Shown here: positions 1 to 64,000 of the stretch, piece after piece
How the letters are laid out: every line of letters begins with the position of its first letter
How positions within the stretch are numbered: the stretch's first letter is position 1
Source: Aphanocapsa sp. GSE-SYN-MK-11-07L
GTDB lineage: Bacteria; Cyanobacteriota; Cyanobacteriia; Thermosynechococcales; Thermosynechococcaceae
Assembly: GCA_019359715.1 (NCBI GenBank)
Contig: JAHHGS010000139.1
Span: 124,001-188,000 of the forward strand
Reading direction: 5' to 3'
DNA: 64,000 nt
Notes under the pieces: generated by a model
Databases searched by the model: none
What the model was told of the DNA's origin: nothing
The model's input: only the letters and a program-made list of their open reading frames with translations
Made by a program: the position numbers and the translations under genes

Positions 1-333
1 CAGCGGGGCATCTTAATGACCGATACAGCTTTGAAGCATGTGCTGGCTTTGCGAGAGCAACAGGGACAAGACCTCTGCCTCCGGGTGGGTGTCCGAGGCG
101 GCGGTTGCTCTGGGATGTCTTACACGATGGACTTTGAAGATGCCAGCAATATCCGACCCGATGATCAGGTATTTGACTACGAAGGGTTTAAGGTTATCTC
201 TGACCCCAAAAGCATGCTCTATATTTATGGCTTGATGCTAGACTACAGCACGGCTTTGATTGGCGGTGGTTTCAAATTCACCAATCCTAATGCTAGCCAG
301 ACCTGTGGCTGCGGCACATCTTTCTCAGCTTGA
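1..333 (+). CDS. sufA: SufA/IscA-type iron-sulfur cluster assembly protein, 5' end outside window
   Basis: A-type Fe-S carrier/scaffold that accepts clusters from the SUF machinery and passes them to apoproteins in the cytoplasm. The three family cysteines are visible: one in GGCSG in the first third and two in the C-terminal CGCG. The first in-frame ATG is at 16, but the frame is open to base 1 (QRGILM before TDTALKHV). Family members carry a residue run there of the type xxGIxLSDxALKH, so the true start probably lies upstream of the window and this is a partial gene. A TPR gene follows after 15 nt and is probably cotranscribed. Confidence 0.9.
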   Translation, partial: QRGILMTDTALKHVLALREQQGQDLCLRVGVRGGGCSGMSYTMDFEDASNIRPDDQVFDYEGFKVISDPKSMLYIYGLMLDYSTALIGGGFKFTNPNASQTCGCGTSFSA

Positions 334-348
334 GCTTCGTTGATCTAA

Positions 349-777
349 ATGTCTATGCCGACTGAAACCGCTGATTCTCTTTTCCAGGCTGCTTTAGCTC
401 GTTACCAAGCGGGTGAGTCTGCTGAAACTCTCATTCCAGCTTTTATTGAGGTCTGCGATCGCGCTCAAAAGAGCAGCCCCGCTTGGACGTGCCTAGCCTG
501 GCTATACCTGCTGGCAGACAAACCCAACCAGGCCCTCAAAGCAGCCCAAAAGGCAGTCAAGCTCAGCCCCGAAGACCCGCAGGCTCGGATTAATTTGGCG
601 ATCGCCATGCTTGAAACCGGGCAAAAAGGGGTGCGTCCTCACGTCGAGCTGGCCCAGCACATTGTGATGGGGATTGCCGAGATGCGCGAAGAGGTGGAAG
701 GCAACTTTGCTGATGGTCTGAAGCGCAAGCCCGACTGGAAAAGTTTAATCCGCGTTCAAAACTGGATTTTTGACTAA
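349..777 (+). CDS. Small TPR-repeat protein downstream of sufA
   Basis: A 142-residue soluble protein without signal peptide or membrane segment. The middle (about residues 38-90) holds two helical repeats with TPR spacing (PAWTCLAWLYL, then PNQALKAAQKAVKLSPEDPQ), so it is a helical scaffold for protein-protein contacts. The C-terminus (KRKPDWKSLIRVQNWIFD) is aromatic and basic. It lies 15 nt after the sufA-type gene on the same strand, which suggests one transcript and possibly a role in Fe-S assembly; that link is inference from position. ATG 349 is used; ATG 355 is an alternative two codons later. Confidence 0.75.
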   Translation: MSMPTETADSLFQAALARYQAGESAETLIPAFIEVCDRAQKSSPAWTCLAWLYLLADKPNQALKAAQKAVKLSPEDPQARINLAIAMLETGQKGVRPHVELAQHIVMGIAEMREEVEGNFADGLKRKPDWKSLIRVQNWIFD

Positions 778-786
778 GTTAATGTT

Positions 787-825
787 TTTTAAGGGGACGC
801 CAGCAATGCTGGCGTCCCCTTAAAA
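787..825. repeat. 18-bp perfect inverted repeat after the sufA-TPR pair, possible bidirectional terminator
   Basis: Arms 787-804 and 808-825 are perfectly complementary around a 3-nt loop. The G+C-rich core is AAGGGGACGCCAGC, flanked by T4 on the left arm and A4 on the right. It begins 10 nt after the stop of the TPR gene. No long U tract follows the stem on either strand, so a terminator role is plausible but not canonical; it could also be a copy of a dispersed palindrome. Confidence 0.6.
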
Positions 826-861
826 TCTAATTAGCATCGATTTTTGAGGTCTAGCTCAAGC

Positions 862-1122
862 ATGAAAGACAAACTGCTGAACGGACTCAACTTGATTTTA
901 ATGGCCAATTTTTTTTTGGTGCTATTTGGTTTTTTCTGGTTTGTGGTTGCAGTGCTGGGACGAGCCGCTAATTTTCCCCTCGGTCTAGATCTGTGGTATC
1001 GACTTTGGCAACCTGTGTTTACGCCTGCGATCGGGCTGCTCATGGGCGGTGCCGTTTTGAGCGGGATAATTAGTCAAATTAAAAAGCGCCTGCCGTTTCT
1101 GCCCAATTCCTCAAAATCCTGA
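862..1122 (+). CDS. Small two-helix membrane protein of unknown function
   Basis: An 86-residue protein. I place the start at ATG 862; the frame is open to a TTG at 844, which would add six serine-rich residues. Two hydrophobic segments are visible, about residues 13-33 (LILMANFFLVLFGFFWFVVAV) and 55-72 (PVFTPAIGLLMGGAVLSG), separated by a short loop and followed by a basic tail (QIKKRLPF). This predicts a small helical-hairpin inner or thylakoid membrane protein. It looks like a conserved cyanobacterial hypothetical protein; I do not recognise a function. Confidence 0.65.
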   Translation: MKDKLLNGLNLILMANFFLVLFGFFWFVVAVLGRAANFPLGLDLWYRLWQPVFTPAIGLLMGGAVLSGIISQIKKRLPFLPNSSKS

Positions 1123-1198
1123 CCTGAATCCCACCACCCGAAATTTAACCGCAGGCTTTCAGCCTATTCTGGAGTAGATCTACTTCTAGGCTGACGGC

Positions 1199-2926
1199 TT
1201 GAAACCTGCTTCTGACTATGGGCAACTGCTGCCTTACCTAAAACCCCACTGGCGAATTTTGACGATCGCCCTGGTCTGCACCCTGGGGTTTGTGACCACC
1301 ATGCCGGTGATGGCCTACCTGGTTGGTCAAGCTGGGGGGATGATTGGGCAAGGGCAAGTAGTCGCCTTGGCGCAGATCTCCGGGCTGGTCGCGGTGCTGT
1401 TTGTGATCCGGGGCTTCTTGCTGTATGGGCAAGATTCTTTAATGGCCAAAGCCGCGTTTGCGATCGTACTTGACCTGCGACAGCGGGTTTATCGGCATCT
1501 GCACAGTCTGGGCTTAGATTACTTCGAGACGGCGGCCACCGGCGACCTTAGCTATCGATTGACTGAAGACATTGATCGGATTGGAGAGGTAGTCAATAAA
1601 GCTTTTCACCAGTTGGTGCCCTGCATTTTAACCATTTTGGCTTTGCTGGGCTATATGCTTTATCTCAACTGGCAGTTGACCCTAGCGACGCTGATTACGG
1701 CTCCGCTGGTCGGGGTGTTGGTGGGCTGGTTTGGCGATCGGCTGCTCCACTTTTCCCGGCTGAGCCAAAACCAGGTGGCTAATCTTTCCTCCATGCTGAC
1801 GGAGGTGTTCAGCGGGATTCGGCTGGTCAAGGCTTTTGCGGCCGAACCCTACGAAATCAACCGCTTTGTCAAAGCAGCCAAAATCAACCAGCAGTCTCGC
1901 TACGCCACCGAACGGGTGAAAGCAATTCAGTATCCGGTGATTGCTTTTTTAGAAGCGGTCAGCATCATTCTGCTGTTTTTGCTCGGCACCTGGCAGATTG
2001 CCTTGGGCAACCTGACCGCCAAAGACTTTATTAGCTTTGGCACTGGCGTAGCGCTAATTATTGAACCGATTCAGCAGATTACCGCCAACTATAACGAAAT
2101 TAAGCAAGGGCAAGCCTCGCTGGATCGAGTGTTTGAACTGTTTCAAATTCAACCCAATATCAAAGAAAAACCAGGGGCGATCGCCCTTGACACGGTGAAT
2201 GGGCAAGTCGAGTATCGGCAAATTCAGTTTGCCTATCGGCCCGATCAGCCCGTCTTAGAAAACCTGAATCTGCTGGCCCTGCCCGGAGAAGTAATTGCCC
2301 TGGTCGGACACTCTGGGGCAGGCAAAACCACCTTGGTTAACCTACTGCCCCGCTTTTACGACCCCTCAGTCGGGCAAATTTTGGTCGATGGCGTTGATAT
2401 TCAGACTGTCACCCTGCGGAGTTTGCGGCAGCAAATTGGACTAGTGCCGCAGGAAACCGTCCTGTTTTCAGGCACGATCGCTGAAAATATTGCCTTTGGT
2501 CAGTCAGCTTTAGATTTGGCAGCGATTCAAGCGGCGGCCAAAGTTGCCAACGCCGATCGGTTTATTAGCCAGTTTCCAGACGGCTATCAAACCTGGGTCG
2601 GGGAACGCGGCATTACCCTGTCGGGCGGACAGCGGCAGCGAATTGCGATCGCCCGCGCCGTCTTGCGCAACCCCCGGATTTTGATTCTGGATGAAGCCAC
2701 TTCTGCCCTCGATGCCGAATCAGAAGCGCTGGTGCAAGAAGCCCTGGAACGGGTTATGCAGGGGCGAACCGTGTTTATTATTGCCCACCGCCTGACCACA
2801 GTTCGCCGCGCTGATCGGATTTTAGTCCTAGAGCAAGGTCGCGTAGTCGAGTCTGGCACTCACAGCGAGTTATTGAATCAAGCTTCTCGCTATGCCCGTT
2901 TCTATGCTCATCAACTGCCAGACTAA
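1199..2926 (+). CDS. ABC exporter half-transporter, MsbA/lipid-A-exporter-like
   Basis: A 575-residue fused membrane and ATPase half-transporter, expected to work as a homodimer in the cytoplasmic membrane. About six transmembrane helices occupy residues 15-300. The ATPase domain has Walker A GHSGAGKTT near residue 370, the Q-loop region, signature LSGGQRQR, Walker B ILILDEATSALD and H-loop AHRLTT. The length is typical of MsbA-like exporters that flip lipids or glycolipids or export peptides; substrate cannot be told from sequence. The start is a TTG at 1199 without a strong Shine-Dalgarno. A glycosyltransferase gene downstream hints at envelope glycan or lipid transport, as inference only. 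Confidence 0.88.
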   Translation: MKPASDYGQLLPYLKPHWRILTIALVCTLGFVTTMPVMAYLVGQAGGMIGQGQVVALAQISGLVAVLFVIRGFLLYGQDSLMAKAAFAIVLDLRQRVYRHLHSLGLDYFETAATGDLSYRLTEDIDRIGEVVNKAFHQLVPCILTILALLGYMLYLNWQLTLATLITAPLVGVLVGWFGDRLLHFSRLSQNQVANLSSMLTEVFSGIRLVKAFAAEPYEINRFVKAAKINQQSRYATERVKAIQYPVIAFLEAVSIILLFLLGTWQIALGNLTAKDFISFGTGVALIIEPIQQITANYNEIKQGQASLDRVFELFQIQPNIKEKPGAIALDTVNGQVEYRQIQFAYRPDQPVLENLNLLALPGEVIALVGHSGAGKTTLVNLLPRFYDPSVGQILVDGVDIQTVTLRSLRQQIGLVPQETVLFSGTIAENIAFGQSALDLAAIQAAAKVANADRFISQFPDGYQTWVGERGITLSGGQRQRIAIARAVLRNPRILILDEATSALDAESEALVQEALERVMQGRTVFIIAHRLTTVRRADRILVLEQGRVVESGTHSELLNQASRYARFYAHQLPD

Positions 2927-2941
2927 TCGTTCGCTAAAATT

Positions 2942-2965
2942 AGTCAGCTACTCGCCTAGCTGATT
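2942..2965 (+). terminator. Weak hairpin after the ABC exporter
   Basis: The 9-bp stem AGTCAGCTA (2942-2950) pairs with TAGCTGATT (2957-2965), with one G-T pair and a 6-nt loop, followed by CTTTAAG. It starts 16 nt after the exporter stop. The U tract is short, so termination efficiency is uncertain. Confidence 0.4.
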
Positions 2966-3074
2966 CTTTAAGCATAATGTTTAAGATCTGTGCACAAATA
3001 TATTATCCTTAGAAGCTATTAGGTGCTTAAAATTTCGCCTGCTAAGAGTTCATTTTTTTGTGTTCACAGGGTAA

Positions 3075-3851
3075 TTGCAATTGGTAGCACAGTCTTTTAT
3101 CACGCAAACCGTTCAGCGCCTCTCAGTGATGGGAGTGCCCGTGCACGTCTTGGCAGATTATTCTGATTGGCTGTTGACTCGCCTATCCAACCGCCAGGGT
3201 AGCCATGTGGTTACCCTCAATTCAGAAATGGCGATGCAGGCAGAAGCAACGCCAGAACTGGCCAAGGTGATGCAGCAAGCGGAGCTAATTGTGCCCGATG
3301 GGGCTGGAGTTGTTCTCTACTTGCGCCTGTTTGGCTTTAAGGTTAAACGCTGTCCAGGGATTGAACTGTCAGAATCTTTGCTCAAAAAAGCCGCTGAAGC
3401 AGCCCCCCCTCTGTCAGTTTTCTTTTATGGCGGAGCGCCTGGCGTGACCGAACTAGCCAAGCGAAAGTGGCAGAGCAAGTTGCCCAGCTTAAATGTGATT
3501 GGCACCGAGCATGGGTTTCACCCCCCGGAAGCCGAAGCGAAAATTCTAGAGCGCTTAGCTAAACTGAAGCCCGACATCATTTTTGTTGCCCTTGGTGTCC
3601 CTAGACAAGAGTATTGGATTGCTCAACACCGTTCGGTTTGCCCCCAAGCAATTTGGGTTGGCGTGGGCGGCAGTTTTGATGTTTGGACAGGGCAAAAAAA
3701 TCGCGCCCCTGGCTGGCTGCGAGACAACAACTTAGAGTGGGTCTACCGCCTTTATCAAGAACCCTGGCGCTGGCGGCGGATGTTGGCTTTGCCCCAGTTT
3801 GCCTACCGAGCGATTCAAGATCGACTGACTCAAGGATTGCCTTCTTCCTGA
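3075..3851 (+). CDS. WecG/TagA/CpsF family glycosyltransferase (GT26)
   Basis: A predicted glycosyltransferase that adds a sugar, typically N-acetylmannosamine or a uronic acid, to a lipid-linked intermediate during cell-surface polysaccharide synthesis. Family features seen are GVPVHVL near the start, TLNSEM, the VPDGAGVV loop with an acidic residue, CPGIELSE, FYGGAPG, and VALGVPRQEYW in the last third. The length of 258 fits the family. Candidate starts are TTG 3075, TTG 3081 or ATG 3129; the last would begin just before the conserved GVPVHVL. ftsE begins two bases after the stop, so the three genes may share a transcript. Confidence 0.85.
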   Translation: MQLVAQSFITQTVQRLSVMGVPVHVLADYSDWLLTRLSNRQGSHVVTLNSEMAMQAEATPELAKVMQQAELIVPDGAGVVLYLRLFGFKVKRCPGIELSESLLKKAAEAAPPLSVFFYGGAPGVTELAKRKWQSKLPSLNVIGTEHGFHPPEAEAKILERLAKLKPDIIFVALGVPRQEYWIAQHRSVCPQAIWVGVGGSFDVWTGQKNRAPGWLRDNNLEWVYRLYQEPWRWRRMLALPQFAYRAIQDRLTQGLPSS

Positions 3852-3853
3852 CT

Positions 3854-4585
3854 ATGGCTCAAACGGTTTCTAGAAGTGCTGTTGCTGCGAATCAATCACT
3901 TTCAGATCCTGCGCCAGCCATGATTGAGTTTACCGGAGTGACAAAATCTTACCCCGGTGGCCAGGCCAGCTTACGGCAGGCTAACCTCAGCATTCAGCGG
4001 GGAGAATTTGTGTTTGTGACCGGGGCTTCTGGTTCAGGTAAATCTACCCTGATGAAGCTGATTTATGGTCAAGAGCATCCCGATCAGGGCAGCATTAAGG
4101 TAGATGGGCAGGAAGTCAGTCAGCTAGCGGGCGATCGCCTGGCCCTGTTTCGCCGCCGGCTGGGGATTATTTTTCAAGACTACAAGCTGCTCGAACAGCG
4201 AACGATCGCTGAAAATGTTGGCTTTGTCCTCCGGGCCCAAGGCGTGCGATCGGCAGAAATTCAAAAACGGCTGACGCCTGCCCTGCAATTGGTGGGCTTA
4301 CTCGATAAAGCCAGTGCCTTTCCGCATCAGCTTTCAGGTGGGGAACAGCAGCGGGCCAGCATTGCCAGGGCAATCATTGGCTCTCCGAGCTTAATTCTGG
4401 CGGATGAACCGACGGGTAATCTAGATCAAGAAAATGCCTTGCAGGTGCTGCGGCTGCTGCGACAACTGCATGACTTTGGGATTACCGTCATGGTGACAAC
4501 CCACGATTTGAATCTAATCAAATCGACTCAGTTTCCGGTGATTCAACTCCAGCAGGGCCAACTAGAGCGACTGGCGGAGCCATGA
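3854..4585 (+). CDS. ftsE: Cell-division ABC ATPase FtsE
   Basis: ATPase of the FtsEX complex, which drives conformational change in FtsX to control peptidoglycan hydrolases at the septum. From ATG 3854 the protein is 243 residues: Walker [10 protein letters not shown] at about 57-65, signature LSGGEQQR, Walker [13 protein letters not shown] and the H-loop in VTTHD. The frame is open upstream to 3683 but that part overlaps the preceding glycosyltransferase, so I discard it. ATG 3920 (MIEFTGV) is closer to the usual FtsE start; the extra 22 residues are low-complexity. The stop overlaps the ftsX ATG (ATGA at 4582), indicating translational coupling. Confidence 0.93.
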
Positions 4586-5592
4586 ATTGGACAGGCTGGA
4601 CAAGATGGTTCAAGCGGGAATGGCGACTCTGGCCTGAACAAAGGGGCAGCAAACGAGTGGGTGATTCTGCTCAGGGGCGGACTCAACACCCTCGGCAGTC
4701 GCCGTTCACCCACTTGCCTTACCTGCTGCACGAAACGGGGCTAGGGCTAAGGCGGGGCGGCTGGATGAACTGGGCGGCGGTCAGCACTGTGACGGTGCTG
4801 CTGTTTCTGCTGGGGATTGGTTTGCAAACCTCTTGGCAGGTGAATGGGCTATTGCAGCAGGTGGGCAGCCAACTGCAAATTTCAGTTTATCTGCGCCCAG
4901 ATGCTTCCGTTGCCACCGTCCAGCTTTTGGTGGCACAATTGCCCCAGATTAGCCATGTTGAAGTGGTTGGCAAAGACCAGGCCTGGCGATCGCTGCTCAA
5001 AGACTTGGGGGCAGCGGAGATTGCCGGAGCCAACCAAGGACTCGAAAGTAACCCGCTCGTGGATGAGCTGCGGATTGAAGCCACCAGTCCAGACCAAGTA
5101 CCGCAGTTGGCCCAAGCTTTAGGCCAAATTAACGGCGTAGACGAAGTTCAGTATCTTGACCAAGCCTTAAAGAATTTGGCCCAGCTCAATCGGGGCTTAA
5201 ATCAAATCGGCTTAGCCGTGGTTGGATTGCTGACCACAACGGCGATCGCGGTGATTTCGACCACGATTCGCCTGATTGTAATCACCCGCCAGCGAGACAT
5301 TGAAGTGATGCAGTTGGTAGGCGCTACTAAAAACTGGATTTATCTGCCGTTTGTCTTTCAAGGGATTGGCTTTGGCTTGGCCGGAGCAGCAATTGCTTGG
5401 GGGCTGATTTTAGTCACTCAAACCCTATTCAAACATTTGCTAGCCCAACAGTCTTATTTGCTGCAAGGGTTAACCGCAGGTCTTCAGCTTTCTTTACTGC
5501 AAACAATTGCTTTACCCGTGAGCTTGGTCGGGCTGGGAGTGCTGGTGGGTCTGGTTGGCAGCATTTTGGCAGTCCGCCGATCGGTAAATTAA
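4582..5592 (+). CDS. ftsX: Cell-division membrane protein FtsX
   Basis: Membrane partner of FtsE. The protein has a cytoplasmic N-terminus, one transmembrane segment (about 63-83, ending in LLFLLGIGLQTSW), a periplasmic domain of about 120 residues, and three C-terminal transmembrane helices, the normal FtsX topology. It overlaps the ftsE stop by 4 nt. The hydrophilic N-terminal extension before the conserved LLHETGLGLRR is about 48 residues, long for the family; a GTG at 4657 in the same frame would shorten it. The coupling to ftsE supports the call strongly. Confidence 0.92.
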   Translation: MNWTGWTRWFKREWRLWPEQRGSKRVGDSAQGRTQHPRQSPFTHLPYLLHETGLGLRRGGWMNWAAVSTVTVLLFLLGIGLQTSWQVNGLLQQVGSQLQISVYLRPDASVATVQLLVAQLPQISHVEVVGKDQAWRSLLKDLGAAEIAGANQGLESNPLVDELRIEATSPDQVPQLAQALGQINGVDEVQYLDQALKNLAQLNRGLNQIGLAVVGLLTTTAIAVISTTIRLIVITRQRDIEVMQLVGATKNWIYLPFVFQGIGFGLAGAAIAWGLILVTQTLFKHLLAQQSYLLQGLTAGLQLSLLQTIALPVSLVGLGVLVGLVGSILAVRRSVN

Positions 5593-5697
5593 CCACGAAG
5601 CTCCAGGGGATAACTTAAGCGATCGCGAGTGAATCAGGTAATCTAGAAATACATGCTTACCAAGGCTGCAACCTGGCTTCACCCCAAGAGCACATTG

Positions 5698-7632
5698 ATG
5701 ATCATTCAAACATCCCTGTTGCAGGAACTCCTAGAAGCTCAGCCCCATCTTCACCCCCAACTGTATTTTAAGTCTTCTTTAACGGCGCTATCGCACGCGA
5801 TGGAAGATCAGGTGTTAGCTGGAGCCGATCAACCTGTGATTATCGCTAGCTTTCAGCGAGAGCGATTTTATCGTCAAGAAGCTCACCGCTATGCCAGAAT
5901 TTCCGAAAAGTCGAATCAGGTTTACGTTTTAGCTGCTCCAGAAACAGAATTCAAAACTTGCTCCGATCGCTATGAGACAATTGCCTTCGATGCCAAAGAT
6001 GGTCTGAGTCACGAATGGCACCTGATTGTGGTTGGGCAGCAGTATGCCGTCTGTCTGCTTTGCCGTGAGCATCCGCTCTCGCCCGGTCGTTCGCGGATGC
6101 CACCGCTGCCCCACATTGACCAATCGCGGCGGTTTGAAGGCATTTGGACGTTTGACCGCGGGATTGCCTGCCAAGCGGCTCGACTCTTTTTAAACCGAAT
6201 TCGCCGCTATCAGCCTGCCCTCAAGCCTAAAATCGCCGCTGCTTTGGCGTTAGTGGAGGAAGCCGAAACCGTATCAGCTAACCAAGTTGACCCGGCTCCC
6301 TTTGCCGATCGCTTGGTGATGTATCTGCAAGCCGGGCAATACAAGCAAAATAAAGCCTATCGCCAAATTGCGGCCCAAGAGGCCAGAGAGCGCTTAATTA
6401 ACTCAATTACCGCCGCGATTCGACGCTCCCTTGACCCCAACCAAATTTTGACTGTTGCCACCCAAGAGCTGGGGCAAGCCTTGCAGAGCGATCGCTGCTT
6501 GATCTATCGCTGTCAGGCGACCGAAAACAGCGCCACTCTAGAGTATGAGTTTGTCTTAGACCCAGCCACGGTGGTCTTAATGCAGGGAAAGCTCTGGCCG
6601 TTGCGAACCAATCCGCTGTTTCAGCAGGTGGTCACAAGCCAAGAACCGCTCCAGGTTCAAAACACTCAAACTCATCCTCAACTGCAGGGAGCAAAAAGCT
6701 TCCAAGCGCGGCTCCAGCAGGCAAATGTGCAGGCTTTGTTAATCGTTCCTGTCCTCTATCAAGGGCAACTGTTGGGGATTGTAGAACTGCACCACTGTCA
6801 GCCGACCACGACTGAAATTTGGAGCGATGCCGATGTTTCGCTGGTCGAGGCGATCGCCCTCCAAGTTGGGGTGGCCCTGATTCAAGCTAAAGCCTACGCT
6901 GACTTAGAAGACCTGAATCGGCAGCTAGAAGCGCTGGATCGCACCCGCAGCAACCTAATTGCGATTACTGGGCATGAGCTGCGCACCCCGCTTTCCACCA
7001 TTCAAGTTTGCCTGGAAAGCCTAGCCAGTGAACCGGACATGCCTGCCAACTTACGGCAGGTGATGCTGAGTACCGCCGTCAGTGATGCGGAACGGATGCG
7101 AAAGCTGATCCAAGATTTTCTCACCCTTTCGCAGCTAGAGAGCGGGCGAGTAGTTTGGAATCCAGAACCGCTGCCATTGCAAGAAATCGTTGACCTAGCG
7201 TTAAGCAGCCTGCGGGTTTCAGCTAACAACAGCAAATTGCCTAAAATTACGACCGATGTTCCGGCCGAGTTGCCCTTGGTGCGGGGAGATGGTGAATGGC
7301 TGGTCGAGGTGCTCTCGAAGCTGTTAGACAACGCCTGTAAATTTACGACGGATCAAGGTCAGGTCAGAATCGAAGCTCACCCGAATGGCGGCCAAATGCT
7401 GGAAGTCACCGTTACTGATACGGGGCGGGGAATTGAACCCGATCGGCTCGAAACCGTCTTCGATCGCTTTTACCAAGAAGAAGGCGCACTGCGGCGAACA
7501 ACTGGCGGCACCGGCTTAGGGCTAGCGATTTGTCGTCAAATTATTACCAACTTAGGCGGCGAAATTTGGGCTGAATCAGCCGGCAAAGACAAGGGTAGCC
7601 AATTTCACTTTACAATTCCGATCATTCAGTGA
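5698..7632 (+). CDS. DICT-GAF sensor histidine kinase
   Basis: A soluble hybrid sensor kinase of about 644 residues. The N-terminal 150 residues match the DICT sensory domain of cyanobacterial two-component proteins (SLLQELLEAQPHLHPQ, then FKSSLTALSHAMED). A GAF domain occupies roughly 240-400, then HisKA with the phospho-accepting His at about residue 426 in GHELRTPL, and an ATPase domain with N box LLDNACKFT, G1 DTGRGI, F box FDRFYQ and G2 TGGTGLGLAI. I prefer ATG 5698 over ATG 5653 because it begins at the DICT consensus. No response regulator is adjacent, so the partner is unknown. No transmembrane segment is visible. Confidence 0.88.
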   Translation: MIIQTSLLQELLEAQPHLHPQLYFKSSLTALSHAMEDQVLAGADQPVIIASFQRERFYRQEAHRYARISEKSNQVYVLAAPETEFKTCSDRYETIAFDAKDGLSHEWHLIVVGQQYAVCLLCREHPLSPGRSRMPPLPHIDQSRRFEGIWTFDRGIACQAARLFLNRIRRYQPALKPKIAAALALVEEAETVSANQVDPAPFADRLVMYLQAGQYKQNKAYRQIAAQEARERLINSITAAIRRSLDPNQILTVATQELGQALQSDRCLIYRCQATENSATLEYEFVLDPATVVLMQGKLWPLRTNPLFQQVVTSQEPLQVQNTQTHPQLQGAKSFQARLQQANVQALLIVPVLYQGQLLGIVELHHCQPTTTEIWSDADVSLVEAIALQVGVALIQAKAYADLEDLNRQLEALDRTRSNLIAITGHELRTPLSTIQVCLESLASEPDMPANLRQVMLSTAVSDAERMRKLIQDFLTLSQLESGRVVWNPEPLPLQEIVDLALSSLRVSANNSKLPKITTDVPAELPLVRGDGEWLVEVLSKLLDNACKFTTDQGQVRIEAHPNGGQMLEVTVTDTGRGIEPDRLETVFDRFYQEEGALRRTTGGTGLGLAICRQIITNLGGEIWAESAGKDKGSQFHFTIPIIQ

Positions 7633-7847
7633 ACAAAGGCAGAAGATTTAAGGCAGGGGGCAGAAAGCCAATTTCGGCTAGCTTGGTGATGTCTAAGCTG
7701 CTTAGCAATCGGGACTCAGAACCAGGGTCGATGCCAGATTCCAAAATCAGCTAGATTGGTACTGGAGCGGCGATCAAGAGGCTAAAATCTTGGCTTTGCG
7801 CGATCGCTCTTCATCTTTTCAGCAATCGTTTCCGGCGTTTATTTCGT

Positions 7848-8114
7848 ATGTTCACCATTGATCTCACCCTGAAGGGAACCCCTCTTGCTTTGTCGGTTGA
7901 GCGTAAAGAAGCGGCGGATGCCGAAGCCCTTTACAACAAAATTTTAAAAGCCATCCAAGCTAGCTCAGCCCAAGTGGTTGAGCTTACCTGCGATCGCCAG
8001 ACCGAAAAGAAAATTGGCGTTCTCAGCACCGAAATTTCGGCTGTGCAGGTGTCCGACAAGTCTAATGCAGGCGGATCTGGTCGCCCACCGGGGTTTTGGC
8101 AACTGAGTCAATGA
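7848..8114 (+). CDS. UPF0367 family protein
   Basis: An 88-residue cyanobacterial protein of unknown function, recognised from the N-terminal IDLTLKGTPLALSV, the central VELTCDRQTEKK and the C-terminal SGRPPGFWQL. Its stop codon overlaps the ATG of the following ABC ATPase gene (ATGA at 8111-8114), so the two are translationally coupled and probably act together, which is inference. The preceding gap of 215 bases carries no gene and no structure I would defend. Confidence 0.88.
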   Translation: MFTIDLTLKGTPLALSVERKEAADAEALYNKILKAIQASSAQVVELTCDRQTEKKIGVLSTEISAVQVSDKSNAGGSGRPPGFWQLSQ

Positions 8115-8782
8115 CCGCTGCTAGCATTCGCCTCCAAGACCTTACCTTTGGTTGGCGAGCCGACCAGCCAATTTTACGCTCATGCAGCTTAGAAGTGCCG
8201 AAAGGTCAGTTTTGGATGCTGTTGGGCACGAATGGCAGCGGTAAGTCAACCCTGCTGCGCTTGTTGGCGGGGCTGCTGCCAATCCAGTCAGGAGTGTTAC
8301 ATATTGATCCACCAATTGGCTTTGTGTTCCAAAATCCTGACCACCAATTGGTGATGCCCACGGTCGGGGCTGATGTGGCGTTTAGCCTAGGCTCAGAAAA
8401 TCTCTCCTCTGGGCAAGTTCGGCAGCGAGTCGAAGCAGCCCTAGATGCAGTCAATATGCGAGCCTTGCAGCGTCGCCCAATTTATGCCCTGAGCGGAGGA
8501 CAAAAGCAGCGAGTGGCGATCGCCGGGGCGCTGGCTCGTCACTGTGAGGTGCTGCTGTTTGATGAACCAACTGCCCTGCTCGACCCCGATAGCCAGCGCG
8601 ACTTGGTCAGCTACGTCCGTCAATTGGTGACAAGTCGAGGTCTAACTGCGCTTTGGGTGACGCATCGCCTAGATGAATTAGACTACTGCGACGGCGCTTT
8701 TTTGCTAGAGCAAGGGCAAGTTGTCGATCAAGGCGAAACCACTCACCTCAAGCAATACCTGCTCAGCCGACTAGACGGATAG
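8111..8782 (+). CDS. ABC transporter ATP-binding protein, ECF/CbiO-like
   Basis: A 223-residue stand-alone ABC ATPase. Walker A GTNGSGKST lies near residue 40, the Q-loop in FQNPDHQ, the signature is LSGGQKQR, Walker B is EVLLFDEPTALLD and the H-loop is VTHRLDEL. The FQNPDHQL sequence is typical of energy-coupling factor and CbiO ATPases for vitamin or metal uptake. ATG 8111 overlaps the UPF0367 stop; the frame extends upstream to 8096 but within the previous gene. No permease gene is beside it, so the membrane partner must be encoded elsewhere. Confidence 0.87.
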   Translation: MTAASIRLQDLTFGWRADQPILRSCSLEVPKGQFWMLLGTNGSGKSTLLRLLAGLLPIQSGVLHIDPPIGFVFQNPDHQLVMPTVGADVAFSLGSENLSSGQVRQRVEAALDAVNMRALQRRPIYALSGGQKQRVAIAGALARHCEVLLFDEPTALLDPDSQRDLVSYVRQLVTSRGLTALWVTHRLDELDYCDGAFLLEQGQVVDQGETTHLKQYLLSRLDG

Positions 8783-8830
8783 CTTGGGTGACTCAGGCAG
8801 CTTTGAAGCCCAGATTCTGGGGCAACTTGA

Positions 8831-9553
8831 TTACTGAGTGGCTGATGGCCCTGCGATCGCCTGTAGCTCTACCGCATCAGAATTGAGCAACTCTGACCAG
8901 GCCTGATTCAAAGCTGAATTATTGGGTGTGGCTTGTCGCAGTTGAACCAGCGTATTGAGCGCATCGTACCAAAGCCCTGCATTCGCATAAGCTTCATATC
9001 GATCAATTCCTTTGGCTGTTTGCAAAGCTGCGGCCAAACTAGCGCTGGGCTCTACCCGCTTCACCCATCCCTTGACAAAGTTGCTGGGTGGGTCGCCCGC
9101 ACTGGTCAGGGCAACCAGACCGATATCCCAAAAATATTCTTTGCCCACTTTTAGCGGCAGCACACTGCCATCCTTGGGCAGGGAAAGTCCAACCACTCTG
9201 GCTGCTCCGCTCAAGTCCATCCGAGACAGATAAATCACGGTTTCGTTATTGTTGGTTGGATCAACTTCGACCAATCGAAACTCGGCCAAACAATTATTCT
9301 GAGGAACATACCAGTAAAAGGTCGGAAACCCTTCCGTCGTCAAACCAAGATTACTCAGCGGCACCAGCGCCGTCAGCGTGTTTGCCGACAAGCAAGCACT
9401 CCGGGTTGCCGCTCCTTCCCGATTGCCAGGCCGCCCCAAGTTGGCGGGTGGAATATAACCAGCCCATGCTGGCCCACCTTGCAAGCAAAAGCTTGTGGCC
9501 AAGAGCAATCCGGCTACTCTTATCCCTGGGTATGACTTTGACTTAGCCATCAT
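8831..9553 (-). CDS. DUF928 secreted protein
   Basis: A 240-residue protein with an N-terminal signal peptide (hydrophobic segment RVAGLLLATSFCLQG and a likely cleavage at AWA/GY). The DUF928 pattern follows: a proline and glycine rich start (PPANLGRPGNREG), a cysteine in SACLS, then LTALVPLSNLGLTTEGFPTFYWYVP. Two cysteines could form a periplasmic disulfide. DUF928 proteins are common next to CHAT/TPR genes in cyanobacteria; here the CHAT gene is 9 kb away. Function unknown, likely periplasmic. Its ATG is at 9553. Confidence 0.82.
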   Translation of the reverse strand: MMAKSKSYPGIRVAGLLLATSFCLQGGPAWAGYIPPANLGRPGNREGAATRSACLSANTLTALVPLSNLGLTTEGFPTFYWYVPQNNCLAEFRLVEVDPTNNNETVIYLSRMDLSGAARVVGLSLPKDGSVLPLKVGKEYFWDIGLVALTSAGDPPSNFVKGWVKRVEPSASLAAALQTAKGIDRYEAYANAGLWYDALNTLVQLRQATPNNSALNQAWSELLNSDAVELQAIAGPSATQ

Positions 9554-9654
9554 GAAACACCAAATCGGTTATTTATGCTTATTACGCTTAGAATACGACG
9601 CATGGCTGTGCTTGAAAGTGACAGCATGACATCTATTTTTATGACTCTGATCAC

Positions 9655-9685
9655 AAAAAAGTCGAGAGCCTGGTCACAGGCTCCC
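9655..9685 (-). terminator. Intrinsic terminator for the HLIP gene
   Basis: On the minus strand a 7-bp stem (GAGCCTG / CAGGCTC, 9683-9677 with 9672-9666) with a 4-nt loop is followed by TCGAC and six T residues (9660-9655). It lies about 50 nt after the HLIP stop, in the right orientation for that gene. Confidence 0.8.
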
Positions 9686-9734
9686 AACTGACGATGACCG
9701 TTGAGATTCATTGATCAGATGTAAACTTTGAAGT

Positions 9735-9905
9735 CTACAGAAGTCCCCAAAAGTGTAAGACACCTTGCTTGGTCAAAACTTCAGTCAAAATGGCAGCAAT
9801 GAAGCCAATCATTGCCAGCCGGCCGTTCCAGATTTCAGCTTGGGGGGTGAAGCCGAACACCCAAGCATTACGATCTTCAGTTTTGGGGGTAGTTGTGGTT
9901 TGCAT
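9735..9905 (-). CDS. High-light-inducible protein (HLIP), single-helix chlorophyll-binding protein
   Basis: A 56-residue single-helix Lhc-like protein too short for routine ORF lists. It has the chlorophyll-binding helix with E24, N27 and R29 in [13 protein letters not shown], a short hydrophilic N-terminus ([19 protein letters not shown]) and a hydrophobic C-terminal end. HLIPs bind chlorophyll and carotenoid in the thylakoid and quench energy or store pigment during photosystem II assembly and high-light stress. The start is supported by AGGAG eight bases upstream of ATG. A canonical HLR1 box overlaps its predicted promoter and an intrinsic terminator follows, so the unit looks monocistronic and light regulated. 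Confidence 0.93.
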
Positions 9906-9941
9906 GGCTAAAACTCCTAGAGGTTGGTTGCAGATGGACTC

Positions 9942-9978
9942 TGTAAATTAATGTAACGATAATTTTCGGTTTTGGCAA
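9942..9978 (-). promoter_or_regulatory. HLIP promoter with HLR1 (RpaB-binding) box
   Basis: On the minus strand GTTACATTAATTTACA (9957-9942) fits the HLR1 consensus, two KTTACA half-sites separated by WWNN, exactly. A -35-like TTGCCA (9978-9973), 17-nt spacer and -10-like TACATT (9955-9950) overlap it, placing HLR1 on the -10. In known hli promoters RpaB bound near the core promoter represses in low light and is released in high light; that mode is expected here by analogy. Confidence 0.8.
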
Positions 9979-10062
9979 CATCCCTTAATAAAAATCCTGA
10001 GTTTTCGGACAGATTTAGCGCCAAATGACTTCAGGCACCGCCCAAGCCTGAGTTGATCAAGC

Positions 10063-10401
10063 CTAAAAAGGGCGCCGGCTTCGGCAACCCCGATTCAGAA
10101 ATCCATCCATTCCCCAAGCGGCACATTCTGCTGAGTAAGGAACATTGGGCTGAGCAACCGTTGTGTAGTCGCAAGAGACATAGCCATTGCCATCGCTATC
10201 GACGGCTTGGCATCGGGAGCCGTTGATCTCTTGTTTAGTCAAATCAGAGACATAAGCCTTGAGTTGCCCCTCAGCAAAACCTCTGCCAAACAGCGACTGT
10301 CCAATTGTTTTACCAGCCGTCAGCAGGAAAGCACCGACGACAACGATTAAAAAACTAATCGAGAACAAGGCAACAAATAATTTGACCTTTGGATTATTCA
10401 T
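10063..10401 (-). CDS. Conserved single-span membrane protein of unknown function
   Basis: A 112-residue protein from ATG 10401 (a TTG at 10437 would add 12 residues). One transmembrane segment near the N-terminus (VALFSISFLIVVVGAFLLTAG) is followed by a soluble C-terminal domain with four cysteines (in SRCQAVD, VSCDYTT, AECAAWG, RGCRSRR), two of which could pair by disulfide outside the membrane. The DSDGNGYVSCDY segment is acidic and resembles a calcium-loop, though this is only a visual likeness. Function not recognised. Confidence 0.65.
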   Translation of the reverse strand: MNNPKVKLFVALFSISFLIVVVGAFLLTAGKTIGQSLFGRGFAEGQLKAYVSDLTKQEINGSRCQAVDSDGNGYVSCDYTTVAQPNVPYSAECAAWGMDGFLNRGCRSRRPF

Positions 10402-10630
10402 AAGGGCAAGCTGTGACTTAAATAGCGTCTGACTCAAGTAACTAAGAGTGGGATAGGGTTAAACCACCCTCTTCATTTATTACAAACTGAGGACTACCGG
10501 AAATACATTACAGAGTGTTAACCCTAAGCCGCGCCTGGGTGATCAGAGAGTTGATCTACGATCGCTTGCTCAAGGCCGCTCAAACTCTGTTTCAGAGCAA
10601 AATAGAATTATCTGTCGGTTTTTAGTCTAC

Positions 10631-12526
10631 ATGGCTTCTTCTCACCCGTCCGAGACAACCCCGTCTCCGATCGCCGTTGCCCCCTCACCGCCCTATTTCC
10701 AGCCTCGATCTCAGACGCCAGCCGGAGTAATGAAGCTTGTTTACTGGCTGAAAACCAAACCAGAGGTTCTAACGCTGCTGTTAGTGTTGGCGATTGGCAG
10801 TGCAACTGGACTAGCGATCGTCGGCTTTCATGGTTTGGTCGAGTTTATTCACTATCTCACCCTGGAAGTTCTGATGGGGGCGATCGGCCCGTGGGGGGAC
10901 TGGACTTTGGCGATCGTGCCAATTCTGGGGGGATTGGCGATCGGCTTGATGCGCTGGGGGTGGCGAGACTTTGGTGAGTCTAATCCAACCCATCAGCCTC
11001 CTTCTTTGATCCAAGCTGCGGCCAAACTGGTGGCTGCCTCGATTTCACTGGGGACTGGCGCTTCTTTAGGCCCAGAGGGGCCAAGCGTTGAGGCTGGGGC
11101 CAGCCTGGGGCGTTCGTGGTCGCACTGGTTACGAATGTCTGAAGATCGGCGACAGCTCCTGTTGGGTGCAGGCGCTGCCGCTGGGTTGGCGGCTGGCTTT
11201 AATGCCCCGATCGCCGCCGTCTTTTTGGCGGTAGAACTGTTCTTAAAGACCACCTTCGCCGCCAGTACGGTTGGGTTTGTGTTGTTAGCAGCCGTCGCCG
11301 GGGCGCTGATTACCCAAGTGCTTTTGGGCTGGCAACCCCCCTTCGATCTGCCGGTTTACGATTTTCGCAGCTTTAAGGAATTACCGCTTTATGTTGGCTT
11401 AGGCGGGCTAGCCAGCCTAGTTTCTCAGGTGCTTACCCAAGCGATTAAGCTGGCAGAGCGATTGTTTAAGGGGGAAGTGGCTTGGTTTCAGGTTCCGCCG
11501 CTGTTCAGACCCATTTTGGGAGGGCTATCGGTAGGTTTGGCGGCATTGCTGATGCCGCAGGTTTTAGGCGTGGGCTACGAAACCGTCGAGGCGATTCTCC
11601 GCAATGTCTCGTTTGACTGGCAACTGCTGCTGCTTTTACTGGTCGTCAAACTGGTGATGACAGCCTTGAGTTTGGGCAGCGGGTTAGTCGGAGGCATCTT
11701 TGCCCCAGCCATGTTTTTAGGAGCAGCCCTGGGAGCAGCCTATGGGCAAGCCGTAGCGCTGGTACTCCCCGATGCTTGGCTAGAGATTGCCGCCCCGCCT
11801 GCCTATGCCATGGTCGGGATGGCGGCAGTGCTGGCCAGCACGGTGCGCGCCCCTTTGACGGCGGTGATGCTGCTGTTTGAGCTGACTCGCGACTACCGGA
11901 TCATTTTGCCCTTGATGGCCGCAGTTGGGATCAGCGTTTTATTGGCAGAGAGATGTCAGCTCAAACCGCTCAATCTGCAGCAGATGGGGATGCCGCTGGC
12001 TCGGAATGAAATTCAGGAGATCCTCAGCACGATCCCAGTCACGCAGGCGATGGAGACTGATCCTTTATTTTTGCCAGCCAGCTTGACCCTGTTCGAAGGT
12101 CTAAAACTGCTGTCTAGCCAAGCCACCCACAGTGGATTGGTGATTAATCCGCTCGGAGAACTGGTTGGGGTGATTACCCTTTCAGATTTGAATCGCGCCT
12201 TGGCAAAATACCACAGTCCATCTGAGCCAGTGACCTTGCACCAAATTTGCAGCAAAGCGCTGATTTATGTTTACAGCCATGAGTCTTTGGCAGTGGCGAT
12301 CGCCCGTTTAGCCGGAGGCGGGCTGCACCAGTTGCCCGTCATTGATCAATGCCCTCCCCATGCCGTTCTGGGCTTGGTACGGCTGGAACAAATTACATTG
12401 ACCTATGAATTAGCCTTGAGCGATCGATTGCAAAACCAGTACCTGACTAAGGAGCCGCAGGACTCTCAGTCGGCGCAGCAGGCACTTCCCCTTCCATTGG
12501 CGGTGCCTCACCAGTCCCTGGAATAG
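10631..12526 (+). CDS. ClC-family chloride channel/transporter with C-terminal CBS pair
   Basis: A 631-residue membrane protein that moves chloride, probably in exchange for protons. The ClC core has ten or more helices between about residues 35 and 445. The selectivity and gating motif GTGASLGPEGPS with the gating Glu, the GFNAPIAAVF segment, and the GSGLVGGIFAPAMFLGAALG signature are all present. The C-terminus carries two CBS domains (around 465-520 and 540-590) that usually bind adenosine nucleotides and regulate gating. The last 80 nt overlap the 3' end of the convergent exbD gene. Confidence 0.9.
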   Translation: MASSHPSETTPSPIAVAPSPPYFQPRSQTPAGVMKLVYWLKTKPEVLTLLLVLAIGSATGLAIVGFHGLVEFIHYLTLEVLMGAIGPWGDWTLAIVPILGGLAIGLMRWGWRDFGESNPTHQPPSLIQAAAKLVAASISLGTGASLGPEGPSVEAGASLGRSWSHWLRMSEDRRQLLLGAGAAAGLAAGFNAPIAAVFLAVELFLKTTFAASTVGFVLLAAVAGALITQVLLGWQPPFDLPVYDFRSFKELPLYVGLGGLASLVSQVLTQAIKLAERLFKGEVAWFQVPPLFRPILGGLSVGLAALLMPQVLGVGYETVEAILRNVSFDWQLLLLLLVVKLVMTALSLGSGLVGGIFAPAMFLGAALGAAYGQAVALVLPDAWLEIAAPPAYAMVGMAAVLASTVRAPLTAVMLLFELTRDYRIILPLMAAVGISVLLAERCQLKPLNLQQMGMPLARNEIQEILSTIPVTQAMETDPLFLPASLTLFEGLKLLSSQATHSGLVINPLGELVGVITLSDLNRALAKYHSPSEPVTLHQICSKALIYVYSHESLAVAIARLAGGGLHQLPVIDQCPPHAVLGLVRLEQITLTYELALSDRLQNQYLTKEPQDSQSAQQALPLPLAVPHQSLE

Positions 12527-12998
12527 TTGGTGGAGTTTGCAGGTCAAGCGGCGGCACAGCGCCAGGATTTTGCGGTTCTAAGGTCGGCTTGTTCACAGGT
12601 TGAGTTGCTAGGGCAACCCGCTCGCCCCCGACTGAGCGGAGTAAATCTAGCACCTGCATCACGTCGTTATAGCTATTCAAGGGGGAAGCGTTTAAAACAA
12701 TTAAACCGGCTGGCTTGGTGCGGGTATAACTCAGGAGGAGCTGATAAAGCTGATCTCGACCCACGGGCTGCTTGTCGATGTAGGTTTGCCCAGTCGGATC
12801 AATGCTGACCAACAGCAGCTCTTGGGTCTGGGCAGCGCCAGTGCTCGCTTTCGGTAAATTGAGATTGATCGCCTGTTGGCGAGTTAAATTAACTGCTGCC
12901 AAGATAAAAAACGTTAAAATACAAAAGATGACATCAATCAGGGGGACAATCTCAATTCGAGTGTCTGGGCCTTCAGTTTCCAAGAGGTTAATCTTCAT
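12447..12998 (-). CDS. exbD: ExbD/TolR-type energy-transducing membrane protein
   Basis: Component of the proton-driven ExbB-ExbD motor that energises TonB-dependent uptake or Tol-type envelope functions. A single N-terminal transmembrane helix carries the essential Asp (D22 in PLIDVIFCILTFF), followed by a periplasmic domain with the family ending (VLNASPLNSYNDVMQVLDLLRSVG) and a proline-rich tail of about 40 residues. The gene follows exbB on the same strand with a 115-nt gap. Its last 80 nt overlap the 3' end of the ClC gene on the other strand, within the proline-rich tail. Confidence 0.9.
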   Translation of the reverse strand: MKINLLETEGPDTRIEIVPLIDVIFCILTFFILAAVNLTRQQAINLNLPKASTGAAQTQELLLVSIDPTGQTYIDKQPVGRDQLYQLLLSYTRTKPAGLIVLNASPLNSYNDVMQVLDLLRSVGGERVALATQPVNKPTLEPQNPGAVPPLDLQTPPTIPGTGEAPPMEGEVPAAPTESPAAP

Positions 12999-13113
12999 GG
13001 CGTTGGGGTAAAAATGCAGTGAATGAAGTGCTGCTAAAGATTGAGCTGAAACTTCTCTAAAAACACCGCTAGGCAGAATTTTGGTGTGGTCAATTGGTCT
13101 GAATCTATGTGAT

Positions 13114-13797
13114 CTAATAGTCAGTTTCTTCGGGTTGATCCCATTGCCCCAGCATCGTCATGCTGTTTGACCTAGGTTGCAGCCAGCCTTGGCGATAGGT
13201 GAGTTCAAGTTCGTTGCCCGTGCGCCGAAACATTCTGGCCTGCTGGAATAGGAGGGCTTGAAATAGCCGATAAAACGCTAAGGAAATAATTGCCACGATC
13301 AGACCAGTGGCGGTACTGATCAGGGCTTCACTAATCCCCAGCGTTACTCCAGCCGTGGCCGAGGTGCCAATATCGCCCAAACGAATTGAACTGAGGGAAT
13401 CGATTAACCCCAACACGGTGCCCAATAAGCCCAGCAGTGGAGCGAGGGCGATCGTGGATTCTAGAATCTTATCGCCCCGGCGCATGGCGTTGAGTTCTTC
13501 ATCTGCCGAAGCTTCTAGGGCCAGCCGAAACGTTTCGGGTTCTTTATTAGCCAATTTGAGCGGGGTGTAGAGAAAACGCCCAATCGGTTGGCTGCAGGCT
13601 TGCTTAGCCAAATGAGTTGCTTCTTGCCAATCGCGGCGAGCCGCCTCCAAAATTTGATCCGCCGTTCGGTGTTCTCCCTTCAGGATTGTGCTCCAAAACC
13701 AAAGACGCTCAAAAATAGTGCCCAGGGTGAGTATCGATAGACCCAGGAGGGGCCACATGGCTAAACCACCCTTCTGAAATACATCTGCAATATTCAC
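13114..13797 (-). CDS. exbB: ExbB/TolQ-type proton channel protein
   Basis: A 227-residue MotA/TolQ/ExbB family protein, the pentameric partner of ExbD. It shows an N-terminal transmembrane helix (MWPLLGLSILTLGTIFERL), a long cytoplasmic loop, and two C-terminal helices with ALAPLLGLLGTVLGLIDS and the GISEALISTATGLIVAI segment typical of the family. It is transcribed with exbD. The TonB-like gene at 16910 and this pair, on opposite strands but within 6 kb, probably form one energy-coupling system. Confidence 0.9.
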   Translation of the reverse strand: MNIADVFQKGGLAMWPLLGLSILTLGTIFERLWFWSTILKGEHRTADQILEAARRDWQEATHLAKQACSQPIGRFLYTPLKLANKEPETFRLALEASADEELNAMRRGDKILESTIALAPLLGLLGTVLGLIDSLSSIRLGDIGTSATAGVTLGISEALISTATGLIVAIISLAFYRLFQALLFQQARMFRRTGNELELTYRQGWLQPRSNSMTMLGQWDQPEETDY

Positions 13798-13990
13798 GGC
13801 GTCGCTCCCTTAGCCCCAGTCTGCTGCTCTACCAATCTGTACATGACATCAATTTAATTACTGGATAACTTTAGCATTGCAATGGAGGAAGATTCTCCGG
13901 GCTGGTTGTTCCCCTCAAATTGGTGAGTTTTCCACACCAGATTGTTTCTAAAAAGTCTGCCACAATCGAATTGTTGTTGAGGTTAAACCT

Positions 13991-14293
13991 ATGAAGTTTC
14001 CCCTGAATGCTTTTTACGCTTGGTATAGCCAAACCCTCCGCCATCCCAAGTACCGATGGTTTATTATCATTGCCAGCCTAGTGTATCTGTTCAGTCCTTT
14101 GGATATTTCCCCGGATATAATTCCGATCATAGGGCAACTCGATGACATTGCTATTCTGACGCTGTTGGTAACCGAGATTTCGCAGATGCTAACAGACCGC
14201 TTGAAGAAGCGCCAGCCAAATCAGACAATGGCAGATTCGACGCCTGCTCAAGCTACCTCTGAGCCGATTGAAGTCGAAGCAGTTAGTCTCTAA
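13991..14293 (+). CDS. DUF1232 (YkvA-like) membrane protein
   Basis: A 100-residue protein with the DUF1232 signature: a hydrophobic stretch (WFIIIASLVYLFSPLDISPD), the SPLD-x-SPD-x-IP-x-IGQLDD motif, and a second helix (ILTLLVTEISQML). The family is widespread; molecular function is unknown, with proposed membrane association. The C-terminus is polar and variable. A large inverted repeat follows about 105 nt after the stop. Confidence 0.85.
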   Translation: MKFPLNAFYAWYSQTLRHPKYRWFIIIASLVYLFSPLDISPDIIPIIGQLDDIAILTLLVTEISQMLTDRLKKRQPNQTMADSTPAQATSEPIEVEAVSL

Positions 14294-14399
14294 CTAAATC
14301 AAATTATCTAACGGTCAGTGACTACAGGCTGCGCTCAATGGAGAGGCCCTAAGCTTTTACTAATAGAGAGCACTCCTGATTGCGAGTAAATTTTGAACC

Positions 14400-14442
14400 A
14401 GCATTGAGAAGCAAATCCTGATGGAATGCGCTTCTCAATGCT
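14400..14442 (+). terminator. 13-bp perfect stem-loop after the DUF1232 gene
   Basis: Arms AGCATTGAGAAGC (14400-14412) and GCTTCTCAATGCT (14430-14442) are perfectly complementary around a 17-nt loop and are followed by TGTTTATAC. The position between two genes on the same strand suits a terminator; the U tract is interrupted, so it may be a weak one or another RNA element. Confidence 0.5.
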
Positions 14443-14544
14443 TGTTTATACTTAGCTAAAATTACAACTCCGCTCAACGGCGCAAGAGGCGGGCAAAATC
14501 GTAATAGGATCAAGGAAAGTCCACCGGGTTGGATAGTTTTGATC

Positions 14545-15027
14545 ATGAATGAAATTGGGGAGCAACTTGCAGCTAGCACAGAGGCTGCGATCGCGTTTTT
14601 GCAAACTGTGCCTATGTTTGAAGAGATTGACTCAAGCTGTTTGCGATCGCTGGTGGGTGTTTTAGAGCGGGTGCAGTTTGCCCCCAATCAGCAGATTTTT
14701 AAGCAGGGAGAGTCAGGGCATCTGCTTTATATTTTGGTTAGCGGCAGAGTGCACGTGCATATTGACCATTTAACTCTGGCGGAACTGACTCCTGGCCAGG
14801 CGTTTGGCGAAATGGCGGTGTTTGACTCGCAGCCCCGGTCAGCGGCGGTGACTGCCCTCGAAAACTCTGAATGCTGGGTGTTGTCGCAAGCCCAGATTCA
14901 TCAAGTGATTGACCAGAATCCGGCGGTGGCGATCGCCCTGATTAAAGTCTTAGGCGCTCGGCTGCGTCGCTTAATTGGGCTGTTTGCCACGGCGGAAGAT
15001 TTGTTTGCTCTTAAAGCTCAGGCGTAA
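14545..15027 (+). CDS. Cyclic nucleotide-binding domain protein, stand-alone
   Basis: A 160-residue protein that is almost entirely one CNB (Crp-type) domain with no helix-turn-helix. The phosphate-binding cassette reads FGEMAVFDSQPRSAAV with both ligand-contacting residues, Glu (about E89) and Arg (about R98), intact, so cAMP or cGMP binding is likely. ATG 14545 is preferred over an upstream TTG at 14539. A second CNB gene begins 5 nt after its stop, so the two are surely cotranscribed and may have arisen by duplication. Confidence 0.85.
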   Translation: MNEIGEQLAASTEAAIAFLQTVPMFEEIDSSCLRSLVGVLERVQFAPNQQIFKQGESGHLLYILVSGRVHVHIDHLTLAELTPGQAFGEMAVFDSQPRSAAVTALENSECWVLSQAQIHQVIDQNPAVAIALIKVLGARLRRLIGLFATAEDLFALKAQA

Positions 15028-15032
15028 CCTTT

Positions 15033-16076
15033 ATGCTGCTCAGTCAAGCTAATTTGCAAGTTTTACAAACAGTGCCGCTGTTCAGAGATATTGAGCCAGA
15101 TTCGGCCCTGACTCGGCTGGCAGCGAGTCTGCAAGAGGTGAATTTTCCGGCCAATCATCTAATCCTGAAGCAGGGGACAGTCAGCGGCAAACTGTATGTG
15201 CTGTTGACTGGACGTGTGCAAGTCAGAGTTGGCAATGCGCCCCTGACCGTTCTGGGCCCAGGAGCACATTTCGGTGAAATTTCTCTATTTGACGGCCAGC
15301 CGCACTCAGCCTCGATTGTTACTTTAGAACCCAGCACTTGCCTGGTACTTGGCCGTCAGCAAATGCATCAGGCGATCGCTGATTCGCCGGAATTGGGCTT
15401 GAGCCTGATTCGCGGTCTGGTCAGTCGAATTCGCTACCTGAATGAGCGGCTGAGCGCATGGCTGCGCGGTCTGCTCACCGTCGCTTGGGCTGATGGACAC
15501 TACAATACTGAAGAGAAAAAGCTGATTGAGTCTTTGGTCAAAGACCTTTGCCCCCAGGCAGATCTGGGGACGCTGCCCACGATTGACGGCCCAGAATTGG
15601 CTGAGTTATTTAGACCCGATCCGGCAGCGGCAGAAAACTTTTTGCGGGCTGCCATGATCGTCGCTTTGGCCAACGGAACTTACTCGGAGCCAGAAGACAG
15701 GGTGTTGAGAAACTTTGCGAGAGCTTTGGGGCTAAGCACAGATGTTCTGGATGCCTTGCAGGTAATTTTGATTGCCAACAATCAACCGACAGTCAACCTA
15801 CCAGACCACCATACCCTGGATGTTTTGCATCCGGTGCGAGAGTGGCTGGATGAAATGGTCATTGACTCCCCTGCGACAGCCCGCTTCTTGTGCAAGCTGA
15901 TTCCATCTCAGTGCCCTTTCGAGCGAGATGTTGTTCTATTTGGTCACAAGATTATACACATTCCGCCCATGTGTAAGCTCAATCCGCTTTACGAGCAATT
16001 AGTAGGGCTACGCTTTCGGGCTCTCAGCTATCTGGCAGATGTCTGCAAAGAAGATATTTCTGCTTATTTAACTTAA
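15033..16076 (+). CDS. CNB domain fused to TerB-like and Mo-nitrogenase C-terminal-like domains
   Basis: A 347-residue three-part protein. Residues 1-135 form a CNB domain in which the phosphate-cassette arginine is replaced (FGEISLFDGQPHSASI, H91), so nucleotide binding is doubtful. Residues 145-245 look like a TerB-type helical domain with two acidic DG/NG motifs (WADGHYNTEEKKLIES and LANGTYSEPEDRVLRN). Residues 258-345 match the Mo-dependent nitrogenase C-terminus family: FLCKLIPSQCPFERD, IPPMCKLNPLYEQLVGLRFR and four cysteines (287, 294, 314, 338). That family occurs in cyanobacterial proteins that are not nitrogenase subunits. It directly follows a catalytically intact CNB gene. Function unknown. 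Confidence 0.8.
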   Translation: MLLSQANLQVLQTVPLFRDIEPDSALTRLAASLQEVNFPANHLILKQGTVSGKLYVLLTGRVQVRVGNAPLTVLGPGAHFGEISLFDGQPHSASIVTLEPSTCLVLGRQQMHQAIADSPELGLSLIRGLVSRIRYLNERLSAWLRGLLTVAWADGHYNTEEKKLIESLVKDLCPQADLGTLPTIDGPELAELFRPDPAAAENFLRAAMIVALANGTYSEPEDRVLRNFARALGLSTDVLDALQVILIANNQPTVNLPDHHTLDVLHPVREWLDEMVIDSPATARFLCKLIPSQCPFERDVVLFGHKIIHIPPMCKLNPLYEQLVGLRFRALSYLADVCKEDISAYLT

Positions 16077-16155
16077 ATAAGGTTGCTGGCCCAGCTTGGC
16101 GGTTAATGATAGAAAATCAAGCCAGCAAATACTAGGTTGATTTGCGATCGCAACT

Positions 16156-16773
16156 ATGCTGAATGGATTTACAGCCGGGCTACTGCTGATTACAGTTTCA
16201 GAGTTAGGCGATAAAAGCTTTTTTATTGTCATGTTGCTGGCGATGCGCCATCCCCGCCACTGGGTTTTCATTGGGGCGATCGCCGCTTTGAGCCTGATGA
16301 CTGTGGTGTCGGTGCTGATGGGGAAAGCTATTCGCCTGCTGCCCCAAGCTTACACGCACTACGGAGCGATCGCTCTGTTCTGTTTGTTTGGACTGAAATT
16401 GCTTTGGGATGCGAGCCAAATGCCTGCCCACGCTGAAGCAGCAGAGGTGGCGGCAGCAACTGTGGCGGTCGAGCAAGCGGATGCCAAACTTGCAAAAACG
16501 GCCGGGGCGAGAGCGATCATCTTAGAAGCCGCCGGACTAACTTTTTTGACCGAATGGGGCGATCGCACTCAATTGGCGACCATCACGCTAGCCGCTGCCA
16601 ATCACCCAATTGGGGTGACGGCTGGGGCTATTTTGGGGCATGCAATCTGTACCCTGATCGCGATTGTAGGTGGCTCATTCGTGGCTGGACGGATTTCTGA
16701 GCGGTTGGTGACCGCGATCGGGGGTGGATTGTTTTTAGTGTTTGGCTTTCTAACTTGGCAGGAAAGGCTATAG
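16156..16773 (+). CDS. mnx: GDT1/UPF0016 manganese exporter, Mnx-like
   Basis: A 205-residue membrane protein of the TMEM165/GDT1 family, which move Mn2+ or Ca2+ against protons. Both signature motifs are present: ELGDKS at residues 16-21 and EWGDRT at 133-138. Each precedes a three-helix bundle, and a charged, alanine-rich linker (about 88-118) separates the halves. The length matches the cyanobacterial thylakoid Mn exporter (Mnx, relative of plant PAM71). The gene symbol is inferred from length and motif; a second GDT1 paralogue may exist elsewhere. Confidence 0.87.
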   Translation: MLNGFTAGLLLITVSELGDKSFFIVMLLAMRHPRHWVFIGAIAALSLMTVVSVLMGKAIRLLPQAYTHYGAIALFCLFGLKLLWDASQMPAHAEAAEVAAATVAVEQADAKLAKTAGARAIILEAAGLTFLTEWGDRTQLATITLAAANHPIGVTAGAILGHAICTLIAIVGGSFVAGRISERLVTAIGGGLFLVFGFLTWQERL

Positions 16774-16909
16774 CCTGCGTTGCTGTGCTGGCTATCATTG
16801 CCGCTGCGATCGCATATCTAAATCAGATACGCTGCTCAACACTGATTTGGGATTGGTATATGCTGGAGTTCGTTAGCCTGTCGCTCGATTGCACTCACTG
16901 CTCCAGGAT

Positions 16910-18121
16910 ATGACCAGCATCATCAAAATTCTACCCGATCAACCCCCCCAGCCCAATCGGCTGGCGATCGTCGTGTCAGTTGGGTTTCATGCCCTCGTGT
17001 TTGGTGCGCTGGCCTTAGCTCCTAAAAGCCCAATCCCTGATGATCAAAAGCTGGTCAATCTGGTTACTCTGTCGCCAGAGGAGCAGGGTCGCTTGCCTTC
17101 CTTTGCTAACCCAACCGCCCCAACTCCTGGCAATTCAAAGGCGATCGCCCCGCCCAGTTCGGCCCTGGCTCCACCCGCCGTCAGTAATTTTGACTTTAGC
17201 GCTTTGCCACCGCTCCAAATGCCAGATATTCCATTGCCGCCCCCGCCGGTCTATGTGCCGCCCCCAGAGGTTTATTTACCCCCAGCCCGGGACTACGTTG
17301 TTACTCAACCTCGCCGAGATTTTTCCCCGCCGCCACTGCCCGAAACTCCGCCCCAGCCCGACGTGATGGAATCTCCGGTGCCGCCCCTCCCGCCAGAGGT
17401 GTTGCAGCCAAGTCCTTCCCCCACGGCGATACCTGATGTTAGCCCTGGGCGGCAAGTCTATTTCGGTGAAATTTCGCAGTGGTTTGTCCAAGCCCGGGCC
17501 ACCATCAACTCAGAGAACATTCGCCCCACTTTAAACGCACAAGCGCCCCCTTACCCCTATCCCCCCGCCGCCTGTCAGGATAAATTGCAGGGCAGGGCAT
17601 CTGTAATCGCGTTAGTTAGCCCAGAGGGCAAATTAGTTCAGCCACCCAAACCAGAGCAGGGTTCAGAAGCTGCTCCAGTCAACACGCTGAAAGAAAATCC
17701 GCAAATTATTCTGAGTACGAAGCATGAGTTGCTAGACCAAGCGGCGATCGCGGCGGTAGAGGAAATCAAGTTTGAGCCGTCGAAAAATTATCAGGCGTTG
17801 ATGTACACGTTTAACTACGAGTATTCAGATGCCGTCTGTGCCCAGGCACCCCAACCTTCTCCCTCGCCCCAGACCTCACCTTCGCCAGGTGCTTCTTCCC
17901 CCGAAGCCTCTCCTTCACCTCAGCCAACTTCTACCGTCGCTCCAACTCTAAACGGCAGCCCTACTCCACCAGAGGCGGAACCTACCCCATCCCCCAGTCC
18001 GGAAACACCTCCCGCCGATAGCTCCAGTCCAGCAGATGAAACGCCAGCCCCCACTCCATCAGCTCCTGAACCGGAAGCAAGCCCATCGCCAACATTTGTC
18101 CCATCCCGCCCGCTTCGTTAG
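16910..18121 (+). CDS. TonB-like energy transducer with proline-rich linker and tail
   Basis: A 403-residue protein. ATG 16910 precedes a single N-terminal membrane anchor (LAIVVSVGFHALVFGALALA). A long proline-rich stretch (about 60-190) would span the periplasm. A C-terminal TonB-like domain (GRASVIALVSPEGKLVQ to AAIAAVEEIKFEPSKNYQA) follows at about 220-315. Beyond it lies a further tail of about 90 residues made of Pro, Ser, Thr, Glu and Ala. The exbB-exbD pair nearby supports a TonB role; the distal tail is unusual because the TonB domain normally ends the protein. Confidence 0.75.
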   Translation: MTSIIKILPDQPPQPNRLAIVVSVGFHALVFGALALAPKSPIPDDQKLVNLVTLSPEEQGRLPSFANPTAPTPGNSKAIAPPSSALAPPAVSNFDFSALPPLQMPDIPLPPPPVYVPPPEVYLPPARDYVVTQPRRDFSPPPLPETPPQPDVMESPVPPLPPEVLQPSPSPTAIPDVSPGRQVYFGEISQWFVQARATINSENIRPTLNAQAPPYPYPPAACQDKLQGRASVIALVSPEGKLVQPPKPEQGSEAAPVNTLKENPQIILSTKHELLDQAAIAAVEEIKFEPSKNYQALMYTFNYEYSDAVCAQAPQPSPSPQTSPSPGASSPEASPSPQPTSTVAPTLNGSPTPPEAEPTPSPSPETPPADSSSPADETPAPTPSAPEPEASPSPTFVPSRPLR

Positions 18122-18155
18122 TCTGGGCTGGACGGCAATGAAAGCACCAACACCA

Positions 18156-20633
18156 CTAGTCGATTTGCCCAATCAAGACAAAGCCAGCCCAGTTGCGGGG
18201 ATTCGGGTCTTGCTTGATCATGGTCAACATCGCTTGCCGAAGCGCTTGGGCTTTATCGAGCTTTTGGTGCTGACGCTGGCGATAAAACTCTGTCATTAAT
18301 TGGGCTGTGGGCAGGTCAGGCACAGCCCACAGCGAAACTACAACGCTGTTTACCCCAGCCGACATCAGCGATCGGGCCAGTCCAACCACGCCATCGCCAG
18401 TGATTTTGCCCCGCCCAGTATCGCAGGCACTCAGCACCGCCAAGTCAGCCTGCAACTTTAAATCTAGAATTTCAGCCGCTGTCAGTAGCCCATTGTGCTG
18501 TTGATCGGCAACAAAAGCCAAGGAGCTATTGAGTCCTTCTTGACCATCAAGCAGCCCGTGGGTGGCTAGGTGAATTAAGCTGGCTTGCGACATTTGCTGC
18601 AACACTTCCGTCTCAGTTGCCTTCCTCCCAATTAATGGCTGAGCATTTAGCATCTGAGCGATCGCCTTTGCTTCCTGTTCAGCCGCAGGCAGGGGCGATA
18701 GTCCGACTGGCATTGGGGTTGGGTTGCCGACAATCAGAGCCAACTTGGTTGCAGTCGAACGCGGCTTGCTCAAGGCCAGCACTTGAATCGCCGGCGCGAT
18801 CGACAGGGTATGTTTTTCGATCAAAAATTGACCTGACGCATCTTGAAGGGCAGCAAAGGGCACCAGAAATAGCGCTCCTTGCGGAATAAAAATGATCCGA
18901 GCCTTGGGGTCGGTGGGCAGCAACTCCGCGATCGGTTGAATCAGCAGTTCATAACTGTTGCGGGCGGAAGTAAACATGGGCTGAGACGTTGATTCAAGCA
19001 GGCTTCCCCGCAGTGAAACAACTAAGTCTGAGATCAGCGGTTGAGATTGATCTTGACCAGCCGCCACCGCAGCTCGGGCTTGGCGGGCTAGCTTGTTGAG
19101 CGAAACTGCCTGATTATTCTTCAGCGCCTTCAAATCTATCCGCCGAAAGTTGATGTCTCCGGCTGGACTGACCACCCAAATATAAAGGTCAGTTTCTTGA
19201 CCTGCCCGATCTTGGAGCAGGGAATAGGTGACTAGGGTTGCTTGCTGCTGCTTGGCGATCGCCTGAATGGCAGCGACTGTGGGCGGAGCTTCTTGCCTTG
19301 GCAGCGGCGAGTTTGATAAACGCTGGGCCAGCAATTCAACAAAGGCTCTGCCCCGTCCCCGCTCGGCGGCGACCAAGGCCTCTGCCTGCCGATTTTGGCT
19401 GACTAGGGTTTTCTGAAATAGCCCGTAGGTGTAGGTCTGGGTTTCAAATAGGGAAATTTTTTGCTCATCCCGCAGCCCTGGCCGTAATTGCTCAAACGCG
19501 TCTAGACTAGCTTGCAGGGCTTGCGTTGCCCGCTCCGATTGTCCTGACTCTAACAGCGTTTCCCCCAGCCCACTCAGCGCTTTGGCTTCACCAACTCGAT
19601 CGCCGTTTTTTCTGGCCCAGGCCAAAGCCTGCTCATAGAAGTCGATCGCTTGTGCATACTGCTGAAGCTGGCGGTAGTAGTTGCCCAAATTGGTGAAAGT
19701 CAGTGCCCGCCCAGTGCCATTAATCAATCGCGTGGTTGCCAGCGCCTGCTGTAAGTAATCAAGTGCCGGCTGAGTCTGACCCTGTTTTAGATAAGCACGG
19801 CTGAGGTTGTTGAGCAGATAAACTCTGCCTGTGCTATCGCCTAACCCACTGATTATCGACAGCGCTTCTTGATAGGAACTGAGGGCTGCCTCAAACTGAG
19901 ATAGCTCTTGGTAGGCTAGTCCCAAACTGCTAAGGGTGCGGGCTGCACCTAGGCGATCGCCGACGGAGCGGCGAATCGCCAGCGCTTGCTGGTAATAATC
20001 TTGCGCTTGCTTATATTCACCCAGATTAAATTGCACATCGCCAATTGCTTGCAGGGCCCAGCCTCGGTCAAACGGGTCGTTAGCGGCTCTTTGAGCTAAC
20101 TCAAGATACTGTAAGGCTTTAGTGTATCCGCCCAAATAGTGGTAGGTTTCGCCCAAGGCAATCCGGGTGCGATTTTCGGCTGCAATATCCCGCAGTTGGC
20201 TGCCCTCAGCCCGCTGCAACTGCTGGAGCGCTTGCCAGTAGTCTCCCTGTTGGAGATAAACCATCCCTTTCAGGCTTGAGCGCTGCCCCTGCTGCTGGAA
20301 ATTGCTGGGGAACTGCTCAGCTTGCTGTAAAGCTTGGAGAGCTTGTGGATAGCGCCCCTGCCGATAGTAAGCGAGTCCGAGCTGCGTCAGTGTTGCTTGC
20401 TGCCCTTGCGGGTCGGCCTGCGATTTGTAAAGCTGCAATACTTGCTCTAGTTTTTGTTCGGCAATCCCCGGTGAGCCAATCCGCAACATTTCAACCGCAG
20501 ACTTGAATTGACGGTCTGCCTCGGTTGCTGACGTTTGGGCGATCGCTGGCAGCGGGGGCTGGAGTGGGTTTAACCCGACTAAGCTGGGGGTAAGCAGCAA
20601 CCCTAAACACAGGGAAGTTCGGAGCGATCGCAT
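18156..20633 (-). CDS. Secreted TPR-CHAT domain protein (caspase-like fold)
   Basis: From ATG 20633 the protein is 825 residues; a GTG at 20657 would add eight. An AAAGG sequence five bases upstream and a signal peptide (SLCLGLLLTPSLVGL, then PAIAQ) support the ATG. About ten TPR repeats fill residues 40-400 (for example ALQYLELAQRAANDP, AQDYYQQALAIRRSVGD). The C-terminal CHAT domain has the catalytic His in LIHLATHG (about H692) and Cys in LSACDTG (about C737), as in caspase-related peptidases. Export to the periplasm is predicted. It is convergent with the TonB-like gene. Substrate unknown. Confidence 0.9.
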   Translation of the reverse strand: MRSLRTSLCLGLLLTPSLVGLNPLQPPLPAIAQTSATEADRQFKSAVEMLRIGSPGIAEQKLEQVLQLYKSQADPQGQQATLTQLGLAYYRQGRYPQALQALQQAEQFPSNFQQQGQRSSLKGMVYLQQGDYWQALQQLQRAEGSQLRDIAAENRTRIALGETYHYLGGYTKALQYLELAQRAANDPFDRGWALQAIGDVQFNLGEYKQAQDYYQQALAIRRSVGDRLGAARTLSSLGLAYQELSQFEAALSSYQEALSIISGLGDSTGRVYLLNNLSRAYLKQGQTQPALDYLQQALATTRLINGTGRALTFTNLGNYYRQLQQYAQAIDFYEQALAWARKNGDRVGEAKALSGLGETLLESGQSERATQALQASLDAFEQLRPGLRDEQKISLFETQTYTYGLFQKTLVSQNRQAEALVAAERGRGRAFVELLAQRLSNSPLPRQEAPPTVAAIQAIAKQQQATLVTYSLLQDRAGQETDLYIWVVSPAGDINFRRIDLKALKNNQAVSLNKLARQARAAVAAGQDQSQPLISDLVVSLRGSLLESTSQPMFTSARNSYELLIQPIAELLPTDPKARIIFIPQGALFLVPFAALQDASGQFLIEKHTLSIAPAIQVLALSKPRSTATKLALIVGNPTPMPVGLSPLPAAEQEAKAIAQMLNAQPLIGRKATETEVLQQMSQASLIHLATHGLLDGQEGLNSSLAFVADQQHNGLLTAAEILDLKLQADLAVLSACDTGRGKITGDGVVGLARSLMSAGVNSVVVSLWAVPDLPTAQLMTEFYRQRQHQKLDKAQALRQAMLTMIKQDPNPRNWAGFVLIGQID

Positions 20634-20826
20634 ATGAGCCTTTAATCTACCAATCACTTTGCCCAGCTTAAGTTCAAACCACTAGAGCAATTGTGATTTG
20701 CGTCGCTGCTCTGACAGGCAAGCTTACGCTGATAATCTTGGCTCAAAAATTCTCGGTTTTCTTAAATTATTACCCGTTGAAGACCACGACTAAAGTTTGA
20801 TAAGTTTGATATGATGAGTTTTGCCT

Positions 20827-20915
20827 GGAGAGGTGGCTGAGTGGTCGAAAGCGGCAGATTGCTAATCTGTTGATGCCTTTAGAGGTATCCGAGGGTTCGA
20901 ATCCCTCCCTCTCCG
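20827..20915 (+). tRNA. tRNA-Ser (GCU)
   Basis: An 89-nt class II tRNA with a 7-bp acceptor stem (GGAGAGG / CCTCTCC, discriminator G at 20915), D-arm, anticodon arm CAGATT-GCT-AATCTG, a long variable arm and the T-arm GAGGGTTCGAATCCCTC. Anticodon GCU reads AGC and AGU serine codons. CCA is not encoded. Confidence 0.95.
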
Positions 20916-21095
20916 TTCTTAATCATTTGTTAAGCATTTCCAAGATTGCTTGCCCTTATCAGAGTAGAGGATATTTTTACTCAAATTGAGCAAGCCAGAG
21001 AAAAAGACTCTGATTTTGAGTGAAGAGGTCAAGCCGAATACGCTCTCGGTCAGCCTGTTGGTAATGCTTCTAAGAGCATAAAAATTCCCCCCTTT

Positions 21096-22322
21096 ATGGC
21101 CAGCAAACGAGCTTTGATTGGAATTGGTGGCGGGATTGCCGCTTACAAAGTCTGCGAGGTGATGTCGCATCTGGCCAAGGCGGGAATTGAAGTGCGGGCG
21201 ATTTTAACTCAGGCGGCCCAAGCGTTTATTACTCCTCTAACAGCCACTACCCTTTGCCGTCATCCAGCCTATACTGACCAAGACTTTTGGCAACCGAGCC
21301 ACACCCGCCCGCTACACATTGAACTAGGGGAATGGGCAGATCTGATCCTGCTGGCACCGCTGACTGCCCATACCCTGGCTAAGCTGACCCACGGGCTGGC
21401 CGATGACCTGCTGACCAATACGATTTTGGCCTCTACCTGTCCTGTGCTGCTGGCTCCAGCCATGAATACCACCATGTGGCAGCAAATGACCGTCCAGCGC
21501 AACTGGCAGCAGCTCCGCCAGGACGATCGCTACCACAGGATTGGCCCAGCAGCGGGGATGTTGGCCTGCGACACGGTCGGAACAGGGCGGATGGTGGAGC
21601 CTCTCCATTTAATTAGCTATTTGACTTCGTTACTGCACACAGGTGGACGACGGGATTTAGCCGCAAAACGGATCTTAATTAGTGCGGGTGGGACGCGCGA
21701 GTATCTTGACCCTGTCCGGTTTATTGGCAACCCGGCCACCGGCAAAATGGGGCTGGCCCTGGCTGAAGCAGCCTGGCATCGCGGGGCCAAGGTGACACTG
21801 GTACATGGGCCGATCGCTGAACCCGTGCTGGCTGAAATTGAACAGGTGGCAGTCGAGCGATCGCAGCAAATGCAAGCGGCCCTGCTGACCGCTTTCCCGC
21901 AGGCAGACTGGCTGATTATGGCGGCGGCGGTGGCGGATGTGAAGCCAGCCAGCTTTTCAGCCGTCAAACTGGCTAAGCATGAGCTGCCTGAATCTTTGCC
22001 CCTAGAGCCGGTGCCCGACATTTTGGCTGAGTTAGGGAGCCTAAAGCAGCCCCACCAGCGCTTAGTTGGGTTTGCTGCCCAAACCGGAGACATTCTGCCC
22101 CCAGCCCGCCAAAAGCTAATCGCTAAGCACCTTGATGCGATCGCCGCCAACCCAATTGATCAACCGGAGAGTGGTTTTGGCTCCAGCTTAAATCAGGGCG
22201 TGTTTTTAGATCGGCAAGGCAGACAGCGATCGATTCCCACCTGTAGCAAATTAGAAATGGCTCACGCGCTGCTAGATTTTGTCTCAGAGCTAGAGTGTTC
22301 AGACTCAAATCGAGAGCAGTAG
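21096..22322 (+). CDS. coaBC: Bifunctional phosphopantothenoylcysteine decarboxylase/synthetase CoaBC
   Basis: Catalyses two steps of coenzyme A synthesis: CTP-dependent ligation of cysteine to 4-phosphopantothenate and FMN-dependent decarboxylation to 4-phosphopantetheine. The N-terminal CoaC half shows [30 protein letters not shown], and APAMNTTMW. The C-terminal CoaB half shows [18 protein letters not shown], the [12 protein letters not shown] segment, and VADVKPA. The length of 408 is normal. It follows tRNA-Ser after 180 nt without other genes; the first ATG in frame is used. Confidence 0.93.
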
Positions 22323-22402
22323 AACCAGCATGTTGGAGAATAGATTAGATTCGCTAATCTGCAATCTGTATTTGCTTAAATTTCAACCTGTTTTGCAAGA
22401 GG

Positions 22403-24121
22403 ATGTCTGTCATGCTGAAATTCCAGAGGGCTAAGGGCCAGAAAACGTTACCTCGTTACGTTCAGCTACTGCTGGCTTTGTCTTCTGGCGTCATGGGGCT
22501 GTCGGCTTGGCCAACCTTGGCCGCCGAGAAAATTACCCTTAATTACCCGCCTCTGGGGCCAATTTCCATCTCAGTCGCGAGTTTAGAAGCCTTTGCGAAA
22601 GACGGTACCGTTGGCAGCGATCTGGCCCCGTTCATCAGACTGGCTCCTCCTAATCAACTTGGGCAACTGCGAGAGGCTTTGCAGCGACGGTTTGCCGTTA
22701 CCCCAACCATGGTGAGTCAGTTTGCCGCCACGCAAACGGGTAGAGTGGCTTTTCTGCGGGTGGGGCAAATCCTTCAAACCAGCACCAATCAGAATGGGGG
22801 AACGGCCCTGAAAACTGCTTTTAGCAAAGCATCAGCCAACCCACAAGGGCTGACGATTCTTGATCTGTTTCAGCAATTTCCAGATACGAGCATTACGGTC
22901 AATGGAAAATTAGGGTTCCAGGCGATTACAGCGGTTTTGAATTCAGTTCGCGATCGCGACCTAATCATCGCCGCTTTGCGAAAGCAGGCAACCGCCACCC
23001 CTGCCATCACTGTGCCACCTCAGCCAGATTTGCTCAAGGCTGGGCCGATGAACTGGACAATGCAAACCCTTACCTTCCAAAATCCCAATCGTCCCAATCA
23101 GACCTTGCAGATTCCTGCCAATATCTACATCCCGCAGGGACTAACGTCCCCGGCGCCTGTGATTGTGATTTCTCACGGGCTAGGCTCCAATCGGACAACG
23201 TTTATCTACTTAGCAGAACAACTTGTCTCCTATGGTTTTGTGGTGGCTGTGCCAGAACATCCCGGCACCTCGACTCAGCAGGTCGATCGGCTGTTGGCCG
23301 GTCAGTTAGATTACAATCCGGCTGAAGTTGCCAATGAGATGATTAATCGCCCTTTAGATATTAAGTATCTGCTTGATGCGCTAACCCAAAAAGCCACCTC
23401 TGACCCAGCTTGGCAAGGAAAAATGGATTTAGCCAACGTTGGGGTTTGGGGGCAGTCGTTAGGGGGGTACACGGTCTTAGCGACCGCTGGCGCAACCCTC
23501 AACTACGCTGGCATGCGCGATCAATGCCCCAAGCTAGAGACAAACTTGTTTTCGTTCAATGTTTCACTGCCGCTGCAATGCACCACCATTGACGGGAAAT
23601 CGACCCTGGATAATTTTCGGGACGAGCGAGTTAAGGCGGTGATTGCGGTTAACCCTCTAACGTCTCTGCTGTTTGGAGAACCAGGCATGAGCAAAATTAA
23701 CATCCCAACCCTGCTGGTTGCAGGCAGTGATGATGTGTTTGCCCCACCGATTCCAGAGCAAGTTACTCCCTTTACCTGGCTAACGACGCCAGACAAGTTC
23801 CTAATGATGGTGCAAAGAGGGACGCATTTTTCTTTTCTAGGCGATGCTACGGCTGTCAACGAAGCGTTCGCCATCCCGCCAGAGATTTTAGGGCCAAGTC
23901 CAGCTTCGGCTCGTCCTGCCATGAAGGCAATCAGCGTCGCTTTCTTTAAGCGCTTTTTGACTAACGACAACGGCTTTCAGCCCTATCTCAGCCAGTCCTA
24001 TGCTCAAAAGCTTAGTCAACAGCCGTTCAGTATCGATTTGACTCAATCTTTTAGCCAGGCTGACTTACAGCAGGCAATCGCTCCCCCCAGCTCTAGCAGG
24101 TCGTCCAGCCCCGCCAAGTAA
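22403..24121 (+). CDS. DUF1400-alpha/beta hydrolase, secreted
   Basis: A 572-residue cyanobacterial hydrolase. It begins with a signal peptide (VQLLLALSSGVMGLSAWPTLAAE), then a DUF1400 domain at about 45-190 (TLNYPPLGPISISVASLEAFAKDG). From about 200 an alpha/beta hydrolase fold follows with the nucleophile motif VWGQSLGG, oxyanion region VISHGLGSN, an acid in AGSDDVFAPP and His in RGTHFSFLG. The catalytic triad looks complete, so it probably cleaves esters or lactones in the periplasm. ATG 22403 has AGAGG close upstream. Confidence 0.85.
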   Translation: MSVMLKFQRAKGQKTLPRYVQLLLALSSGVMGLSAWPTLAAEKITLNYPPLGPISISVASLEAFAKDGTVGSDLAPFIRLAPPNQLGQLREALQRRFAVTPTMVSQFAATQTGRVAFLRVGQILQTSTNQNGGTALKTAFSKASANPQGLTILDLFQQFPDTSITVNGKLGFQAITAVLNSVRDRDLIIAALRKQATATPAITVPPQPDLLKAGPMNWTMQTLTFQNPNRPNQTLQIPANIYIPQGLTSPAPVIVISHGLGSNRTTFIYLAEQLVSYGFVVAVPEHPGTSTQQVDRLLAGQLDYNPAEVANEMINRPLDIKYLLDALTQKATSDPAWQGKMDLANVGVWGQSLGGYTVLATAGATLNYAGMRDQCPKLETNLFSFNVSLPLQCTTIDGKSTLDNFRDERVKAVIAVNPLTSLLFGEPGMSKINIPTLLVAGSDDVFAPPIPEQVTPFTWLTTPDKFLMMVQRGTHFSFLGDATAVNEAFAIPPEILGPSPASARPAMKAISVAFFKRFLTNDNGFQPYLSQSYAQKLSQQPFSIDLTQSFSQADLQQAIAPPSSSRSSSPAK

Positions 24122-24202
24122 GCTCGCGGCAGATCAGCCTTCGACAGTTGATAAACGTGGGTGCGACCAAACTGCTTTTTGCAGTCTGCTCTTCAGCCAT
24201 TG

Positions 24203-24595
24203 TTACTCAGGTTGCCATTGCTCTCCAAATTTTGCTTTCAGGGCTTCCCAGGCTTCTACCTGCCCAGGGGCATATTCGCCGGGTTTTCCCCACTGCAAAA
24301 AGGCGCTCAAGGCTGGCTGGTCGGCGGCGGTCAGAAACCGAATCGCATAGGTGGTAAAGTTGCCTCGTTTGGCCTCACCCGTCTCAAATTTAACCTGCTT
24401 AATTTGATCCATATTCAGATGAAACTCAAAGTCGTCCTGATGCATGTTGGCATACTTGCCCTTGGGTAACTCGGCGTAGAACAGTTTGGTCAGGGGGCAG
24501 CGAACTTCTAGCACGGCGGCATCACTGGTCACAATCAGCCGCAGCAAGCCCAACGATTCACATGCTTCTAGAAATTCTGGTAGCGGAGCAGTCAT
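24203..24595 (-). CDS. Conserved soluble cyanobacterial protein of unknown function
   Basis: A 130-residue cytoplasmic protein, ATG at 24595, without signal or membrane segment. Visible features are LEVRCPLTKLFYAELPKGKYANMHQDDFEFHLNMDQ in the middle (mixed strands with charged turns) and a C-terminal helix (EAWEALKAKFGEQW). It is convergent with the DUF1400 hydrolase and divergent from xseA. The pattern looks conserved rather than spurious, but I do not recognise the family. Confidence 0.6.
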   Translation of the reverse strand: MTAPLPEFLEACESLGLLRLIVTSDAAVLEVRCPLTKLFYAELPKGKYANMHQDDFEFHLNMDQIKQVKFETGEAKRGNFTTYAIRFLTAADQPALSAFLQWGKPGEYAPGQVEAWEALKAKFGEQWQPE

Positions 24596-24776
24596 ATTTG
24601 AGCGTCCTTAGGGAGTCGTCTTTGTTTTAACTATAAAGCGGCTGGGTGGATTGGCATGATTGAGCGATCGCTGGGCTAAAATTGGCTCCAACCCCTTCTG
24701 AAACAAGCCACCCCCAAATTATTGATCGCAGCGGTAGGATGTAGATTGCTGGCTGGTCAAATCGTTGAGTTTTATC

Positions 24777-26012
24777 ATGACTTCACTTTTGCCCAACTTA
24801 CTGGTTCCGCCGACGGTGCTGTCGGTGGCTGGGCTGACTGGCTACATGCAAACGCTGCTAGAGCAAGACTCAGAGCTAATGCAGGTTTGGCTGACCGGCG
24901 AAGTTTCCAGTGCCAGTCAGCACCGCAGCGGCTTGTTTTTTACCCTCCAAGACCCGGATGCCAACGCCTCAATTCGCTGTATTGCCTGGAGTAATCAGCT
25001 TGATACGCTAACGATTTTGCCTGTCCAGGGTGAGCAGGTAATTTTATTGGGGCGAATTCGGCTCTATCCTCAGCGGGGAGAGTATCAGCTTGTGGTTTGG
25101 CAGTGTCTGCCGGCCGGTGAAGGACTGCGGGCCTTGCGCTATCGGCAATTGCACGATCGCCTAGCCGCCGAAGGCCTATTTGACCCCGATCGGAAGAGAT
25201 CGCTGCCCACCCACCCCCAAACCATTGCTGTTGTCACTTCGACCAAAGCCGCTGCCTGGGGAGACATTCAGCGCACGCTCAAGTCTCGCTACCCCGGTTT
25301 GAAGGTGTTGCTTTCCTCCGCCGTCGTCCAAGGCGATCAGGCCGCCGAGTCGATCGCCGCCGCGATCGCCCGTGTGAGCCGAGATGGACGGGCGGAAGTG
25401 CTTCTGCTCTCACGGGGCGGCGGCGCGACTGAAGATATGGTCTGCTTTAACGACGAGCGGGTGGTGAGGGCGATCGCCGAGGCCCCCATCCCTGTAATTA
25501 CTGGGATTGGGCATCAGCGAGATGAATGCTTGGCAGATCTGGTCGCAGATGTGTGTGCCCACACGCCAACGGCCGCCGCCCAGCAGATCGTGCCCAACTT
25601 GGCGGACTTGCAGCTTGAGCACCAGGAACGAGTGGCTGCGCTTGTATTCAGCTTAGAAGCCTGTTTAAGCGTGGCTCAGGATCAGCTTGATCAGCAATGC
25701 CTACGCCTCCAGCGCTTACCCCTAGACCGGCAGCTCAGCCAAGAATTGCGGGCGATCGCTCACCTAAAGCAGCACTTGCTGCAAGTGGCCAGCCAGCAAA
25801 TTCAGCAGCGATCGCTGCATCAGGATTTACTCACACAAAAGCTTCAGAGCCTGAATCCGCAGTCTGTTTTAGAGCGGGGCTACGCAGTGGCTCGGCAAGC
25901 CAACGGGCAGATTGTCCGCGCCGCTGCCCAGCTAGAGCCAGCCGAAGAATTAACCCTCCAGTTGGCAACGGGGCAGGTGCGGGTGCAAGTGATTGATGTA
26001 GTCAACGCATAA
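24777..26012 (+). CDS. xseA: Exodeoxyribonuclease VII large subunit
   Basis: Catalytic subunit of exonuclease VII, which degrades single-stranded DNA to oligonucleotides from both ends. The N-terminal OB-fold is visible (VWLTGEVSSASQHRSGLFFTLQD), followed by the catalytic core with VVTSTKAAAWGDI, LLLSRGGGATEDM and ITGIGHQRDECLADLVAD, and a coiled-coil C-terminus ending in the VLERGYAVAR repeat motif. From ATG 24777 it is 411 residues; a TTG at 24765 gives four more. xseB follows after 5 nt on the same strand, as usual. Confidence 0.94.
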   Translation: MTSLLPNLLVPPTVLSVAGLTGYMQTLLEQDSELMQVWLTGEVSSASQHRSGLFFTLQDPDANASIRCIAWSNQLDTLTILPVQGEQVILLGRIRLYPQRGEYQLVVWQCLPAGEGLRALRYRQLHDRLAAEGLFDPDRKRSLPTHPQTIAVVTSTKAAAWGDIQRTLKSRYPGLKVLLSSAVVQGDQAAESIAAAIARVSRDGRAEVLLLSRGGGATEDMVCFNDERVVRAIAEAPIPVITGIGHQRDECLADLVADVCAHTPTAAAQQIVPNLADLQLEHQERVAALVFSLEACLSVAQDQLDQQCLRLQRLPLDRQLSQELRAIAHLKQHLLQVASQQIQQRSLHQDLLTQKLQSLNPQSVLERGYAVARQANGQIVRAAAQLEPAEELTLQLATGQVRVQVIDVVNA

Positions 26013-26017
26013 AACCC

Positions 26018-26263
26018 ATGAACAAGTCGGCGAGGCAATTCCCCCCCAACAGCGAATTTCAGCCTGGCTGGAGCTATGAATTGGCTGTGACTGAAATTGA
26101 GACAATGATTGCCGAAATTGAGTCTGGGCAGCTAGATTTAGCCGATGTGTTTGATCAATTTACGACCGCCGCTCAAATGTTGCAGCAGTGCGAGCAATTT
26201 TTGAAACAGCGACGGCAGCAGATGGAATTGCTAATTGAGCAGCTAGATGCTGCTGAAGGTTGA
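26018..26263 (+). CDS. xseB: Exodeoxyribonuclease VII small subunit
   Basis: Regulatory small subunit of exonuclease VII. The 81 residues form two helices typical of XseB: YELAVTEIETMIAEIESGQLDLADVFDQF and then MLQQCEQFLKQRRQQMELL. It sits 5 nt behind xseA, the conserved arrangement, and is the last gene before tRNA-Thr, which starts 55 nt later. Confidence 0.93.
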   Translation: MNKSARQFPPNSEFQPGWSYELAVTEIETMIAEIESGQLDLADVFDQFTTAAQMLQQCEQFLKQRRQQMELLIEQLDAAEG

Positions 26264-26318
26264 GCCGTGAATCGCCAGCCAAATTGGGGCCAGAATTTGC
26301 TATAGTGTTTGCCTGAAT

Positions 26319-26390
26319 GCTGGTGTAGCTCAGTGGTAGAGCAGCGGTTTTGTAAACCGCCGGTCGCAAGTTCAAATCTTGTCACCAGCT
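26319..26390 (+). tRNA. tRNA-Thr (UGU)
   Basis: A 72-nt tRNA: acceptor GCTGGTG pairs with CACCAGC (discriminator T at 26390), D-arm GCTC-AGTGGTA-GAGC, anticodon stem around TGT (GCGGTTT-TGT-AAACCGC), T-arm with GTTCAAAT. Anticodon UGU reads ACA. CCA not encoded. A pyrimidine-rich TTTTTTCTTTCTC follows, which may help termination. Confidence 0.95.
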
Positions 26391-26449
26391 TTTTTCTTTC
26401 TCTCTCCCCCAAGCATTTATCGGCTTTTCTGCCCACGCTGCCTAAATCC

Positions 26450-26701
26450 ATGACTCAAACTAACCCAGACCAACTTGATCGCGTGGAAGCACTGTTAGAA
26501 AAGATTGATGGTGACATCAAGGGCTTGAGCGATCCGCTAGAGAAGACCGATCTCAAATTTGATGCCTATGTTAAAGCCAGCGATCGTTTATTGGGGATTG
26601 CCACCACTATTATTATCACTGCGGGTACAGTCACAATTTTGACTCCGCTAGCCCAGTCCGTTGCGCCTGCAATTCGAGCTTTCTTAGGAGGGGCTGCGTA
26701 G
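26450..26701 (+). CDS. Small coiled-coil protein with C-terminal membrane anchor
   Basis: An 83-residue protein from ATG 26450; the upstream open frame is tRNA-Thr and is ignored. Residues 8-45 are charged and helix-forming with heptad-like leucines (RVEALLEKIDGDIKGLSDPLEK, KFDAYVKASDRLL). A hydrophobic C-terminal helix (GIATTIIITAGTVTILTPLAQ) ends in GGAA. The architecture, coiled coil plus tail anchor, resembles small accessory or holin-like proteins. It lies between tRNA-Thr and nagA; function unknown. Confidence 0.55.
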   Translation: MTQTNPDQLDRVEALLEKIDGDIKGLSDPLEKTDLKFDAYVKASDRLLGIATTIIITAGTVTILTPLAQSVAPAIRAFLGGAA

Positions 26702-26796
26702 ACGATCGCTGATTTTGCGGCTTTTGAGTCGCAAGTTCGGACAGATATCGGTAGAGGTGCGATCGTAGACTACAACTTTGCCAGCATCCGATTTGT

Positions 26797-28011
26797 TCAA
26801 ACGTTACCGGCAGTATCGCGGTAGTCAAACAGTCGGTGCCAACTAACTTTACCTGTACCTGCATCCTGACGCCAACGCAGTAAATTATCGGCAGGTTGAC
26901 CGATCGCCAATCCCGGCAGTCCGATCGCTTGCCGGGGCGCTTCGGCTACAAGGGCGATCGCCGTTGCCAAGTCACAAATTCCCGATTCGACTAAATTTTT
27001 GGCTCCAGTCAATAACGAGAGGGTTGTCCCCGCCAGAGTCCGATCCGGTAGGCGAGCCGTTCCTGCTCTCACTTCAATTTGCCGACTGTCCCAGGGATAC
27101 ACCCCATCCGGCAAGCCCAAAGGAGCCAAAGCATCGCTGACCAAAAACAATCCTTTGCCATCCCGCTGGGTTCGCAGCAAAATCTCTAGCATGATCGGGC
27201 AAATGTGCTGACCGTCAGCGATTACGCCGCACCAAACATCAGGACGGACGAGCGCCGCCCCCAGCAAGCCGGGTTCGCGATGGTGCAAGCCTGGCATCGC
27301 ATTAAAGGCATGAGTCACCATCGTCGCTCCCTGGGCAAAGGCGCGGTTGGCCTCGGCGGCGGTAGCTAAAGAATGCCCCAGGCTGACGATTATGTTTTGT
27401 TCGCGCAGATAGGCGATCGCCGCTCCCGTCGGATCAAGTTCTGGAGCCAGGGTGATCAATTTGACGGCTGAGCTACAATCACCCAGAACTCGTTTGACTT
27501 GTTCCACCTCTAGCGGCAGCAAAAATTCTGGCGGGTGCGCCCCCCGCTTGGCTGGGTTGAGAAACGGCCCCTCTAAATGAACGCCCAAGACTTGGGCGGT
27601 TTGGGGCTGCGGATCGGCTACTAAGTCTGCAAACACAGCCAGCGATCGCTCAATCTTGGCCACGGCTGTGGTGACAATTGTCGGCAAAAAAGCATCGACC
27701 CCCTGCTGCCAGAGAAACTGAGCGATCGCGGTTAGGCGATCGCTATCTTCAGACTCTCCCACGTCTGGAAAAGCCAGACCTAAAGCTCCGTTAATCTGTA
27801 AATCAACGCCACCTAACGACAGCCAATCGCCACCTAAGTCAACCACAGCCTGGCTGTCAAGTTGAGTTGATGCAGGCTGAATGTCTAGAATTACGCCCTG
27901 CGGATTAAGCCAAAGCTGTTGCAGCCCAACATAGCCAACTAAGCGTACGCCCGTCAGACAAACTTGAGTGGACTGCTTGAAAAGAGATTCAATGCTCACG
28001 CAGATCGGCAA
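26797..28011 (-). CDS. nagA: N-acetylglucosamine-6-phosphate deacetylase
   Basis: Hydrolyses GlcNAc-6-phosphate to glucosamine-6-phosphate and acetate, in amino-sugar and peptidoglycan recycling. Amidohydrolase features: LQINGALG, HLEGPFLNPAKRGAHP with the metal-ligand Glu, SLGHSLA, THAFNAMPGLHHREPG, and the catalytic Asp in LVSDALAPLG. The length is about 404 from a TTG at 28011; a GTG at 27999 is an alternative. It starts 1 nt after the stop of the upstream membrane gene, so the two are probably one transcript. Confidence 0.93.
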   Translation of the reverse strand: MPICVSIESLFKQSTQVCLTGVRLVGYVGLQQLWLNPQGVILDIQPASTQLDSQAVVDLGGDWLSLGGVDLQINGALGLAFPDVGESEDSDRLTAIAQFLWQQGVDAFLPTIVTTAVAKIERSLAVFADLVADPQPQTAQVLGVHLEGPFLNPAKRGAHPPEFLLPLEVEQVKRVLGDCSSAVKLITLAPELDPTGAAIAYLREQNIIVSLGHSLATAAEANRAFAQGATMVTHAFNAMPGLHHREPGLLGAALVRPDVWCGVIADGQHICPIMLEILLRTQRDGKGLFLVSDALAPLGLPDGVYPWDSRQIEVRAGTARLPDRTLAGTTLSLLTGAKNLVESGICDLATAIALVAEAPRQAIGLPGLAIGQPADNLLRWRQDAGTGKVSWHRLFDYRDTAGNV

Positions 28012-28012
28012 G

Positions 28013-28321
28013 CTAGCTGGCTGCTGCTACACCCGATGATGAAGGCTGATTTGCAGGCGTATCATTGGAGGTGCTAGTTGCTGGCACGGGGGCAAACTCA
28101 ATATGGTTCAAGAGGGTTGTGACAAACGCAAACAGCAGAAAAGGTAAAGACAACACCAGGATCAACCCACCCGCAAGTAAGGCGTTGATCGGGCTATGAT
28201 ACATGGCTAAAGAGGTGGCCAAACTCAAGAAAATTACAACCAGCCAGACAATAATTTGACCGTAAATATCACCAAACTTGAGGGTACAGGCAAACCGATA
28301 CTTTTGAAAATCATTCAGCAT
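28013..28321 (-). CDS. Two-helix membrane protein upstream of nagA
   Basis: A 102-residue protein. The frame is open for another 48 residues upstream, but a strong GGAGG (minus strand, immediately before 28327) lies 8 nt from the ATG at 28321, which settles the start. Helix 1 (YGQIIVWLVVIFLSLATSLAMY) and helix 2 (LLAGGLILVLSLPFLLFAFVTTL) flank a short turn, and the C-terminus is a Ser/Pro/Thr tail. nagA begins 1 nt after its stop, suggesting coupling. Function unknown. Confidence 0.7.
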   Translation of the reverse strand: MLNDFQKYRFACTLKFGDIYGQIIVWLVVIFLSLATSLAMYHSPINALLAGGLILVLSLPFLLFAFVTTLLNHIEFAPVPATSTSNDTPANQPSSSGVAAAS

Positions 28322-28732
28322 GACCATTTCCTCCAAGCAATTGATGACGCGATTATTGGTATAGATATTGAAACGGATCGAAGGGAATATTTCTTGAATA
28401 TTAATCAAATTGTAGGCAATATTTTTATAATCTTTAGCTATCGCAATAAATGTACAAAGTAACACCAGGTCGGATCTGAGTTTGCTTGAAATGAATCCTT
28501 GTAAGACAAGCGTTTCAACCCTGGCTTAGTATTTACATTTCTTTACTTTTTTGGTTGCATGATTGCCGTCAGAAGATTTAGATGTAACGCATTTAAAACA
28601 ATTGCGGAAAAATTTTTCCGCTTTAGCAGACTTGTTTAAATTCGGTTCAGAATTGCTTTGATCAAAAGGCTTCGATGCAACCGAAAGTGATAGTAACTTA
28701 GTCTGTCGAAAACTTAATTTATCGGAGTGCTT
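28322..28732. other. 411-bp intergenic region upstream of purE
   Basis: Notably A+T-rich. It contains the 18-bp palindrome at 28604-28621 and the purE Shine-Dalgarno (CGGAG, 28723-28727). A sequence one mismatch away from HLR1 (TTTACATTTCTTTACT, 28532-28547) occurs but its position relative to either neighbour is not convincing. No gene was found; the short ORFs here are low quality. Confidence 0.6.
28604..28621. promoter_or_regulatory. 18-bp perfect palindrome, possible operator
   Basis: GCGGAAAAATTTTTCCGC is self-complementary with no loop. It is too compact for a terminator hairpin without spacer and lacks a U tract beyond it, so a dimeric regulator site is the more natural reading. It is 112 nt upstream of the purE start. 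Confidence 0.45.
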
Positions 28733-29260
28733 ATGCCTCAGTTGCCTGCGATCGCGATTGTGATGGGCAGTGATTCAGACCTGCCGACGATGAAAGGGGC
28801 GATCGCCATCTGCGAAGCGTTTGCGATTCCCCATCAAGTGGCGATCGTCTCCGCTCACCGCACCCCAGAAACCATGGTTGCCTTTGCTCAAGCTGCCCAC
28901 TTGCAAGGACTGAAGGTGATTATTGCCGGGGCAGGTGGGGCGGCCCATCTGCCGGGAATGATTGCGGCCCTCACCCCCCTGCCTGTGATTGGGGTGCCAG
29001 TGCCTAGCCGCCACCTGCAGGGGGTCGATTCTCTTTATTCAATTGTCCAGATGCCCGCCGGGATTCCGGTCGCTACAGTAGCAATCGGCAATGCCACTAA
29101 TGCCGGACTGCTGGCGGTGCAAATTTTAGCCAGCCATGATTCAGATTTGCTCAAGCGGGTTCAGCAGTATCGCCAATCCCTTTGCAACACTGTGTTAGCC
29201 AAGCAAGAAAAACTCTCCCAAGTTGGCTACCAGCAGTACTTAGAAGGCATGAGTCAATAA
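28733..29260 (+). CDS. purE: N5-carboxyaminoimidazole ribonucleotide mutase
   Basis: Converts N5-CAIR to CAIR in de novo purine synthesis. Class I PurE motifs are present: [19 protein letters not shown] with the catalytic His, [11 protein letters not shown], and [29 protein letters not shown]. The length is 175 from ATG 28733, which has GGAG seven bases upstream; a GTG at 28727 is an alternative. It converges with the permease gene, which ends 9 nt after its stop. Confidence 0.95.
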
Positions 29261-29268
29261 ATTAGTCG

Positions 29269-30132
29269 CTAAATCGTGCTGCGAAAGAGTCCCTGGGGAC
29301 GGATCAGCAGCACCAGCACCATCATTAGCAGCGCCACGGCTAGCTTATATTCGGTCGGTAGCCAGTAGGTGCTGACTTCTTGGGCAATCCCAATAATCAG
29401 CGCCCCAGCGATCGCCCCATAGGGGTTGCCAATTCCGCCCAAAATCACCGAGGCAAACATCGGCAAAATTAAAAACCAGCCCATGTTCGGGCGAACCGCC
29501 GTAATCAGCCCATACATGCCGCCGCCAACCGCCGCTAAGCTGCCCGCTAAGAGCCAGGTTGAAAGCACCACCCGTTCGACATCAATCCCAGACACCCTGG
29601 CCAGGTCAATGTCATCGGCAACCGCCCGCATTGCTTTGCCAATTTTGGTCTTTTGCAGCAGCAGGTGAATTCCGACGATGGCGATCGCCGCTAGTGCCAC
29701 CACCAGTCCGTCGTAGTAGGCAATTTTTAAGCCCAGAATGCTCACCGCCGGAGCCACGGGCAGATCGTAAGACTGATTTTCGCTGCCCCAAATTAAAATG
29801 ATCGCGTTGCGGATAAACAGGGCTAACCCAATCGAGATAATAATCAGCGTGGTTGAGTTTGCGCGCCGATCGCGCATCTGGGCCCAAATCAGTTTTTCAA
29901 AAATCAAAGTGGCGATCGCTGTCCCAACTGCTCCAAGCAGAATTGCCAGCCAAACATTCAAACCCATACCGTTAGCAAGTAGGGCCAAATAGGCACCCGT
30001 CGTCATCAAATCGCCGTGAGCAAAATTGGGTAGGCGCAAAATCCCAAACGTCAGGGTCAGGCCAACGGCTGCGAGCGCAATAATGCAGCCCACCGCAATC
30101 CCGTTCACCGTTAGTTGTGCCAGTTCAATCAT
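29269..30132 (-). CDS. Branched-chain/neutral amino acid ABC permease, LivH/NatD type
   Basis: A 287-residue inner-membrane permease. About eight transmembrane helices and LivH-type motifs are seen: GLTLTFGILRLPNFAHGDLM, the EAA-like loop KIGKAMRAVADDIDLARVSGIDV, and GGIGNPYGAIAGA. In cyanobacteria such proteins are NatD of the N-I neutral amino acid system; the other Nat genes are not in this window, so the partner set is elsewhere and the exact substrate is inferred. Start ATG at 30132. Confidence 0.88.
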   Translation of the reverse strand: MIELAQLTVNGIAVGCIIALAAVGLTLTFGILRLPNFAHGDLMTTGAYLALLANGMGLNVWLAILLGAVGTAIATLIFEKLIWAQMRDRRANSTTLIIISIGLALFIRNAIILIWGSENQSYDLPVAPAVSILGLKIAYYDGLVVALAAIAIVGIHLLLQKTKIGKAMRAVADDIDLARVSGIDVERVVLSTWLLAGSLAAVGGGMYGLITAVRPNMGWFLILPMFASVILGGIGNPYGAIAGALIIGIAQEVSTYWLPTEYKLAVALLMMVLVLLIRPQGLFRSTI

Positions 30133-30308
30133 GCTGTACGCCAGAAACTTGATCGGGAGAACATCTGCCAGGATAGGTCAAGATGCCCACCTTTGCTCAA
30201 ACGAATTCCAGCATTAGTTCAGGCGTTGCTGATTCTAAAGATATTTTTGACCCCAAAAGCTTTGCGTTTCCGCTTAAAGATTTGCTCTGACTAGGCGGTG
30301 CCAAGATC

Positions 30309-30974
30309 TCACGCTTGCACGGCGGTGAGCAATTTGGGAGTTGGGGCTGATGTTGTTTGACTGATGGTGTTAGCGGGTTGGGCAGCGGCAATATGCTTTT
30401 TGATTAAGGCTGGCACTTGCGCTGGCTTAACCTGCTGATAGCGGGCTTTGTCGGGCATGAAGACCACATTGGCTCCCTTTTTACAGCAGCCCATGCAGCC
30501 CGTGGCTTTTACCGTTACTTGGTCAGCTAGACCACACGCTTGCAGTTGCTCGCCGATCGCCTGTTGCACCGCTTGCGACCCTCTGGCCCGACAGTCTGAC
30601 TTTTGGCAAACCAGCACCTTTGCTTTTGCTGGCTTCGTGCTGACCTGAGGTTTGAGTTCAGCCGGAAACAAATCGGCTCCGCAGCTTACAGGTTGCAGGG
30701 TATAAGCCTTCAGCTTGACTTCACCCGTGATCAGGTCAATGGTGCGATGCCCAGCCATTTTGACCCAATCGCCAGGCTGGGGACTCATTTTCAGGTTAGT
30801 TCTAAGAGATTTAGCCAATTTAATCTGGGACTCTCCGGCTGCTGTCGCTATCCAAATGGCTTTGGGAGAAGACGTTGCACGATCGGCTTTGCCGTCCTGC
30901 CGGGAATCGCCTGCCTCAAACTGAAGAAATACACCCTCAATCGCAAAAGGAGTTTTATGCTTTGCGCTGCTCAT
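30309..30974 (-). CDS. Protein with C-terminal thioredoxin-like [2Fe-2S] ferredoxin domain
   Basis: A 221-residue protein. Residues 1-105 (EGVFLQFEAGDS, LRTNLKMSPQPGDWVKMAGHRT) form a small beta-rich domain. Residues 110-195 match the thioredoxin-like 2Fe-2S domain, with ligand cysteines in VLVCQKSDCRARG and TGCMGCCKKGANVVFMP. A Gln/Pro-rich tail follows. Such proteins pass electrons or stabilise a cluster in cyanobacteria and chloroplasts. It is followed on the plus-strand side by 364 bases without a gene. Confidence 0.8.
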   Translation of the reverse strand: MSSAKHKTPFAIEGVFLQFEAGDSRQDGKADRATSSPKAIWIATAAGESQIKLAKSLRTNLKMSPQPGDWVKMAGHRTIDLITGEVKLKAYTLQPVSCGADLFPAELKPQVSTKPAKAKVLVCQKSDCRARGSQAVQQAIGEQLQACGLADQVTVKATGCMGCCKKGANVVFMPDKARYQQVKPAQVPALIKKHIAAAQPANTISQTTSAPTPKLLTAVQA

Positions 30975-31338
30975 ATCGGGAAATAATGCTTACTAATTTA
31001 AAAGTATTCTCATTAAGCAATTTTGTCACTACCTTGTCGGTAAAATTTTTTAGGTCTTTTTTGCTCTCCGATCAAGAAAAAATAAAAACATTGCCACAGC
31101 AATCAAACTAGATCCATAGCTTACAACCCATGCATGGCATAAGTTCTAGGCAGTTAGTAGCCCTAATGATTCAAGCAACTGTCATTGGGTGTAGCACCTA
31201 AAAAGTGGTGGGTTTATCCCCTAAACTGCTTTTCATCAGTAAGCAAATGGACACTTAAGGTTAATAATTAATCGCAACTAACTTTTGGCGCTGCTTAAGG
31301 TGGCAATTTGCGAGCAGATCGAGTCAGCAAAATCTAAC
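30975..31338. other. 364-bp intergenic gap
   Basis: A+T-rich sequence between the ferredoxin-domain gene (minus, promoter side) and the 3' end of rre1. It contains T and A runs (31046-31062, 31077-31085) but no convincing hairpin, tRNA or small gene. It should hold the promoter of the ferredoxin-domain gene; I do not assign the boxes. Confidence 0.5.
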
Positions 31339-32019
31339 TTACGAACTCAAGCCATTTTCGAGCGCAAAGCGAACGAGTTCGGTGCGGCTGTTGGTGCCCG
31401 TTTTGCTAAACAGGCGGCTAACATATTTTTCGATATTTCGCACACTGGTACTGAGGTTGCGGGCAATTTCTTTATTCATTAAGCCCTGACAAACCAGATC
31501 GAGGACGCTCTGCTCTCTGGGGGTAAGGTCAATTTTGAGCGGATTGGCGTTCTGGGTCAGAGCATTGCGTTTTGCCAACATTGCTTTAATTTCAGCCAGT
31601 TGGTTGGCTAGGTCAGCAATGTCAACCACTTCTGTCCCGGCATCGGTGCTGCCTCGCTTCAGCAAGTTTTTGACGATCGAAACTAGCTCATCGGGGTCAA
31701 AGGGTTTAGACAGGTAAGCATCGCAACCTGCGTCGTAGCCTTGAATCCGATCTTTGGTCATACCTCTGGCGGTTAAAAACACAACCGGCAACTTGCGAAA
31801 GCGCGCATCTTCCCGGAGCTGCTTCAGAAATTGGTAGCCATCTACCTGAGGCATCATGACATCAGTAATTACCAAATCTGGCGCGTAATCTTCTAGCGTC
31901 TGCCAAGCCACCTGAGCATTATTAGCGGTCACAACCTTAAAGCCGCTATCTTCTAGATAAGCCTGCACGGCTTCTCGTAAGCCCGGTTCATCATCGACCA
32001 GTAATAGGTTTTCGGTCAT
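31339..32019 (-). CDS. rre1: Response regulator Rre1/Ycf29, REC-LuxR
   Basis: A NarL-family response regulator of 226 residues conserved in cyanobacteria and red-algal plastids (Ycf29). The receiver domain has LLLVDDEPGLRE, the phospho-acceptor D53 in LVITDVMMPQVDG, VFLTARGMTKDRIQGY and KPFDPDEL. The C-terminal LuxR-type HTH has LTPREQSVLDLVCQG and NIEKYVSRLFSKTGTNSRTELV. In Synechocystis Rre1 (partner Hik2) controls heat, salt and osmotic-stress genes; that role is inferred here. No kinase is adjacent. Confidence 0.9.
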   Translation of the reverse strand: MTENLLLVDDEPGLREAVQAYLEDSGFKVVTANNAQVAWQTLEDYAPDLVITDVMMPQVDGYQFLKQLREDARFRKLPVVFLTARGMTKDRIQGYDAGCDAYLSKPFDPDELVSIVKNLLKRGSTDAGTEVVDIADLANQLAEIKAMLAKRNALTQNANPLKIDLTPREQSVLDLVCQGLMNKEIARNLSTSVRNIEKYVSRLFSKTGTNSRTELVRFALENGLSS

Positions 32020-32120
32020 CTTGGTAGTTGTTTAAGATTGCTGCTGATTCAACTTTAATACCAATTCGATTAGGATTGTGAGGGCAGAGCCTGACTTAAA
32101 ACGCTTGAGGATTTTACGGC

Positions 32121-32459
32121 TTATTGCTTCAGGTCAAAATCAGTCGGCTGCCACTGATACTCCTGGAGGTCAATTTTGCCGTCTGGGTCGAAAACAACGC
32201 CTTCATCGATCAAAAGCTGCTGCTGAAAATCGTCATTGCCTTCACGGAACGGGGAATAGGAAATTTTGCCCTGGGCATTCACCACTCGCTGCCAGGGAAT
32301 GTCTGAGCTAGGCGCAACCTGGTATAAAGCATAGCCGACCTGCCGAGCATGGCGGGGAATGCCTGCTAAGGCAGCCACTTGCCCGTAGGTCGCAACTTGC
32401 CCGCGCGGAATTTGGCAAACCACCCGATAAATTTGCTCGTAGCCCGATCGCTCAGCCAA
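32121..32459 (-). CDS. Alkyltransferase-like protein (ATL)
   Basis: A 112-residue member of the MGMT superfamily with the helix-turn DNA-binding segment (ATYGQVAALAGIPRHARQVGYAL) intact, but the active-site cysteine motif PCHR replaced by PWQRVV (W56). ATL proteins bind O6-alkylguanine and flag it for nucleotide excision repair without removing the alkyl group. The start is TTG 32459, supported by GGGAGG six bases upstream. It lies between rre1 and riboflavin synthase on the same strand. Confidence 0.88.
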   Translation of the reverse strand: MAERSGYEQIYRVVCQIPRGQVATYGQVAALAGIPRHARQVGYALYQVAPSSDIPWQRVVNAQGKISYSPFREGNDDFQQQLLIDEGVVFDPDGKIDLQEYQWQPTDFDLKQ

Positions 32460-32521
32460 ACTTAGCCTCCCAGCGGCTTAAAATTATTGCTTGCCGACTA
32501 CTATCAATGACTGGGAATTTT

Positions 32522-33193
32522 CTAGATAAATCCGTGCTCAGCCAAAAATTCAGGCGTAATGTCGGAAAAAGGGCTTGTCCAGTCTGGCTGGGGCGAATTT
32601 AAGTGGGGTTGCAGCAGTTTGGCTGCATATTTACCCAATAAATCAGTTTCGAGGTTGACTTGGCTACCAGGTTGCAAATAGCGCAGGTTGGTATTGGCAA
32701 AACTGTGGGGAATGACCGCCGTTTTGAACCAACTCCCCTGGGGGTTACAGTCTGCGACGGTCAAGCTAATGCCGTTGACAGCAACGCTGCCCTTGGCCAC
32801 AATGTAGCTTGCGATCGCCGCTGGCACCGTAAAGCTAATTTCCCAGGACTCAGCAGTTTGGGCAATCGTTTCCACCCGCCCTACCCCGTCAATGTGCCCC
32901 GTCACAAAGTGTCCGCCGACTTTGCTGCCCACCCGCAAAGAAGATTCTAAGTTGACCCAAGCAGCCGTTGCAGCCTGCATCTCCAGGGTAGAACGGCTGA
33001 GGGTTTCGGGCGAAACGGTGACAACAAAGCTCTGGTTGAGGATAGTTTCCACCGTGAGGCAGGCACCATCGACAGCAATGCTGTCGCCAATTTCTAAGTC
33101 AGACAAAATCGGGCTGTTGGGGCAAAGCACCGTCAGGCGGTGCAAGTCAGCCAACTTGAGCGTACCCAAGTCCTGAATCAGTCCAGTAAACAT
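32522..33193 (-). CDS. ribE: Riboflavin synthase, alpha subunit
   Basis: Dismutates two molecules of 6,7-dimethyl-8-ribityllumazine to riboflavin. The protein starts with the canonical MFTGLIQDLG at ATG 33193; the 17 extra upstream codons are rejected. The two tandem lumazine-binding domains are visible: SIAVDGACLTV and GHFVTGHIDGVG in the first, VAVNGISLTV and LLGKYAAKLL in the second. The length of 223 is typical. Confidence 0.94.
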   Translation of the reverse strand: MFTGLIQDLGTLKLADLHRLTVLCPNSPILSDLEIGDSIAVDGACLTVETILNQSFVVTVSPETLSRSTLEMQAATAAWVNLESSLRVGSKVGGHFVTGHIDGVGRVETIAQTAESWEISFTVPAAIASYIVAKGSVAVNGISLTVADCNPQGSWFKTAVIPHSFANTNLRYLQPGSQVNLETDLLGKYAAKLLQPHLNSPQPDWTSPFSDITPEFLAEHGFI

Positions 33194-33567
33194 GCAGAGT
33201 AATGCCGTAATAGGTGGAAGTTGTGATTCTATGTTGAGACGCACTGTCTCTAAGGTACGCCGCGATCGCTAATTTAGAATTGACCCATCAGAGGATGCGT
33301 TGTCAGCGGCAGGGGAGCATCGCTAGGATTGAAACAGTCAGCAAATACTTGCTCACCCTCTATATGTTGCAGCATATGACAATTCTCAGTTGGGTCAGGC
33401 TATTTTTTGAGAACTGTGTGGCTCTCAGGAAATAAAATAACTGTGATCGATTGAAGTGGGAAGCGCTATAGTGTTGCAGCGAACAGGATCAGATGAACCG
33501 ATAAAGGACATAGCGCTTGGATGACCATCGCTCAGTTTGCCTACTGTTTTCGTGAGGTCAAAAGTTA
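33194..33567. other. 374-bp divergent intergenic region
   Basis: Upstream region for riboflavin synthase (minus) and the BFN protein (plus). I looked for an FMN riboswitch and saw none, and no hairpin or small gene I would defend. Promoters for both genes must be here; boxes were not assigned. Confidence 0.5.
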
Positions 33568-34074
33568 ATGATTGAAATGAAAGTTGCTGGAATTGCGCTT
33601 GATGCGGCAACTCGGATTCCGATTGTTTTGCTCAAAGATGCGACAGAGCGACGGGCCTTGCCAATTTGGATTGGCCAAAACGAAGCCAAGGCAATCTTGA
33701 GCGTGCTGGAAAACCAGAAGTCTCCTCGGCCGATGACCCATGATCTGATGGTGAACTTGCTGCAAAGCTGGGACATGGTGCTAGAGCGCGTCGTTATTCA
33801 TTCCCTGCAAGACAATACCTACTATGCCGTTTTAACTCTGCGGCAGGGCGAGCTTAAAAAAGAGCTAGATGCTCGACCCAGTGATGCGATCGCGATCGCC
33901 CTCCGAACAGACTGCCCGATTTGGGTGCTGGAAGAAGTTGTAGCCGACGCCTCAATTCCAGTCGATCGCGATGCCGATGAAGCCGAACGACAAGCCTTCA
34001 AGGAGTTTCTCGACAACATTAGCCCGGATGACTTTGTCCAGAAAAATGGCCCAGAAGAAACCTCGGCTAGCTAA
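33568..34074 (+). CDS. Bifunctional nuclease (BFN, DUF151) domain protein
   Basis: A 168-residue protein of the DUF151/BFN family. Conserved parts are VAGIALDAATRIPIVLLKD, LPIWIGQNEAKAI, THDLMVNLL, and RPSDAIAIALRTDCPIWV. Related plant BFN proteins have DNase and RNase activity; in cyanobacteria the role is unproven. The aldo/keto reductase gene starts 2 nt after its stop, implying cotranscription and possible coupling. Confidence 0.88.
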   Translation: MIEMKVAGIALDAATRIPIVLLKDATERRALPIWIGQNEAKAILSVLENQKSPRPMTHDLMVNLLQSWDMVLERVVIHSLQDNTYYAVLTLRQGELKKELDARPSDAIAIALRTDCPIWVLEEVVADASIPVDRDADEAERQAFKEFLDNISPDDFVQKNGPEETSAS

Positions 34075-34076
34075 CC

Positions 34077-35207
34077 ATGCAATATCGCCGTTTTGGTCAG
34101 ACTAATCTACCGATTTCAGTTTTTTCGTTGGGCACGATGCGCTATTTGGCTTCTGAGCGCAATGCCCAAGCGACACTGGAGCGGGGAGTAGCGCGGGGCA
34201 TCAATCACCTTGAAACAGCGCGGGGCTACGGCAAAAGTGAAGCCTTTATGGGAGCGGCCCTAAAAGCTGGTCTAGGCCGACCCAGGCAAGAGCTTTATGT
34301 GATGACAAAAATTGCCCCCACCCCGACTGCGGCTGAGATGATGCAGGCGATCGATGAATCCTTGCAGCGGCTCCAAGTTGACTATATTGATTTATTGGCA
34401 GTTCACGGCCTCAACACCTGGGAACACTGGAACTGGGTCGAAAACCCGCAGGGCTGTATGCAGGCGGTGGAACAGGCGATTCAGTCAGGACGAGTTCGAC
34501 AGGTTGGCTTTTCGACCCACGGGCCGCTGGAATTGATTTTGCACGCGATCGCCAGCCAAAAATTCGCCTTTGTCAACCTGCACTACACCTACTTCCAGCA
34601 GCGAAATGCGCCGGCGATCGCCCTTGCCCACCAGCAGGATATGGGGGTTTTTCTGATCTCTCCGGCCGATAAAGGCGGCTTACTCTACACGCCTTCTCAA
34701 ACTTTGACGGATCTGTGCGCTCCTTTTTCGCCCCTGCACTTAAATTATCGGTTTCTGCTCAGCGACCCCAGAATTTCTACCCTCAGCCTTGGCCCGGCTG
34801 ATCCGACAGAGCTAGACTTTCCGCTGCAAGTGGCAGACCAGGTTGGTGCTTTAACTGAACCAGAAGCAGCGGCGATCGCTCGGCTTGACCAGCAGCAGGC
34901 GGTGGCTTTAGCGAGCGATCGCTGTAGTCAATGCTTTGCCTGCCTGCCCTGTCCAGAAGTGATTCAAATTCCCGAAGTGCTGCGGCTGCGGAATTTAGCA
35001 GTTGCCTACGACATGCAAGACTTTGGCCGCTATCGCTACGGCATGTTTGAAAATGCCGGTCACTGGTTTCCTGGCAACAAGGGCGATCGCTGTACCGACT
35101 GCGGCGATTGCCTACCCCGCTGCCCCGAAAATCTCGATATTCCAACCCTGCTCCGAGACACCCACGATCGCCTGAGCGGACAACCCCGCCGCCGCCTCTG
35201 GGAGTAG
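34077..35207 (+). CDS. Aldo/keto reductase with C-terminal 4Fe-4S ferredoxin domain
   Basis: A 376-residue cytoplasmic oxidoreductase. The first 290 residues form a TIM-barrel aldo/keto reductase (PISVFSLGTMR, GINHLETARGYGKSE, DYIDLLAVHGLN, VGFSTHG). The C-terminal part carries cysteine clusters CSQCFACLPC and CTDCGDCLPRCP, as in aldo/keto reductases with two 4Fe-4S-type motifs. The start is 2 nt after the BFN stop. Electron partner and substrate unknown. Confidence 0.88.
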   Translation: MQYRRFGQTNLPISVFSLGTMRYLASERNAQATLERGVARGINHLETARGYGKSEAFMGAALKAGLGRPRQELYVMTKIAPTPTAAEMMQAIDESLQRLQVDYIDLLAVHGLNTWEHWNWVENPQGCMQAVEQAIQSGRVRQVGFSTHGPLELILHAIASQKFAFVNLHYTYFQQRNAPAIALAHQQDMGVFLISPADKGGLLYTPSQTLTDLCAPFSPLHLNYRFLLSDPRISTLSLGPADPTELDFPLQVADQVGALTEPEAAAIARLDQQQAVALASDRCSQCFACLPCPEVIQIPEVLRLRNLAVAYDMQDFGRYRYGMFENAGHWFPGNKGDRCTDCGDCLPRCPENLDIPTLLRDTHDRLSGQPRRRLWE

Positions 35208-35227
35208 TTGTTTTCGCAGCGAAAGAG

Positions 35228-36583
35228 TTAGATTAAACCCTGCTCAATCTGGCTGAGTTGCTGCTGCGCCAGCGACACCATCCCTTTTAAGATCGGTTCG
35301 CTAATATGAGTTGGAAAACGAGCTGGCAAGCTGCTGGCAATTTGCCCAGCAACTGAGCTGACCTGTGCTAGCATTTCTCGCAAAATCTGCTCAGCCCGTT
35401 TTTGCGAAAAGCCAATCGCTTTAGCCATCGATAGACAATGCCTGGCTTGAACCATTGTCCATAGATAGCGAGGTTTTTTTCCCTGCCATGCCATAGCTAG
35501 TTTGGCCTTTTGGCGGGAGATGGCATGAGTGTCCATCAATGGATAAATTGACATCACATCGTAGAGTGGAGTTAAACGATAGTTGCCATTTGGTTCTAAG
35601 TAAATGCTGAAATTTTTGGCGTGGCCATCTGTTGCTGCCAACAACCAAAACAAAACCTGGCTCCGAAAAAACTGCTCTCTGTCAGCATCAGCATTACTCG
35701 CTCCCAGCAGGAGATGCATGATTTGAGCCATGCCTGGCCCACCCTCTGATTCGTATTTCAGACCAGGCGGTACCCCCAAAGCCTGACACATGTCTTCTTG
35801 GGGAAGCCGCATCAGCCATTGCCCGTTGCTTGACCAACGCCGATCAAAGCGCTCGACAATCAACACTTTGACATCCTCAAACTGCTGAATTTGGGCATTG
35901 GCCGTTGGCAGTCTGAAAGCCTTCGCAATTTCTAAACATAACCACTCGTTTTCGCAGCTATCTCTTAAGTCGATGTTGTTGTTGGCAATCAAACCGATCG
36001 GCAATTTGAAGATGTGGCTAGTTGGTGTGGTGCCAATTGGACGGCACCATTGTTCCTGATGCCAAAGTAAAGCTGTTTTTTCTTGAGCACCAGCAATCGA
36101 AATCCGAAAATCATCTACCTCCTCGGTCATCCCCAAAGGAGACACAGCATATCCCTTCAGGAGCTTGGCAATCTCTGCTGATGTGAGCGGCTGGGCAGTG
36201 ATATCTTCTATATTCTTGAGATTCTTGAGGGTGTTTTGCTGATAAAGCTGGATCGCACCAACGCAATCGGCACCGATCGCGCTCAGCAGATCAAAGGGCT
36301 GGCGACTGGGTACCTGAAATCTTGCCTGTATTCTGGCTCGAATCTGCTCATAGTCAGGTAACAAGTTATCAAAGAAGTTGTAGACCTTTTCGCCTTCATA
36401 AGCAGTGTGCCGTAGTGGTAATGATAGCGACACCGGACGCGCACCAAGAGTTGTCAACCACTCGTCAGCATATTGGAAGGTCATGGCACCACTGGGTAAT
36501 TTGCTCAAAAGCGCTACCAATCTGCCATTCATCAGAACATTGAGCTTGGCAACCTGCTTGGCTCTTACCACTCCTGATCCCAT
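35228..36583 (-). CDS. hipA: HipA-type serine/threonine kinase toxin
   Basis: A 451-residue HipA family kinase, toxin of a type II module. HipA homologues phosphorylate glutamyl-tRNA synthetase and induce dormancy. The Ser-loop ISIAGAQEKTAL (S162), RFDRRW, catalytic D319 and N324 in TDGHAKNF, and the metal-binding D342 in LYDVMS are all present, so it looks active. ATG 36583 overlaps the hipB stop by 19 nt. An internal ATG (MNGRLVALL) 17 codons later is a closer match to the usual HipA N-terminus, but upstream coupling favours the outer start. Confidence 0.92.
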   Translation of the reverse strand: MGSGVVRAKQVAKLNVLMNGRLVALLSKLPSGAMTFQYADEWLTTLGARPVSLSLPLRHTAYEGEKVYNFFDNLLPDYEQIRARIQARFQVPSRQPFDLLSAIGADCVGAIQLYQQNTLKNLKNIEDITAQPLTSAEIAKLLKGYAVSPLGMTEEVDDFRISIAGAQEKTALLWHQEQWCRPIGTTPTSHIFKLPIGLIANNNIDLRDSCENEWLCLEIAKAFRLPTANAQIQQFEDVKVLIVERFDRRWSSNGQWLMRLPQEDMCQALGVPPGLKYESEGGPGMAQIMHLLLGASNADADREQFFRSQVLFWLLAATDGHAKNFSIYLEPNGNYRLTPLYDVMSIYPLMDTHAISRQKAKLAMAWQGKKPRYLWTMVQARHCLSMAKAIGFSQKRAEQILREMLAQVSSVAGQIASSLPARFPTHISEPILKGMVSLAQQQLSQIEQGLI

Positions 36584-36816
36584 CCTTGTCTGAACTGGCT
36601 CACGGCTGACTTCGGCACGATATGCAGTTCCAAATCTAAGGCAGAGAGGAGCTTGAACAGCGTCGCCAGCTTCGTACTGTCTGGCTTGTTTTCAAAGCCG
36701 GAAACGGTTTCCTGCCTCAGTCCAACTCGATCGCTGACCTCTGTTTGACTAAAGTGCAAACCTTTGCGGTGATCTCTCGTAAACTCTGCCAGTTCTGCGG
36801 GCGAATGAATTAGCAT
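36565..36816 (-). CDS. hipB: HipB-type antitoxin, Xre-family repressor
   Basis: An 83-residue DNA-binding antitoxin from ATG 36816 (a GTG at 36822 is in frame). The helix-turn-helix is clear: FSQTEVSDRVGLRQETVSGFEN, followed by LFKLLSALDLEL. Its C-terminus overlaps hipA by 19 nt, the usual antitoxin-first order. It should repress its own operon by binding the repeated boxes just upstream at 36835-36901. Confidence 0.92.
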   Translation of the reverse strand: MLIHSPAELAEFTRDHRKGLHFSQTEVSDRVGLRQETVSGFENKPDSTKLATLFKLLSALDLELHIVPKSAVSQFRQGWDQEW

Positions 36817-36834
36817 CAGCACAAGTTTTATTAG

Positions 36835-36901
36835 TTATGGCACATAAGTCTTTGTTTATGCACTATAGCAGATAAACATCATTTTATGTGATATAGTGCA
36901 T
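36835..36901. promoter_or_regulatory. Operator-like repeats upstream of hipBA
   Basis: Three related 13-mers of the form TTATG-N3-YATAR lie at 36835-36847 (TTATGGCACATAA, a near-perfect palindrome), 36856-36868 (TTATGCACTATAG) and 36884-36896 (TTATGTGATATAG). A 10-bp inverted repeat ATGCACTATA / TATAGTGCAT also spans 36858-36867 and 36892-36901. Position directly before hipB and the dyad symmetry suit HipB operators. Confidence 0.7.
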
Positions 36902-37075
36902 ATTTCTGTACTTATCGGTTTTAATACATAAAAGTTGAAGCCTGAAACTAGAGCTCTTTAAACTCACTTATTCGAGCAACCTCTTCGCAATTGGGAGTGA
37001 TCTAGCCTTGGTTGAAACTAGCGATCGCTGATACCCTAAAGCTATCAGCCTTCACACCCACAGAAGAGTCACTCT

Positions 37076-38185
37076 ATGCAAGTCAAAGCTGCCGTTGCCC
37101 ATGCTGCCGGTCAACCCCTGACGATTGAAACTGTCGATCTAGAGGGGCCAAAAGCAGGCGAAGTTTTGGTCGAAATCAAAGCCACAGGCATCTGTCATAC
37201 CGATGCACACACCCTGTCGGGTGCTGATCCAGAAGGGTTATTTCCGGCCATTTTGGGGCATGAAGGAGCGGGGGTGGTGGTTGAAGTTGGTGCGGGTGTA
37301 ACTAGCCTTCAGCCCGGTGATCATGTGATTCCGCTCTATGTGCCAGAATGTCGTAACTGTGAGTATTGTCTCAGCCGCAAAACCAATCTTTGTCAAGCAA
37401 TTCGGCTCACCCAAGGATGCGGAGTGATGCCGGATGGCAGCAGTCGATTTACCCTTGAAGGGCAAATGCTGCATCACTATATGGGCACCTCTACCTTTGC
37501 CAACTATACGGTGGTGCCAGAAATTTCTTTAGCCAAAATTCGACCTGACGCTCCCTTTGACAAGGTTTGCTACATTGGCTGCGGCGTCACAACTGGCATT
37601 GGTGCTGTCATCAACACCGCTCAAGTTGAACCAGGCGCAAACGTGGTTGTGTTTGGCTTGGGTGGAATTGGCTTAAACGTGATTCAGGGCTGCCGGATGG
37701 TTGGAGCCGACATGATTGTGGGCGTGGACATCAACCCCAGCAAGCGAGCCTTGGCGGAAAAATTTGGCATGACGCACTTTGTTAATCCGAAAGAAGTCGA
37801 AGGAGATTTAGTCGCTTATCTGGTTGATTTGACTAAGGGGGGAGCTGACTACAGCTTTGAGTGTATTGGCAACGTCGATTTGATGCGGCAGGCCCTAGAG
37901 TGCTGCCACAAAGGTTGGGGGATGAGCGTAATTATTGGGGTAGCTGGGGCCGGTCAGGAAATTCGCACCCGCCCCTTTCAACTCGTGACAGGACGGGTTT
38001 GGAAAGGCAGCGCCTTTGGTGGCGCTAGAGGCCGAACCGATGTGCCCAAAATTGTCGATTGGTATATGGACGGCAAAATCAACATTGATGACCTAATTAC
38101 CCACACTCTGCCTCTAACTGACATTAACGAAGCTTTTGAACTAATGCACCGAGGTGAATCAATCCGAAGTGTTGTCACTTTCTAG
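37076..38185 (+). CDS. frmA: S-(hydroxymethyl)glutathione dehydrogenase / class III alcohol dehydrogenase
   Basis: A zinc-dependent dehydrogenase that oxidises the formaldehyde-glutathione adduct and reduces S-nitrosoglutathione. The 369-residue protein shows the catalytic zinc Cys-His pattern ([21 protein letters not shown]), the structural zinc cysteines in [17 protein letters not shown], and the NAD-binding [12 protein letters not shown]. Length and the class III signature [12 protein letters not shown] fit. It is monocistronic by spacing. Confidence 0.93.
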
Positions 38186-38302
38186 GTCATGCTTTGGGTC
38201 ATATCTTGAGGACGCATCTGCCAAAAAATTGCTAGGCATGACGACTCTTTCTGAAGGCAGAAATTGCCCAGTTAGCCCCGGCTTTGAGAGTAAACTGGAG
38301 TC

Positions 38303-39463
38303 ATGCAAATTTACCTAGACTACAGCGCTACCACTCCCTGCCGAACAGAGGCGATCGCCGCCATGCAGACTGCCCTCCAAGACCAGTGGGGTAATCCCTC
38401 CAGCCTGCACGAGTGGGGGCAGCGTTCGGCCACCCTGCTGGAACAAGCCCGGATGCAGGTAGCCAGCCTGCTCAATGCCACTGCCGAGTCAATTATCTTT
38501 ACCTCTGGCGGCACTGAAGCCGATAATTTGGCAATTTTTGGCGTGGCTCAGCAGTATCGATTGCCGCAGCATTTAATTATTTCTAGCGTTGAACATGCGG
38601 CCGTGGCCGAACCTGTCCGCTGGTTAGCTGAACGAGGCTGGCAGGTGACTCGTTTACCCGTCGATCGCCAAGGCCGAGTCAATCCGACTGATTTGCAGGC
38701 GGCCTTGCAGCCCAACACTGTCTTGGTTTCTATTATTTATGGTCAGAGCGAAGTCGGGACGGTACAGCCGATCGCTGAGCTGGGCGCAATTGCCCAGCAA
38801 CACGGGGCGTTATTCCACACCGATGCTGTCCAGGTGGCCGGTCGTTTGCCGCTGGATGTTCAAGCTTTACCCGTAGATTTGCTGTCGATTTCTAGCCACA
38901 AGCTGTATGGCCCGCAAGGGGCGGGAGCACTGTATTTGCGGCCGGGCGTCAGGCTGAGTCCGCTGCTGCGGGGCGGCGGACAAGAGCTAAAGCTGCGCTC
39001 CGGCACCCAGGCGATGCCCGCGATCGCCGGATTTGGGGTGGCGGCTGAACTAGCGGCTGCGGAAGTTGAGAGCGAGCGCCTGCGTTTAATTAGATTGCGC
39101 GATCGCCTGTTTGAGAAGCTTTTGGCGATTCCAGGTGTCCAAGCAATCGGCGATCGGCTGCATCGATTGCCCCACCATGTCAGCGTCTGTGTTGCTGCTT
39201 TAGATGGAACACCGCTCAACGGCAAAGCAGTTGTGCGGCAGATGAATCTGGCCGGGATTGGTTTGAGTGCGGGGGCTGCCTGCAATAGCGGCAAAGTCAC
39301 CCCTAGTCCGATCTTGCAGGTGATGGGCTATAGCGATTCGGTGGCTCAGTCGGGGGTACGATTAACACTGGGGCGAGAGACTACGCTTGCCGATGTAGAC
39401 TGGACGGCAGTAGTATTTCAGCAAGTGCTGGGCCGCCTGCAACTCACCCCAGTCCTGATTTGA
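38303..39463 (+). CDS. Cysteine desulfurase, NifS/IscS type
   Basis: A PLP enzyme that takes sulfur from cysteine for Fe-S clusters and tRNA thiolation. The 386-residue protein has YLDYSATTPC at the start, the HTDAVQVAG Asp that binds the PLP pyridine, the PLP-lysine in SSHKLYGPQG, and the active-site Cys in GAACNSGKV. It is class I like (IscS/NifS) from the loop around that Cys. The phosphatase gene begins right behind, with a possible overlap at 39461. Whether it serves the SUF system upstream is inference. Confidence 0.92.
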   Translation: MQIYLDYSATTPCRTEAIAAMQTALQDQWGNPSSLHEWGQRSATLLEQARMQVASLLNATAESIIFTSGGTEADNLAIFGVAQQYRLPQHLIISSVEHAAVAEPVRWLAERGWQVTRLPVDRQGRVNPTDLQAALQPNTVLVSIIYGQSEVGTVQPIAELGAIAQQHGALFHTDAVQVAGRLPLDVQALPVDLLSISSHKLYGPQGAGALYLRPGVRLSPLLRGGGQELKLRSGTQAMPAIAGFGVAAELAAAEVESERLRLIRLRDRLFEKLLAIPGVQAIGDRLHRLPHHVSVCVAALDGTPLNGKAVVRQMNLAGIGLSAGAACNSGKVTPSPILQVMGYSDSVAQSGVRLTLGRETTLADVDWTAVVFQQVLGRLQLTPVLI

Positions 39464-39495
39464 CGCTATTTGACGCTCCTGATCGCCATCCAGCC

Positions 39496-39960
39496 ATGAC
39501 CACAAAGCTTTTGTTTGTCTGCTTGGGCAATATCTGCCGTTCGCCGGCGGCCGAGGGAATGATGAATCATTTGGCCAAGCAAGCCGGACTCAGCGATCAC
39601 ATTGAGTGTGACTCGGCCGGCACCAGCAGCTATCACATCGGCAGTCCGCCCGATCAGCGAATGACCCTAGCAGCGAAACAGCAGGGTATTGTTCTGCAAG
39701 GGCAAGCTCGCCAATTTCAGGTGCAAGATTTTCAGGCCTTTGACCTGATTTTGGCCATGGATCGACAGAATTACCGGGCTATGCTTCGTTTAGATCGTAG
39801 CGGTCAGTTTCAAGATAAAGTGCGCCTGATCTGCGATTTTTGTACTACTTACGGCGATCAAGATGTGCCAGATCCTTACTATGGCGGTGCCGATGGTTTT
39901 GTTTATGTGCTTGATTTGCTCAGCGATGCCTGTGCTGGTTTGCTGAAGGAATTAGCTTGA
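39496..39960 (+). CDS. Low-molecular-weight protein tyrosine phosphatase
   Basis: A 154-residue phosphatase from ATG 39496. The active-site loop VCLGNICRSPAAEG carries the nucleophile Cys and Arg, and the acid Asp lies in DPYYGG. A TTG at 39461 would overlap the cysteine desulfurase stop and add 12 residues, but the ATG gives the normal family start. It may dephosphorylate exopolysaccharide kinases or small phosphoproteins; target unknown. Confidence 0.93.
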   Translation: MTTKLLFVCLGNICRSPAAEGMMNHLAKQAGLSDHIECDSAGTSSYHIGSPPDQRMTLAAKQQGIVLQGQARQFQVQDFQAFDLILAMDRQNYRAMLRLDRSGQFQDKVRLICDFCTTYGDQDVPDPYYGGADGFVYVLDLLSDACAGLLKELA

Positions 39961-39992
39961 CGAATCCGCGTCTGAAAATGCCAATTTTTCCG

Positions 39993-40643
39993 TTACGTGC
40001 CGAAAGCGCGATCGCCAGCATCTCCCAAGCCCGGCACAATAAAACCTTGCTCATTTAACCCTTCATCGATCCCTGCCGCATAAATTTGCAGGCCGGGATG
40101 AGCAGCGCTTAGTTTTTGGAGAGCAGGCGGAGCCGTAATCGCCGAGATAATCCGAATCAAACTGGGATCAGCTCCGCGCTGGGTTAGCTCTGCCATTGCT
40201 GCCATAATCGAGCCGCCAGTTGCCAGCATTGGCTCACTAATTAAGATGCGCGTATTGGGTTCAAAGGCGATCGGCAGCTTGTTGAGGTAGCAGGTTGGCT
40301 CTAGGGTTTCTTCATTCCGCACCATGCCGATGTGAAAGGTTTTCGCTAAAGGCAAAACCGTCTGTGCCCCCTCTAGCATTGTCAACCCGGCTCTTAAAAT
40401 CGGCACCAGCGCGATCGCGGCTTCGGGATTAATCACCGTGGCTGGGCAGTTCATCAGCGGGGTTTGCACCATTGTCTCTTCTGTTGGCAGCCATTCCCTA
40501 GCCGCTTCGTAGGTCAGCCAGCGCCCTAGCTCAACCATGGCGCTCTTAAACAGGACGGAGGGGGTGGTGGCATCTCGGGCCACGGCTAACCAATGCTTAA
40601 TCAGGGGATGGGGAGGGACGTAAATCCGCAGTTGCAAAGCCAT
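39993..40643 (-). CDS. upp: Uracil phosphoribosyltransferase
   Basis: Salvages uracil with PRPP to form UMP. The 216-residue protein has HPLIKHWLAVARD at the start, LVPILRAGLTM, the PRPP loop EPMLATGGSIMA (Glu where many family members have Asp) and the C-terminal GIDEGLNEQGFIVPGLGDAGDRAFGT. It converges with the phosphatase gene. The 622-base region behind its start holds a candidate RNA. Confidence 0.95.
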   Translation of the reverse strand: MALQLRIYVPPHPLIKHWLAVARDATTPSVLFKSAMVELGRWLTYEAAREWLPTEETMVQTPLMNCPATVINPEAAIALVPILRAGLTMLEGAQTVLPLAKTFHIGMVRNEETLEPTCYLNKLPIAFEPNTRILISEPMLATGGSIMAAMAELTQRGADPSLIRIISAITAPPALQKLSAAHPGLQIYAAGIDEGLNEQGFIVPGLGDAGDRAFGT

Positions 40644-40779
40644 AGGGCGCGATCAGGTACTCAAACAGCCCAATCATACTGTGCTTTCCGGCTGCGGTAA
40701 TCCTAAAAATCTAGATTTAACCGAGTCAGCCAATATTTGATTATTGATATTATTTCTCAATTAATGCTACATTAGCTTT

Positions 40780-40850
40780 TAAGTGTTCTCCTCTCTTGAG
40801 GATCGGCAGGTGGGGTCAGGGTGCGATCGCAAACTGTTCCCACTTTTTTT
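40780..40850 (+). ncRNA. Candidate small RNA with orphan promoter and intrinsic terminator
   Basis: On the plus strand a promoter-like TTGATA (40744-40749), 18-nt spacer and TACATT (40768-40773) predicts transcription near 40780. A hairpin CCTC-TCTT-GAGG follows, then a terminator: stem GTGGG (40810-40814) with CCCAC (40839-40843), inner CAG/CTG pairs, followed directly by seven T. No coding gene ends upstream on this strand, so the terminator is orphan. The predicted RNA is about 70 nt. It lacks the Yfr1 motif ACTCCTCACAC and does not look like Yfr2. Confidence 0.5.
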
Positions 40851-40871
40851 ATGCCTTAAAATGCCTAACCG

Positions 40872-40910
40872 CAAGCCTTCTCTGCAATCATCAAGGCAGG
40901 CGAAGGCTTG
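40872..40910. repeat. Stem-loop downstream of the candidate RNA
   Basis: CAAGCCTTC (40872-40880) pairs with GAAGGCTTG (40902-40910), with an additional CTGC/GCAG inner stem. No U tract follows on either strand. Role unclear; could be part of a longer transcript. Confidence 0.5.
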
Positions 40911-41265
40911 AGAAACTTAAAACCGCAGCAGGCAGCAGTTCTCAATCATCCTGATTCAAATAAAAATCTTTACTGATTGTTATAAACCCTGAACTATTTG
41001 GGCACGCTTTGCAAACAGCAGATAATTTTACTGCTGGCGGTCAAGGTAGAAATTCAACATGATCACAATCACACCAAACTCAGACCCTAAACACTGCGGC
41101 TGGGCTGAAATTTACCGATGATAGGGGAGTCGAAAATCACTCCTTGTGAAGAAAATGCGCCAACCTACACACCTTTCATCTCACAAGCGATACGCTAGAA
41201 ATATAGCCTCAGAATCTCCTCTATTTTCCGCTTTATTTATTCGTTTTAGAAGACCCAAATCGGCC

Positions 41266-41901
41266 ATGAACACCATCTATAGAGCTTCTACCAGCGTAGG
41301 TGTAGCCCTAGCTCTAGGCGGAGGACTATCTTTAGCCCTATTAAATAAACCCATGCAAGCAAGCTCAACGGCTGAGGCAAAGCAGGTAGCCACCCTCACA
41401 ACCAATGAGAATGCTCAGATCCTGCAAACTCAGCCTCAAACGGCTGAGGATTACTACAATCAAGGCTTAGTTCTGCAAGGTGAAGGGAATATTGAGCAAG
41501 CGATCGCTAGCTTTAGTCGGGCGGTTGAACTAGACCCGACGGCAGATCATTACTTTGCGCGCGGGCTAGCTTACTCTGACCAAGGCGCTCAGAAACTGGC
41601 GATCGCCGACTACACGCAAGCCATTCAGTTAGACTCAAACTTTGCCGCCGCACTTTATCAGAGAGGCATGGCTCACTATGCCCTTAAAGATAATGCTGCG
41701 GCCGTAGCTGACTTCACCCAAGCCCTCAATGTCGATCAGAGTTTTGTCGCCGCCTACTACAGTCGCGGTTTGGCTTACTACGATTTAGGAAATGAAAAGC
41801 TAGCCAGACAGGACTATAACAAGGCCAGACAACTCAGCCCCACCATGACCGCCGCCTACTATGATCAAGGTGTTGCTCGTCCCCAAATCGGTGGCGAATA
41901 A
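41266..41901 (+). CDS. Secreted or anchored TPR protein
   Basis: A 211-residue protein from ATG 41266. The N-terminus has a membrane anchor or signal (STSVGVALALGGGLSLALLN). Four TPR repeats follow (residues 65-200): AEDYYNQGLVLQGEGNIEQAIASF, ADHYFARGLAYSDQG, AALYQRGMAHYALKDN and AAYYSRGLAYYDLGNEKLA. The open frame extends upstream to 41146 but those 40 residues are basic and not TPR-like, so I do not include them. Function is a scaffold role, otherwise unknown. Confidence 0.75.
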   Translation: MNTIYRASTSVGVALALGGGLSLALLNKPMQASSTAEAKQVATLTTNENAQILQTQPQTAEDYYNQGLVLQGEGNIEQAIASFSRAVELDPTADHYFARGLAYSDQGAQKLAIADYTQAIQLDSNFAAALYQRGMAHYALKDNAAAVADFTQALNVDQSFVAAYYSRGLAYYDLGNEKLARQDYNKARQLSPTMTAAYYDQGVARPQIGGE

Positions 41902-41938
41902 GCACGCACGCCCATAATCTTAATTTTGGTTAGGCATC

Positions 41939-42238
41939 ATGTACAGCCAGAGTGCGAGCTTTGAATTCAACACCTCTTTGCTACAATCGGCAAGATTTAG
42001 CTTTCTAGCTGAAATGGCTATTAACCTAGAAAAAATAGTAATCCCAGATACAACTATTACCAGTCCGGGCTTTTCAATTGAGTTGCATAAAAACGGAAAT
42101 GCTGAGGTTGTCGTTTGGCACCCGTGGAAAGCGAATGCTATGTGGTCAGAGCTTCGTTCTGGAGAACAGATGGAAGTTATAAACGTTACAAAGCCCAAGC
42201 ATTTTTCAAAAATGCTGGCGGAAAACGATGACGGCTAA
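41939..42238 (+). CDS. Small hypothetical protein, uncertain
   Basis: A 99-residue frame from ATG 41939, or 74 residues from ATG 42014. The part from about residue 28 (NLEKIVIPDTTITSPGFSIELHKNG, VVVWHPWKANAMW) alternates like beta strands and then a charged helix, so it could be a real small protein. The N-terminal 25 residues look less protein-like. The opposite strand also has a frame here. It lies between the TPR gene and uspA; no family recognised. Confidence 0.4.
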   Translation: MYSQSASFEFNTSLLQSARFSFLAEMAINLEKIVIPDTTITSPGFSIELHKNGNAEVVVWHPWKANAMWSELRSGEQMEVINVTKPKHFSKMLAENDDG

Positions 42239-42288
42239 CAATTCGTTCAAGCCGATGCCGCTCAGCAGCGAGTCTTAACTCACTCGAT

Positions 42289-42329
42289 AGTAAACCTCGT
42301 ATTGGGCTAAAGCTGATACGAGGCTTACT
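42289..42329. terminator. Hairpin between convergent small gene and uspA
   Basis: The stem AGTAA-a-CCTCGTAT (42289-42302) pairs with ATACGAGG-c-TTACT (42316-42329), one mismatch, 13-nt loop. Both neighbours end toward it, so a bidirectional terminator is likely, though no U tract is strong on either side. Confidence 0.55.
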
Positions 42330-42353
42330 GTTTATGAAAATTTGCCATTAGCT

Positions 42354-42749
42354 TCAGGGCACAATCAGGACTGGGCAAGGAGCCAGGTTAATCACCCGAT
42401 TACTGACACTCTCATTGGCTCCTTCTTGGGTCAGACCGATCCCCCGGCACCCCATGACAATCAGATCAACTTCCAGCTCATCGGCGACATCGCAGATGGT
42501 GAAGGCAGGCTTGCCCTGCCGATGAATTGTTTCAGTTTCAATGCCCAAATTAGTGAAGCCTGTTTGCGCTTGGGCTAACAATTGGTCGATCGCCGCTGGG
42601 TCAATCGGGGCAGCATTTTCGTCCGGTACTTCCTCAACTGAGAGAATAATCAGGCGGCTTTGGCAAAACTTAGCCAGACTGGCAACAGTCTCCGCAGCTT
42701 CTTGGGAATCAGGGCTGCGATCAATCGGAAAGAGGACAGTCTTAAACAT
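42354..42749 (-). CDS. Universal stress protein UspA family
   Basis: A 131-residue protein. GGAG on the minus strand lies nine bases upstream of ATG 42749 and gives the start [12 protein letters not shown]; the nearer ATG 42758 and longer frame are rejected. The UspA fold shows [11 protein letters not shown] at the start and [17 protein letters not shown] and PVLIV at the end. The ATP-site motif G-x2-G-x9-GS is only partly kept: Glu replaces the third Gly ([10 protein letters not shown]), so ATP binding is uncertain. It is divergent from pgk with a 67-bp promoter region between. Confidence 0.9.
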
Positions 42750-42816
42750 TGTATTCATCTCCGGGGTACGGACTTCGATAAAATGTGGACGGCTGATGAA
42801 TTTAGGAGTCCGTATC

Positions 42817-44019
42817 GTGTCCAAAAAAACTTTAGCAAATTTGTCGGCCGCAGATGTGGCTGGAAAACGTGTTCTTGTCAGAGTAGACTTTAACGTTCCA
42901 CTCGATAAACAGAACAATATCACTGATGACACCCGAATTCGGGCTGCCTTACCCACAATTCAAGATTTGACCAGTAAGGGAGCCAAGGTGATTCTGTGTA
43001 GCCACCTGGGTCGTCCGAAAGGCGTTGACGAGGCTCTGCGGCTAACCCCGATCGCCAAGCGGCTCTCAGAGTTGCTGGGTCAAGACGTGCTGAAACTAGA
43101 TGACTGCATTGGCGATGCGGTTGTGGCCCAAATCCAAGCCATGCCGACAGGTCAAGTTGCTTTGCTGGAAAACGTTAGATTTTATCCGCAAGAAGAAAAA
43201 AATGAGCCTGAGTTTGCTAAGCAGCTCGCCGCTGTGGCTGATGTTTACGTCAACGATGCGTTTGGAGCTGCCCACCGGGCCCATGCCTCAACCGAAGGGG
43301 TGACGCACTATCTGAGTCCTGCTGTGGCTGGCTTTTTGATTGACAAAGAATTGCAATACCTCCAGAGCGCAATTGAAAGCCCCCAGCGTCCCTTGGTGGC
43401 GATCGTTGGCGGTTCCAAAGTCTCCAGCAAGATTGGCGTAATTGATGCCCTGCTTGATAAAGTAGACAAACTGCTGTTAGGGGGCGGGATGATCTTTACT
43501 TTTTATAAAGCCCGTGGCTTGAGCGTCGGCAAATCTTTGGTCGAAGAAGACAAGTTGGAGCTAGCCCGATCGCTAGAAGCCAAAGCCAAGGAACGAGGCG
43601 TTGCTTTACTGCTGCCAACAGATGTGGTTGTAGCGGATGCCTTTGCCCCGGATGCAAATGCTCAAACCGTCAGCATTGAGCAAATTCCTGACGGCTGGAT
43701 GGGCTTAGACATTGGCCCCGACGCGATCAAAACCTTTGAGGCAGCTTTGGCTGACTGCAAAACGGTGATTTGGAATGGGCCGATGGGCGTATTCGAGTTT
43801 GATCGGTTTGCGGCCGGTACAGAGGCGATCGCCCACACCTTAGCCAAATTAACTCCCCAAGGCACCTGTACGATCATCGGTGGTGGTGATTCTGTCGCAG
43901 CCGTTGAAAAAGTCGGTTTAGCCAGCCAAATGAGCCATATTTCTACGGGCGGTGGAGCTAGCCTAGAACTTCTAGAAGGCAAAGCTCTACCGGGGATCAC
44001 AGCCTTGGATGATGCTTAA
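42817..44019 (+). CDS. pgk: Phosphoglycerate kinase
   Basis: Transfers phosphate between 1,3-bisphosphoglycerate and ADP in the Calvin cycle and glycolysis. I place the start at GTG 42817 (translated [17 protein letters not shown] after it), preceded by AGGAG eight bases upstream; the frame is open far upstream but overlaps uspA on the other strand. Motifs: [54 protein letters not shown] and GGGDSVAA. The 400-residue length is normal. A terminator hairpin follows. Confidence 0.96.
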
Positions 44020-44082
44020 CTGCTCAGATTGATCAATTCATGGTCAATCCAAAAGCGATATAGCGTTCTTAAATGAGTTATG

Positions 44083-44109
44083 AAAAGCCGTTTGAATAAG
44101 ACGGCTTTT
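44083..44109 (+). terminator. Terminator after pgk
   Basis: AAAAGCCGT (44083-44091) pairs with ACGGCTTTT (44101-44109) around a 9-nt loop, 63 nt after the pgk stop. The T4 within the stem arm gives the U-rich end; downstream bases are CGCTG. Confidence 0.65.
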
Positions 44110-44735
44110 CGCTGTTACTTGAAATCGGTATAGCATCACTTTTAAAGAGCTGTGAAAAAGGGCTGCAAAGTTTAAGTCTAAAACAGACTTTAAAACGATA
44201 ATGGGTCTAGTTGAAGGCAACCAGACCCTTAAAAATTTTGCAATGAATTAAGTTTTCCTAGAACTAATGACGGGTGAACAGAATCAGCAATTAATCCACA
44301 CTAGCTACACACTTCAGTCTTAACCAGACTAGCTTAGAGGAGCTTACTGCTTAACCTCTCACGGCAGAAACATCTAGCCGATAGCAATTGCCGATGTGAG
44401 TCAATGAAAACGAATAGAACGCTGACCGATGAGAGTCTTTTCTGATGTTAAACTGCGATCGCTAACAATGTTGTTCTACAGTTACTCAACAATTTTAAGA
44501 CTCTTCAAATCAAACCTATTTCTACTCCAGAACCAGAACTGGGAGGCACGAGCTCTAGCTCTTTCTTTTCACTACCGAGGATTGGTTTGTGCCTAGATTC
44601 AAACTAACATCAATTTCTGGAAACAACCGGTCAATTTACTAAAGTTTATACCCATTTGCAGTCTGCAACAAATCCTTGATAGCACTTTGCGAATTAGGCT
44701 AAGAGAGCGATTTACGCTAGAAAATTTTATTCGAT
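44110..44735. other. 626-bp intergenic region with RNA-like hairpins
   Basis: Between the pgk terminator and the TolB-like gene. It contains a hairpin at 44171-44194 (TAAGTCT with AGACTTTA) and a stronger one at 44203-44228 (GGGTCT-A-GTTG pairing CAAC-C-AGACCC with a 4-nt AAGG loop), followed by TTAAAAATTTT. No tRNA or gene is seen. Possible untranslated RNA or long leader. Confidence 0.5.
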
Positions 44736-45326
44736 TTGCCTAAAATTCCTAACCTCAATTGTTCTAACCGCTACCGTAACTTGGTGATTAAGTTTTTGCG
44801 ATCGATATTACTGCCCAGTTTGGTTGGGCTGCTGGCGGGATGTACAAACTCAGGCTTTTTGGTGCTACCAACCCAAAACTTTGGGAATAGTCTGAATAGC
44901 GTCAACCTTGAGCAGGAGCCTAACTTTTCTTACGATGGCCGATATATGGTCTTTGCCAGCGATCGGCTTGGCTATCGTGCCGTCTTTCTATTTGATGTTC
45001 AGCAGCGACGCCTGATTAACCTGCCCGGTCTGAATACGCCGGGCGTGATGCAAGACCAGCCAGACATCAATGCGGATGGACGCTACATAGTCTATGTTTC
45101 TGAGACGCGAGGGAAGCCAGATGTTTATGTCTACGATCGCATTTCTCGCCAGAATCAGTTGATTACTGGTAATATCTTGGGAAACATTCGCCACCCCACG
45201 ATCAGCGGCGATGGGCGATTCATTGGTTTTCAGCTTGATCGAAATGGTCAGTGGGATATAGAAATTTTTGATCGAGGGCCAGGCGCGCGATCGCTGGGCC
45301 CACCCGTTTCTCCCCCTTCGCCATAG
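44736..45326 (+). CDS. TolB-like beta-propeller lipoprotein
   Basis: A predicted lipoprotein with signal VIKFLRSILLPSLVGLLAGC (lipobox LLAGC). The TTG at 44736 opens a longer frame; a GTG at 44784 puts the start right before the signal and is the better start, giving 180 residues. Three WD40/PD40-like repeats follow: NFSYDGRYMVFASDR, DINADGRYIVYVSETRGKPDVYVYD and TISGDGRFIGFQLDRNGQWDIE. It is short for a full propeller. An envelope-binding role is likely but unproven. Confidence 0.7.
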   Translation: MPKIPNLNCSNRYRNLVIKFLRSILLPSLVGLLAGCTNSGFLVLPTQNFGNSLNSVNLEQEPNFSYDGRYMVFASDRLGYRAVFLFDVQQRRLINLPGLNTPGVMQDQPDINADGRYIVYVSETRGKPDVYVYDRISRQNQLITGNILGNIRHPTISGDGRFIGFQLDRNGQWDIEIFDRGPGARSLGPPVSPPSP

Positions 45327-45540
45327 CCAGCAATCTAGCCGCTTAGAATCAAGGTATAGGGGACTAAATCGCGAATCTACATCACCTGGCAAAATGACTT
45401 CTGGAGTGCAGCCTTCAGATCAATCGCATCGACCTTTAGCGCCGATCTGGATTAGCTTGATGACGATTAGCGAAAACTCAACCTTCCAGTCAAGACATTG
45501 CCTAAATTATCCCAGCGGCGAGTGAGCGTCATCTGGAGCA

Positions 45541-47097
45541 GTGGACAAACCTATGACGGCAAACAACCCAGTGACAGTTTTCCCCCCAGACGAATACAAC
45601 AAAGCTCTGGTTGCCCACGTCCATCCCCCAGATTGGGTCAATCCGCAGCCCGTTGATTGCTATGACTTAGTTGTGTTGGGGGGTGGTACAGCCGGACTGG
45701 TGGCGGCCGGTGGGGCGGCCAGTTTAGGAATTGGGCTTAAAGTTGCTCTGGTTGAAAGTCATCTCTTGGGTGGAGACTGCCTCAACTTTGGCTGTGTGCC
45801 TTCTAAAACGCTTCTGCGATCGGGGCGGGCTGTGGCGGATGTCCGAGCGGCAGTTAACTTTGGTGTGGAATTGCCTCCGGGGATTGAAATTAACTTTTCA
45901 GCCGTGATGGAGCGGCTGCGACGGGTAAGGGCAACAATCAGCCATCACGATTCTGCCCAGCGGTTCAGCCAAGAATTTGGCGTAGACGTGTTTTTGGGCA
46001 AAGGACAGTTCACGGACAACCAAACGATTAGCGCTGAGGGCGTGCCGCTACGGTTTAAGAAAGCCGTGATTGCGACCGGCGCACGGGCAGCCCAACTCCA
46101 AATTCCTGGACTGTCAGAAGTTGGCTACCTGACGAATGAAACTGTCTTTTCACTAACCGAGCGCCCGCAGCGATTGGCCGTAATTGGGGCTGGGCCCGTC
46201 GGCTGCGAATTGGCCCAAGCCTTTAATGACTTGGGTTCCCAGGTAATCTTGCTGCACAAAAATTCCCACATTCTCGATCGCGAAGATGCTGATGCGGCTG
46301 AGATTCTACAACAAACACTGCTGACAGAAGGCATTCGACTGATTTTAGGCTGCCAACTGGAACGAGTTGAAAAAATCGACGGCGGTAAAGTTCTGCATCT
46401 GCGCTGCAACGGCAATTTGGAGTTCGTGATTGTAGATGAAATTCTGCTGGCCGCCGGGCGATCGCCCAATGTCGAGAATCTAAATCTGGCCGCTGTGGGT
46501 GTGGCGTGGGATCAGCGAGGAGTCAAAGTCAACGATTACCTGCAAACCAGTAACCCAAAAATTTTTGCAGCCGGAGATATTTGCATGGATTGGAAATTTA
46601 CCCACGCTGCCGATGCGGCTGCCCGGATTGTGATTAGAAATGCCCTCTTTGCTCCCTTCGGTTTGGGACGCTCAAAATTGAGTCAATTGGTCATGCCCTG
46701 GACAACTTACACCCATCCCGAAATTGCCCATGTTGGCCTGTACGAGCGGTCAGCCCAAGCGCAGGGCATTGCCGTTGAAACCATCATGATTCCGTTTAAC
46801 GATCTAGACCGCGCGATCGCCGATGGGGAAGAAGTGGGATTTGTGAAAATTCATCATCGGCGGGGCAGTGATCAAATTGTGGGCGCAACGATTGTTGCTA
46901 AACACGCAGGAGAAATGATCAGCGAACTGACAGTGGCGATCGCTCACAAAATTGGTTTAAATAAACTGGCTCAAGTGATCCATCCTTACCCAACTCAAGC
47001 AGAGGCGATCAAACAAGCCGCAGATATCTATCAAAGAAAGAGTTTTGCAAATCCTTGGACTCAGACATTGCTTAAACTTTTAAACAAGCTGACCTAA
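45541..47097 (+). CDS. NAD(P)/FAD-dependent disulfide oxidoreductase, mercuric reductase-like
   Basis: A 518-residue flavoprotein of the dihydrolipoamide dehydrogenase/mercuric reductase family. The redox-active CxxxxC is intact (C80, C85 in GGDCLNFGCVPSKTLL). FAD binding LVVLGGGTAGL, the NAD motif VIGAGPVGCELAQAFNDLG, AAGD in IFAAGDIC, and the dimer interface with the C-terminal His in VIHPYPTQAEAIK are visible. The N-terminal extension of about 40 residues is not a heavy-metal domain with CxxC. A GTG at 45541 or ATG at 45553 can start. It may reduce mercury or a small disulfide; substrate unknown. Confidence 0.88.
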   Translation: MDKPMTANNPVTVFPPDEYNKALVAHVHPPDWVNPQPVDCYDLVVLGGGTAGLVAAGGAASLGIGLKVALVESHLLGGDCLNFGCVPSKTLLRSGRAVADVRAAVNFGVELPPGIEINFSAVMERLRRVRATISHHDSAQRFSQEFGVDVFLGKGQFTDNQTISAEGVPLRFKKAVIATGARAAQLQIPGLSEVGYLTNETVFSLTERPQRLAVIGAGPVGCELAQAFNDLGSQVILLHKNSHILDREDADAAEILQQTLLTEGIRLILGCQLERVEKIDGGKVLHLRCNGNLEFVIVDEILLAAGRSPNVENLNLAAVGVAWDQRGVKVNDYLQTSNPKIFAAGDICMDWKFTHAADAAARIVIRNALFAPFGLGRSKLSQLVMPWTTYTHPEIAHVGLYERSAQAQGIAVETIMIPFNDLDRAIADGEEVGFVKIHHRRGSDQIVGATIVAKHAGEMISELTVAIAHKIGLNKLAQVIHPYPTQAEAIKQAADIYQRKSFANPWTQTLLKLLNKLT

Positions 47098-47132
47098 ACT
47101 TAGGCCAGCGTTCATGAGCAAGAGCATCTCTT

Positions 47133-47486
47133 ATGACTGTAAAAAAAATTGAGAAGCTGCTGAAGCAAGCTTTGCTGCAAGAAGGCAAAATGGAATGTCA
47201 ACTATACGAGCATGAACTTATAGAAGTTCTAGACGACTTGAGGTTGTCTATGAAAAGAGACAAAGATGATTATATTTTTACCGTGACAGAAAATCGTGGG
47301 CACGTAGGGATGCTGCTGATTGAAAAATCAGGAGAGGTACATATAGATGAGCAGGCTAGAGAAAGACTAAAAGTTCTATGGCCGGCTGCGTATGAAAGCA
47401 ACATCAAAAAAATGATCCCAGATTTCGCTCAACAACTTTACGGAGGTGACTTACCGATCAACGGGGTTAAAGTTTATCGGAGATAG
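47133..47486 (+). CDS. Conserved hypothetical protein upstream of the Cas4-like nuclease
   Basis: A 117-residue charged cytoplasmic protein without signal or membrane segment. N-terminal basic helix (VKKIEKLLKQALLQEGK), then strands (DDYIFTVTENRGHVGMLLIEKSGEVHID) and a C-terminal part with YGGDLPINGVKVYRR. It ends 18 nt before the nuclease gene on the same strand, so the two may form an operon. The sequence composition looks like a real protein. Family not recognised. Confidence 0.6.
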   Translation: MTVKKIEKLLKQALLQEGKMECQLYEHELIEVLDDLRLSMKRDKDDYIFTVTENRGHVGMLLIEKSGEVHIDEQARERLKVLWPAAYESNIKKMIPDFAQQLYGGDLPINGVKVYRR

Positions 47487-47504
47487 AATTTACTGGCAGT
47501 CGCC

Positions 47505-48350
47505 ATGCTTAATACCCTAGATTCAACCGCAATTCAGATGCAGCTTTCGCAGGGGCATTTGAGCGTTTTGTCTACTTGCCCACGCAAGTTTCAGCACTTG
47601 TATTTAGATCAATTGGGTTTGCACCAAGACCCCCAGCTTCAAGAGCGCTTAGATTTAGGCGCTCAGTTTCACCAACTAATGCAGCAGCAAGAATTAGGAC
47701 TGTCGGTAGAGTCTGTTAGCCTGGCGAACTTGAGTTTGCAGCGCTGGTTAGCCGCCTTTAGCGCTCAGCCACCAGCGATGATTAGCGGCGATCGCCAAAG
47801 CGAACAGCGGCGAATTCTCCAATTTGAAGGCTATCTGCTGATTGCCGTCTACGACTTGCTAATTGAAGGGGCAGAGCAGGCTCAAATTTTAGATTGGAAA
47901 ACCTATGCTCGTCCGCCTGCCAACTTGCAAACTGCTTGGCAGACTCGCCTCTACCTGTTTATGCTGGCTGAAACCAGCGATTACCCTCCTGAACAACTTT
48001 CGATCACCTATTGGTTTGCTGAAGCGAACAACCGGGCTAAGTGCAGTTTGACCTTTGCCTATACTCAGACCCAGCACGAACAAACTCGTCAAGAGTTAAG
48101 CCAACGCCTCAGGCAATTGACAAGCTGGCTAACTGGATATCAGGCAGGGCAATCTTTACCCCAAGTGCCAATTTCTGCCAATGAGTGCAGTAAATGCAGC
48201 TTCGATCTACGCTGCGACCGCGCAGCGTCTCCTGTGGAGAATCGCGCCGGATTGGTTTCAGAAGCTCAGCTTAGTCCTGAGACTTTTATCGGCAGCCTTG
48301 AACTGGCGATCGCAACGGATATCAATCAGATTCCAGAAATTCCGCTGTGA
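47505..48350 (+). CDS. Cas4/RecB-like PD-(D/E)XK nuclease with predicted 4Fe-4S cluster
   Basis: A 281-residue predicted DNA exonuclease. The nuclease core shows FH at 55-56, Asp117 in AVYDLL, LDWKT with D130 and K132, and QTRLYLFM. Cysteines at 25 (STCPRKF) and 228, 231, 237 (ECSKCSFDLRC) match the four ligands of the Cas4/AddB cluster. No cas gene or repeat array is in the window, so a recombination or repair role is more likely than CRISPR adaptation. The upstream small gene may be a partner. Confidence 0.85.
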   Translation: MLNTLDSTAIQMQLSQGHLSVLSTCPRKFQHLYLDQLGLHQDPQLQERLDLGAQFHQLMQQQELGLSVESVSLANLSLQRWLAAFSAQPPAMISGDRQSEQRRILQFEGYLLIAVYDLLIEGAEQAQILDWKTYARPPANLQTAWQTRLYLFMLAETSDYPPEQLSITYWFAEANNRAKCSLTFAYTQTQHEQTRQELSQRLRQLTSWLTGYQAGQSLPQVPISANECSKCSFDLRCDRAASPVENRAGLVSEAQLSPETFIGSLELAIATDINQIPEIPL

Positions 48351-48423
48351 GGAATCCTTGACCTGGCATCGTCAAGCTATAAACAGGGGTTTGTCACAAC
48401 AGCTTCGCAAAGCTATCCAAGCC

Positions 48424-49251
48424 CTAGACGAGTGTTCTGATGTGAGCCGCGATCGCCTTGGGTTGCTCAATCATGCCCAGGTGGCCACAATTTGCTAGTT
48501 CAATCACATTTGGCTGTCCTGCTTTGGCCAAGCGATGAAAGCTGGCTAAATGGTAGACATATCGAAGTTCCATAATCGGGTCTTGCTGTCCGGCCAAAAA
48601 ATAAACTGGCTGCTGTAAGTCGCTCACTAGCTGAGGCAATTGTTCAACTTCCGCCTGAGTTGTCGATTCTAGCAGTGCCCCTAAAGCTGCTGCTGGATTA
48701 GCGACCAGTAAATCAGCTAACCGCTGTTTACCCCAATGCCGCGCCACCGGCTGAGCAACGCTGGCTCGGCTAAACAGCCAGTCCATCAGGGGCAGGTTTG
48801 CGAGCCAGGCCGGCCGTGAGCGAACAATCCAAGCTCCAGCCGTCCGAAATCGCTCGAATTCAGCTTGCAAATAAATGCCGCCGCCAGCATTGAGGCAAAT
48901 CACCCCTTGCACTTGGGCTGGCAGTTGAGCGGCTGTCCAGAGGGCGATCGCCCCTCCCAGCGAATGCCCCACTAACCAACATTGATTAATTTGCAGGTGT
49001 TGCAGCAGCAGGGCTAAATCTTCGGCATAGGCAGCCGGGGTATAGGCCCTAGCTGAGCCTGCTAACGCGGCCGAACCAGCAAATCCGCGCAGGTCGTAGG
49101 TCAGGCACTGATAATCCGTGGCCAAATCTTGCACCAAGGGCTGCCAGTATTGACGACTGAGTAGCCAGCCATGCACAAACACCAGCGCTGTTTGAGCGGT
49201 GCCTGCGAGTTCATAGGTATGATCAACGCCGAACAGAGCGATCGCTGCCAT
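48424..49251 (-). CDS. Alpha/beta hydrolase
   Basis: A 275-residue hydrolase. The oxyanion region VFVHGWLLSRQYW, nucleophile Ser in VGHSLGGA, acid Asp in AGQQDPIM and catalytic His in NCGHLGMIEQP are all in place. It is therefore probably an active esterase or lactonase of the alpha/beta fold. It converges with the Cas4-like gene. Substrate unknown. Confidence 0.87.
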   Translation of the reverse strand: MAAIALFGVDHTYELAGTAQTALVFVHGWLLSRQYWQPLVQDLATDYQCLTYDLRGFAGSAALAGSARAYTPAAYAEDLALLLQHLQINQCWLVGHSLGGAIALWTAAQLPAQVQGVICLNAGGGIYLQAEFERFRTAGAWIVRSRPAWLANLPLMDWLFSRASVAQPVARHWGKQRLADLLVANPAAALGALLESTTQAEVEQLPQLVSDLQQPVYFLAGQQDPIMELRYVYHLASFHRLAKAGQPNVIELANCGHLGMIEQPKAIAAHIRTLV

Positions 49252-49310
49252 CTTTAAGGATGAGTTTCTTCAACTGAACTCTAGCCTACAGCGATTTCAA
49301 ATCACCTGAA

Positions 49311-50030
49311 CTATTGCTGGGGATTGATCAGGCGCTGCTTAATGCTTTCAGCCATATGTTGGCCCAAATAGTCAGGAATTGGATTTCCGTTGGGGCCCAT
49401 CAGATAAAGCGTTAACCGCACCCGGCCCCGCCAAGCCATAAAGTTGGCATTGACCACCAGCAAATCTTCCTGCCAAATTGCGTACATGACTCGATAAATT
49501 AAACTGGGCTGACTCTCGGCTTCAACCAGTAATGCCGGCAGGTGAAACACAGGGTCGATAAAAAAGCTGGTTTCTAATCCCTGTAATCCTCCCTTGAGGT
49601 TCAGCTCCGATATTTTCTCCACTTCAACTTGATCGGCTAGAGCCGCTCGAATTGAGCGGCAGAGGCTGTCTCTGCCTTTTTGAGAGAGAGCTTTGCCCTT
49701 GTGGGACAAGGTTAATCTCAAAAATACCAGCAGCGGTAAGCGGACTTGTCCGTAGAGGCTGAAGTTATGCTGGGTCAGTCCATAGGCAGCAATCAGGCCA
49801 AAAATATCACTCAGCACAGAAGACTGATTCCGACAGGCAAACTGAAGGTGAGTTCTTTCAGCTTCAGTTTGGAGTTGAATCACAGGTTGACGGGTTTTTT
49901 GCAGCTCAAAGGCTAACTGCAAATTCTGAAATTGAATTTCACTGCTGACAAACTGTTCATAAAATTCTGGAAATGCCTGATTAAAGCGCTTGAGCAATTC
50001 CAGGGTAGAAGTCTGAACGTCTGAAGTCAT
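49311..50030 (-). CDS. Protein with two ACT-like segments
   Basis: A 239-residue cytoplasmic protein. Two segments resemble ACT domains of GlnD-type proteins: NQSSVLSDIFGLIAAYGL at about 68-90 and SLIYRVMYAIWQEDLLVVN at about 177-196, both with the beta-alpha-beta look and following the amino-acid-binding loop spacing. No catalytic domain is fused. It may sense an amino acid or contact a partner. Family assignment is by eye only. Confidence 0.5.
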   Translation of the reverse strand: MTSDVQTSTLELLKRFNQAFPEFYEQFVSSEIQFQNLQLAFELQKTRQPVIQLQTEAERTHLQFACRNQSSVLSDIFGLIAAYGLTQHNFSLYGQVRLPLLVFLRLTLSHKGKALSQKGRDSLCRSIRAALADQVEVEKISELNLKGGLQGLETSFFIDPVFHLPALLVEAESQPSLIYRVMYAIWQEDLLVVNANFMAWRGRVRLTLYLMGPNGNPIPDYLGQHMAESIKQRLINPQQ

Positions 50031-50244
50031 AACAAATAATTGGGAGATCGCACAGGGACGCTTAGAAATAGCAACACCAAAAAATGATTGACCTCAGTAG
50101 CACTACTTACACTGTGGTCATTGGCGTTAAGTATACTAGCTGTTAAGCGGCAGTCAGCATCGGTAAGGCATTGGCTTTCAATCAGGTGCTTTTGCAGATT
50201 CGGCCGATCGCACTCTCATAAATCTACCCTCCCCGTCCGGTTGC

Positions 50245-50781
50245 ATGAGTTTTTGGAAAAGCCTATTCAGTGGTCAAAGCGTCTCTGCGTCATCGACTGT
50301 TGTTCCCCTTGATCCTGCGATAGACCAGAACAATCCTGCCTATACCTCAAATAGCGCTGAACCGCGAGTTTTCTTCAGCAAAGATCGCGACATTGACCTT
50401 TACGAGCTAGAAGAACTGTGTGATGCTGTCGGTTGGTCTCGCCGTCCGCTCAGAAAAGTCAAAAAGGCAATTCAGCATAGCTTTGTTGTCGTGACCATGT
50501 GGGAACAGCGGGGCAGCTATCGCCGGCTGGTTGGCTTCTCAAGGGCCACCTCTGATCATGCGTTTAACGCCACGATCTGGGATGTCGTGGTACACCCAGA
50601 CTACCAGGGCAAAGGCTTTGGCAAAGCCCTGATGAAGCAAATTATCAAAGAACTGCGGGGCGAGGACATTAGCAACATTACTTTGTTTGCCGACCCCCAG
50701 GTGGTAAATTTTTATCGGGGTCTTGGCTTTATGTCCGATCCAGAGGGCATCAAGGGGATGTTTTGGTATCCCAGCCGTTGA
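50245..50781 (+). CDS. ycf52: GNAT acetyltransferase, Ycf52 type
   Basis: A 178-residue N-acetyltransferase of the Ycf52 group found in cyanobacteria and red-algal plastids. The acetyl-CoA loop is seen in [16 protein letters not shown] (Q/R-x-x-G-x-G/A), with an upstream strand IWDVVVHP and NFYRGLGFM at the end of the fold. The first 45 residues are polar and family variable. Start ATG 50245; no strong Shine-Dalgarno. A tRNA-Pro follows after 117 nt. Confidence 0.88.
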
Positions 50782-50897
50782 GATTGTTTAGCCGTCGTTA
50801 ACCATTGGTTAAATTGCGAGAGTTTGTGAAAAAAGTTCTCTAGGAACCCTTTCTCACAAACTAAATCAGATTGCTATAGAATGGAGGCTGGCTACAA

Positions 50898-50971
50898 CGG
50901 GATGTAGCGCAGCTTGGTAGCGCGCCTGCTTTGGGAGCAGGATGTCGCAGGTTCGAATCCTGTCATCCCGA
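50898..50971 (+). tRNA. tRNA-Pro (UGG)
   Basis: A 74-nt tRNA: acceptor CGGGATG with CATCCCG and discriminator A at 50971, D-arm GCGC-AGCTTGGTA-GCGC, anticodon arm CCTGC-TTTGGGA-GCAGG (anticodon TGG), T-arm CAGGTTCGAATCCTG. CCA is not encoded. The next gene starts 27 nt later. Confidence 0.95.
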
Positions 50972-50998
50972 TCGCAAAAACTGAGTGAGTCAGCCAGC

Positions 50999-52354
50999 AT
51001 GGCTAGGGATTATGACCTGGTAATTATTGGTGGAACCAAGGCGGGGCTGCAAGCAGCGATCGCCGCTGTCCGTCAAAACGCCAGGGTTGCTCTGGTTGCC
51101 CCTCTACCGTTTGCAGCAGAGTCAGCTTGGGCAAATCAAGCTTTGGGAAAATTTACTCAGGATTATGATCAGACTAGCTGGCAAGCAGATCATCATCTAG
51201 AGCTAAAGGCCCGGCGCGCTCAGGCGGCCCAGTGGATTAGTGCCCAAGTGGCCAGCCTGAAAGCTGAATATGCGCCTGCCTACTTAACTAGCTTAGGAAT
51301 TGATTTAATCACGAGTTTCGGTCAGTTTCAGCCCCAGCCTAAACTCCATTTTTTTGCGGCAGGACGAATGCTGCGATCGCAAGCCTACCTGATTGCTTCT
51401 GACCGGCCCGAGGCTGGTATTCTTGGCTTGTCTCCAGGGAATTACCTGACTCCCGACACGCTTTGGCCACACCTGCAAAAGCGGCTGCAAACTGACGCAA
51501 GCAAGTGGTTGGTTGTGAGTGACCAGCCGATTGGGATTGAACTGGCTCAAGCTTTAACTCGTCTGGGTGAGCAGGTGATCATAGTTATTGCAGGCAACTC
51601 TTTGTTGCCCCAAGAAGATCCGCAAACTGTCTTTTGGCTCCAAACTCAGCTTGAAGCGGCTGGGATCTCAATTTTGACCCAAACCACCCTCCAAGCGGCT
51701 AAACCAGCGGGTGAAGGCTGGTTAGTATTTCTCAATTCTGCTCAGAAGCCCCTACATGTCGATCAAATTTTGGTTTGTCAATCAGGAAATGGGGCAGATG
51801 TGCTCAATCTTGACTCAATTTGGGTACGCTACGATCAGCAGCGAGTTTGGGTCAACGATCGGCTGCAAACAAGTCAGCCCCAGATTTATGCCTGTGGCGA
51901 CCTGTTGGGGGGGTATACCGTCTCCCAAATTACCGATCAGGAAGCCAGCCTTGCTGTCTACAACGCCTTGCATCGTTCAAAGTGCAGGATTGACTATCGC
52001 TGCCTAGCTTGGAGCTTGCAAACCAAACCAGTTTGGGCTCGGGTCGGCATGAGCGAAACTCAAGCCAGAGCAACGTATGGAGCAGACAGTGTGGAACAAG
52101 CTAACCTAACCTTTGCCCAAAGACTGCTCGCGGGTGAGTCCCCTGAGTTGTGCCAGCTTGTCGTGCATCGCAACGGGCTGATTCTGGGGGCAACGATTTT
52201 GAGTCCGTTAGCGATGGAGTTGATTCAAGTTGTGAGGCTGTTTTTACAGCAGCGCCTGAAAGTTTCAGCTTTGGCTAAGTTGGCAACGGGTTCAGCCAAC
52301 TCCTGCGAAATTGTTTACCAAACTGCTGCCAAAATTTTATCGAGGTCGCGTTAA
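50999..52354 (+). CDS. Degenerate flavoprotein, disulfide-oxidoreductase-like but without redox cysteines
   Basis: A 451-residue protein from ATG 50999; the frame before it is tRNA-Pro. Overall order matches the disulfide oxidoreductases: Rossmann start DLVIIGGTKAGLQAA, a central NAD region (LVVSDQPIGIELAQALTRLGEQV), YACGD and a C-terminal interface domain. Two key features are altered. The first dinucleotide motif is GGTKAG instead of GxGxxG, and the CxxxxC redox pair is absent (PFAAESAWANQALGKF in that place). FAD may bind weakly and disulfide chemistry is not possible. The next gene starts 2 nt later. Confidence 0.8.
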   Translation: MARDYDLVIIGGTKAGLQAAIAAVRQNARVALVAPLPFAAESAWANQALGKFTQDYDQTSWQADHHLELKARRAQAAQWISAQVASLKAEYAPAYLTSLGIDLITSFGQFQPQPKLHFFAAGRMLRSQAYLIASDRPEAGILGLSPGNYLTPDTLWPHLQKRLQTDASKWLVVSDQPIGIELAQALTRLGEQVIIVIAGNSLLPQEDPQTVFWLQTQLEAAGISILTQTTLQAAKPAGEGWLVFLNSAQKPLHVDQILVCQSGNGADVLNLDSIWVRYDQQRVWVNDRLQTSQPQIYACGDLLGGYTVSQITDQEASLAVYNALHRSKCRIDYRCLAWSLQTKPVWARVGMSETQARATYGADSVEQANLTFAQRLLAGESPELCQLVVHRNGLILGATILSPLAMELIQVVRLFLQQRLKVSALAKLATGSANSCEIVYQTAAKILSRSR

Positions 52355-52356
52355 CT

Positions 52357-52932
52357 ATGCATCCTGAAGCAATTTCCCCTTTTTTGAACGAGATCTTTGG
52401 CTCGGCGGTAGAAATTCTTGAACCAGGCTCCTGGCAAATCGATACACCAGAGTTTCGGCTACTGGTTTTGCTGTCGGAAGATCATTCTTGGCTGCGGGCG
52501 CTCACCCCGATCGCTCCCCAGGCAGATGTCGAATCCTTACTGCCAGAGCTAATGGCCGCCAATTTCGACCTGACTCAAGAAACCCGCTATGCCCTCTATC
52601 AAGGAGTGCTGTGGGGAGTCTTTCACCACAGTTTGAAGGCACTAGACTCCGAGGATTTTTCAACGGCCTTAGCTCGGCTGGTTGGGCTACGTAACCGAGG
52701 CTTATCGGAATGCTACAACTTGTTGATTGAGAAGCGAATTCGCCAAATTATTGGCGTAGCCAAAACCCAAGGACAGTCGCTGGAAACGACAATGCAAAGC
52801 CTCGATCGCCTTTATCAAGAAGGCATGATGGGAAATTTAACCCAGAGTCGAGACTCGATGGAAGAGACGCTATCCGCTTGGCGGTATCAGCTAGAGCGCC
52901 TCTGGCCTGAAGTTGAAGCTGCCTCGGTTTAA
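52357..52932 (+). CDS. Conserved cyanobacterial protein, operon partner of degenerate flavoprotein
   Basis: A 191-residue acidic cytoplasmic protein of mixed alpha/beta character, starting 2 nt after the flavoprotein stop. Features: WQIDTPEFRLLVLLSEDHSWLRALTPIAPQADVE and LLPELMAANFDLTQETRYALYQGVLWGVFHH. The strand-helix order with a conserved hydrophobic patch recalls CesT-type chaperone folds, a loose likeness only. A chaperone or partner role with the flavoprotein is inference from spacing. I do not recognise the family. Confidence 0.6.
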   Translation: MHPEAISPFLNEIFGSAVEILEPGSWQIDTPEFRLLVLLSEDHSWLRALTPIAPQADVESLLPELMAANFDLTQETRYALYQGVLWGVFHHSLKALDSEDFSTALARLVGLRNRGLSECYNLLIEKRIRQIIGVAKTQGQSLETTMQSLDRLYQEGMMGNLTQSRDSMEETLSAWRYQLERLWPEVEAASV

Positions 52933-52985
52933 GATCAAAAAATCAATCAAACCGACGGTAACCGCATTCAAGCCTCAAAGCAATA

Positions 52986-53282
52986 TCAGCAATCGGCTGC
53001 AACAAGCAGCGGCTCAAAATTCTCCCAGGTTAGGGCAGGTTCCAGGTAACACGGTTGACTGGGATTGTAGGGCGCCTGAAGGCGAGCAATGGTTAGAATC
53101 GTCGCCCCCGCTGGCAGAACCGGAATATCGGGGTCAGCGGCTGTGGCGCGAATTAGAGAGCTAGAAAACCCTTTAAAGATCATCACCTGATCAAATTCAC
53201 CCTCAACCTCAGCCTCGACAAGCAAGACCTCTTGAGGATGTTTTGCGCTGTAATGCTCTAGGCGATCGCCAAAGGTTGCCAT
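52986..53282 (-). CDS. Small conserved soluble protein of unknown function
   Basis: A 98-residue protein from ATG 53282. It has a beta-rich pattern (EVLLVEAEVEGEFDQVMIFKGFSSSLIRATAADPDIPVLPAG) and a conserved-looking C-terminus (RLQAPYNPSQPCYLEP). It resembles a small family I associate with cyanobacteria and plant plastids, but the assignment is from memory and uncertain. It is convergent with the preceding gene and followed by the DUF3177 gene upstream on the same strand. Confidence 0.6.
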   Translation of the reverse strand: MATFGDRLEHYSAKHPQEVLLVEAEVEGEFDQVMIFKGFSSSLIRATAADPDIPVLPAGATILTIARLQAPYNPSQPCYLEPALTWENFEPLLVAADC

Positions 53283-53311
53283 CTTTGTTACCTTCTGCCT
53301 TTTTGCTAACC

Positions 53312-53902
53312 TTATAGCCCTGTCGCCGAGCGTCCTTGTTTCGATAACCTAAAAAAGACAAAGTAAGCCAGGTAGCAAACGTAGACAATGAGTGCGCCAG
53401 AGGCTAAGAAGCCTAACGTGCTGACCTTGGCATTGGCATGAAAAATTTGCTGGAACAACAGCGGTGCTTCTAGCCAAACCTGACAGCTTGGCGTGGCGAT
53501 CGCCCCTGCCACAAACGCACAGTTGATGAACATGACTTGTCCAATCGCGGCCAAGGCGCAGTAGAGAGTAATTCCCCAGCGCCAAGAGGTAAACGCTAGC
53601 TGCAAAGGGCCAGGTCGATCGGCAATTTCCTCATTCAGATCAATCCAAAACCAAAGCCCAACTGGGATAAACATTAAGGTGGCCAAACCCGTTAAAAAGC
53701 CAACCGGCATTTGAGCCACCAGCAAATAGACAGTGATCGCTAATAAGCTGGAAACCCGCCAGTAAATAATCAACAGACGCACGATCGGCTCGGCGTTTTG
53801 AATCACTGCCCACAGCAATAGCCCCAGCGGCAGGATCACTGCAAACAAGATGGCTAGCCGATAGTCGGCCCAAACTAGCGATCGCAAAACCTCAATCGAC
53901 AT
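53312..53902 (-). CDS. DUF3177 membrane protein
   Basis: A 196-residue cyanobacterial membrane protein with five to six hydrophobic helices (LAILFAVILPLGLLLWAVI, LLIIYWRVSSLLAITVYLLVA, GFLTGLATLMFIPVGLWFWIDL, ITLYCALAAIGQVMFINC, FLASGALIVYVCYLAYFVFF). It lies just upstream of the small conserved gene on the same strand with a 29-nt gap. Function unknown; DUF3177 call is from sequence memory. Confidence 0.75.
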   Translation of the reverse strand: MSIEVLRSLVWADYRLAILFAVILPLGLLLWAVIQNAEPIVRLLIIYWRVSSLLAITVYLLVAQMPVGFLTGLATLMFIPVGLWFWIDLNEEIADRPGPLQLAFTSWRWGITLYCALAAIGQVMFINCAFVAGAIATPSCQVWLEAPLLFQQIFHANAKVSTLGFLASGALIVYVCYLAYFVFFRLSKQGRSATGL

Positions 53903-54054
53903 GAATCCCTCAAATGCTTTATCCTCATTTCCTACCAGGATAAACCGCAGGGGGTCTTTCGGTGATCACTTTGACTTGCTCAAACCCATCAAGATCATCA
54001 TCCTGAATTAAACTTGAAACAGATTTTTACCGCTCACTTGCAGGAGCAACCGCC

Positions 54055-54336
54055 ATGGCCAAATTGCTTAACGATGCTGAAATTCAAGCACAAATTGGTC
54101 AACTGCCCGGTTGGGCGGTCACGGGTCGAGAAATTCAGTCAGTCCGAAAATTCAAAGACTTTCTCGAAGCGATCGCTTTCGTCAATACGTTAGTTGCGCC
54201 AGCCGAAGCGGCTGGTCATCACCCTGACCTGGCGATCTCTTACAACAAAGTCACGATTAATTTGACTACCCACGATGCTGGCGGATTAACGGCGGCTGAT
54301 TTTGATTTGGCCAAGATTATTTCTCGGCTGCCCTAG
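54055..54336 (+). CDS. phhB: Pterin-4a-carbinolamine dehydratase
   Basis: Dehydrates 4a-hydroxytetrahydropterin and in some proteins acts as a transcription cofactor. The 93-residue protein has the family GWAVTGREIQSVRKFKDF, catalytic histidine motif AGHHPDLAISYNKVTINLTTHDAGGLT and the C-terminal ADFDLAKIIS. It precedes gcvT by 46 nt on the same strand. Upstream codon context is normal. Confidence 0.93.
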   Translation: MAKLLNDAEIQAQIGQLPGWAVTGREIQSVRKFKDFLEAIAFVNTLVAPAEAAGHHPDLAISYNKVTINLTTHDAGGLTAADFDLAKIISRLP

Positions 54337-54382
54337 ACCCAAGTTCTCCGATATTTACCCCACATCCAAAGGAAATAGCTCT

Positions 54383-55483
54383 TTGACCAACGCGATCGCC
54401 CCCCTCAAACATACCCCTCTATTTGACCTGCATCAGCAGGCTCAAGCTCGGCTGGCCGGTTTTGGCGGCTGGAAGATGCCTATTCAGTACAGCGGCATTA
54501 CAGCCGAGCATCAGGCTGTGCGACAGCAGGCGGGAATGTTTGATATTTCCCACATGGGTAAATTTGCCCTCAAAGGCCAAAATCTGGCCGCCCAATTGCA
54601 ATCGCTCGTGCCCTCTGATCTGAGCCGCCTGTCGGCCGGAGCCGCTAAATATACTCTGTTTCTCAATCAGCAAGCTGGGATTCTGGATGACCTAATTTTT
54701 TACTGTCAGGGTCAAGATCAAGGCATCTTGATCGTCAATGCGGCGACTACAGACAAAGACAGAGATTGGCTGCTGAAACACCTCGACCCTAGCCAGTTGG
54801 AGTTGACTGATATTTCTCAAGCCCAAACTTTAATTGCTCTCCAGGGTCTAAAAGCAGCCGAGATCCTGCAACCGCTAGTCGAAGACGACTTAACCAGCCT
54901 CCGCCCCTATCACCATGCTCCTGTCACCCTACTGGGTCAGACGGCCTGGATTGCTCGCACCGGCTACACCGGCGAAGATGGGTTTGAGATCATGTCCAAT
55001 CCCGCCCTTGGTTTAGAGCTATGGCAAACCCTGCAAGACCGAGGCGTTATGCCCTGTGGACTGGGGGCCAGAGACACGCTGCGACTAGAAGCAGCGATGG
55101 GGCTGTATGGGCAAGACATTGACGAAACCACGACCCCCCTGGAAGCGGGCTTAGGTTGGGTGCTAACGGCTAAAACCGATTTCGTGGGGGCAGCCGCCCT
55201 AGTTCAACAAAAACAGCAGGGGATCAAACGTAAGTTAGTCGGGCTAGAAATGCAGGGGCGGCATATTGCCCGCCATGACTATCCGATTTTGGATGGCGGA
55301 CACCCGATCGGGATCGTCACCAGTGGCACCTTGTCTCCGACCTTGGGTAAGGCGATCGCTCTCGGCTACGTCCCGCCTCATCTGGCTGAAATTGGTCAAG
55401 AATTAGCAATTACGATTCGCGGGCAGGCCTATCCAGCCAAAGTTGTCCAGCGGCCCTTTTATCACCGTCCCAAAAGCAGCTAA
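54383..55483 (+). CDS. gcvT: Glycine cleavage system T-protein, aminomethyltransferase
   Basis: Transfers the methylene group from the aminomethyl-lipoyl H-protein to tetrahydrofolate. The protein has GGWKMPIQYSGI, FDISHMGKF, ARTGYTGEDGFEI and CGLGARDTLRLEA. I choose TTG 54383 (366 residues), preceded by AAAGGAAA about nine bases upstream; the frame reaches an ATG at 54302 but that overlaps the phhB 3' end. gcvH follows after 51 nt; the P-protein gene is not in the window. Confidence 0.9.
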   Translation: MTNAIAPLKHTPLFDLHQQAQARLAGFGGWKMPIQYSGITAEHQAVRQQAGMFDISHMGKFALKGQNLAAQLQSLVPSDLSRLSAGAAKYTLFLNQQAGILDDLIFYCQGQDQGILIVNAATTDKDRDWLLKHLDPSQLELTDISQAQTLIALQGLKAAEILQPLVEDDLTSLRPYHHAPVTLLGQTAWIARTGYTGEDGFEIMSNPALGLELWQTLQDRGVMPCGLGARDTLRLEAAMGLYGQDIDETTTPLEAGLGWVLTAKTDFVGAAALVQQKQQGIKRKLVGLEMQGRHIARHDYPILDGGHPIGIVTSGTLSPTLGKAIALGYVPPHLAEIGQELAITIRGQAYPAKVVQRPFYHRPKSS

Positions 55484-55534
55484 GCTAACGGATGTGCCCA
55501 CAAGCACCGTTGACCGTCAAATGAGGCATTAGCT

Positions 55535-55924
55535 ATGAGCTTTGAGTATCCAGAAGACTTAAAGTATCTCGATTCTCACGAATACGTCCGGCTGGACGGA
55601 GACATTGCCACAATTGGCATTAGCGCCTTTGCCGTCGATCAGTTGGGCGACATTGTGTTTATTGAAGTTCCGCAGACTGGGGAGGCAGTCACCCAGGGAG
55701 AAGTCTTCGGCACCATTGAATCGGTCAAAGCCGTTGAAGACCTCTACTCACCCGTGACTGGCACCGTGGTCAACAGCAATCAAGCAATGATGGATGCCCC
55801 AGAACAGTTAGCCGAAGACCCCTACGGTGAAGGTTGGCTGCTAAAAATCCGCCTTGACGACCCTTCTGAATTAGATGGCGCCCTCTCGGCCAGTCAATAT
55901 CGCAGTCAGGTCGAGGGCGACTAG
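55535..55924 (+). CDS. gcvH: Glycine cleavage system H-protein
   Basis: Lipoyl carrier shuttling aminomethyl and reducing equivalents between P, T and L proteins. The 129 residues contain the lipoylation motif [18 protein letters not shown] with Lys65, and the start [10 protein letters not shown] typical of H-proteins. It forms a unit with gcvT. Cyanobacterial photorespiration uses this system. Confidence 0.95.
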
Positions 55925-56119
55925 CATCTGCAGCGCATCATTTCTTTATGAATTTTTGTTAAAGACATTTTCCCAAGACCCTTGAAAATCTGTATCTTTC
56001 CCTACCTTCTGTATCGAAGCATTAAATAAAGTTGAAATTAAAATAGCTTGCCAGTATGATCAGTCTCGTCTTTTGTAGCTATGACGACAATTTGAGCGTC
56101 GCAAAAGGAGGTAAAGGGT

Positions 56120-56422
56120 TTGGCAAGGAGACGCAAGCGTAAGAGCCGCCGTCGCCAGGAAGGACGCAGGATTCTGGAGCATATTCCTCAGTTTAGCCTT
56201 GAGAGTGGTGAAGACAAGCCAGTCACCGCCGCAAGGAAATATATTCAATCTGAAGGAATTCTTCCCCCTGCTTTGCTGCTGGTGAAGCGGAACGAGCATA
56301 CGACTGACCGATATTTTTGGGCCGAGAAAGGACTGTTTGGGGCACAGTACGTTGAGGAGAATCATTTTCTGTTTCCGAGCTTAAAGCTCTCAACTGACGA
56401 GCCTGCTCTCGCTACCCGTTAG
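56120..56422 (+). CDS. DUF3155 protein
   Basis: A 100-residue cyanobacterial protein starting at TTG 56120, supported by AGGAGG eight bases upstream. The N-terminus is strongly basic (ARRRKRKSRRRQEGRR), suggesting RNA or ribosome contact. The remaining sequence (HIPQFSLESGEDKPVTAARK, ILPPALLLVKRNEHTTDRYFWAEKGLFGAQYVEENHFLF) fits DUF3155. Function unknown. A hairpin terminator follows. Confidence 0.85.
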   Translation: MARRRKRKSRRRQEGRRILEHIPQFSLESGEDKPVTAARKYIQSEGILPPALLLVKRNEHTTDRYFWAEKGLFGAQYVEENHFLFPSLKLSTDEPALATR

Positions 56423-56460
56423 ATTGTCGCTTCCGTCGTCCCTGTACGATTAACATTAGG

Positions 56461-56520
56461 AACGAGTCGCCGCTGGATACTCTTGTCATTGGGCTATCTT
56501 CAGTGAGCGGCTCGTTTCTT
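56461..56520 (+). terminator. Terminator after the DUF3155 gene
   Basis: AACGAG-TCG-CCGCT (56461-56474) pairs with AGCGG-CTCGTT (56506-56516) with a 3-nt bulge, followed by TCTTT. Begins 38 nt after the DUF3155 stop. Confidence 0.6.
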
Positions 56521-56581
56521 TAGTTATAATGTGCTTAGGAATAATTTTAGTAGTCTTTCTTGACTGATTAAGAGGTTTGCA

Positions 56582-56824
56582 ATGTCTGCAACGTTAGAAC
56601 TCAACGCGGCTAATGTAGAGGCGGTTTTAGATGAACTTCGTCCCTATCTAATCTCTGATGGTGGCAATGTTGAACTGGTTGAATTAGAAGGACCTGTAGT
56701 CAAATTGAGACTGCAAGGCGCTTGCGGTTCTTGCCCTAGCTCTGCGATGACCCTCAAGATGGGCATTGAGCGCAAACTGCGGGAAACAATTCCAGAAATT
56801 GCTGAGGTTGAACAGGTCTTGTAA
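56582..56824 (+). CDS. nfu: NifU-like Fe-S scaffold (Nfu/CnfU domain)
   Basis: An 80-residue protein that consists of the NifU C-terminal domain with the cluster motif CGSCPSS. It assembles a 4Fe-4S or 2Fe-2S cluster for transfer, as CnfU does in cyanobacteria and chloroplasts. Flanking sequence [45 protein letters not shown] is complete. Start ATG 56582 follows an AAGAGG six bases upstream. A strong terminator follows. Confidence 0.94.
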
Positions 56825-56868
56825 TTTAGACCAAAATTTAACTCAAAAATTTAGCTTTGTTAGCGGCT

Positions 56869-56899
56869 TACGGATGAGGTAAAACCCATCCGTATTTTT
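56869..56899 (+). terminator. Intrinsic terminator after nfu
   Basis: TACGGATG (56869-56876) pairs with CATCCGTA (56887-56894) around a 10-nt loop, followed directly by five T (56895-56899). It begins 44 nt after the nfu stop. Confidence 0.85.
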
Positions 56900-57039
56900 A
56901 TGTTTAGGCCACCTCCCAGCGGCTCAGTTGCTTGATCTTCAAGTTTGAACAAGCTGCGATCGCATTGTCACACGGCGATCGCAGCAATGACACACTCTGC
57001 AATTAGATTGAGGTCATCGCTCAAAAAGAGGAGAAGCAA

Positions 57040-57282
57040 ATGCATAGCGCTAATGACCTGCTTGAATCTAAGCTCTTAGGTACCGCCAAAAAAGGACTGC
57101 GGAGCAGCATTTTAGGGGGAATAACCGCTGCCCTGGTTTTTGTGCCTGGTCACTATGACATTTACGGAGAATGGATTCCTGGGCACTATCTAGAAACGGT
57201 TGCCCAAGTCATGGTTGGGCCAGGTTGGGTACCTACGCACTACGATCGCGATGGGGCTTTAGTGCCCGGACACTATATTTGA
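57040..57282 (+). CDS. Small protein with PGHY repeats
   Basis: An 80-residue protein. The N-terminal 35 residues look like a short hydrophobic anchor (SSILGGITAALVF). After it come three to four copies of a (V/I)PGHY-(D/L/I) repeat: FVPGHYDIYGEW, IPGHYLETVAQ, GPGWVPTHYDRDG and VPGHYI. This recalls the WxPGHW/YXWGXW repeat families of envelope proteins. Start ATG 57040 with GAGGAG seven bases upstream. Likely exported or membrane-anchored; function unknown. Confidence 0.65.
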   Translation: MHSANDLLESKLLGTAKKGLRSSILGGITAALVFVPGHYDIYGEWIPGHYLETVAQVMVGPGWVPTHYDRDGALVPGHYI

Positions 57283-57421
57283 TTTGATCCCGCGAGTTTG
57301 TCCTCAAGGCTAATAAGAAATATCAAACAAAAGCAACTTGTGTAGCATAAGACACAGAAAAAATACTATATTGCAGGAAGAGCAGGTTCGTCTTTAGGCA
57401 ATACAGCGGATTGGAGTCGTT

Positions 57422-57811
57422 ATGGAAAATACACTTTATGCAGAAAATTTTCAGACTTCCAGTAATCATTGTGATAGACATGCAGAAAGCATGATGGCTT
57501 CCTTGTCCCATCGCTTGCAGGTTGCCAGGGCGACCAATAATGTTTCATTGGTTGCACTGTTAGAGCGAGAGCAGCAGCAAATCGCAGCTTCAGCCGTAGG
57601 CACACAGAGCAGCGATCAAGGGCATTCAGGGGACTGGATTGCTGGTTTTAGGCAAGCCGCCAATGTTCTATTCGGGAATGCCAAGCCCAAGATTCACCAC
57701 TTTAGCAATGGCGGCGATCGCTGGTGGTACATCATTGATCCCCAGACTGGACGGCATATTTATGCTGAGTCTGAAGCAGAGCTACAACTGTGGATCAAAG
57801 AGCATCTGTAA
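57422..57811 (+). CDS. Conserved cyanobacterial hypothetical protein
   Basis: A 129-residue soluble protein. The N-terminal half is helix-forming (MMASLSHRLQVARATNNVSLVALLEREQQQI); the C-terminal half ends with RWWYIIDPQTGRHIYAESEAELQLWIKEHL, a beta-hairpin and helix with conserved aromatics. It converges with the glycosyltransferase gene, whose stop lies 6 nt beyond its own. Family not recognised. Confidence 0.65.
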   Translation: MENTLYAENFQTSSNHCDRHAESMMASLSHRLQVARATNNVSLVALLEREQQQIAASAVGTQSSDQGHSGDWIAGFRQAANVLFGNAKPKIHHFSNGGDRWWYIIDPQTGRHIYAESEAELQLWIKEHL

Positions 57812-57817
57812 AACTTT

Positions 57818-59101
57818 TTAGCCAAACCCTCGCTTCGGTTTAGGTGATTTAGGTTTGCCGTTGCCGGGTAATTCTAGCGGGAAGGGCGATCGGGCTGCCA
57901 CCTGCGCAATCAAGTTGAGGTGGAGCGGCAATAGCTGGCTGAGATTGTAGCGCTGAAATGCAGTTTGCCGAGCGTTCGCACGCAGTTCTGCCATCCGATT
58001 CGGGTGATTTAAGACTTCATTAATTCGCTCTGCAATTTGCTGCGGAGCAAAAAAATCTACCAGCAAACCGTTTTGCTCATCTTGGATTACCTCTGTCACC
58101 GGAGCTGTGTTAGACGCCAAGACTAGACATCCGGCTGACATTGCCTCAATCATTGACCAGGACAGCACAAACGGGCGAGTCAGATAAACATGAACTGAAG
58201 AGGCTTGCAGCACTTTCAGGTATTGTCCGTAGGGTAGACTGCCGACAAAATGCACGCGGCTTAAATCCAGTGGGACTTGCTCTAGCATCATTGCTTTGTA
58301 GCTGCGTCCATCCGGCAAGGATTTACCGTAGCAGACTCGCTCAGAACCAACGATCACGACATGGCAGTTGGGGCGACGCTGTTGCAGGTAAGCGATCGCC
58401 TGAATAAACTGCGGAAAGCCCCGATAAGGCTCCATCCCTCTGGCAACGTAAGTAACAAGTTCATCCACATCAGACAGGTCTAGACCGACTTCCGGCAACA
58501 CCAGCCGACTGCCAGGCTTGGGGACAAAATAGTCGGTGTCTACGCCATCGTGCAACACCGAAATCTTGTTATGAAACTCCGGGGGAAATTGGCTGCGCTG
58601 CCAAAGGGTCGGGGAGAGGCCGCGATCGCAGCTATAAAGATCCAGTAAAATCGGCGCATTTTTAGTCCGAATCCGCGGATAGTCATCTAGACTGAGCGGG
58701 TCGCTGGGATCAAAGTCGGCATCACTGCCCCTGGCATTGTAGAACCACTCAAAATAACAAAGCATCGGGGTTCTGGGCAACGCATCTTTAATGAATAAAG
58801 TTGGCCCCCAGCCGGAATGCCCATAAACCACATCTGGCACAAATCCCTGCCCTTTTAATTGTTCTAGTACCCGAAAGACTGCTTGTCCCTGCAAGACTGC
58901 CGACTCTAGAGTTCGGACATAGTGATGAACTTGGGGATGGGGGTCACGAGAAGGCGCAAACACTACTTTAGTGATGCCCGGTAGGGTAACATCCTGATTT
59001 TTGGTGGCGAAGACAACTTGATTTTGCGAATCTTGGCTGAGGGCAACCGCCAAATGACGAAACTGAGCTGGAAAATTAGGATGAAGAAATAAAATTTTCA
59101 T
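57818..59101 (-). CDS. Glycosyltransferase family 4
   Basis: A 427-residue GT-B glycosyltransferase, ATG 59101. N-terminal donor-like segment MKILFLHPNFPAQFRHLA, the middle VLHDGVDTDYF, VTYVARGMEPYRGFPQFIQA, and the nucleotide-sugar site with EXA region LSWSMIEAMSAGCLVLASNTAPVTEVIQDEQNGLLVDFF. It probably adds sugars to exopolysaccharide or lipopolysaccharide. A 43-residue ORF ends 17 nt upstream on the same strand. Confidence 0.88.
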   Translation of the reverse strand: MKILFLHPNFPAQFRHLAVALSQDSQNQVVFATKNQDVTLPGITKVVFAPSRDPHPQVHHYVRTLESAVLQGQAVFRVLEQLKGQGFVPDVVYGHSGWGPTLFIKDALPRTPMLCYFEWFYNARGSDADFDPSDPLSLDDYPRIRTKNAPILLDLYSCDRGLSPTLWQRSQFPPEFHNKISVLHDGVDTDYFVPKPGSRLVLPEVGLDLSDVDELVTYVARGMEPYRGFPQFIQAIAYLQQRRPNCHVVIVGSERVCYGKSLPDGRSYKAMMLEQVPLDLSRVHFVGSLPYGQYLKVLQASSVHVYLTRPFVLSWSMIEAMSAGCLVLASNTAPVTEVIQDEQNGLLVDFFAPQQIAERINEVLNHPNRMAELRANARQTAFQRYNLSQLLPLHLNLIAQVAARSPFPLELPGNGKPKSPKPKRGFG

Positions 59102-59118
59102 AGTTATCTTTAAGATTA

Positions 59119-59250
59119 CTACTTCACCCCAGAAGTATAGCTAGCGGTATAAAACCCACTGTTAGCCGCAAAGCGAGCATATTCAATCCCTTTAATCACT
59201 TGTTGGCTATAAGTGACCGGCTGACCCTTGGAGGTAAGACTGCTAATCAT
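59119..59250 (-). CDS. 43-residue small ORF or remnant upstream of GT4
   Basis: ATG 59250 to TAG 59119 on the minus strand, too short for routine lists. The translation (for example SLTSKGQPVTYSQQVIKGIEYARFA) has protein-like composition and a plausible helix, followed by NSGFYTASYTSGVK. The frame is closed upstream by a TAA about 35 nt before the ATG. It could be the surviving C-terminal part of a lost gene or a true small protein. No Shine-Dalgarno is evident. Confidence 0.35.
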   Translation of the reverse strand: MISSLTSKGQPVTYSQQVIKGIEYARFAANSGFYTASYTSGVK

Positions 59251-59527
59251 GCCATTGCTTGATCGCGCGGGTAATATTGCTTACAGACCGATCGGTGGCT
59301 GAGAGCGATCGTATTCTTAAACTAATGATCTAGAAATGGATTTTCAAGATGCCGATTACGATTAGCTTGACTCCTGCCAGCTAGATGGCGATCGCAATCC
59401 CAGCTTGCGATCGCCATCTAGCTGTTGTTAAAAAATTATTCTGATTGATTAAGCAGCAGGCACGCTAGATTAAAGGTTGGGGAAGCGAAGTTGTAGGATA
59501 GGGTTCCAAAATCTTAGGTGAAAGAGA
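59251..59527. other. 277-bp divergent region with perfect palindrome
   Basis: Between the minus-strand glycosyltransferase side and the plus-strand membrane protein. It holds the 20-bp inverted repeat at 59378-59424. No gene or clear promoter pair beyond that was identified. Confidence 0.5.
59378..59424. repeat. 20-bp perfect inverted repeat containing HIP1 in each arm
   Basis: Left arm 59378-59397 (CAGCTAGATGGCGATCGCAA) and right arm 59405-59424 are exact reverse complements around a 7-nt loop TCCCAGC. Each arm contains GCGATCGC. TTGTTAAAAAATT follows on the plus strand. Neither neighbouring gene ends toward it, so it is not an obvious terminator. Confidence 0.85.
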
Positions 59528-60310
59528 GTGGCAAAGGCTGCGTCTTGGTCAAGTCGAAGAGTGTATCAGTTAGTTCAGGCGCAGGTAGCTGAACTGAGCA
59601 ATCTTTCAATTTCAATCCTTAGAAAACTGCAAGCCAAAGACCTGACCCAGATCCGACTCAAGCGTTCAGGCGGGTTAATTATGGGTGCCAGCGGCGCGGT
59701 AGCAAAGCTGTCCGTAGGAATCGCCCTGCTGGCCTGGAATTGGCGGCTGTGTTTAGCTACGGGCAGCGGCGTCGGGATCATGTTCTTGGTCTACAGCTTT
59801 CAGAACTCTGGTCAAATTCCCTGGAGACGCATTCATCGCCAGCTTCAGAGCTTGAATCGTCCAGTTGTGATTGCCCTTGCCAGCGGTGGAATTGCCACCC
59901 TCAGCACTTACATGGTGGCGGTGATCTGGCGAGACTCGACCAGTCCCTGGCTGGCGGCGGGGTCAATCATGCAGGGACTCGGCACGCTGGCTGTGCTGAT
60001 TTTATTAGCTTGGTTGATTTTGCATCGTCAGGCTGAAGCGGATCAAAGCCATTTCCAGCGAGTGGTATCAGACTTGACGGTAGAGGATGACCTCAAGCGG
60101 CTGATTGCCGTCCGGCAATTGACTTATTTATGCAAAACAAATCGGCTTAGCCTTGCCAAGCAGCGGATGGTGGGCGAATATTTGCGCCTGCTGCTCAACC
60201 ACGAACAGGCAACTCTCGTTCACAGCGCGGCTCTTGATGGTCTGCAATTGCTGAGCCAAAAAACGTTTTTGAATCCAGCTAGCAATTTGCCAACTAGAAA
60301 TCGCAGCTAG
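59528..60310 (+). CDS. Armadillo-type fold membrane protein
   Basis: A 260-residue protein starting at GTG 59528. Four hydrophobic helices occupy about residues 50-165 (VGIALLAWNWRLCLATGSGVGIMFLVYSF, PVVIALASGGIATLSTYMVAVIW, GTLAVLILLAWLIL). The C-terminal 85 residues are a helical repeat (VEDDLKRLIAVRQLTYLCKTNRLSLAKQRMVGEYLRLLL) of armadillo/HEAT type. It likely anchors a protein-protein module to the membrane. The next gene starts 38 nt later on the same strand. Confidence 0.75.
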   Translation: MAKAASWSSRRVYQLVQAQVAELSNLSISILRKLQAKDLTQIRLKRSGGLIMGASGAVAKLSVGIALLAWNWRLCLATGSGVGIMFLVYSFQNSGQIPWRRIHRQLQSLNRPVVIALASGGIATLSTYMVAVIWRDSTSPWLAAGSIMQGLGTLAVLILLAWLILHRQAEADQSHFQRVVSDLTVEDDLKRLIAVRQLTYLCKTNRLSLAKQRMVGEYLRLLLNHEQATLVHSAALDGLQLLSQKTFLNPASNLPTRNRS

Positions 60311-60348
60311 CTTTAGGGTTGTGATGTCCAGAAAAACGAGAGGCAGTG

Positions 60349-61008
60349 ATGAGTGTGACAACGGATCAGGTTAAGGCTGGTCAAGCCATTTACTCTAAGC
60401 GACTCCTCTCGGTCTATGACTTGATTGTGCTCGGCATTTCAAATCGGTTGATTTGGCAGTGCCCAACTCCGCGACTGGTGAATCATTACAACACGCACGT
60501 TAGCGCCAATCACTTAGATGTTGGGGTAGGAACTGGTTACTTTCTTGATCACTGCCAGTTCCCCGCTCCTAACCCGCGCGTTGCGTTAATGGATCTCAAC
60601 TTAGAGACATTAGATTTTGCTGCCCGGCGGATTGGTCGCTACCAACCCGAAATCTATCAGCAAAATGTTTTAGATCCGATCGCTTGGACTCCAGAAAAAT
60701 TCGATTCTGTTGGCATTAACTATCTGTTCCATTGCCTGCCCGGCTCAATCGAGTCAAAGTCGGTCGTCTTTGATCACCTCAAGCCGTTGATGCAGCCCAA
60801 TGCTGTTCTTTTTGGTTCAACCTTGTTACAGGGTGGTGTCTCGCGGACTTGGTTTGCTAAGGGATTGATGAAGGTGTATAACAAAAAGCGGATCTTTTCC
60901 AATCAATCTGACAATCTTGCTGGCTTGCAGCAAGCCCTTAGCAGCCGATTTCGAGATGTTTCTGTTGAGGTAGTCGGTTGCGCAGCCCTGTTTTCTGGAC
61001 GAGCGTGA
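60349..61008 (+). CDS. SAM-dependent methyltransferase
   Basis: A 219-residue class I methyltransferase from ATG 60349. The SAM-binding loop LDVGVGTGYFLD is clear, followed by acidic residue in ALMDLNLETLDFAARRI and motif FDSVGINYLFHCLPG. Substrate is unknown. It follows the armadillo-type membrane gene and precedes the hydrolase by 83 nt, all on the plus strand, so these three may act together. Confidence 0.85.
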   Translation: MSVTTDQVKAGQAIYSKRLLSVYDLIVLGISNRLIWQCPTPRLVNHYNTHVSANHLDVGVGTGYFLDHCQFPAPNPRVALMDLNLETLDFAARRIGRYQPEIYQQNVLDPIAWTPEKFDSVGINYLFHCLPGSIESKSVVFDHLKPLMQPNAVLFGSTLLQGGVSRTWFAKGLMKVYNKKRIFSNQSDNLAGLQQALSSRFRDVSVEVVGCAALFSGRA

Positions 61009-61091
61009 AGCTTCACAACGGCTTCGCTTCTGAGCAGCATTAATCTCAGGTGTTAGGATCAGGAGTAAGTTACTGATCAAAAATCTGCTTT

Positions 61092-61994
61092 ATGTTTGTG
61101 CCACCAGGGTTTGAGCAACAGTCAGTCGTTACTGCTCTGGGGCGGGTTGTTTACTATACTGCCACTCCCGATCGCTGGCTGAACACTGCCAATCCGGCTC
61201 CAGAGAAGGCTACTGCCAACTTGGTGTTTCTGCACGGTTTTGGTGGGGGGTCTTCAGCCTACGAATGGTCGAAAGTGTATCCGGCTTTTGCGGCCGAGTA
61301 TCGGATTTTTGCGCCAGATTTACTTGGCTGGGGGCGATCAGAGCATCCAGAGCGAGATTATCAGCCAAGTGACTATATCAACACGATTGTTGAATTGATT
61401 GAGAACACCTGTCCCTCAGCCCCGATCGTAATTGCCTCTTCTCTAACGGCGGCGTTGACCGTGCGAGCGGCGATCGCCCACCCTGAACTGTTCAAAGCCC
61501 TGATTTTGACCACTCCCAGCGGGTTATCCGACTTTGGGCAAGATTACAAACGCAGCTTCTTTGCCCAACTTGTGAGTACGCCTGTCATTGATCGGACAAT
61601 TTATAGCCTGGGAATTGCCAACAGCGTTGGGATTCGCAACTTTTTGGAACAGCGCCAGTTTGCGGAACCAAACCGAATTACACCCGAAATGGTAGAAGCT
61701 TATCTAGCTTCAGCCCAACAGCCAAATGCTGAGTATGCGGCTTTGTCGTTTGTGCGGGGCGACTTGTGTTTTGACCTAGCGGCTTACCTGGAGCAACTGA
61801 CAACACCGACTGCGATCCTGTGGGGGCGGCAGTCAGCCTTCACGAGTCCTGAAATGGGTCAGCGGTTAGCCAAATTAAATCCACAAGCGATTAAGGTATT
61901 TCAGCTATTAGATGATGTTGGGTTAACGCCTCAGTTAGAAGTACCGGCGGTAACAATCGCCCTGATCCGGCGTTACCTGACGCTGCTGCAATAA
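61092..61994 (+). CDS. Alpha/beta hydrolase lacking catalytic acid and histidine
   Basis: A 300-residue protein with the alpha/beta hydrolase fold: FLHGFGGGSSAYEWSKV, FAPDLLGWGRSEHP. The nucleophile elbow is ASSLT (S117) in place of G-x-S-x-G, the strand-six acid position reads LWGRQSAF (Ser at 248 where Asp is usual), and the His position reads DDVGLTPQLEVP (Leu at 278 where His is usual). Only Ser117 remains, so it may be a pseudoenzyme or use another mechanism. Shares an orientation with the upstream methyltransferase. Confidence 0.85.
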   Translation: MFVPPGFEQQSVVTALGRVVYYTATPDRWLNTANPAPEKATANLVFLHGFGGGSSAYEWSKVYPAFAAEYRIFAPDLLGWGRSEHPERDYQPSDYINTIVELIENTCPSAPIVIASSLTAALTVRAAIAHPELFKALILTTPSGLSDFGQDYKRSFFAQLVSTPVIDRTIYSLGIANSVGIRNFLEQRQFAEPNRITPEMVEAYLASAQQPNAEYAALSFVRGDLCFDLAAYLEQLTTPTAILWGRQSAFTSPEMGQRLAKLNPQAIKVFQLLDDVGLTPQLEVPAVTIALIRRYLTLLQ

Positions 61995-62012
61995 ATTGAG
62001 GATGACTGCAAA

Positions 62013-62540
62013 ATGAAAGCGATCTCTGCTGATCAATATCGCCCCGCCACTGATCCAAACTGCTTTACCCAATCATCAACGGTCAGAACCTAGCTCACCT
62101 GTAGTTGATTCTCCCCTCCCGTCGGCAACTGGCACAACACCCCAGCCAAAATTGTCGTCACCTGTTACCGCTAAAAAAACCTCACTGCCGCAAACGGCGT
62201 GGCAGAAAAAAGCAATTCGGGGCATTTATTTGAGTCGGTATCAAGTCACGAATAACGCGAATGAACAAATGATTCGGCAACGAGTCCGTACTGGGGCAAG
62301 CGCTATTTTGCGGCGGACTGGCAAAATTGGCAGGTTGATCGCGTTTTTATTCCAACCTACAACGATGCCAATTTTAACCAAGAGCTAAACTACGCCGGGG
62401 TTGCCATTACAGATCAGCAGTTAAATCGATTAAAAGCGTTAGTCAACAACCCCAAGATCAAAAGTGTGCTGATCTTTCCCTTCTTAGGCAAGCCAGAAGA
62501 AACTGCGGCCCGAATTAGAGAATTTACGCCAATTAGCTAA
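62013..62540 (+). pseudogene. Broken glycoside-hydrolase-like gene, internally deleted and frameshifted
   Basis: Two protein-like pieces in different frames. The first (frame of 62152) reads as a hydrophobic or signal segment, a Pro/Ser linker and a domain start (AIRGIYLSRYQVTNNANEQ, IRQRVR). The second (frame of 62283) reads SPYWGKRYFAADWQNWQVDRVFIPTYND, LKALVNNPKIKSVLIFPFLGKPEETAARIREF and stops at 62538. Joined across about 62281-62292 they look like the two ends of a GH10-like (GHL10/DUF4015-type) protein with its middle missing. The ATG at 62013 is out of frame with the first piece. Confidence 0.65.
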
Positions 62541-62652
62541 TAGAGCAAAACTCAAATCAATCATTTAAACCCATCCTCAAAATCCTCATGTCTTTGGGAC
62601 ACCCCGCTAAAATTTGCGTTTAGGATAGAAGCTGGATCCAGAGGAAATTGCC

Positions 62653-63513
62653 ATGTTGGTGCTAGAGGGGCCGTGGCGGCACGAATACATCATTACCAAC
62701 GGGATTAAGCTGCACTACGTCACTCAAGGCGAAGGGCCGCTAATGCTGATGCTGCATGGGTTTCCTGAATTTTGGTACTCTTGGCGGCACCAAATTCCGG
62801 CCTTCGCGACTCGCTATCGAGTTGTGGCTCTCGATTTGCGAGGCTACAACGACAGTGATAAACCCCACGATGCCAGTAGCTACAACATGGATGAGCTATT
62901 GCTAGACATTGAAGGCGTAATTCAGGGCTTGGGCTACCAACGCTGTGTCCTGGTTGGGCACGACTGGGGTGGAGCGATCGCCTGGTGTTTCGCCTATGCC
63001 CACCCAGAAATGGTCGAGAAGCTGGTAGTGATGAATATTCCCCATCCAGCTAAGTTTCAGGCGGGGCTACGCACCCTAGAGCAATTGCAGCGGAGTTGGT
63101 ATATTTTCTTTTTTCAGTTGCCCTGGCTGCCAGAGTTTTGCTTGGAGTGGGCAGATTTCCGAGCGATCGCCGCTGCCTTGACTGAAACCGCTGTTAACAA
63201 AGCTGCGTTTGGTCTGTTAGATATCGAAGCTTACAAAGATGCGGCGGCTAAACGGGGGGCGTTAACCGCCATGGTCAACTACTATCGCAATCTACTGGGA
63301 GGGGTGATAGGCCAACAGTGGGGAAAATTGGCAGTTCCCACCCTGATGCTCTGGGGCGAACAAGACACGGCTTTCGGTAAAGAATTGACCTATGGCACCG
63401 AAGATTACGTGCCAGACCTGCGGATTCACTACATTCCCAACTCTGGACATTGGGTACAGCAAGAGCAGCCCCAACTGGTCAACCAATGGCTGAAAGAGTT
63501 TTTGTTCCAGTAA
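62653..63513 (+). CDS. Alpha/beta hydrolase, epoxide hydrolase-like
   Basis: A 286-residue hydrolase of the epoxide hydrolase/dehalogenase group. The oxyanion motif HGFPEFWYSWRHQI, nucleophile Asp104 in VGHDWGGA (Asp in place of Ser), LWGEQDTAFG (acid Asp) and SGHWVQQEQP (catalytic His) form a full catalytic set. Two lid tyrosines are probable in the cap region. ATG 62653 follows AGAGG at 62639-62643, nine bases upstream. Substrate unknown, but an epoxide or ester is expected. Confidence 0.87.
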   Translation: MLVLEGPWRHEYIITNGIKLHYVTQGEGPLMLMLHGFPEFWYSWRHQIPAFATRYRVVALDLRGYNDSDKPHDASSYNMDELLLDIEGVIQGLGYQRCVLVGHDWGGAIAWCFAYAHPEMVEKLVVMNIPHPAKFQAGLRTLEQLQRSWYIFFFQLPWLPEFCLEWADFRAIAAALTETAVNKAAFGLLDIEAYKDAAAKRGALTAMVNYYRNLLGGVIGQQWGKLAVPTLMLWGEQDTAFGKELTYGTEDYVPDLRIHYIPNSGHWVQQEQPQLVNQWLKEFLFQ

Positions 63514-63663
63514 CTAAATGTAGCAATCCTCCAGTACACAATTAGGCAATAACTCTCACATCATTGAGAAATGCTGTATTCCGACCGGAAAACCGGGGTT
63601 TTGTGGCATGATCGGTGTAAATGCTTAAGCGCAACATGTTTTTTGTATCACAGGAGTTTAACT
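63514..63663 (+). promoter_or_regulatory. Upstream region of the peroxiredoxin gene
   Basis: Contains CCGGAAAACCGG (short dyad around 63586), a -10-like CATGAT near 63607-63612 and AGGAG (63652-63656) seven bases before the ATG. Box assignments for the promoter are tentative. Confidence 0.4.
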
Positions 63664-64000
63664 ATGCCTCTGAGACTAGGGGACACCGTACCTAACTTTA
63701 CCCAGGCTTCTTCCACAGGTGAAATTAGCTTCCACGATTGGGTCGGTGATAGCTGGGCCGTCTTATTTTCTCATCCCAAAGACTACACCCCCGTCTGCAC
63801 AACTGAACTAGGGGAGGTCGCCCGCCTAAAGCCAGAATTTGACAAACGCAATGTGAAGGCGATCGCCCTCAGCGTTGACGATGTAGACTCGCACATGGGT
63901 TGGATCAAAGACATTGAGGAAACTCAGCGCGTCAGCCTCAACTACCCGATTTTGGCCGATGGTGATAAAAAGGTGTCTGAACTGTACGAAATGATTCACC
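63664..64000 (+). CDS. 1-Cys peroxiredoxin (Prx6-type), 3' end outside window
   Basis: Reduces peroxides in the cytosol. The visible 112 residues include the peroxidatic Cys in DYTPVCTTELG and the conserved LFSHPKDYTPVC, FDKRNVKAIALSVDDVDSHMGWIKDI and LNYPILADGDKKVSELYEM. The sequence fits the 1-Cys Prx6 group of cyanobacteria rather than 2-Cys enzymes because of the HPKDYTPVCTTEL start and ADGDKKVSELY; the remaining two thirds of evidence lies past the window edge. Confidence 0.9.
   Translation, partial: MPLRLGDTVPNFTQASSTGEISFHDWVGDSWAVLFSHPKDYTPVCTTELGEVARLKPEFDKRNVKAIALSVDDVDSHMGWIKDIEETQRVSLNYPILADGDKKVSELYEMIH

Follow-up and report, generated by a model that had tools for sequence, protein, structure and literature searches.

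A conserved tandem of cyanobacterial cyclic nucleotide-binding proteins, one with arginine and one with histidine in the phosphate cassette, as a candidate split receptor

The window analysed here, a stretch of 64,000 nucleotides from the cyanobacterium Aphanocapsa sp. GSE-SYN-MK-11-07L, holds two adjacent genes, ORF1 and ORF2, each encoding a cyclic nucleotide-binding (CNB) domain. The PF00027 match reaches 77.3 bits in ORF1 and 70.7 bits in ORF2 against a cut-off of 27.5 (Pfam scan). The features of the pair are the following.

14545..15027, forward strand: ORF1, 160 aa, a lone cNMP-binding domain with an intact phosphate cassette (open reading frames, Pfam)
14803..14850, forward strand: phosphate cassette of ORF1, FGEMAVFDSQPRSAAV, with Glu89 at 14809-14811 and Arg98 (CGG) at 14836-14838
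15028..15032, forward strand: intergenic gap of 5 nt from the ORF1 stop codon to the ORF2 ATG (translation)
15033..16076, forward strand: ORF2, 347 aa, a fusion in the order cNMP domain - TerB - Mo-nitro_C (open reading frames, Pfam)
15138..15383, forward strand: cNMP-binding domain of ORF2, residues 36-117 (PF00027, E 1e-19)
15270..15317, forward strand: altered phosphate cassette of ORF2, FGEISLFDGQPHSASI, with Glu82 at 15276-15278, Ser84 at 15282-15284 and His91 (CAC) at 15303-15305
15444..15761, forward strand: TerB-like part of ORF2, helical, spanning roughly residues 138-243 (PF05099, 38.3 bits, cut-off 24.4)
15822..16067, forward strand: Mo-nitro_C domain of ORF2, residues 264-345 (PF06967, E 1.3e-40, 137.7 bits, cut-off 27)
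15891-15893, 15912-15914, 15957-15959 and 15972-15974, forward strand: Cys287, Cys294, His309 and Cys314 of Mo-nitro_C

ORF1 starts with the ATG at 14545, and there is an alternative TTG start at 14539. An earlier, sequence-only reading of this DNA had described two genes 5 nt apart, the first keeping Glu and Arg in its cassette and the second carrying His for Arg. The coordinates, the gap and the cassette residues (Glu89 and Arg98 of ORF1, Glu82 and His91 of ORF2) were reproduced, and the two genes run in the same direction. That reading did not mention the fusion, which makes ORF2 a three-domain protein beside the single-CNB ORF1. Taking cassette Glu plus Arg as the mark of a canonical CNB domain, ORF1 has both, while ORF2 keeps the Glu and has His for the Arg. 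In the PDB sequence search the best matches of both proteins are PKGs.

Two familiar kinds of bacterial CNB protein were considered for the pair and set aside. A CRP/FNR regulator would carry a C-terminal helix-turn-helix; no such family appears in the Pfam scans of ORF1 and ORF2 at E <= 1, and the CRP-type NCBIfam models match the CNB part only, far under their cut-off. For a Pycsar anti-phage effector, PADLOC gives PycTIR matches of 65.5 and 49.1 bits that lie on the CNB part only, and the Pfam scan contains no TIR domain.

The domains that ORF2 has in addition to its CNB could be the output part of the system. The TerB-like region is also matched, more weakly, by the Pfam family DUF533 (residues 138-243). 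When the TerB-Mo-nitro_C part was compared with the PDB as a profile (alignment A2, 14 rows, of which one, L128, is the whole fusion and the rest are the C-terminal part), it found two solved TerB proteins, 2ou3 at E 4.3e-9 and 2jxu at E 0.015; no match of this search covered the span of Mo-nitro_C. The four residues Cys287, Cys294, His309 and Cys314 are invariant in all 74 aligned TerB-Mo-nitro_C proteins, and such a Cys-Cys-His-Cys pattern would suit a putative metal site. The name of the domain hints at nitrogen fixation and is probably misleading. We rejected a nitrogen-fixation link as the reason for the name in this case: the best match to the nifD model TIGR01282 in the window genome (an assembly 99.48% complete) scores 53.4 bits against a cut-off of 653.55, and the Synechococcus elongatus control has a PF06967 protein too. 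According to an excerpt of PMC9846622, the Nodularia spumigena gene NSP_RS06835, annotated with Mo-nitro_C, is among those up under phosphate starvation.

Both halves of ORF2 have relatives that stand on their own. TerB-Mo-nitro_C is usually a separate protein in the other cyanobacteria searched. A search of 388 class genomes with ORF2 gave matches at E <= 1e-40 in 269, the window genome included, a count that misses split matches such as those in G033 (2.2e-39) and G043 (3.1e-35); apart from the window's own, the matches listed are to the C-terminal region, in a few cases mainly to Mo-nitro_C. These proteins resemble ORF2 in having TerB, Mo-nitro_C and the Cys-Cys-His-Cys residues, mostly at about 50-60% identity, and differ from it in having no CNB domain. 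Matches to free-standing CNB proteins at E <= 1e-26 were obtained in 210 of the 388 class genomes, with the window's own pair included in this number. Like ORF1, the free-standing CNB proteins are single-domain (145-214 aa in the 43 rows aligned) with a cassette that is mostly FGEMSLFDAEPRSASV-like; unlike ORF2 they are unfused, and 41 of the 43 that were aligned form a group of their own in the CNB tree (100/99). Phormidium sp. LEGE 05292 has one such protein besides the pair. No other genome of the window's family (f1) is among the positives of this CNB search of the 388 class genomes (E <= 1e-26). Since TerB-Mo-nitro_C is mostly alone and these f1 genomes are without CNB positives, the candidate output module would have no general need for a CNB partner.

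The fusion itself is rare. It was searched for in 58 relatives, 388 class genomes, 148 Phormidium relatives, 195 relatives of G430 and 386 phylum genomes, sets that overlap (G705, whose contig coordinates equal those of G430, is counted once). Among the matches listed for the 58 relatives and the 388 class genomes, only the window genome has a full-length match to ORF2; no other class genome has a match better than 7.6e-78, while genuine full-length fusions reach about 1e-135 or better. Even draws contain the fusion in one of 388 class genomes and in two of 386 phylum genomes. The second full-length fusion came from Phormidium sp. LEGE 05292 (L089); it is 56% identical and has an ORF1-like gene just upstream. 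Its 148 Phormidium relatives provided 11 fusions, two of them cut, and the 195 relatives of G430 provided 12, one of them new. Five of the 10 other known full-length fusions were scanned, and all five repeat the three-domain order. The fusion was not found in the 28 other f1 genomes searched, some of which are incomplete, and the window genome may have acquired it by sideways transfer.

In total the pair is present in 13 genomes (G000, G388, which is Phormidium sp. LEGE 05292, G389, G390, G394, G396, G430, G452, G470, G486, G502, G531 and G537), and in every one of them the fusion is immediately preceded, on its own strand, by an ORF1-like gene. The two frames overlap by 4 bp in seven pairs (L106-L111, L128); the gaps in the remaining six are 5 (the window), 36, 51, 83, 83 and 83 nt, all these lengths resting on mechanical start codons. 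Some of the 13 are closely related, with six of the ORF2s 82-92% alike, those of G388 and G389 92% alike, and near-identical N-terminal parts in G390, G394 and G396. Hence our counts of 13 stand for about five lineages, as judged by protein similarity. In G394 and G396 (L112, L113) ORF2 ends with its contig at one and the same place, after TerB and just before Mo-nitro_C; perhaps the assembly broke at a repeated domain. A separate Mo-nitro_C piece, 82% identical, lies near the start of another contig of G394.

The surroundings of the pair differ from genome to genome. Seven regions of 13-21 kb were compared, and the pair is the sole element common to all (ORFs of at least 100 aa). The regions of G388, G389 and G390 have mfd and a CorC-like gene in common, and one small protein recurs in those of G430 and G502. 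The pair is therefore found in at least four settings, or five when G430 and G502 are taken separately. Near the window pair are the following genes.

12447-13797, reverse strand, and 16889-18121, forward strand: ExbD, ExbB and TonB-like genes flanking the pair (Pfam)
16156-16773: GDT1 transporter gene, directly downstream of the pair (Pfam)

A conserved operon of the pair with these neighbours was rejected for the seven regions, since none of the other six has an equivalent of the ExbD, ExbB, GDT1 or TonB-like genes. The other cross-region matches are generic or single: the window's ABC ATPase with G430 and G502, its TPR-CHAT protein with G389, and one G390 gene with one G430 gene; no generic match adjoins the window pair. 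The TPR-CHAT protein (833 aa, 18156-20657, reverse strand, PF12770 at 246.5 bits) lies near the pair. Near the G537 pair is an ORF of very regular short repeats (LTLGQVRLTLGQV..., L164, 7406-7786, reverse strand).

What can be said of the origin of the pair comes from two trees. The CNB tree was built from an alignment of 77 rows (13 ORF1, 13 ORF2, 43 free-standing proteins and 8 from family f1), taken from the first mechanical start, which makes the window ORF1 two residues longer there; identical proteins were merged before alignment. The ORF2 rows form one group (100/99), the tool giving a long-branch warning, and the window ORF2 sits on a long branch of 2.16. The ORF1 rows stand beside this group and are not a clean group themselves, with three long-branch f1 rows among them. 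In the tree of the TerB-Mo-nitro_C part, which has 74 of 78 rows (L112 and L113, cut at contig ends, and two rows under 170 aa were dropped), the 11 complete fusions make up one group (97/95). These groupings are consistent with a single origin of the fusion. We suppose that the CNB domains of ORF1 and ORF2 are sister copies, the second of which would have been joined to the N-terminal side of TerB-Mo-nitro_C, elsewhere in cyanobacteria a free-standing protein. The distances among ORF1s and among ORF2s correlate (r 0.91, 78 genome pairs), as shared descent alone would be expected to predict.

Comparison of the cassette across genomes, which the sequence-only reading had proposed as a check, upholds the difference between the partners. 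The key position is Arg in 13 of 13 ORF1 rows, His in 13 of 13 ORF2 rows, and Arg in 42 of the 43 free-standing rows (L052 is the exception), a count that leans to close relatives, these 43 being the best-scoring loci, at most 30 from each search. To judge by the alignment, a split kept in all 13 pairs is more than chance. The cassette Glu is present in every ORF1, ORF2 and free-standing row (13, 13 and 43). Two pairs encode the His by CAC, the other eleven by CAT. The ORF2 cassette keeps its frame around it: neither FGE nor the Ser that follows the His varies in the 13 rows.

Among the 141 gap-free columns of the 26 pair rows, only two are fixed 13/13 within each partner yet differ between them: Ala in ORF1 and Ser in ORF2 at ORF2 position 84, and Arg and His, respectively, at position 91. 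Both lie within the 16-column cassette, for which the chance with two random columns is 0.012. They lie two and nine residues after the Glu, and this distance of 7 between them is that of Ala202 and Arg209 of PKA RIalpha, the two places to which excerpts of PMC10959531 chiefly trace the nucleoside specificity of trypanosomatid PKA. Ser at the Ala202 place is also usual in free-standing rows (40 of 43), and therefore ORF1 is the deviant at the Ala202 place and ORF2 at the Arg209 place.

Another part of the pocket can be followed in the same rows, the place of PKA Gly169 having been set from what we take to be the PKA loop sequence. Across CNB families Arg209 co-evolves with this glycine of the beta2-beta3 loop, according to the part of Kannan et al. 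(2007, PMC2246266) drawn on here. The equivalent Gly is present in all 13 ORF1 rows, all 43 free-standing rows and 12 of 13 ORF2 rows; among the last, only the copy in the window deviates, with Ser at this place. The eight f1 rows have Ala (4), Arg (2), Tyr (1) or Ser (1) at the key position, and only three of them keep the Glu. Where the Arg is lost the loop Gly is lost as well (6 of 6), and both Arg-bearing rows keep it. The six f1 small CNB proteins without both residues are L053-L055, L057, L059 and L060; five of them have also lost the Glu, and the L055 cassette, FGDINLFDSQPASATI, is an example of a route more decayed than that of ORF2. Since the pocket sequence is otherwise kept (Glu in 13 of 13, the Gly169 equivalent in 12 of 13), the His of ORF2 seems to mark an altered site, not a decayed one. 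Decay would be a little more likely for the window ORF2 than for the ORF2 set, given its Ser at the Gly169 place and its long branch.

A structure model adds little. The AlphaFold2 model of ORF2 (6 rows) has a mean pLDDT of 66.8 and a pTM of 0.45, being weak outside the CNB. Within the CNB most 10-residue blocks reach a pLDDT of 82-93, and the cassette block (81-90) has only 66, so the model is uninformative on the ORF2 pocket. It draws a helix, residues 119-151, from the CNB into TerB, with a pLDDT of 55-68 beyond the first residues. The best Foldseek matches of the model are the GlxR/CRP and PKG CNB domains.

How might such a pair work? The reading that we prefer, tentatively and with somewhat less than an even chance, is a split receptor in which ORF1 reads cAMP or cGMP and the His-bearing ORF2 is its partner, carrying the output module. 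ORF1, with its canonical pocket (Glu89, Arg98), would most likely bind cAMP or cGMP. ORF2, in which His replaces the Arg that binds phosphate, would most likely not sense cyclic nucleotides in the usual manner and would act as partner and output subunit. Ligand on ORF1 would shift the C-helix of the ORF2 CNB through the heteromer; this helix may continue into the first TerB helix, and in this way the TerB / Cys-Cys-His-Cys module could be switched. The sequences establish the domains, the pairing, their conservation and the fixed Arg/His split; the binding, the heteromer, the helix coupling and the output role are what we infer from them. It is plausible that cAMP is bound by ORF1 only, as the sequence-only reading had suggested; its interpretation, which also had the two proteins form a heteromer as a split sensor-effector, is partly supported. 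The window genome has three class III cyclase-domain matches that exceed the cut-off, so a source of ligand is likely. The heteromer would fit the strict pairing and the tight or overlapping genes: the genes adjoin in 13 of 13 genomes, they overlap by 4 bp in seven, and the pair alone is common to all seven regions compared. The fixed Arg/His split, the two cassette columns at the Ala202 and Arg209 places and the groupings in the trees also speak for this reading. Against it stand the small number of lineages behind the counts, the rarity of the fusion in even draws, the mostly solitary TerB-Mo-nitro_C protein, the f1 rows among the ORF1 branch of the CNB tree and the weakness of the model.

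Several other suggestions can be made regarding the CNB of ORF2. That it has an altered ligand or altered affinity rather than no ligand at all is a live alternative, considering that the His is invariant in our rows and that most of the pocket sequence is kept. The first form of it supposes that ORF2 responds to another ligand of its own, whether a nucleoside, a nucleotide that is not cyclic, or a metal or heme centre held by the His, with or without ORF1. We regard this as possible but unlikely. The His, the Glu and the following Ser are each kept 13/13 in domains that are down to 41% identical, and the loop Gly is kept in 12 of 13, whereas the Arg-less f1 rows lost it every time. There are precedents too: in excerpts of PMC10959531 the regulatory subunit of trypanosomatid PKA (PKA-R), with polar residues for Arg, binds nucleosides, and in those of PMC2246266 a His of CooA that is structurally analogous to Arg209 coordinates heme. 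There are also points against it. In the same excerpts of PMC10959531 the nucleoside response of the trypanosomatid protein needs Glu at the Ala202 place, where ORF2 has a Ser that is just as usual in Arg-bearing free-standing rows; changing this Glu to Ala cut the inosine potency 1556-fold, while the response hardly depended on the residue at the Arg209 place, and restoring Arg there sufficed for a response to cIMP. What these mutants mainly support is that Arg is needed for cyclic nucleotides; they give less support to a nucleoside as the ligand of ORF2. The CooA cassette is non-canonical throughout, and the window copy of ORF2, as noted, has Ser at the Gly169 place.

Also unlikely, and ranking below a different ligand, is that the CNB of ORF2 is a ligand-free structural module, a pseudo-receptor retained solely for pairing with ORF1. 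The loss of the phosphate-binding Arg speaks for it, as do the long branch and lost loop Gly of the window copy, and an excerpt of PMC12422582 describes a degenerate CNB2 in Plasmodium CBP-O that stands beside intact domains and is suggested to be non-binding. But a lost site should drift, and in ORF2 the His, the Glu, the FG before the Glu and the Ser are unvarying over 13 rows; what actual drift looks like can be seen in the six f1 rows.

It is improbable, in our estimate, that both CNBs bind cyclic nucleotide, with ORF2 having a lower or pH-dependent affinity so that one signal is read at two thresholds. Only one canonical cassette contact is altered, the loop Gly is kept in all but one ORF2, and an Arg-to-Lys change in PKA lowers the cAMP affinity only nearly ten-fold in the excerpts of PMC2246266. 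Against this, His is shorter and mostly neutral, and the free-standing relatives, at least the best-scoring loci, keep the Arg almost without exception. That ORF1 and ORF2 are co-transcribed tandem relatives acting separately is the least probable reading of all: tandem duplicates often remain together and only about five lineages are involved, but the pairing persists while the neighbours differ, and the frames overlap by 4 bp in seven of 13.

A still bolder variant joins the preferred split receptor with a ligand for ORF2. In a two-ligand receptor ORF1 would read a cyclic nucleotide and ORF2, via its invariant His, another small molecule, for instance a breakdown product of the cyclic nucleotide or a metal or heme centre. 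We consider this quite improbable. If correct, the heteromer would measure a ratio and set the activity of the TerB and Cys-Cys-His-Cys metal-type output accordingly.

Among the titles and abstract starts listed in literature searches by domain names with cyanobacteria, or by cassette with histidine, none names this pair. It is easy to mistake a CNB domain that lacks the key arginine for a dead site, and the 13 matched pairs, standing for about five lineages, offer a testable case of a receptor that became a partner or was re-aimed to another ligand. The pair is also a handle on the possible control of the widespread cyanobacterial TerB-Mo-nitro_C protein.

Other systems are comparable in part. 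As is proposed for the pair, two CNB domains work together in the PKA regulatory subunit and in PKG. In these the tandem CNBs are on one chain and control a kinase, while the pair has its CNBs on separate chains, with TerB and Mo-nitro_C attached. CooA is a DNA-binding CO sensor, and unlike ORF2 it has a non-canonical cassette. In the excerpts of PMC2246266, His at Arg209, or structurally analogous to it, likens both CooA and the PDZ_GEF domains (in which Met or His occurs there naturally) to ORF2; PDZ_GEF differs in being a eukaryotic family related to Epac. Trypanosomatid PKA-R, as described in the excerpts of PMC10959531, is like ORF2 in having a polar residue at the Arg209 place. It is unlike the pair in that both sites of the protein are changed, and its nucleoside-type combination, Glu at the Ala202 place with a residue other than Arg at the Arg209 place, differs from that of ORF2, which has Ser at the former in 13 of 13.

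Follow-up and report, generated by a model that had tools for sequence, protein, structure and literature searches.

Two adjacent genes on the forward strand of the analyzed window, the whole 64,000-nucleotide stretch of Aphanocapsa sp. GSE-SYN-MK-11-07L DNA, encode a small protein with a single cyclic-nucleotide-binding domain (CNB1) and a fusion protein in which a second such domain (CNB2) precedes a TerB-like domain and a Pfam Mo-nitro_C (PF06967) domain, for which we use the label MoC. The features of the locus and its flanks are as follows, in window coordinates.

12447-13797, reverse strand: ExbB/ExbD pair on the upstream side of the module (Pfam)
14545-15027, forward strand: CNB1, a CNB-only protein of 160 aa and the upstream partner of the fusion (Pfam cNMP_binding at residues 43-125, E=9e-22)
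14836-14838, forward strand: phosphate-binding-cassette arginine of CNB1 (QPRSA), residue 98, equivalent to R100 in 162-aa numbering (Arg in 13 of 13 partner proteins)
15033-16076, forward strand: CNB2-TerB-MoC fusion protein, 347 aa (Pfam; full-length relatives)
15138-15383, forward strand: CNB2 domain, residues 36-117 (Pfam cNMP_binding, E=1e-19; CRP and cGMP-kinase structures related in sequence and fold)
15303-15305, forward strand: His 91 of CNB2, replacing the phosphate-binding arginine (QPHSAS; His in 13 of 13 fusions)
15447-15770, forward strand: TerB-like helical domain, residues ~139-246, with acidic motifs WADGHYNTEE (152-161) and LANGTYSEPE (212-221) (Pfam TerB, E=1.8e-9)
15822-16067, forward strand: MoC domain, residues 264-345 (Pfam, E=1.3e-40)
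15891-16046, forward strand: candidate metal or redox site formed by C287, C294, H309, C314, and C338 (conservation)
16156-16773, forward strand: divalent cation/proton antiporter of the GDT1 family, 80 bases past the fusion (Pfam)
16889-18121, forward strand: TonB-like protein on the other side of the module (Pfam)
18156-20657, reverse strand: TPR and CHAT domain protein, 833 aa

The fusion is read from a single ATG-initiated open frame, in which the coordinates, the two peptides (FLCKLIPSQCPFERD and NPLYEQLVGLRFR), and the four C-terminal cysteines given by the first-pass annotation are all present; the cysteines are residues 287, 294, 314, and 338, with two more, 103 and 173, elsewhere in the protein. 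The same annotation had assigned CNB, TerB-like, and Mo-nitrogenase C-terminal-like domains to this one frame and had suggested matching each to profiles separately, and all three indeed exceed the Pfam curated cut-offs: the fusion scores 70.7 bits for cNMP_binding (PF00027, cut-off 27.5; CNB1 scores 77.3 bits), 38.3 bits for TerB (PF05099, cut-off 24.4), and 137.7 bits for Mo-nitro_C (cut-off 27), with the C-terminal match covering profile positions 1-82 of 83. The TerB match is divided into two stretches, the best at residues 191-237. Two acidic DG/NG motifs had also been proposed for this region, and the second is indeed an NG motif, having Asn instead of Asp (LANG...E versus WADG...E). D154, E161, and E221 are retained in core relatives, and W143, D154, G155, E161, G215, and E221 are invariant in an alignment of 66 standalone TerB-MoC relatives. 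A literature search turned up no described function for the CNB-TerB-MoC domain order, in agreement with the earlier statement that none was known.

The CNB1 gene, which is absent from the first-pass annotation, stops 5 bases before the start of the fusion. A CNB-only gene is found immediately upstream of the fusion, on the same strand, in all 13 genomes that carry the fusion, and in seven of these the start of the fusion overlaps the stop of CNB1 by 4 bp, which fits coupled translation of the two partners. The flanking genes vary (mfd upstream in one family; ndk, GNAT, and others elsewhere), and no neighbor beyond CNB1 is conserved beside the fusion in the 13 genomes; the conserved unit is therefore the gene pair and not its neighborhood. 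In a tree of CNB domains with several long and poorly supported branches, the CNB1s cluster together, as do the CNB2s, suggesting that the pair has remained a pair. Upstream of the pair here lies a gene for a DUF1232 protein (Pfam). The GDT1 antiporter had been considered as a functional clue pointing to manganese, and was dropped because its position next to the pair is not conserved elsewhere. A scan for promoters and terminators at the locus gave nothing useful.

The count of genomes with this domain order, which had also been suggested at the first pass, comes to 13: the source genome and 12 of 391 genomes of another order. The source genome is the sole carrier among 29 genomes of its own order and among a 390-genome sample of the class; the first further example came from Phormidium sp. 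LEGE 05292 in a scan of named genomes, and it is the order of this organism that yields the 12. Two of these are shortened by contig ends, and the other ten are full-length and 55-62% identical to the fusion here, which rules out an assembly error as its origin. The fusions are monophyletic. In a tree of the TerB-MoC part, the first four formed one clade (support 100/99) that is separated from the standalone copies found in the source organism's own family, and the same support was obtained with 11 fusions, the copy of the source genome being sister to the rest. The tree thus gives no support to a vertical origin from the standalone gene of the family. As the fusions form one clade and no standalone TerB-MoC was found in the source genome, the pair has probably moved between lineages and displaced an ungated copy, or else is an old paralogue retained in a few lineages; the differing flanks, together with the separation of the fusion clade from the family copies, fit a mobile unit. 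The local G+C content shows no step around the pair and gives no hint on the direction of transfer.

The unusual part of the protein is the N-terminal CNB fusion, TerB-MoC itself being common. Indeed, TerB-MoC is a near-universal protein of oxygenic cyanobacteria, normally without a sensor domain. Apart from the fusion here, the top-ranked matches, among 58 relatives and then among the 390 class genomes, cover the TerB-MoC part only. These standalone frames of ~212-300 aa, mostly 220-260 aa, share the domains, their order, and the cysteines of the fusion at 44-61% identity but have no CNB domain, and a literature search found no description of their function. Of the 29 genomes of the source organism's family, 25 have the TerB-MoC part by E-value, the fusion here counted as one, and many small genomes (1.6-2.8 Mb) of one family in the 390-genome sample, which their size suggests are probably picocyanobacteria, have no TerB-MoC match. 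In a sample of the phylum, the MoC domain was detected in 21 of 21 genomes of the oxygenic class and in none of the 38 other members, bearing out the earlier statement that the Mo-nitrogenase C-terminus family occurs separately from nitrogenase; among 14 control genomes it was found in Synechococcus elongatus alone. The source genome also contains two MoC-only frames of 97 and 138 aa, which have neither TerB nor CNB and keep the four cysteines.

In the CNB domains of CRP and of kinases, an arginine of the phosphate-binding cassette holds the cyclic phosphate. The cassette reads FGE...RSA in 13 of 13 CNB1 proteins and FGE...HS in 13 of 13 fused CNB2 domains, and of 16 further related cyanobacterial CNB genes in the alignment, 15 have arginine at this position, the exception being locus L077. 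Because the arginine is kept in CNB1 and replaced by histidine in CNB2, the CNB1 pocket looks competent and the CNB2 pocket altered, judging from the aligned sequences. The best solved relatives of the CNB, in both sequence and fold searches, are cAMP or cGMP binders. The pair has no cyclase gene as a constant neighbor, and class III nucleotide cyclase domains occur in all seven fusion genomes tested (3 here and 12-35 in the others), which makes a cyclic-nucleotide ligand plausible.

In the MoC domain, C287, C294, H309, and C314 are shared by all 66 standalone relatives, 61 of which also have C338, and all five residues are present in 11 of 11 full fusions. This near-invariance of four cysteines and a histidine suggests a metal or redox site, which we consider likely; the four-cysteine site is not absolute, since the relative at locus L123 lacks C287 and C338 and that at L035 lacks C338. 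No solved structure resembling MoC was found by sequence or by fold search. In structure models, which rest on shallow alignments of the window sequence and related loci, MoC alone is predicted to form a helix-helix-hairpin-helix arrangement with a mean pLDDT of 75.5 and a weak loop just past C294, and the whole fusion reaches a middling mean pLDDT of 64.9, with residues 294-315 of the MoC loop poorly modeled and a single predicted helix, 119-151, extending from CNB2 into the TerB region.

We propose, with a probability of about 0.5, that the locus is a two-gene, probably horizontally mobile module that places TerB-MoC under cyclic-nucleotide control through a pair of CNB domains. The effector would be TerB-MoC, here with CNB2 at its N-terminus and co-produced with the CNB-only protein CNB1. 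CNB1, with its arginine intact, would bind the cyclic nucleotide, most likely cAMP, and would pair with the fused CNB2 through long C-helices of the CRP type. A ligand-driven shift could then travel along the C-helix of CNB2 directly into the TerB bundle and alter what TerB-MoC binds. CNB2, with histidine for arginine, would probably bind ligand weakly, bind another ligand, or serve as dimer partner alone, while MoC would contribute the putative cysteine/histidine site for a metal or redox function and TerB two acidic motifs for a divalent metal. A more far-reaching proposal, tentative and somewhat doubtful, is that the pair represents an undescribed cyanobacterial second-messenger system, in which a heteromeric receptor with one active and one degenerate CNB gates a near-universal cysteine-site protein, and that this two-gene cassette spread between orders and replaced the host's ungated copy. 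A natural fusion to a signaling domain offers a handle on the widespread TerB-MoC protein, as the ligand of CNB1 and its effect would provide a first functional clue, and the constant Arg/His split lends itself to a sharp and cheap mutational test.

The closest known systems share only parts of this architecture. CRP/FNR transcription factors, which are the best matches by fold and among the best by sequence, have the CNB fold with its C-helix in common with the fusion, but their helix-turn-helix is replaced by TerB-MoC (no HTH match in Pfam). Of 15 other loci, 9 have a related CNB-only gene directly after a gene for a protein of ~1000 aa, in which Pfam matches the HEAT repeats (the HEAT part alone) and whose N-terminus we read as transporter-like. 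This gene order is the point of likeness to the cyanobacterial operons in which a cNBD comes after NTT-HEAT or is fused to it (PMC5381601), whereas here the CNB is partnered by TerB-MoC, and CNB1 and CNB2 form groups of their own. The source genome contains no NTT-HEAT gene (best match 19 bits), and the neighbors are instead the DUF1232 and GDT1 genes. Since related CNB-only genes follow transporter-HEAT genes, the CNB domain may have been recruited from an NTT-HEAT-associated source, a point that the tree does not show firmly.

The gating role proposed for the CNB pair has to be weighed against the possibility that the domain is a dimerization or scaffold module without cyclic-nucleotide sensing, which would form a stable heteromer and position TerB-MoC in the cell. 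The loss of the phosphate-binding arginine from CNB2 in all 13 fusions counts in favor of such a module, and the standalone effector does without a CNB domain in most cyanobacteria. However, a pure scaffold need not preserve the cassette, and CNB1 has kept it in 13 of 13 cases; we consider this reading fairly unlikely.

A role of the core TerB-MoC protein in ribosome assembly or translation, a step that the fusion would render cyclic-nucleotide-responsive, is suggested by gene order: of 66 core loci, 16, spread over several families, have the gene immediately before obgE, and 11, all of one family, have it immediately before rimO. Yet neither gene is found at the other 39 loci or near the fusion, the rimO loci are closely related, and gene neighborhood is weak as evidence, so that we judge this role distinctly unlikely and take the adjacency as a lead towards ribosome maturation, no more. 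Examples of the standalone loci concerned are L083, L046, L063, L098, L020, L050, L115, and L035.

Taken at face value, the Pfam name would make the fusion a nitrogenase- or molybdenum-related regulator, and the first-pass annotation had likewise thought of coupling to a nitrogen-related process. The evidence speaks against both; a metal-related process, the other possibility named there, may still apply, the cysteines and a histidine of MoC being nearly invariant. The source genome, 99.5% complete, contains no nifH over the family cut-off, and its best match, at 216 bits versus 394, is what we would expect of a protochlorophyllide reductase relative. Within the family, nifH exceeds the cut-off in only 2 of the 29 genomes, compared with the 25 that have TerB-MoC (once as the fusion); in the class it is found in 110 of 390 genomes. 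Neither Pfam nor NCBIfam gives a match to a nitrogenase catalytic subunit in the fusion protein. TerB-MoC occurs in nearly all oxygenic cyanobacteria, the sampled cellular genomes gave no MoC outside this group, and the family name is misleading. It seems to derive from the nif position of all1439, a MoC paralogue flanked by nifE and nifK in Anabaena (PMC2821919). In addition, MoC-annotated genes other than this one, alr1713 and NSP_RS06835, reportedly respond to nitrogen or phosphate in their expression, following carbon/nitrogen or phosphate status. The MoC-only paralogues (all1439, alr1713, and the 97- and 138-aa frames here) have the MoC domain in common with the fusion, but the two in the source genome lack TerB and CNB, all1439 belongs to a nif cluster, and the nif-linked members are not established as the TerB-MoC form. 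With no nifH here and MoC in every oxygenic-class genome of the phylum sample, the nitrogenase link of the fusion was rejected as highly improbable.

Least probable of all is a Pycsar-like anti-phage effector in which the CNB receptor triggers a toxic output: the CNBs of both proteins match PADLOC models for PycTIR and Pycsar effectors (E=1e-13 and 1e-18), but the match is confined to the CNB, the neighbors in the window and in relatives, inspected by eye and with Pfam, include neither a TIR or membrane effector nor an adjacent cyclase, and the effector part is near-universal in cyanobacteria, unlike a patchy toxin.

A few further MoC sequences deserve mention. The cyanophage S-TIM5 and three phages like it (JQ245707.2 and OP053360-OP053362), whose hosts are marine Synechococcus, carry a gene for a MoC-domain protein annotated as hypothetical; it is 37-41% identical over 51 residues, and the S-TIM5 protein is the best fold match in a viral library. 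The divergent, high-G+C TerB-MoC relative at L123, from an IMG/VR contig, is 43% identical, and since the frames nearby are not clearly phage-like, the contig may be host DNA rather than phage. In a Nostocaceae metagenome-assembled genome (L037:8001-8375), a MoC copy is broken by a stop-containing stretch with a KRGKRGKREKRGKRG repeat, as if by insertion of a repeat element.
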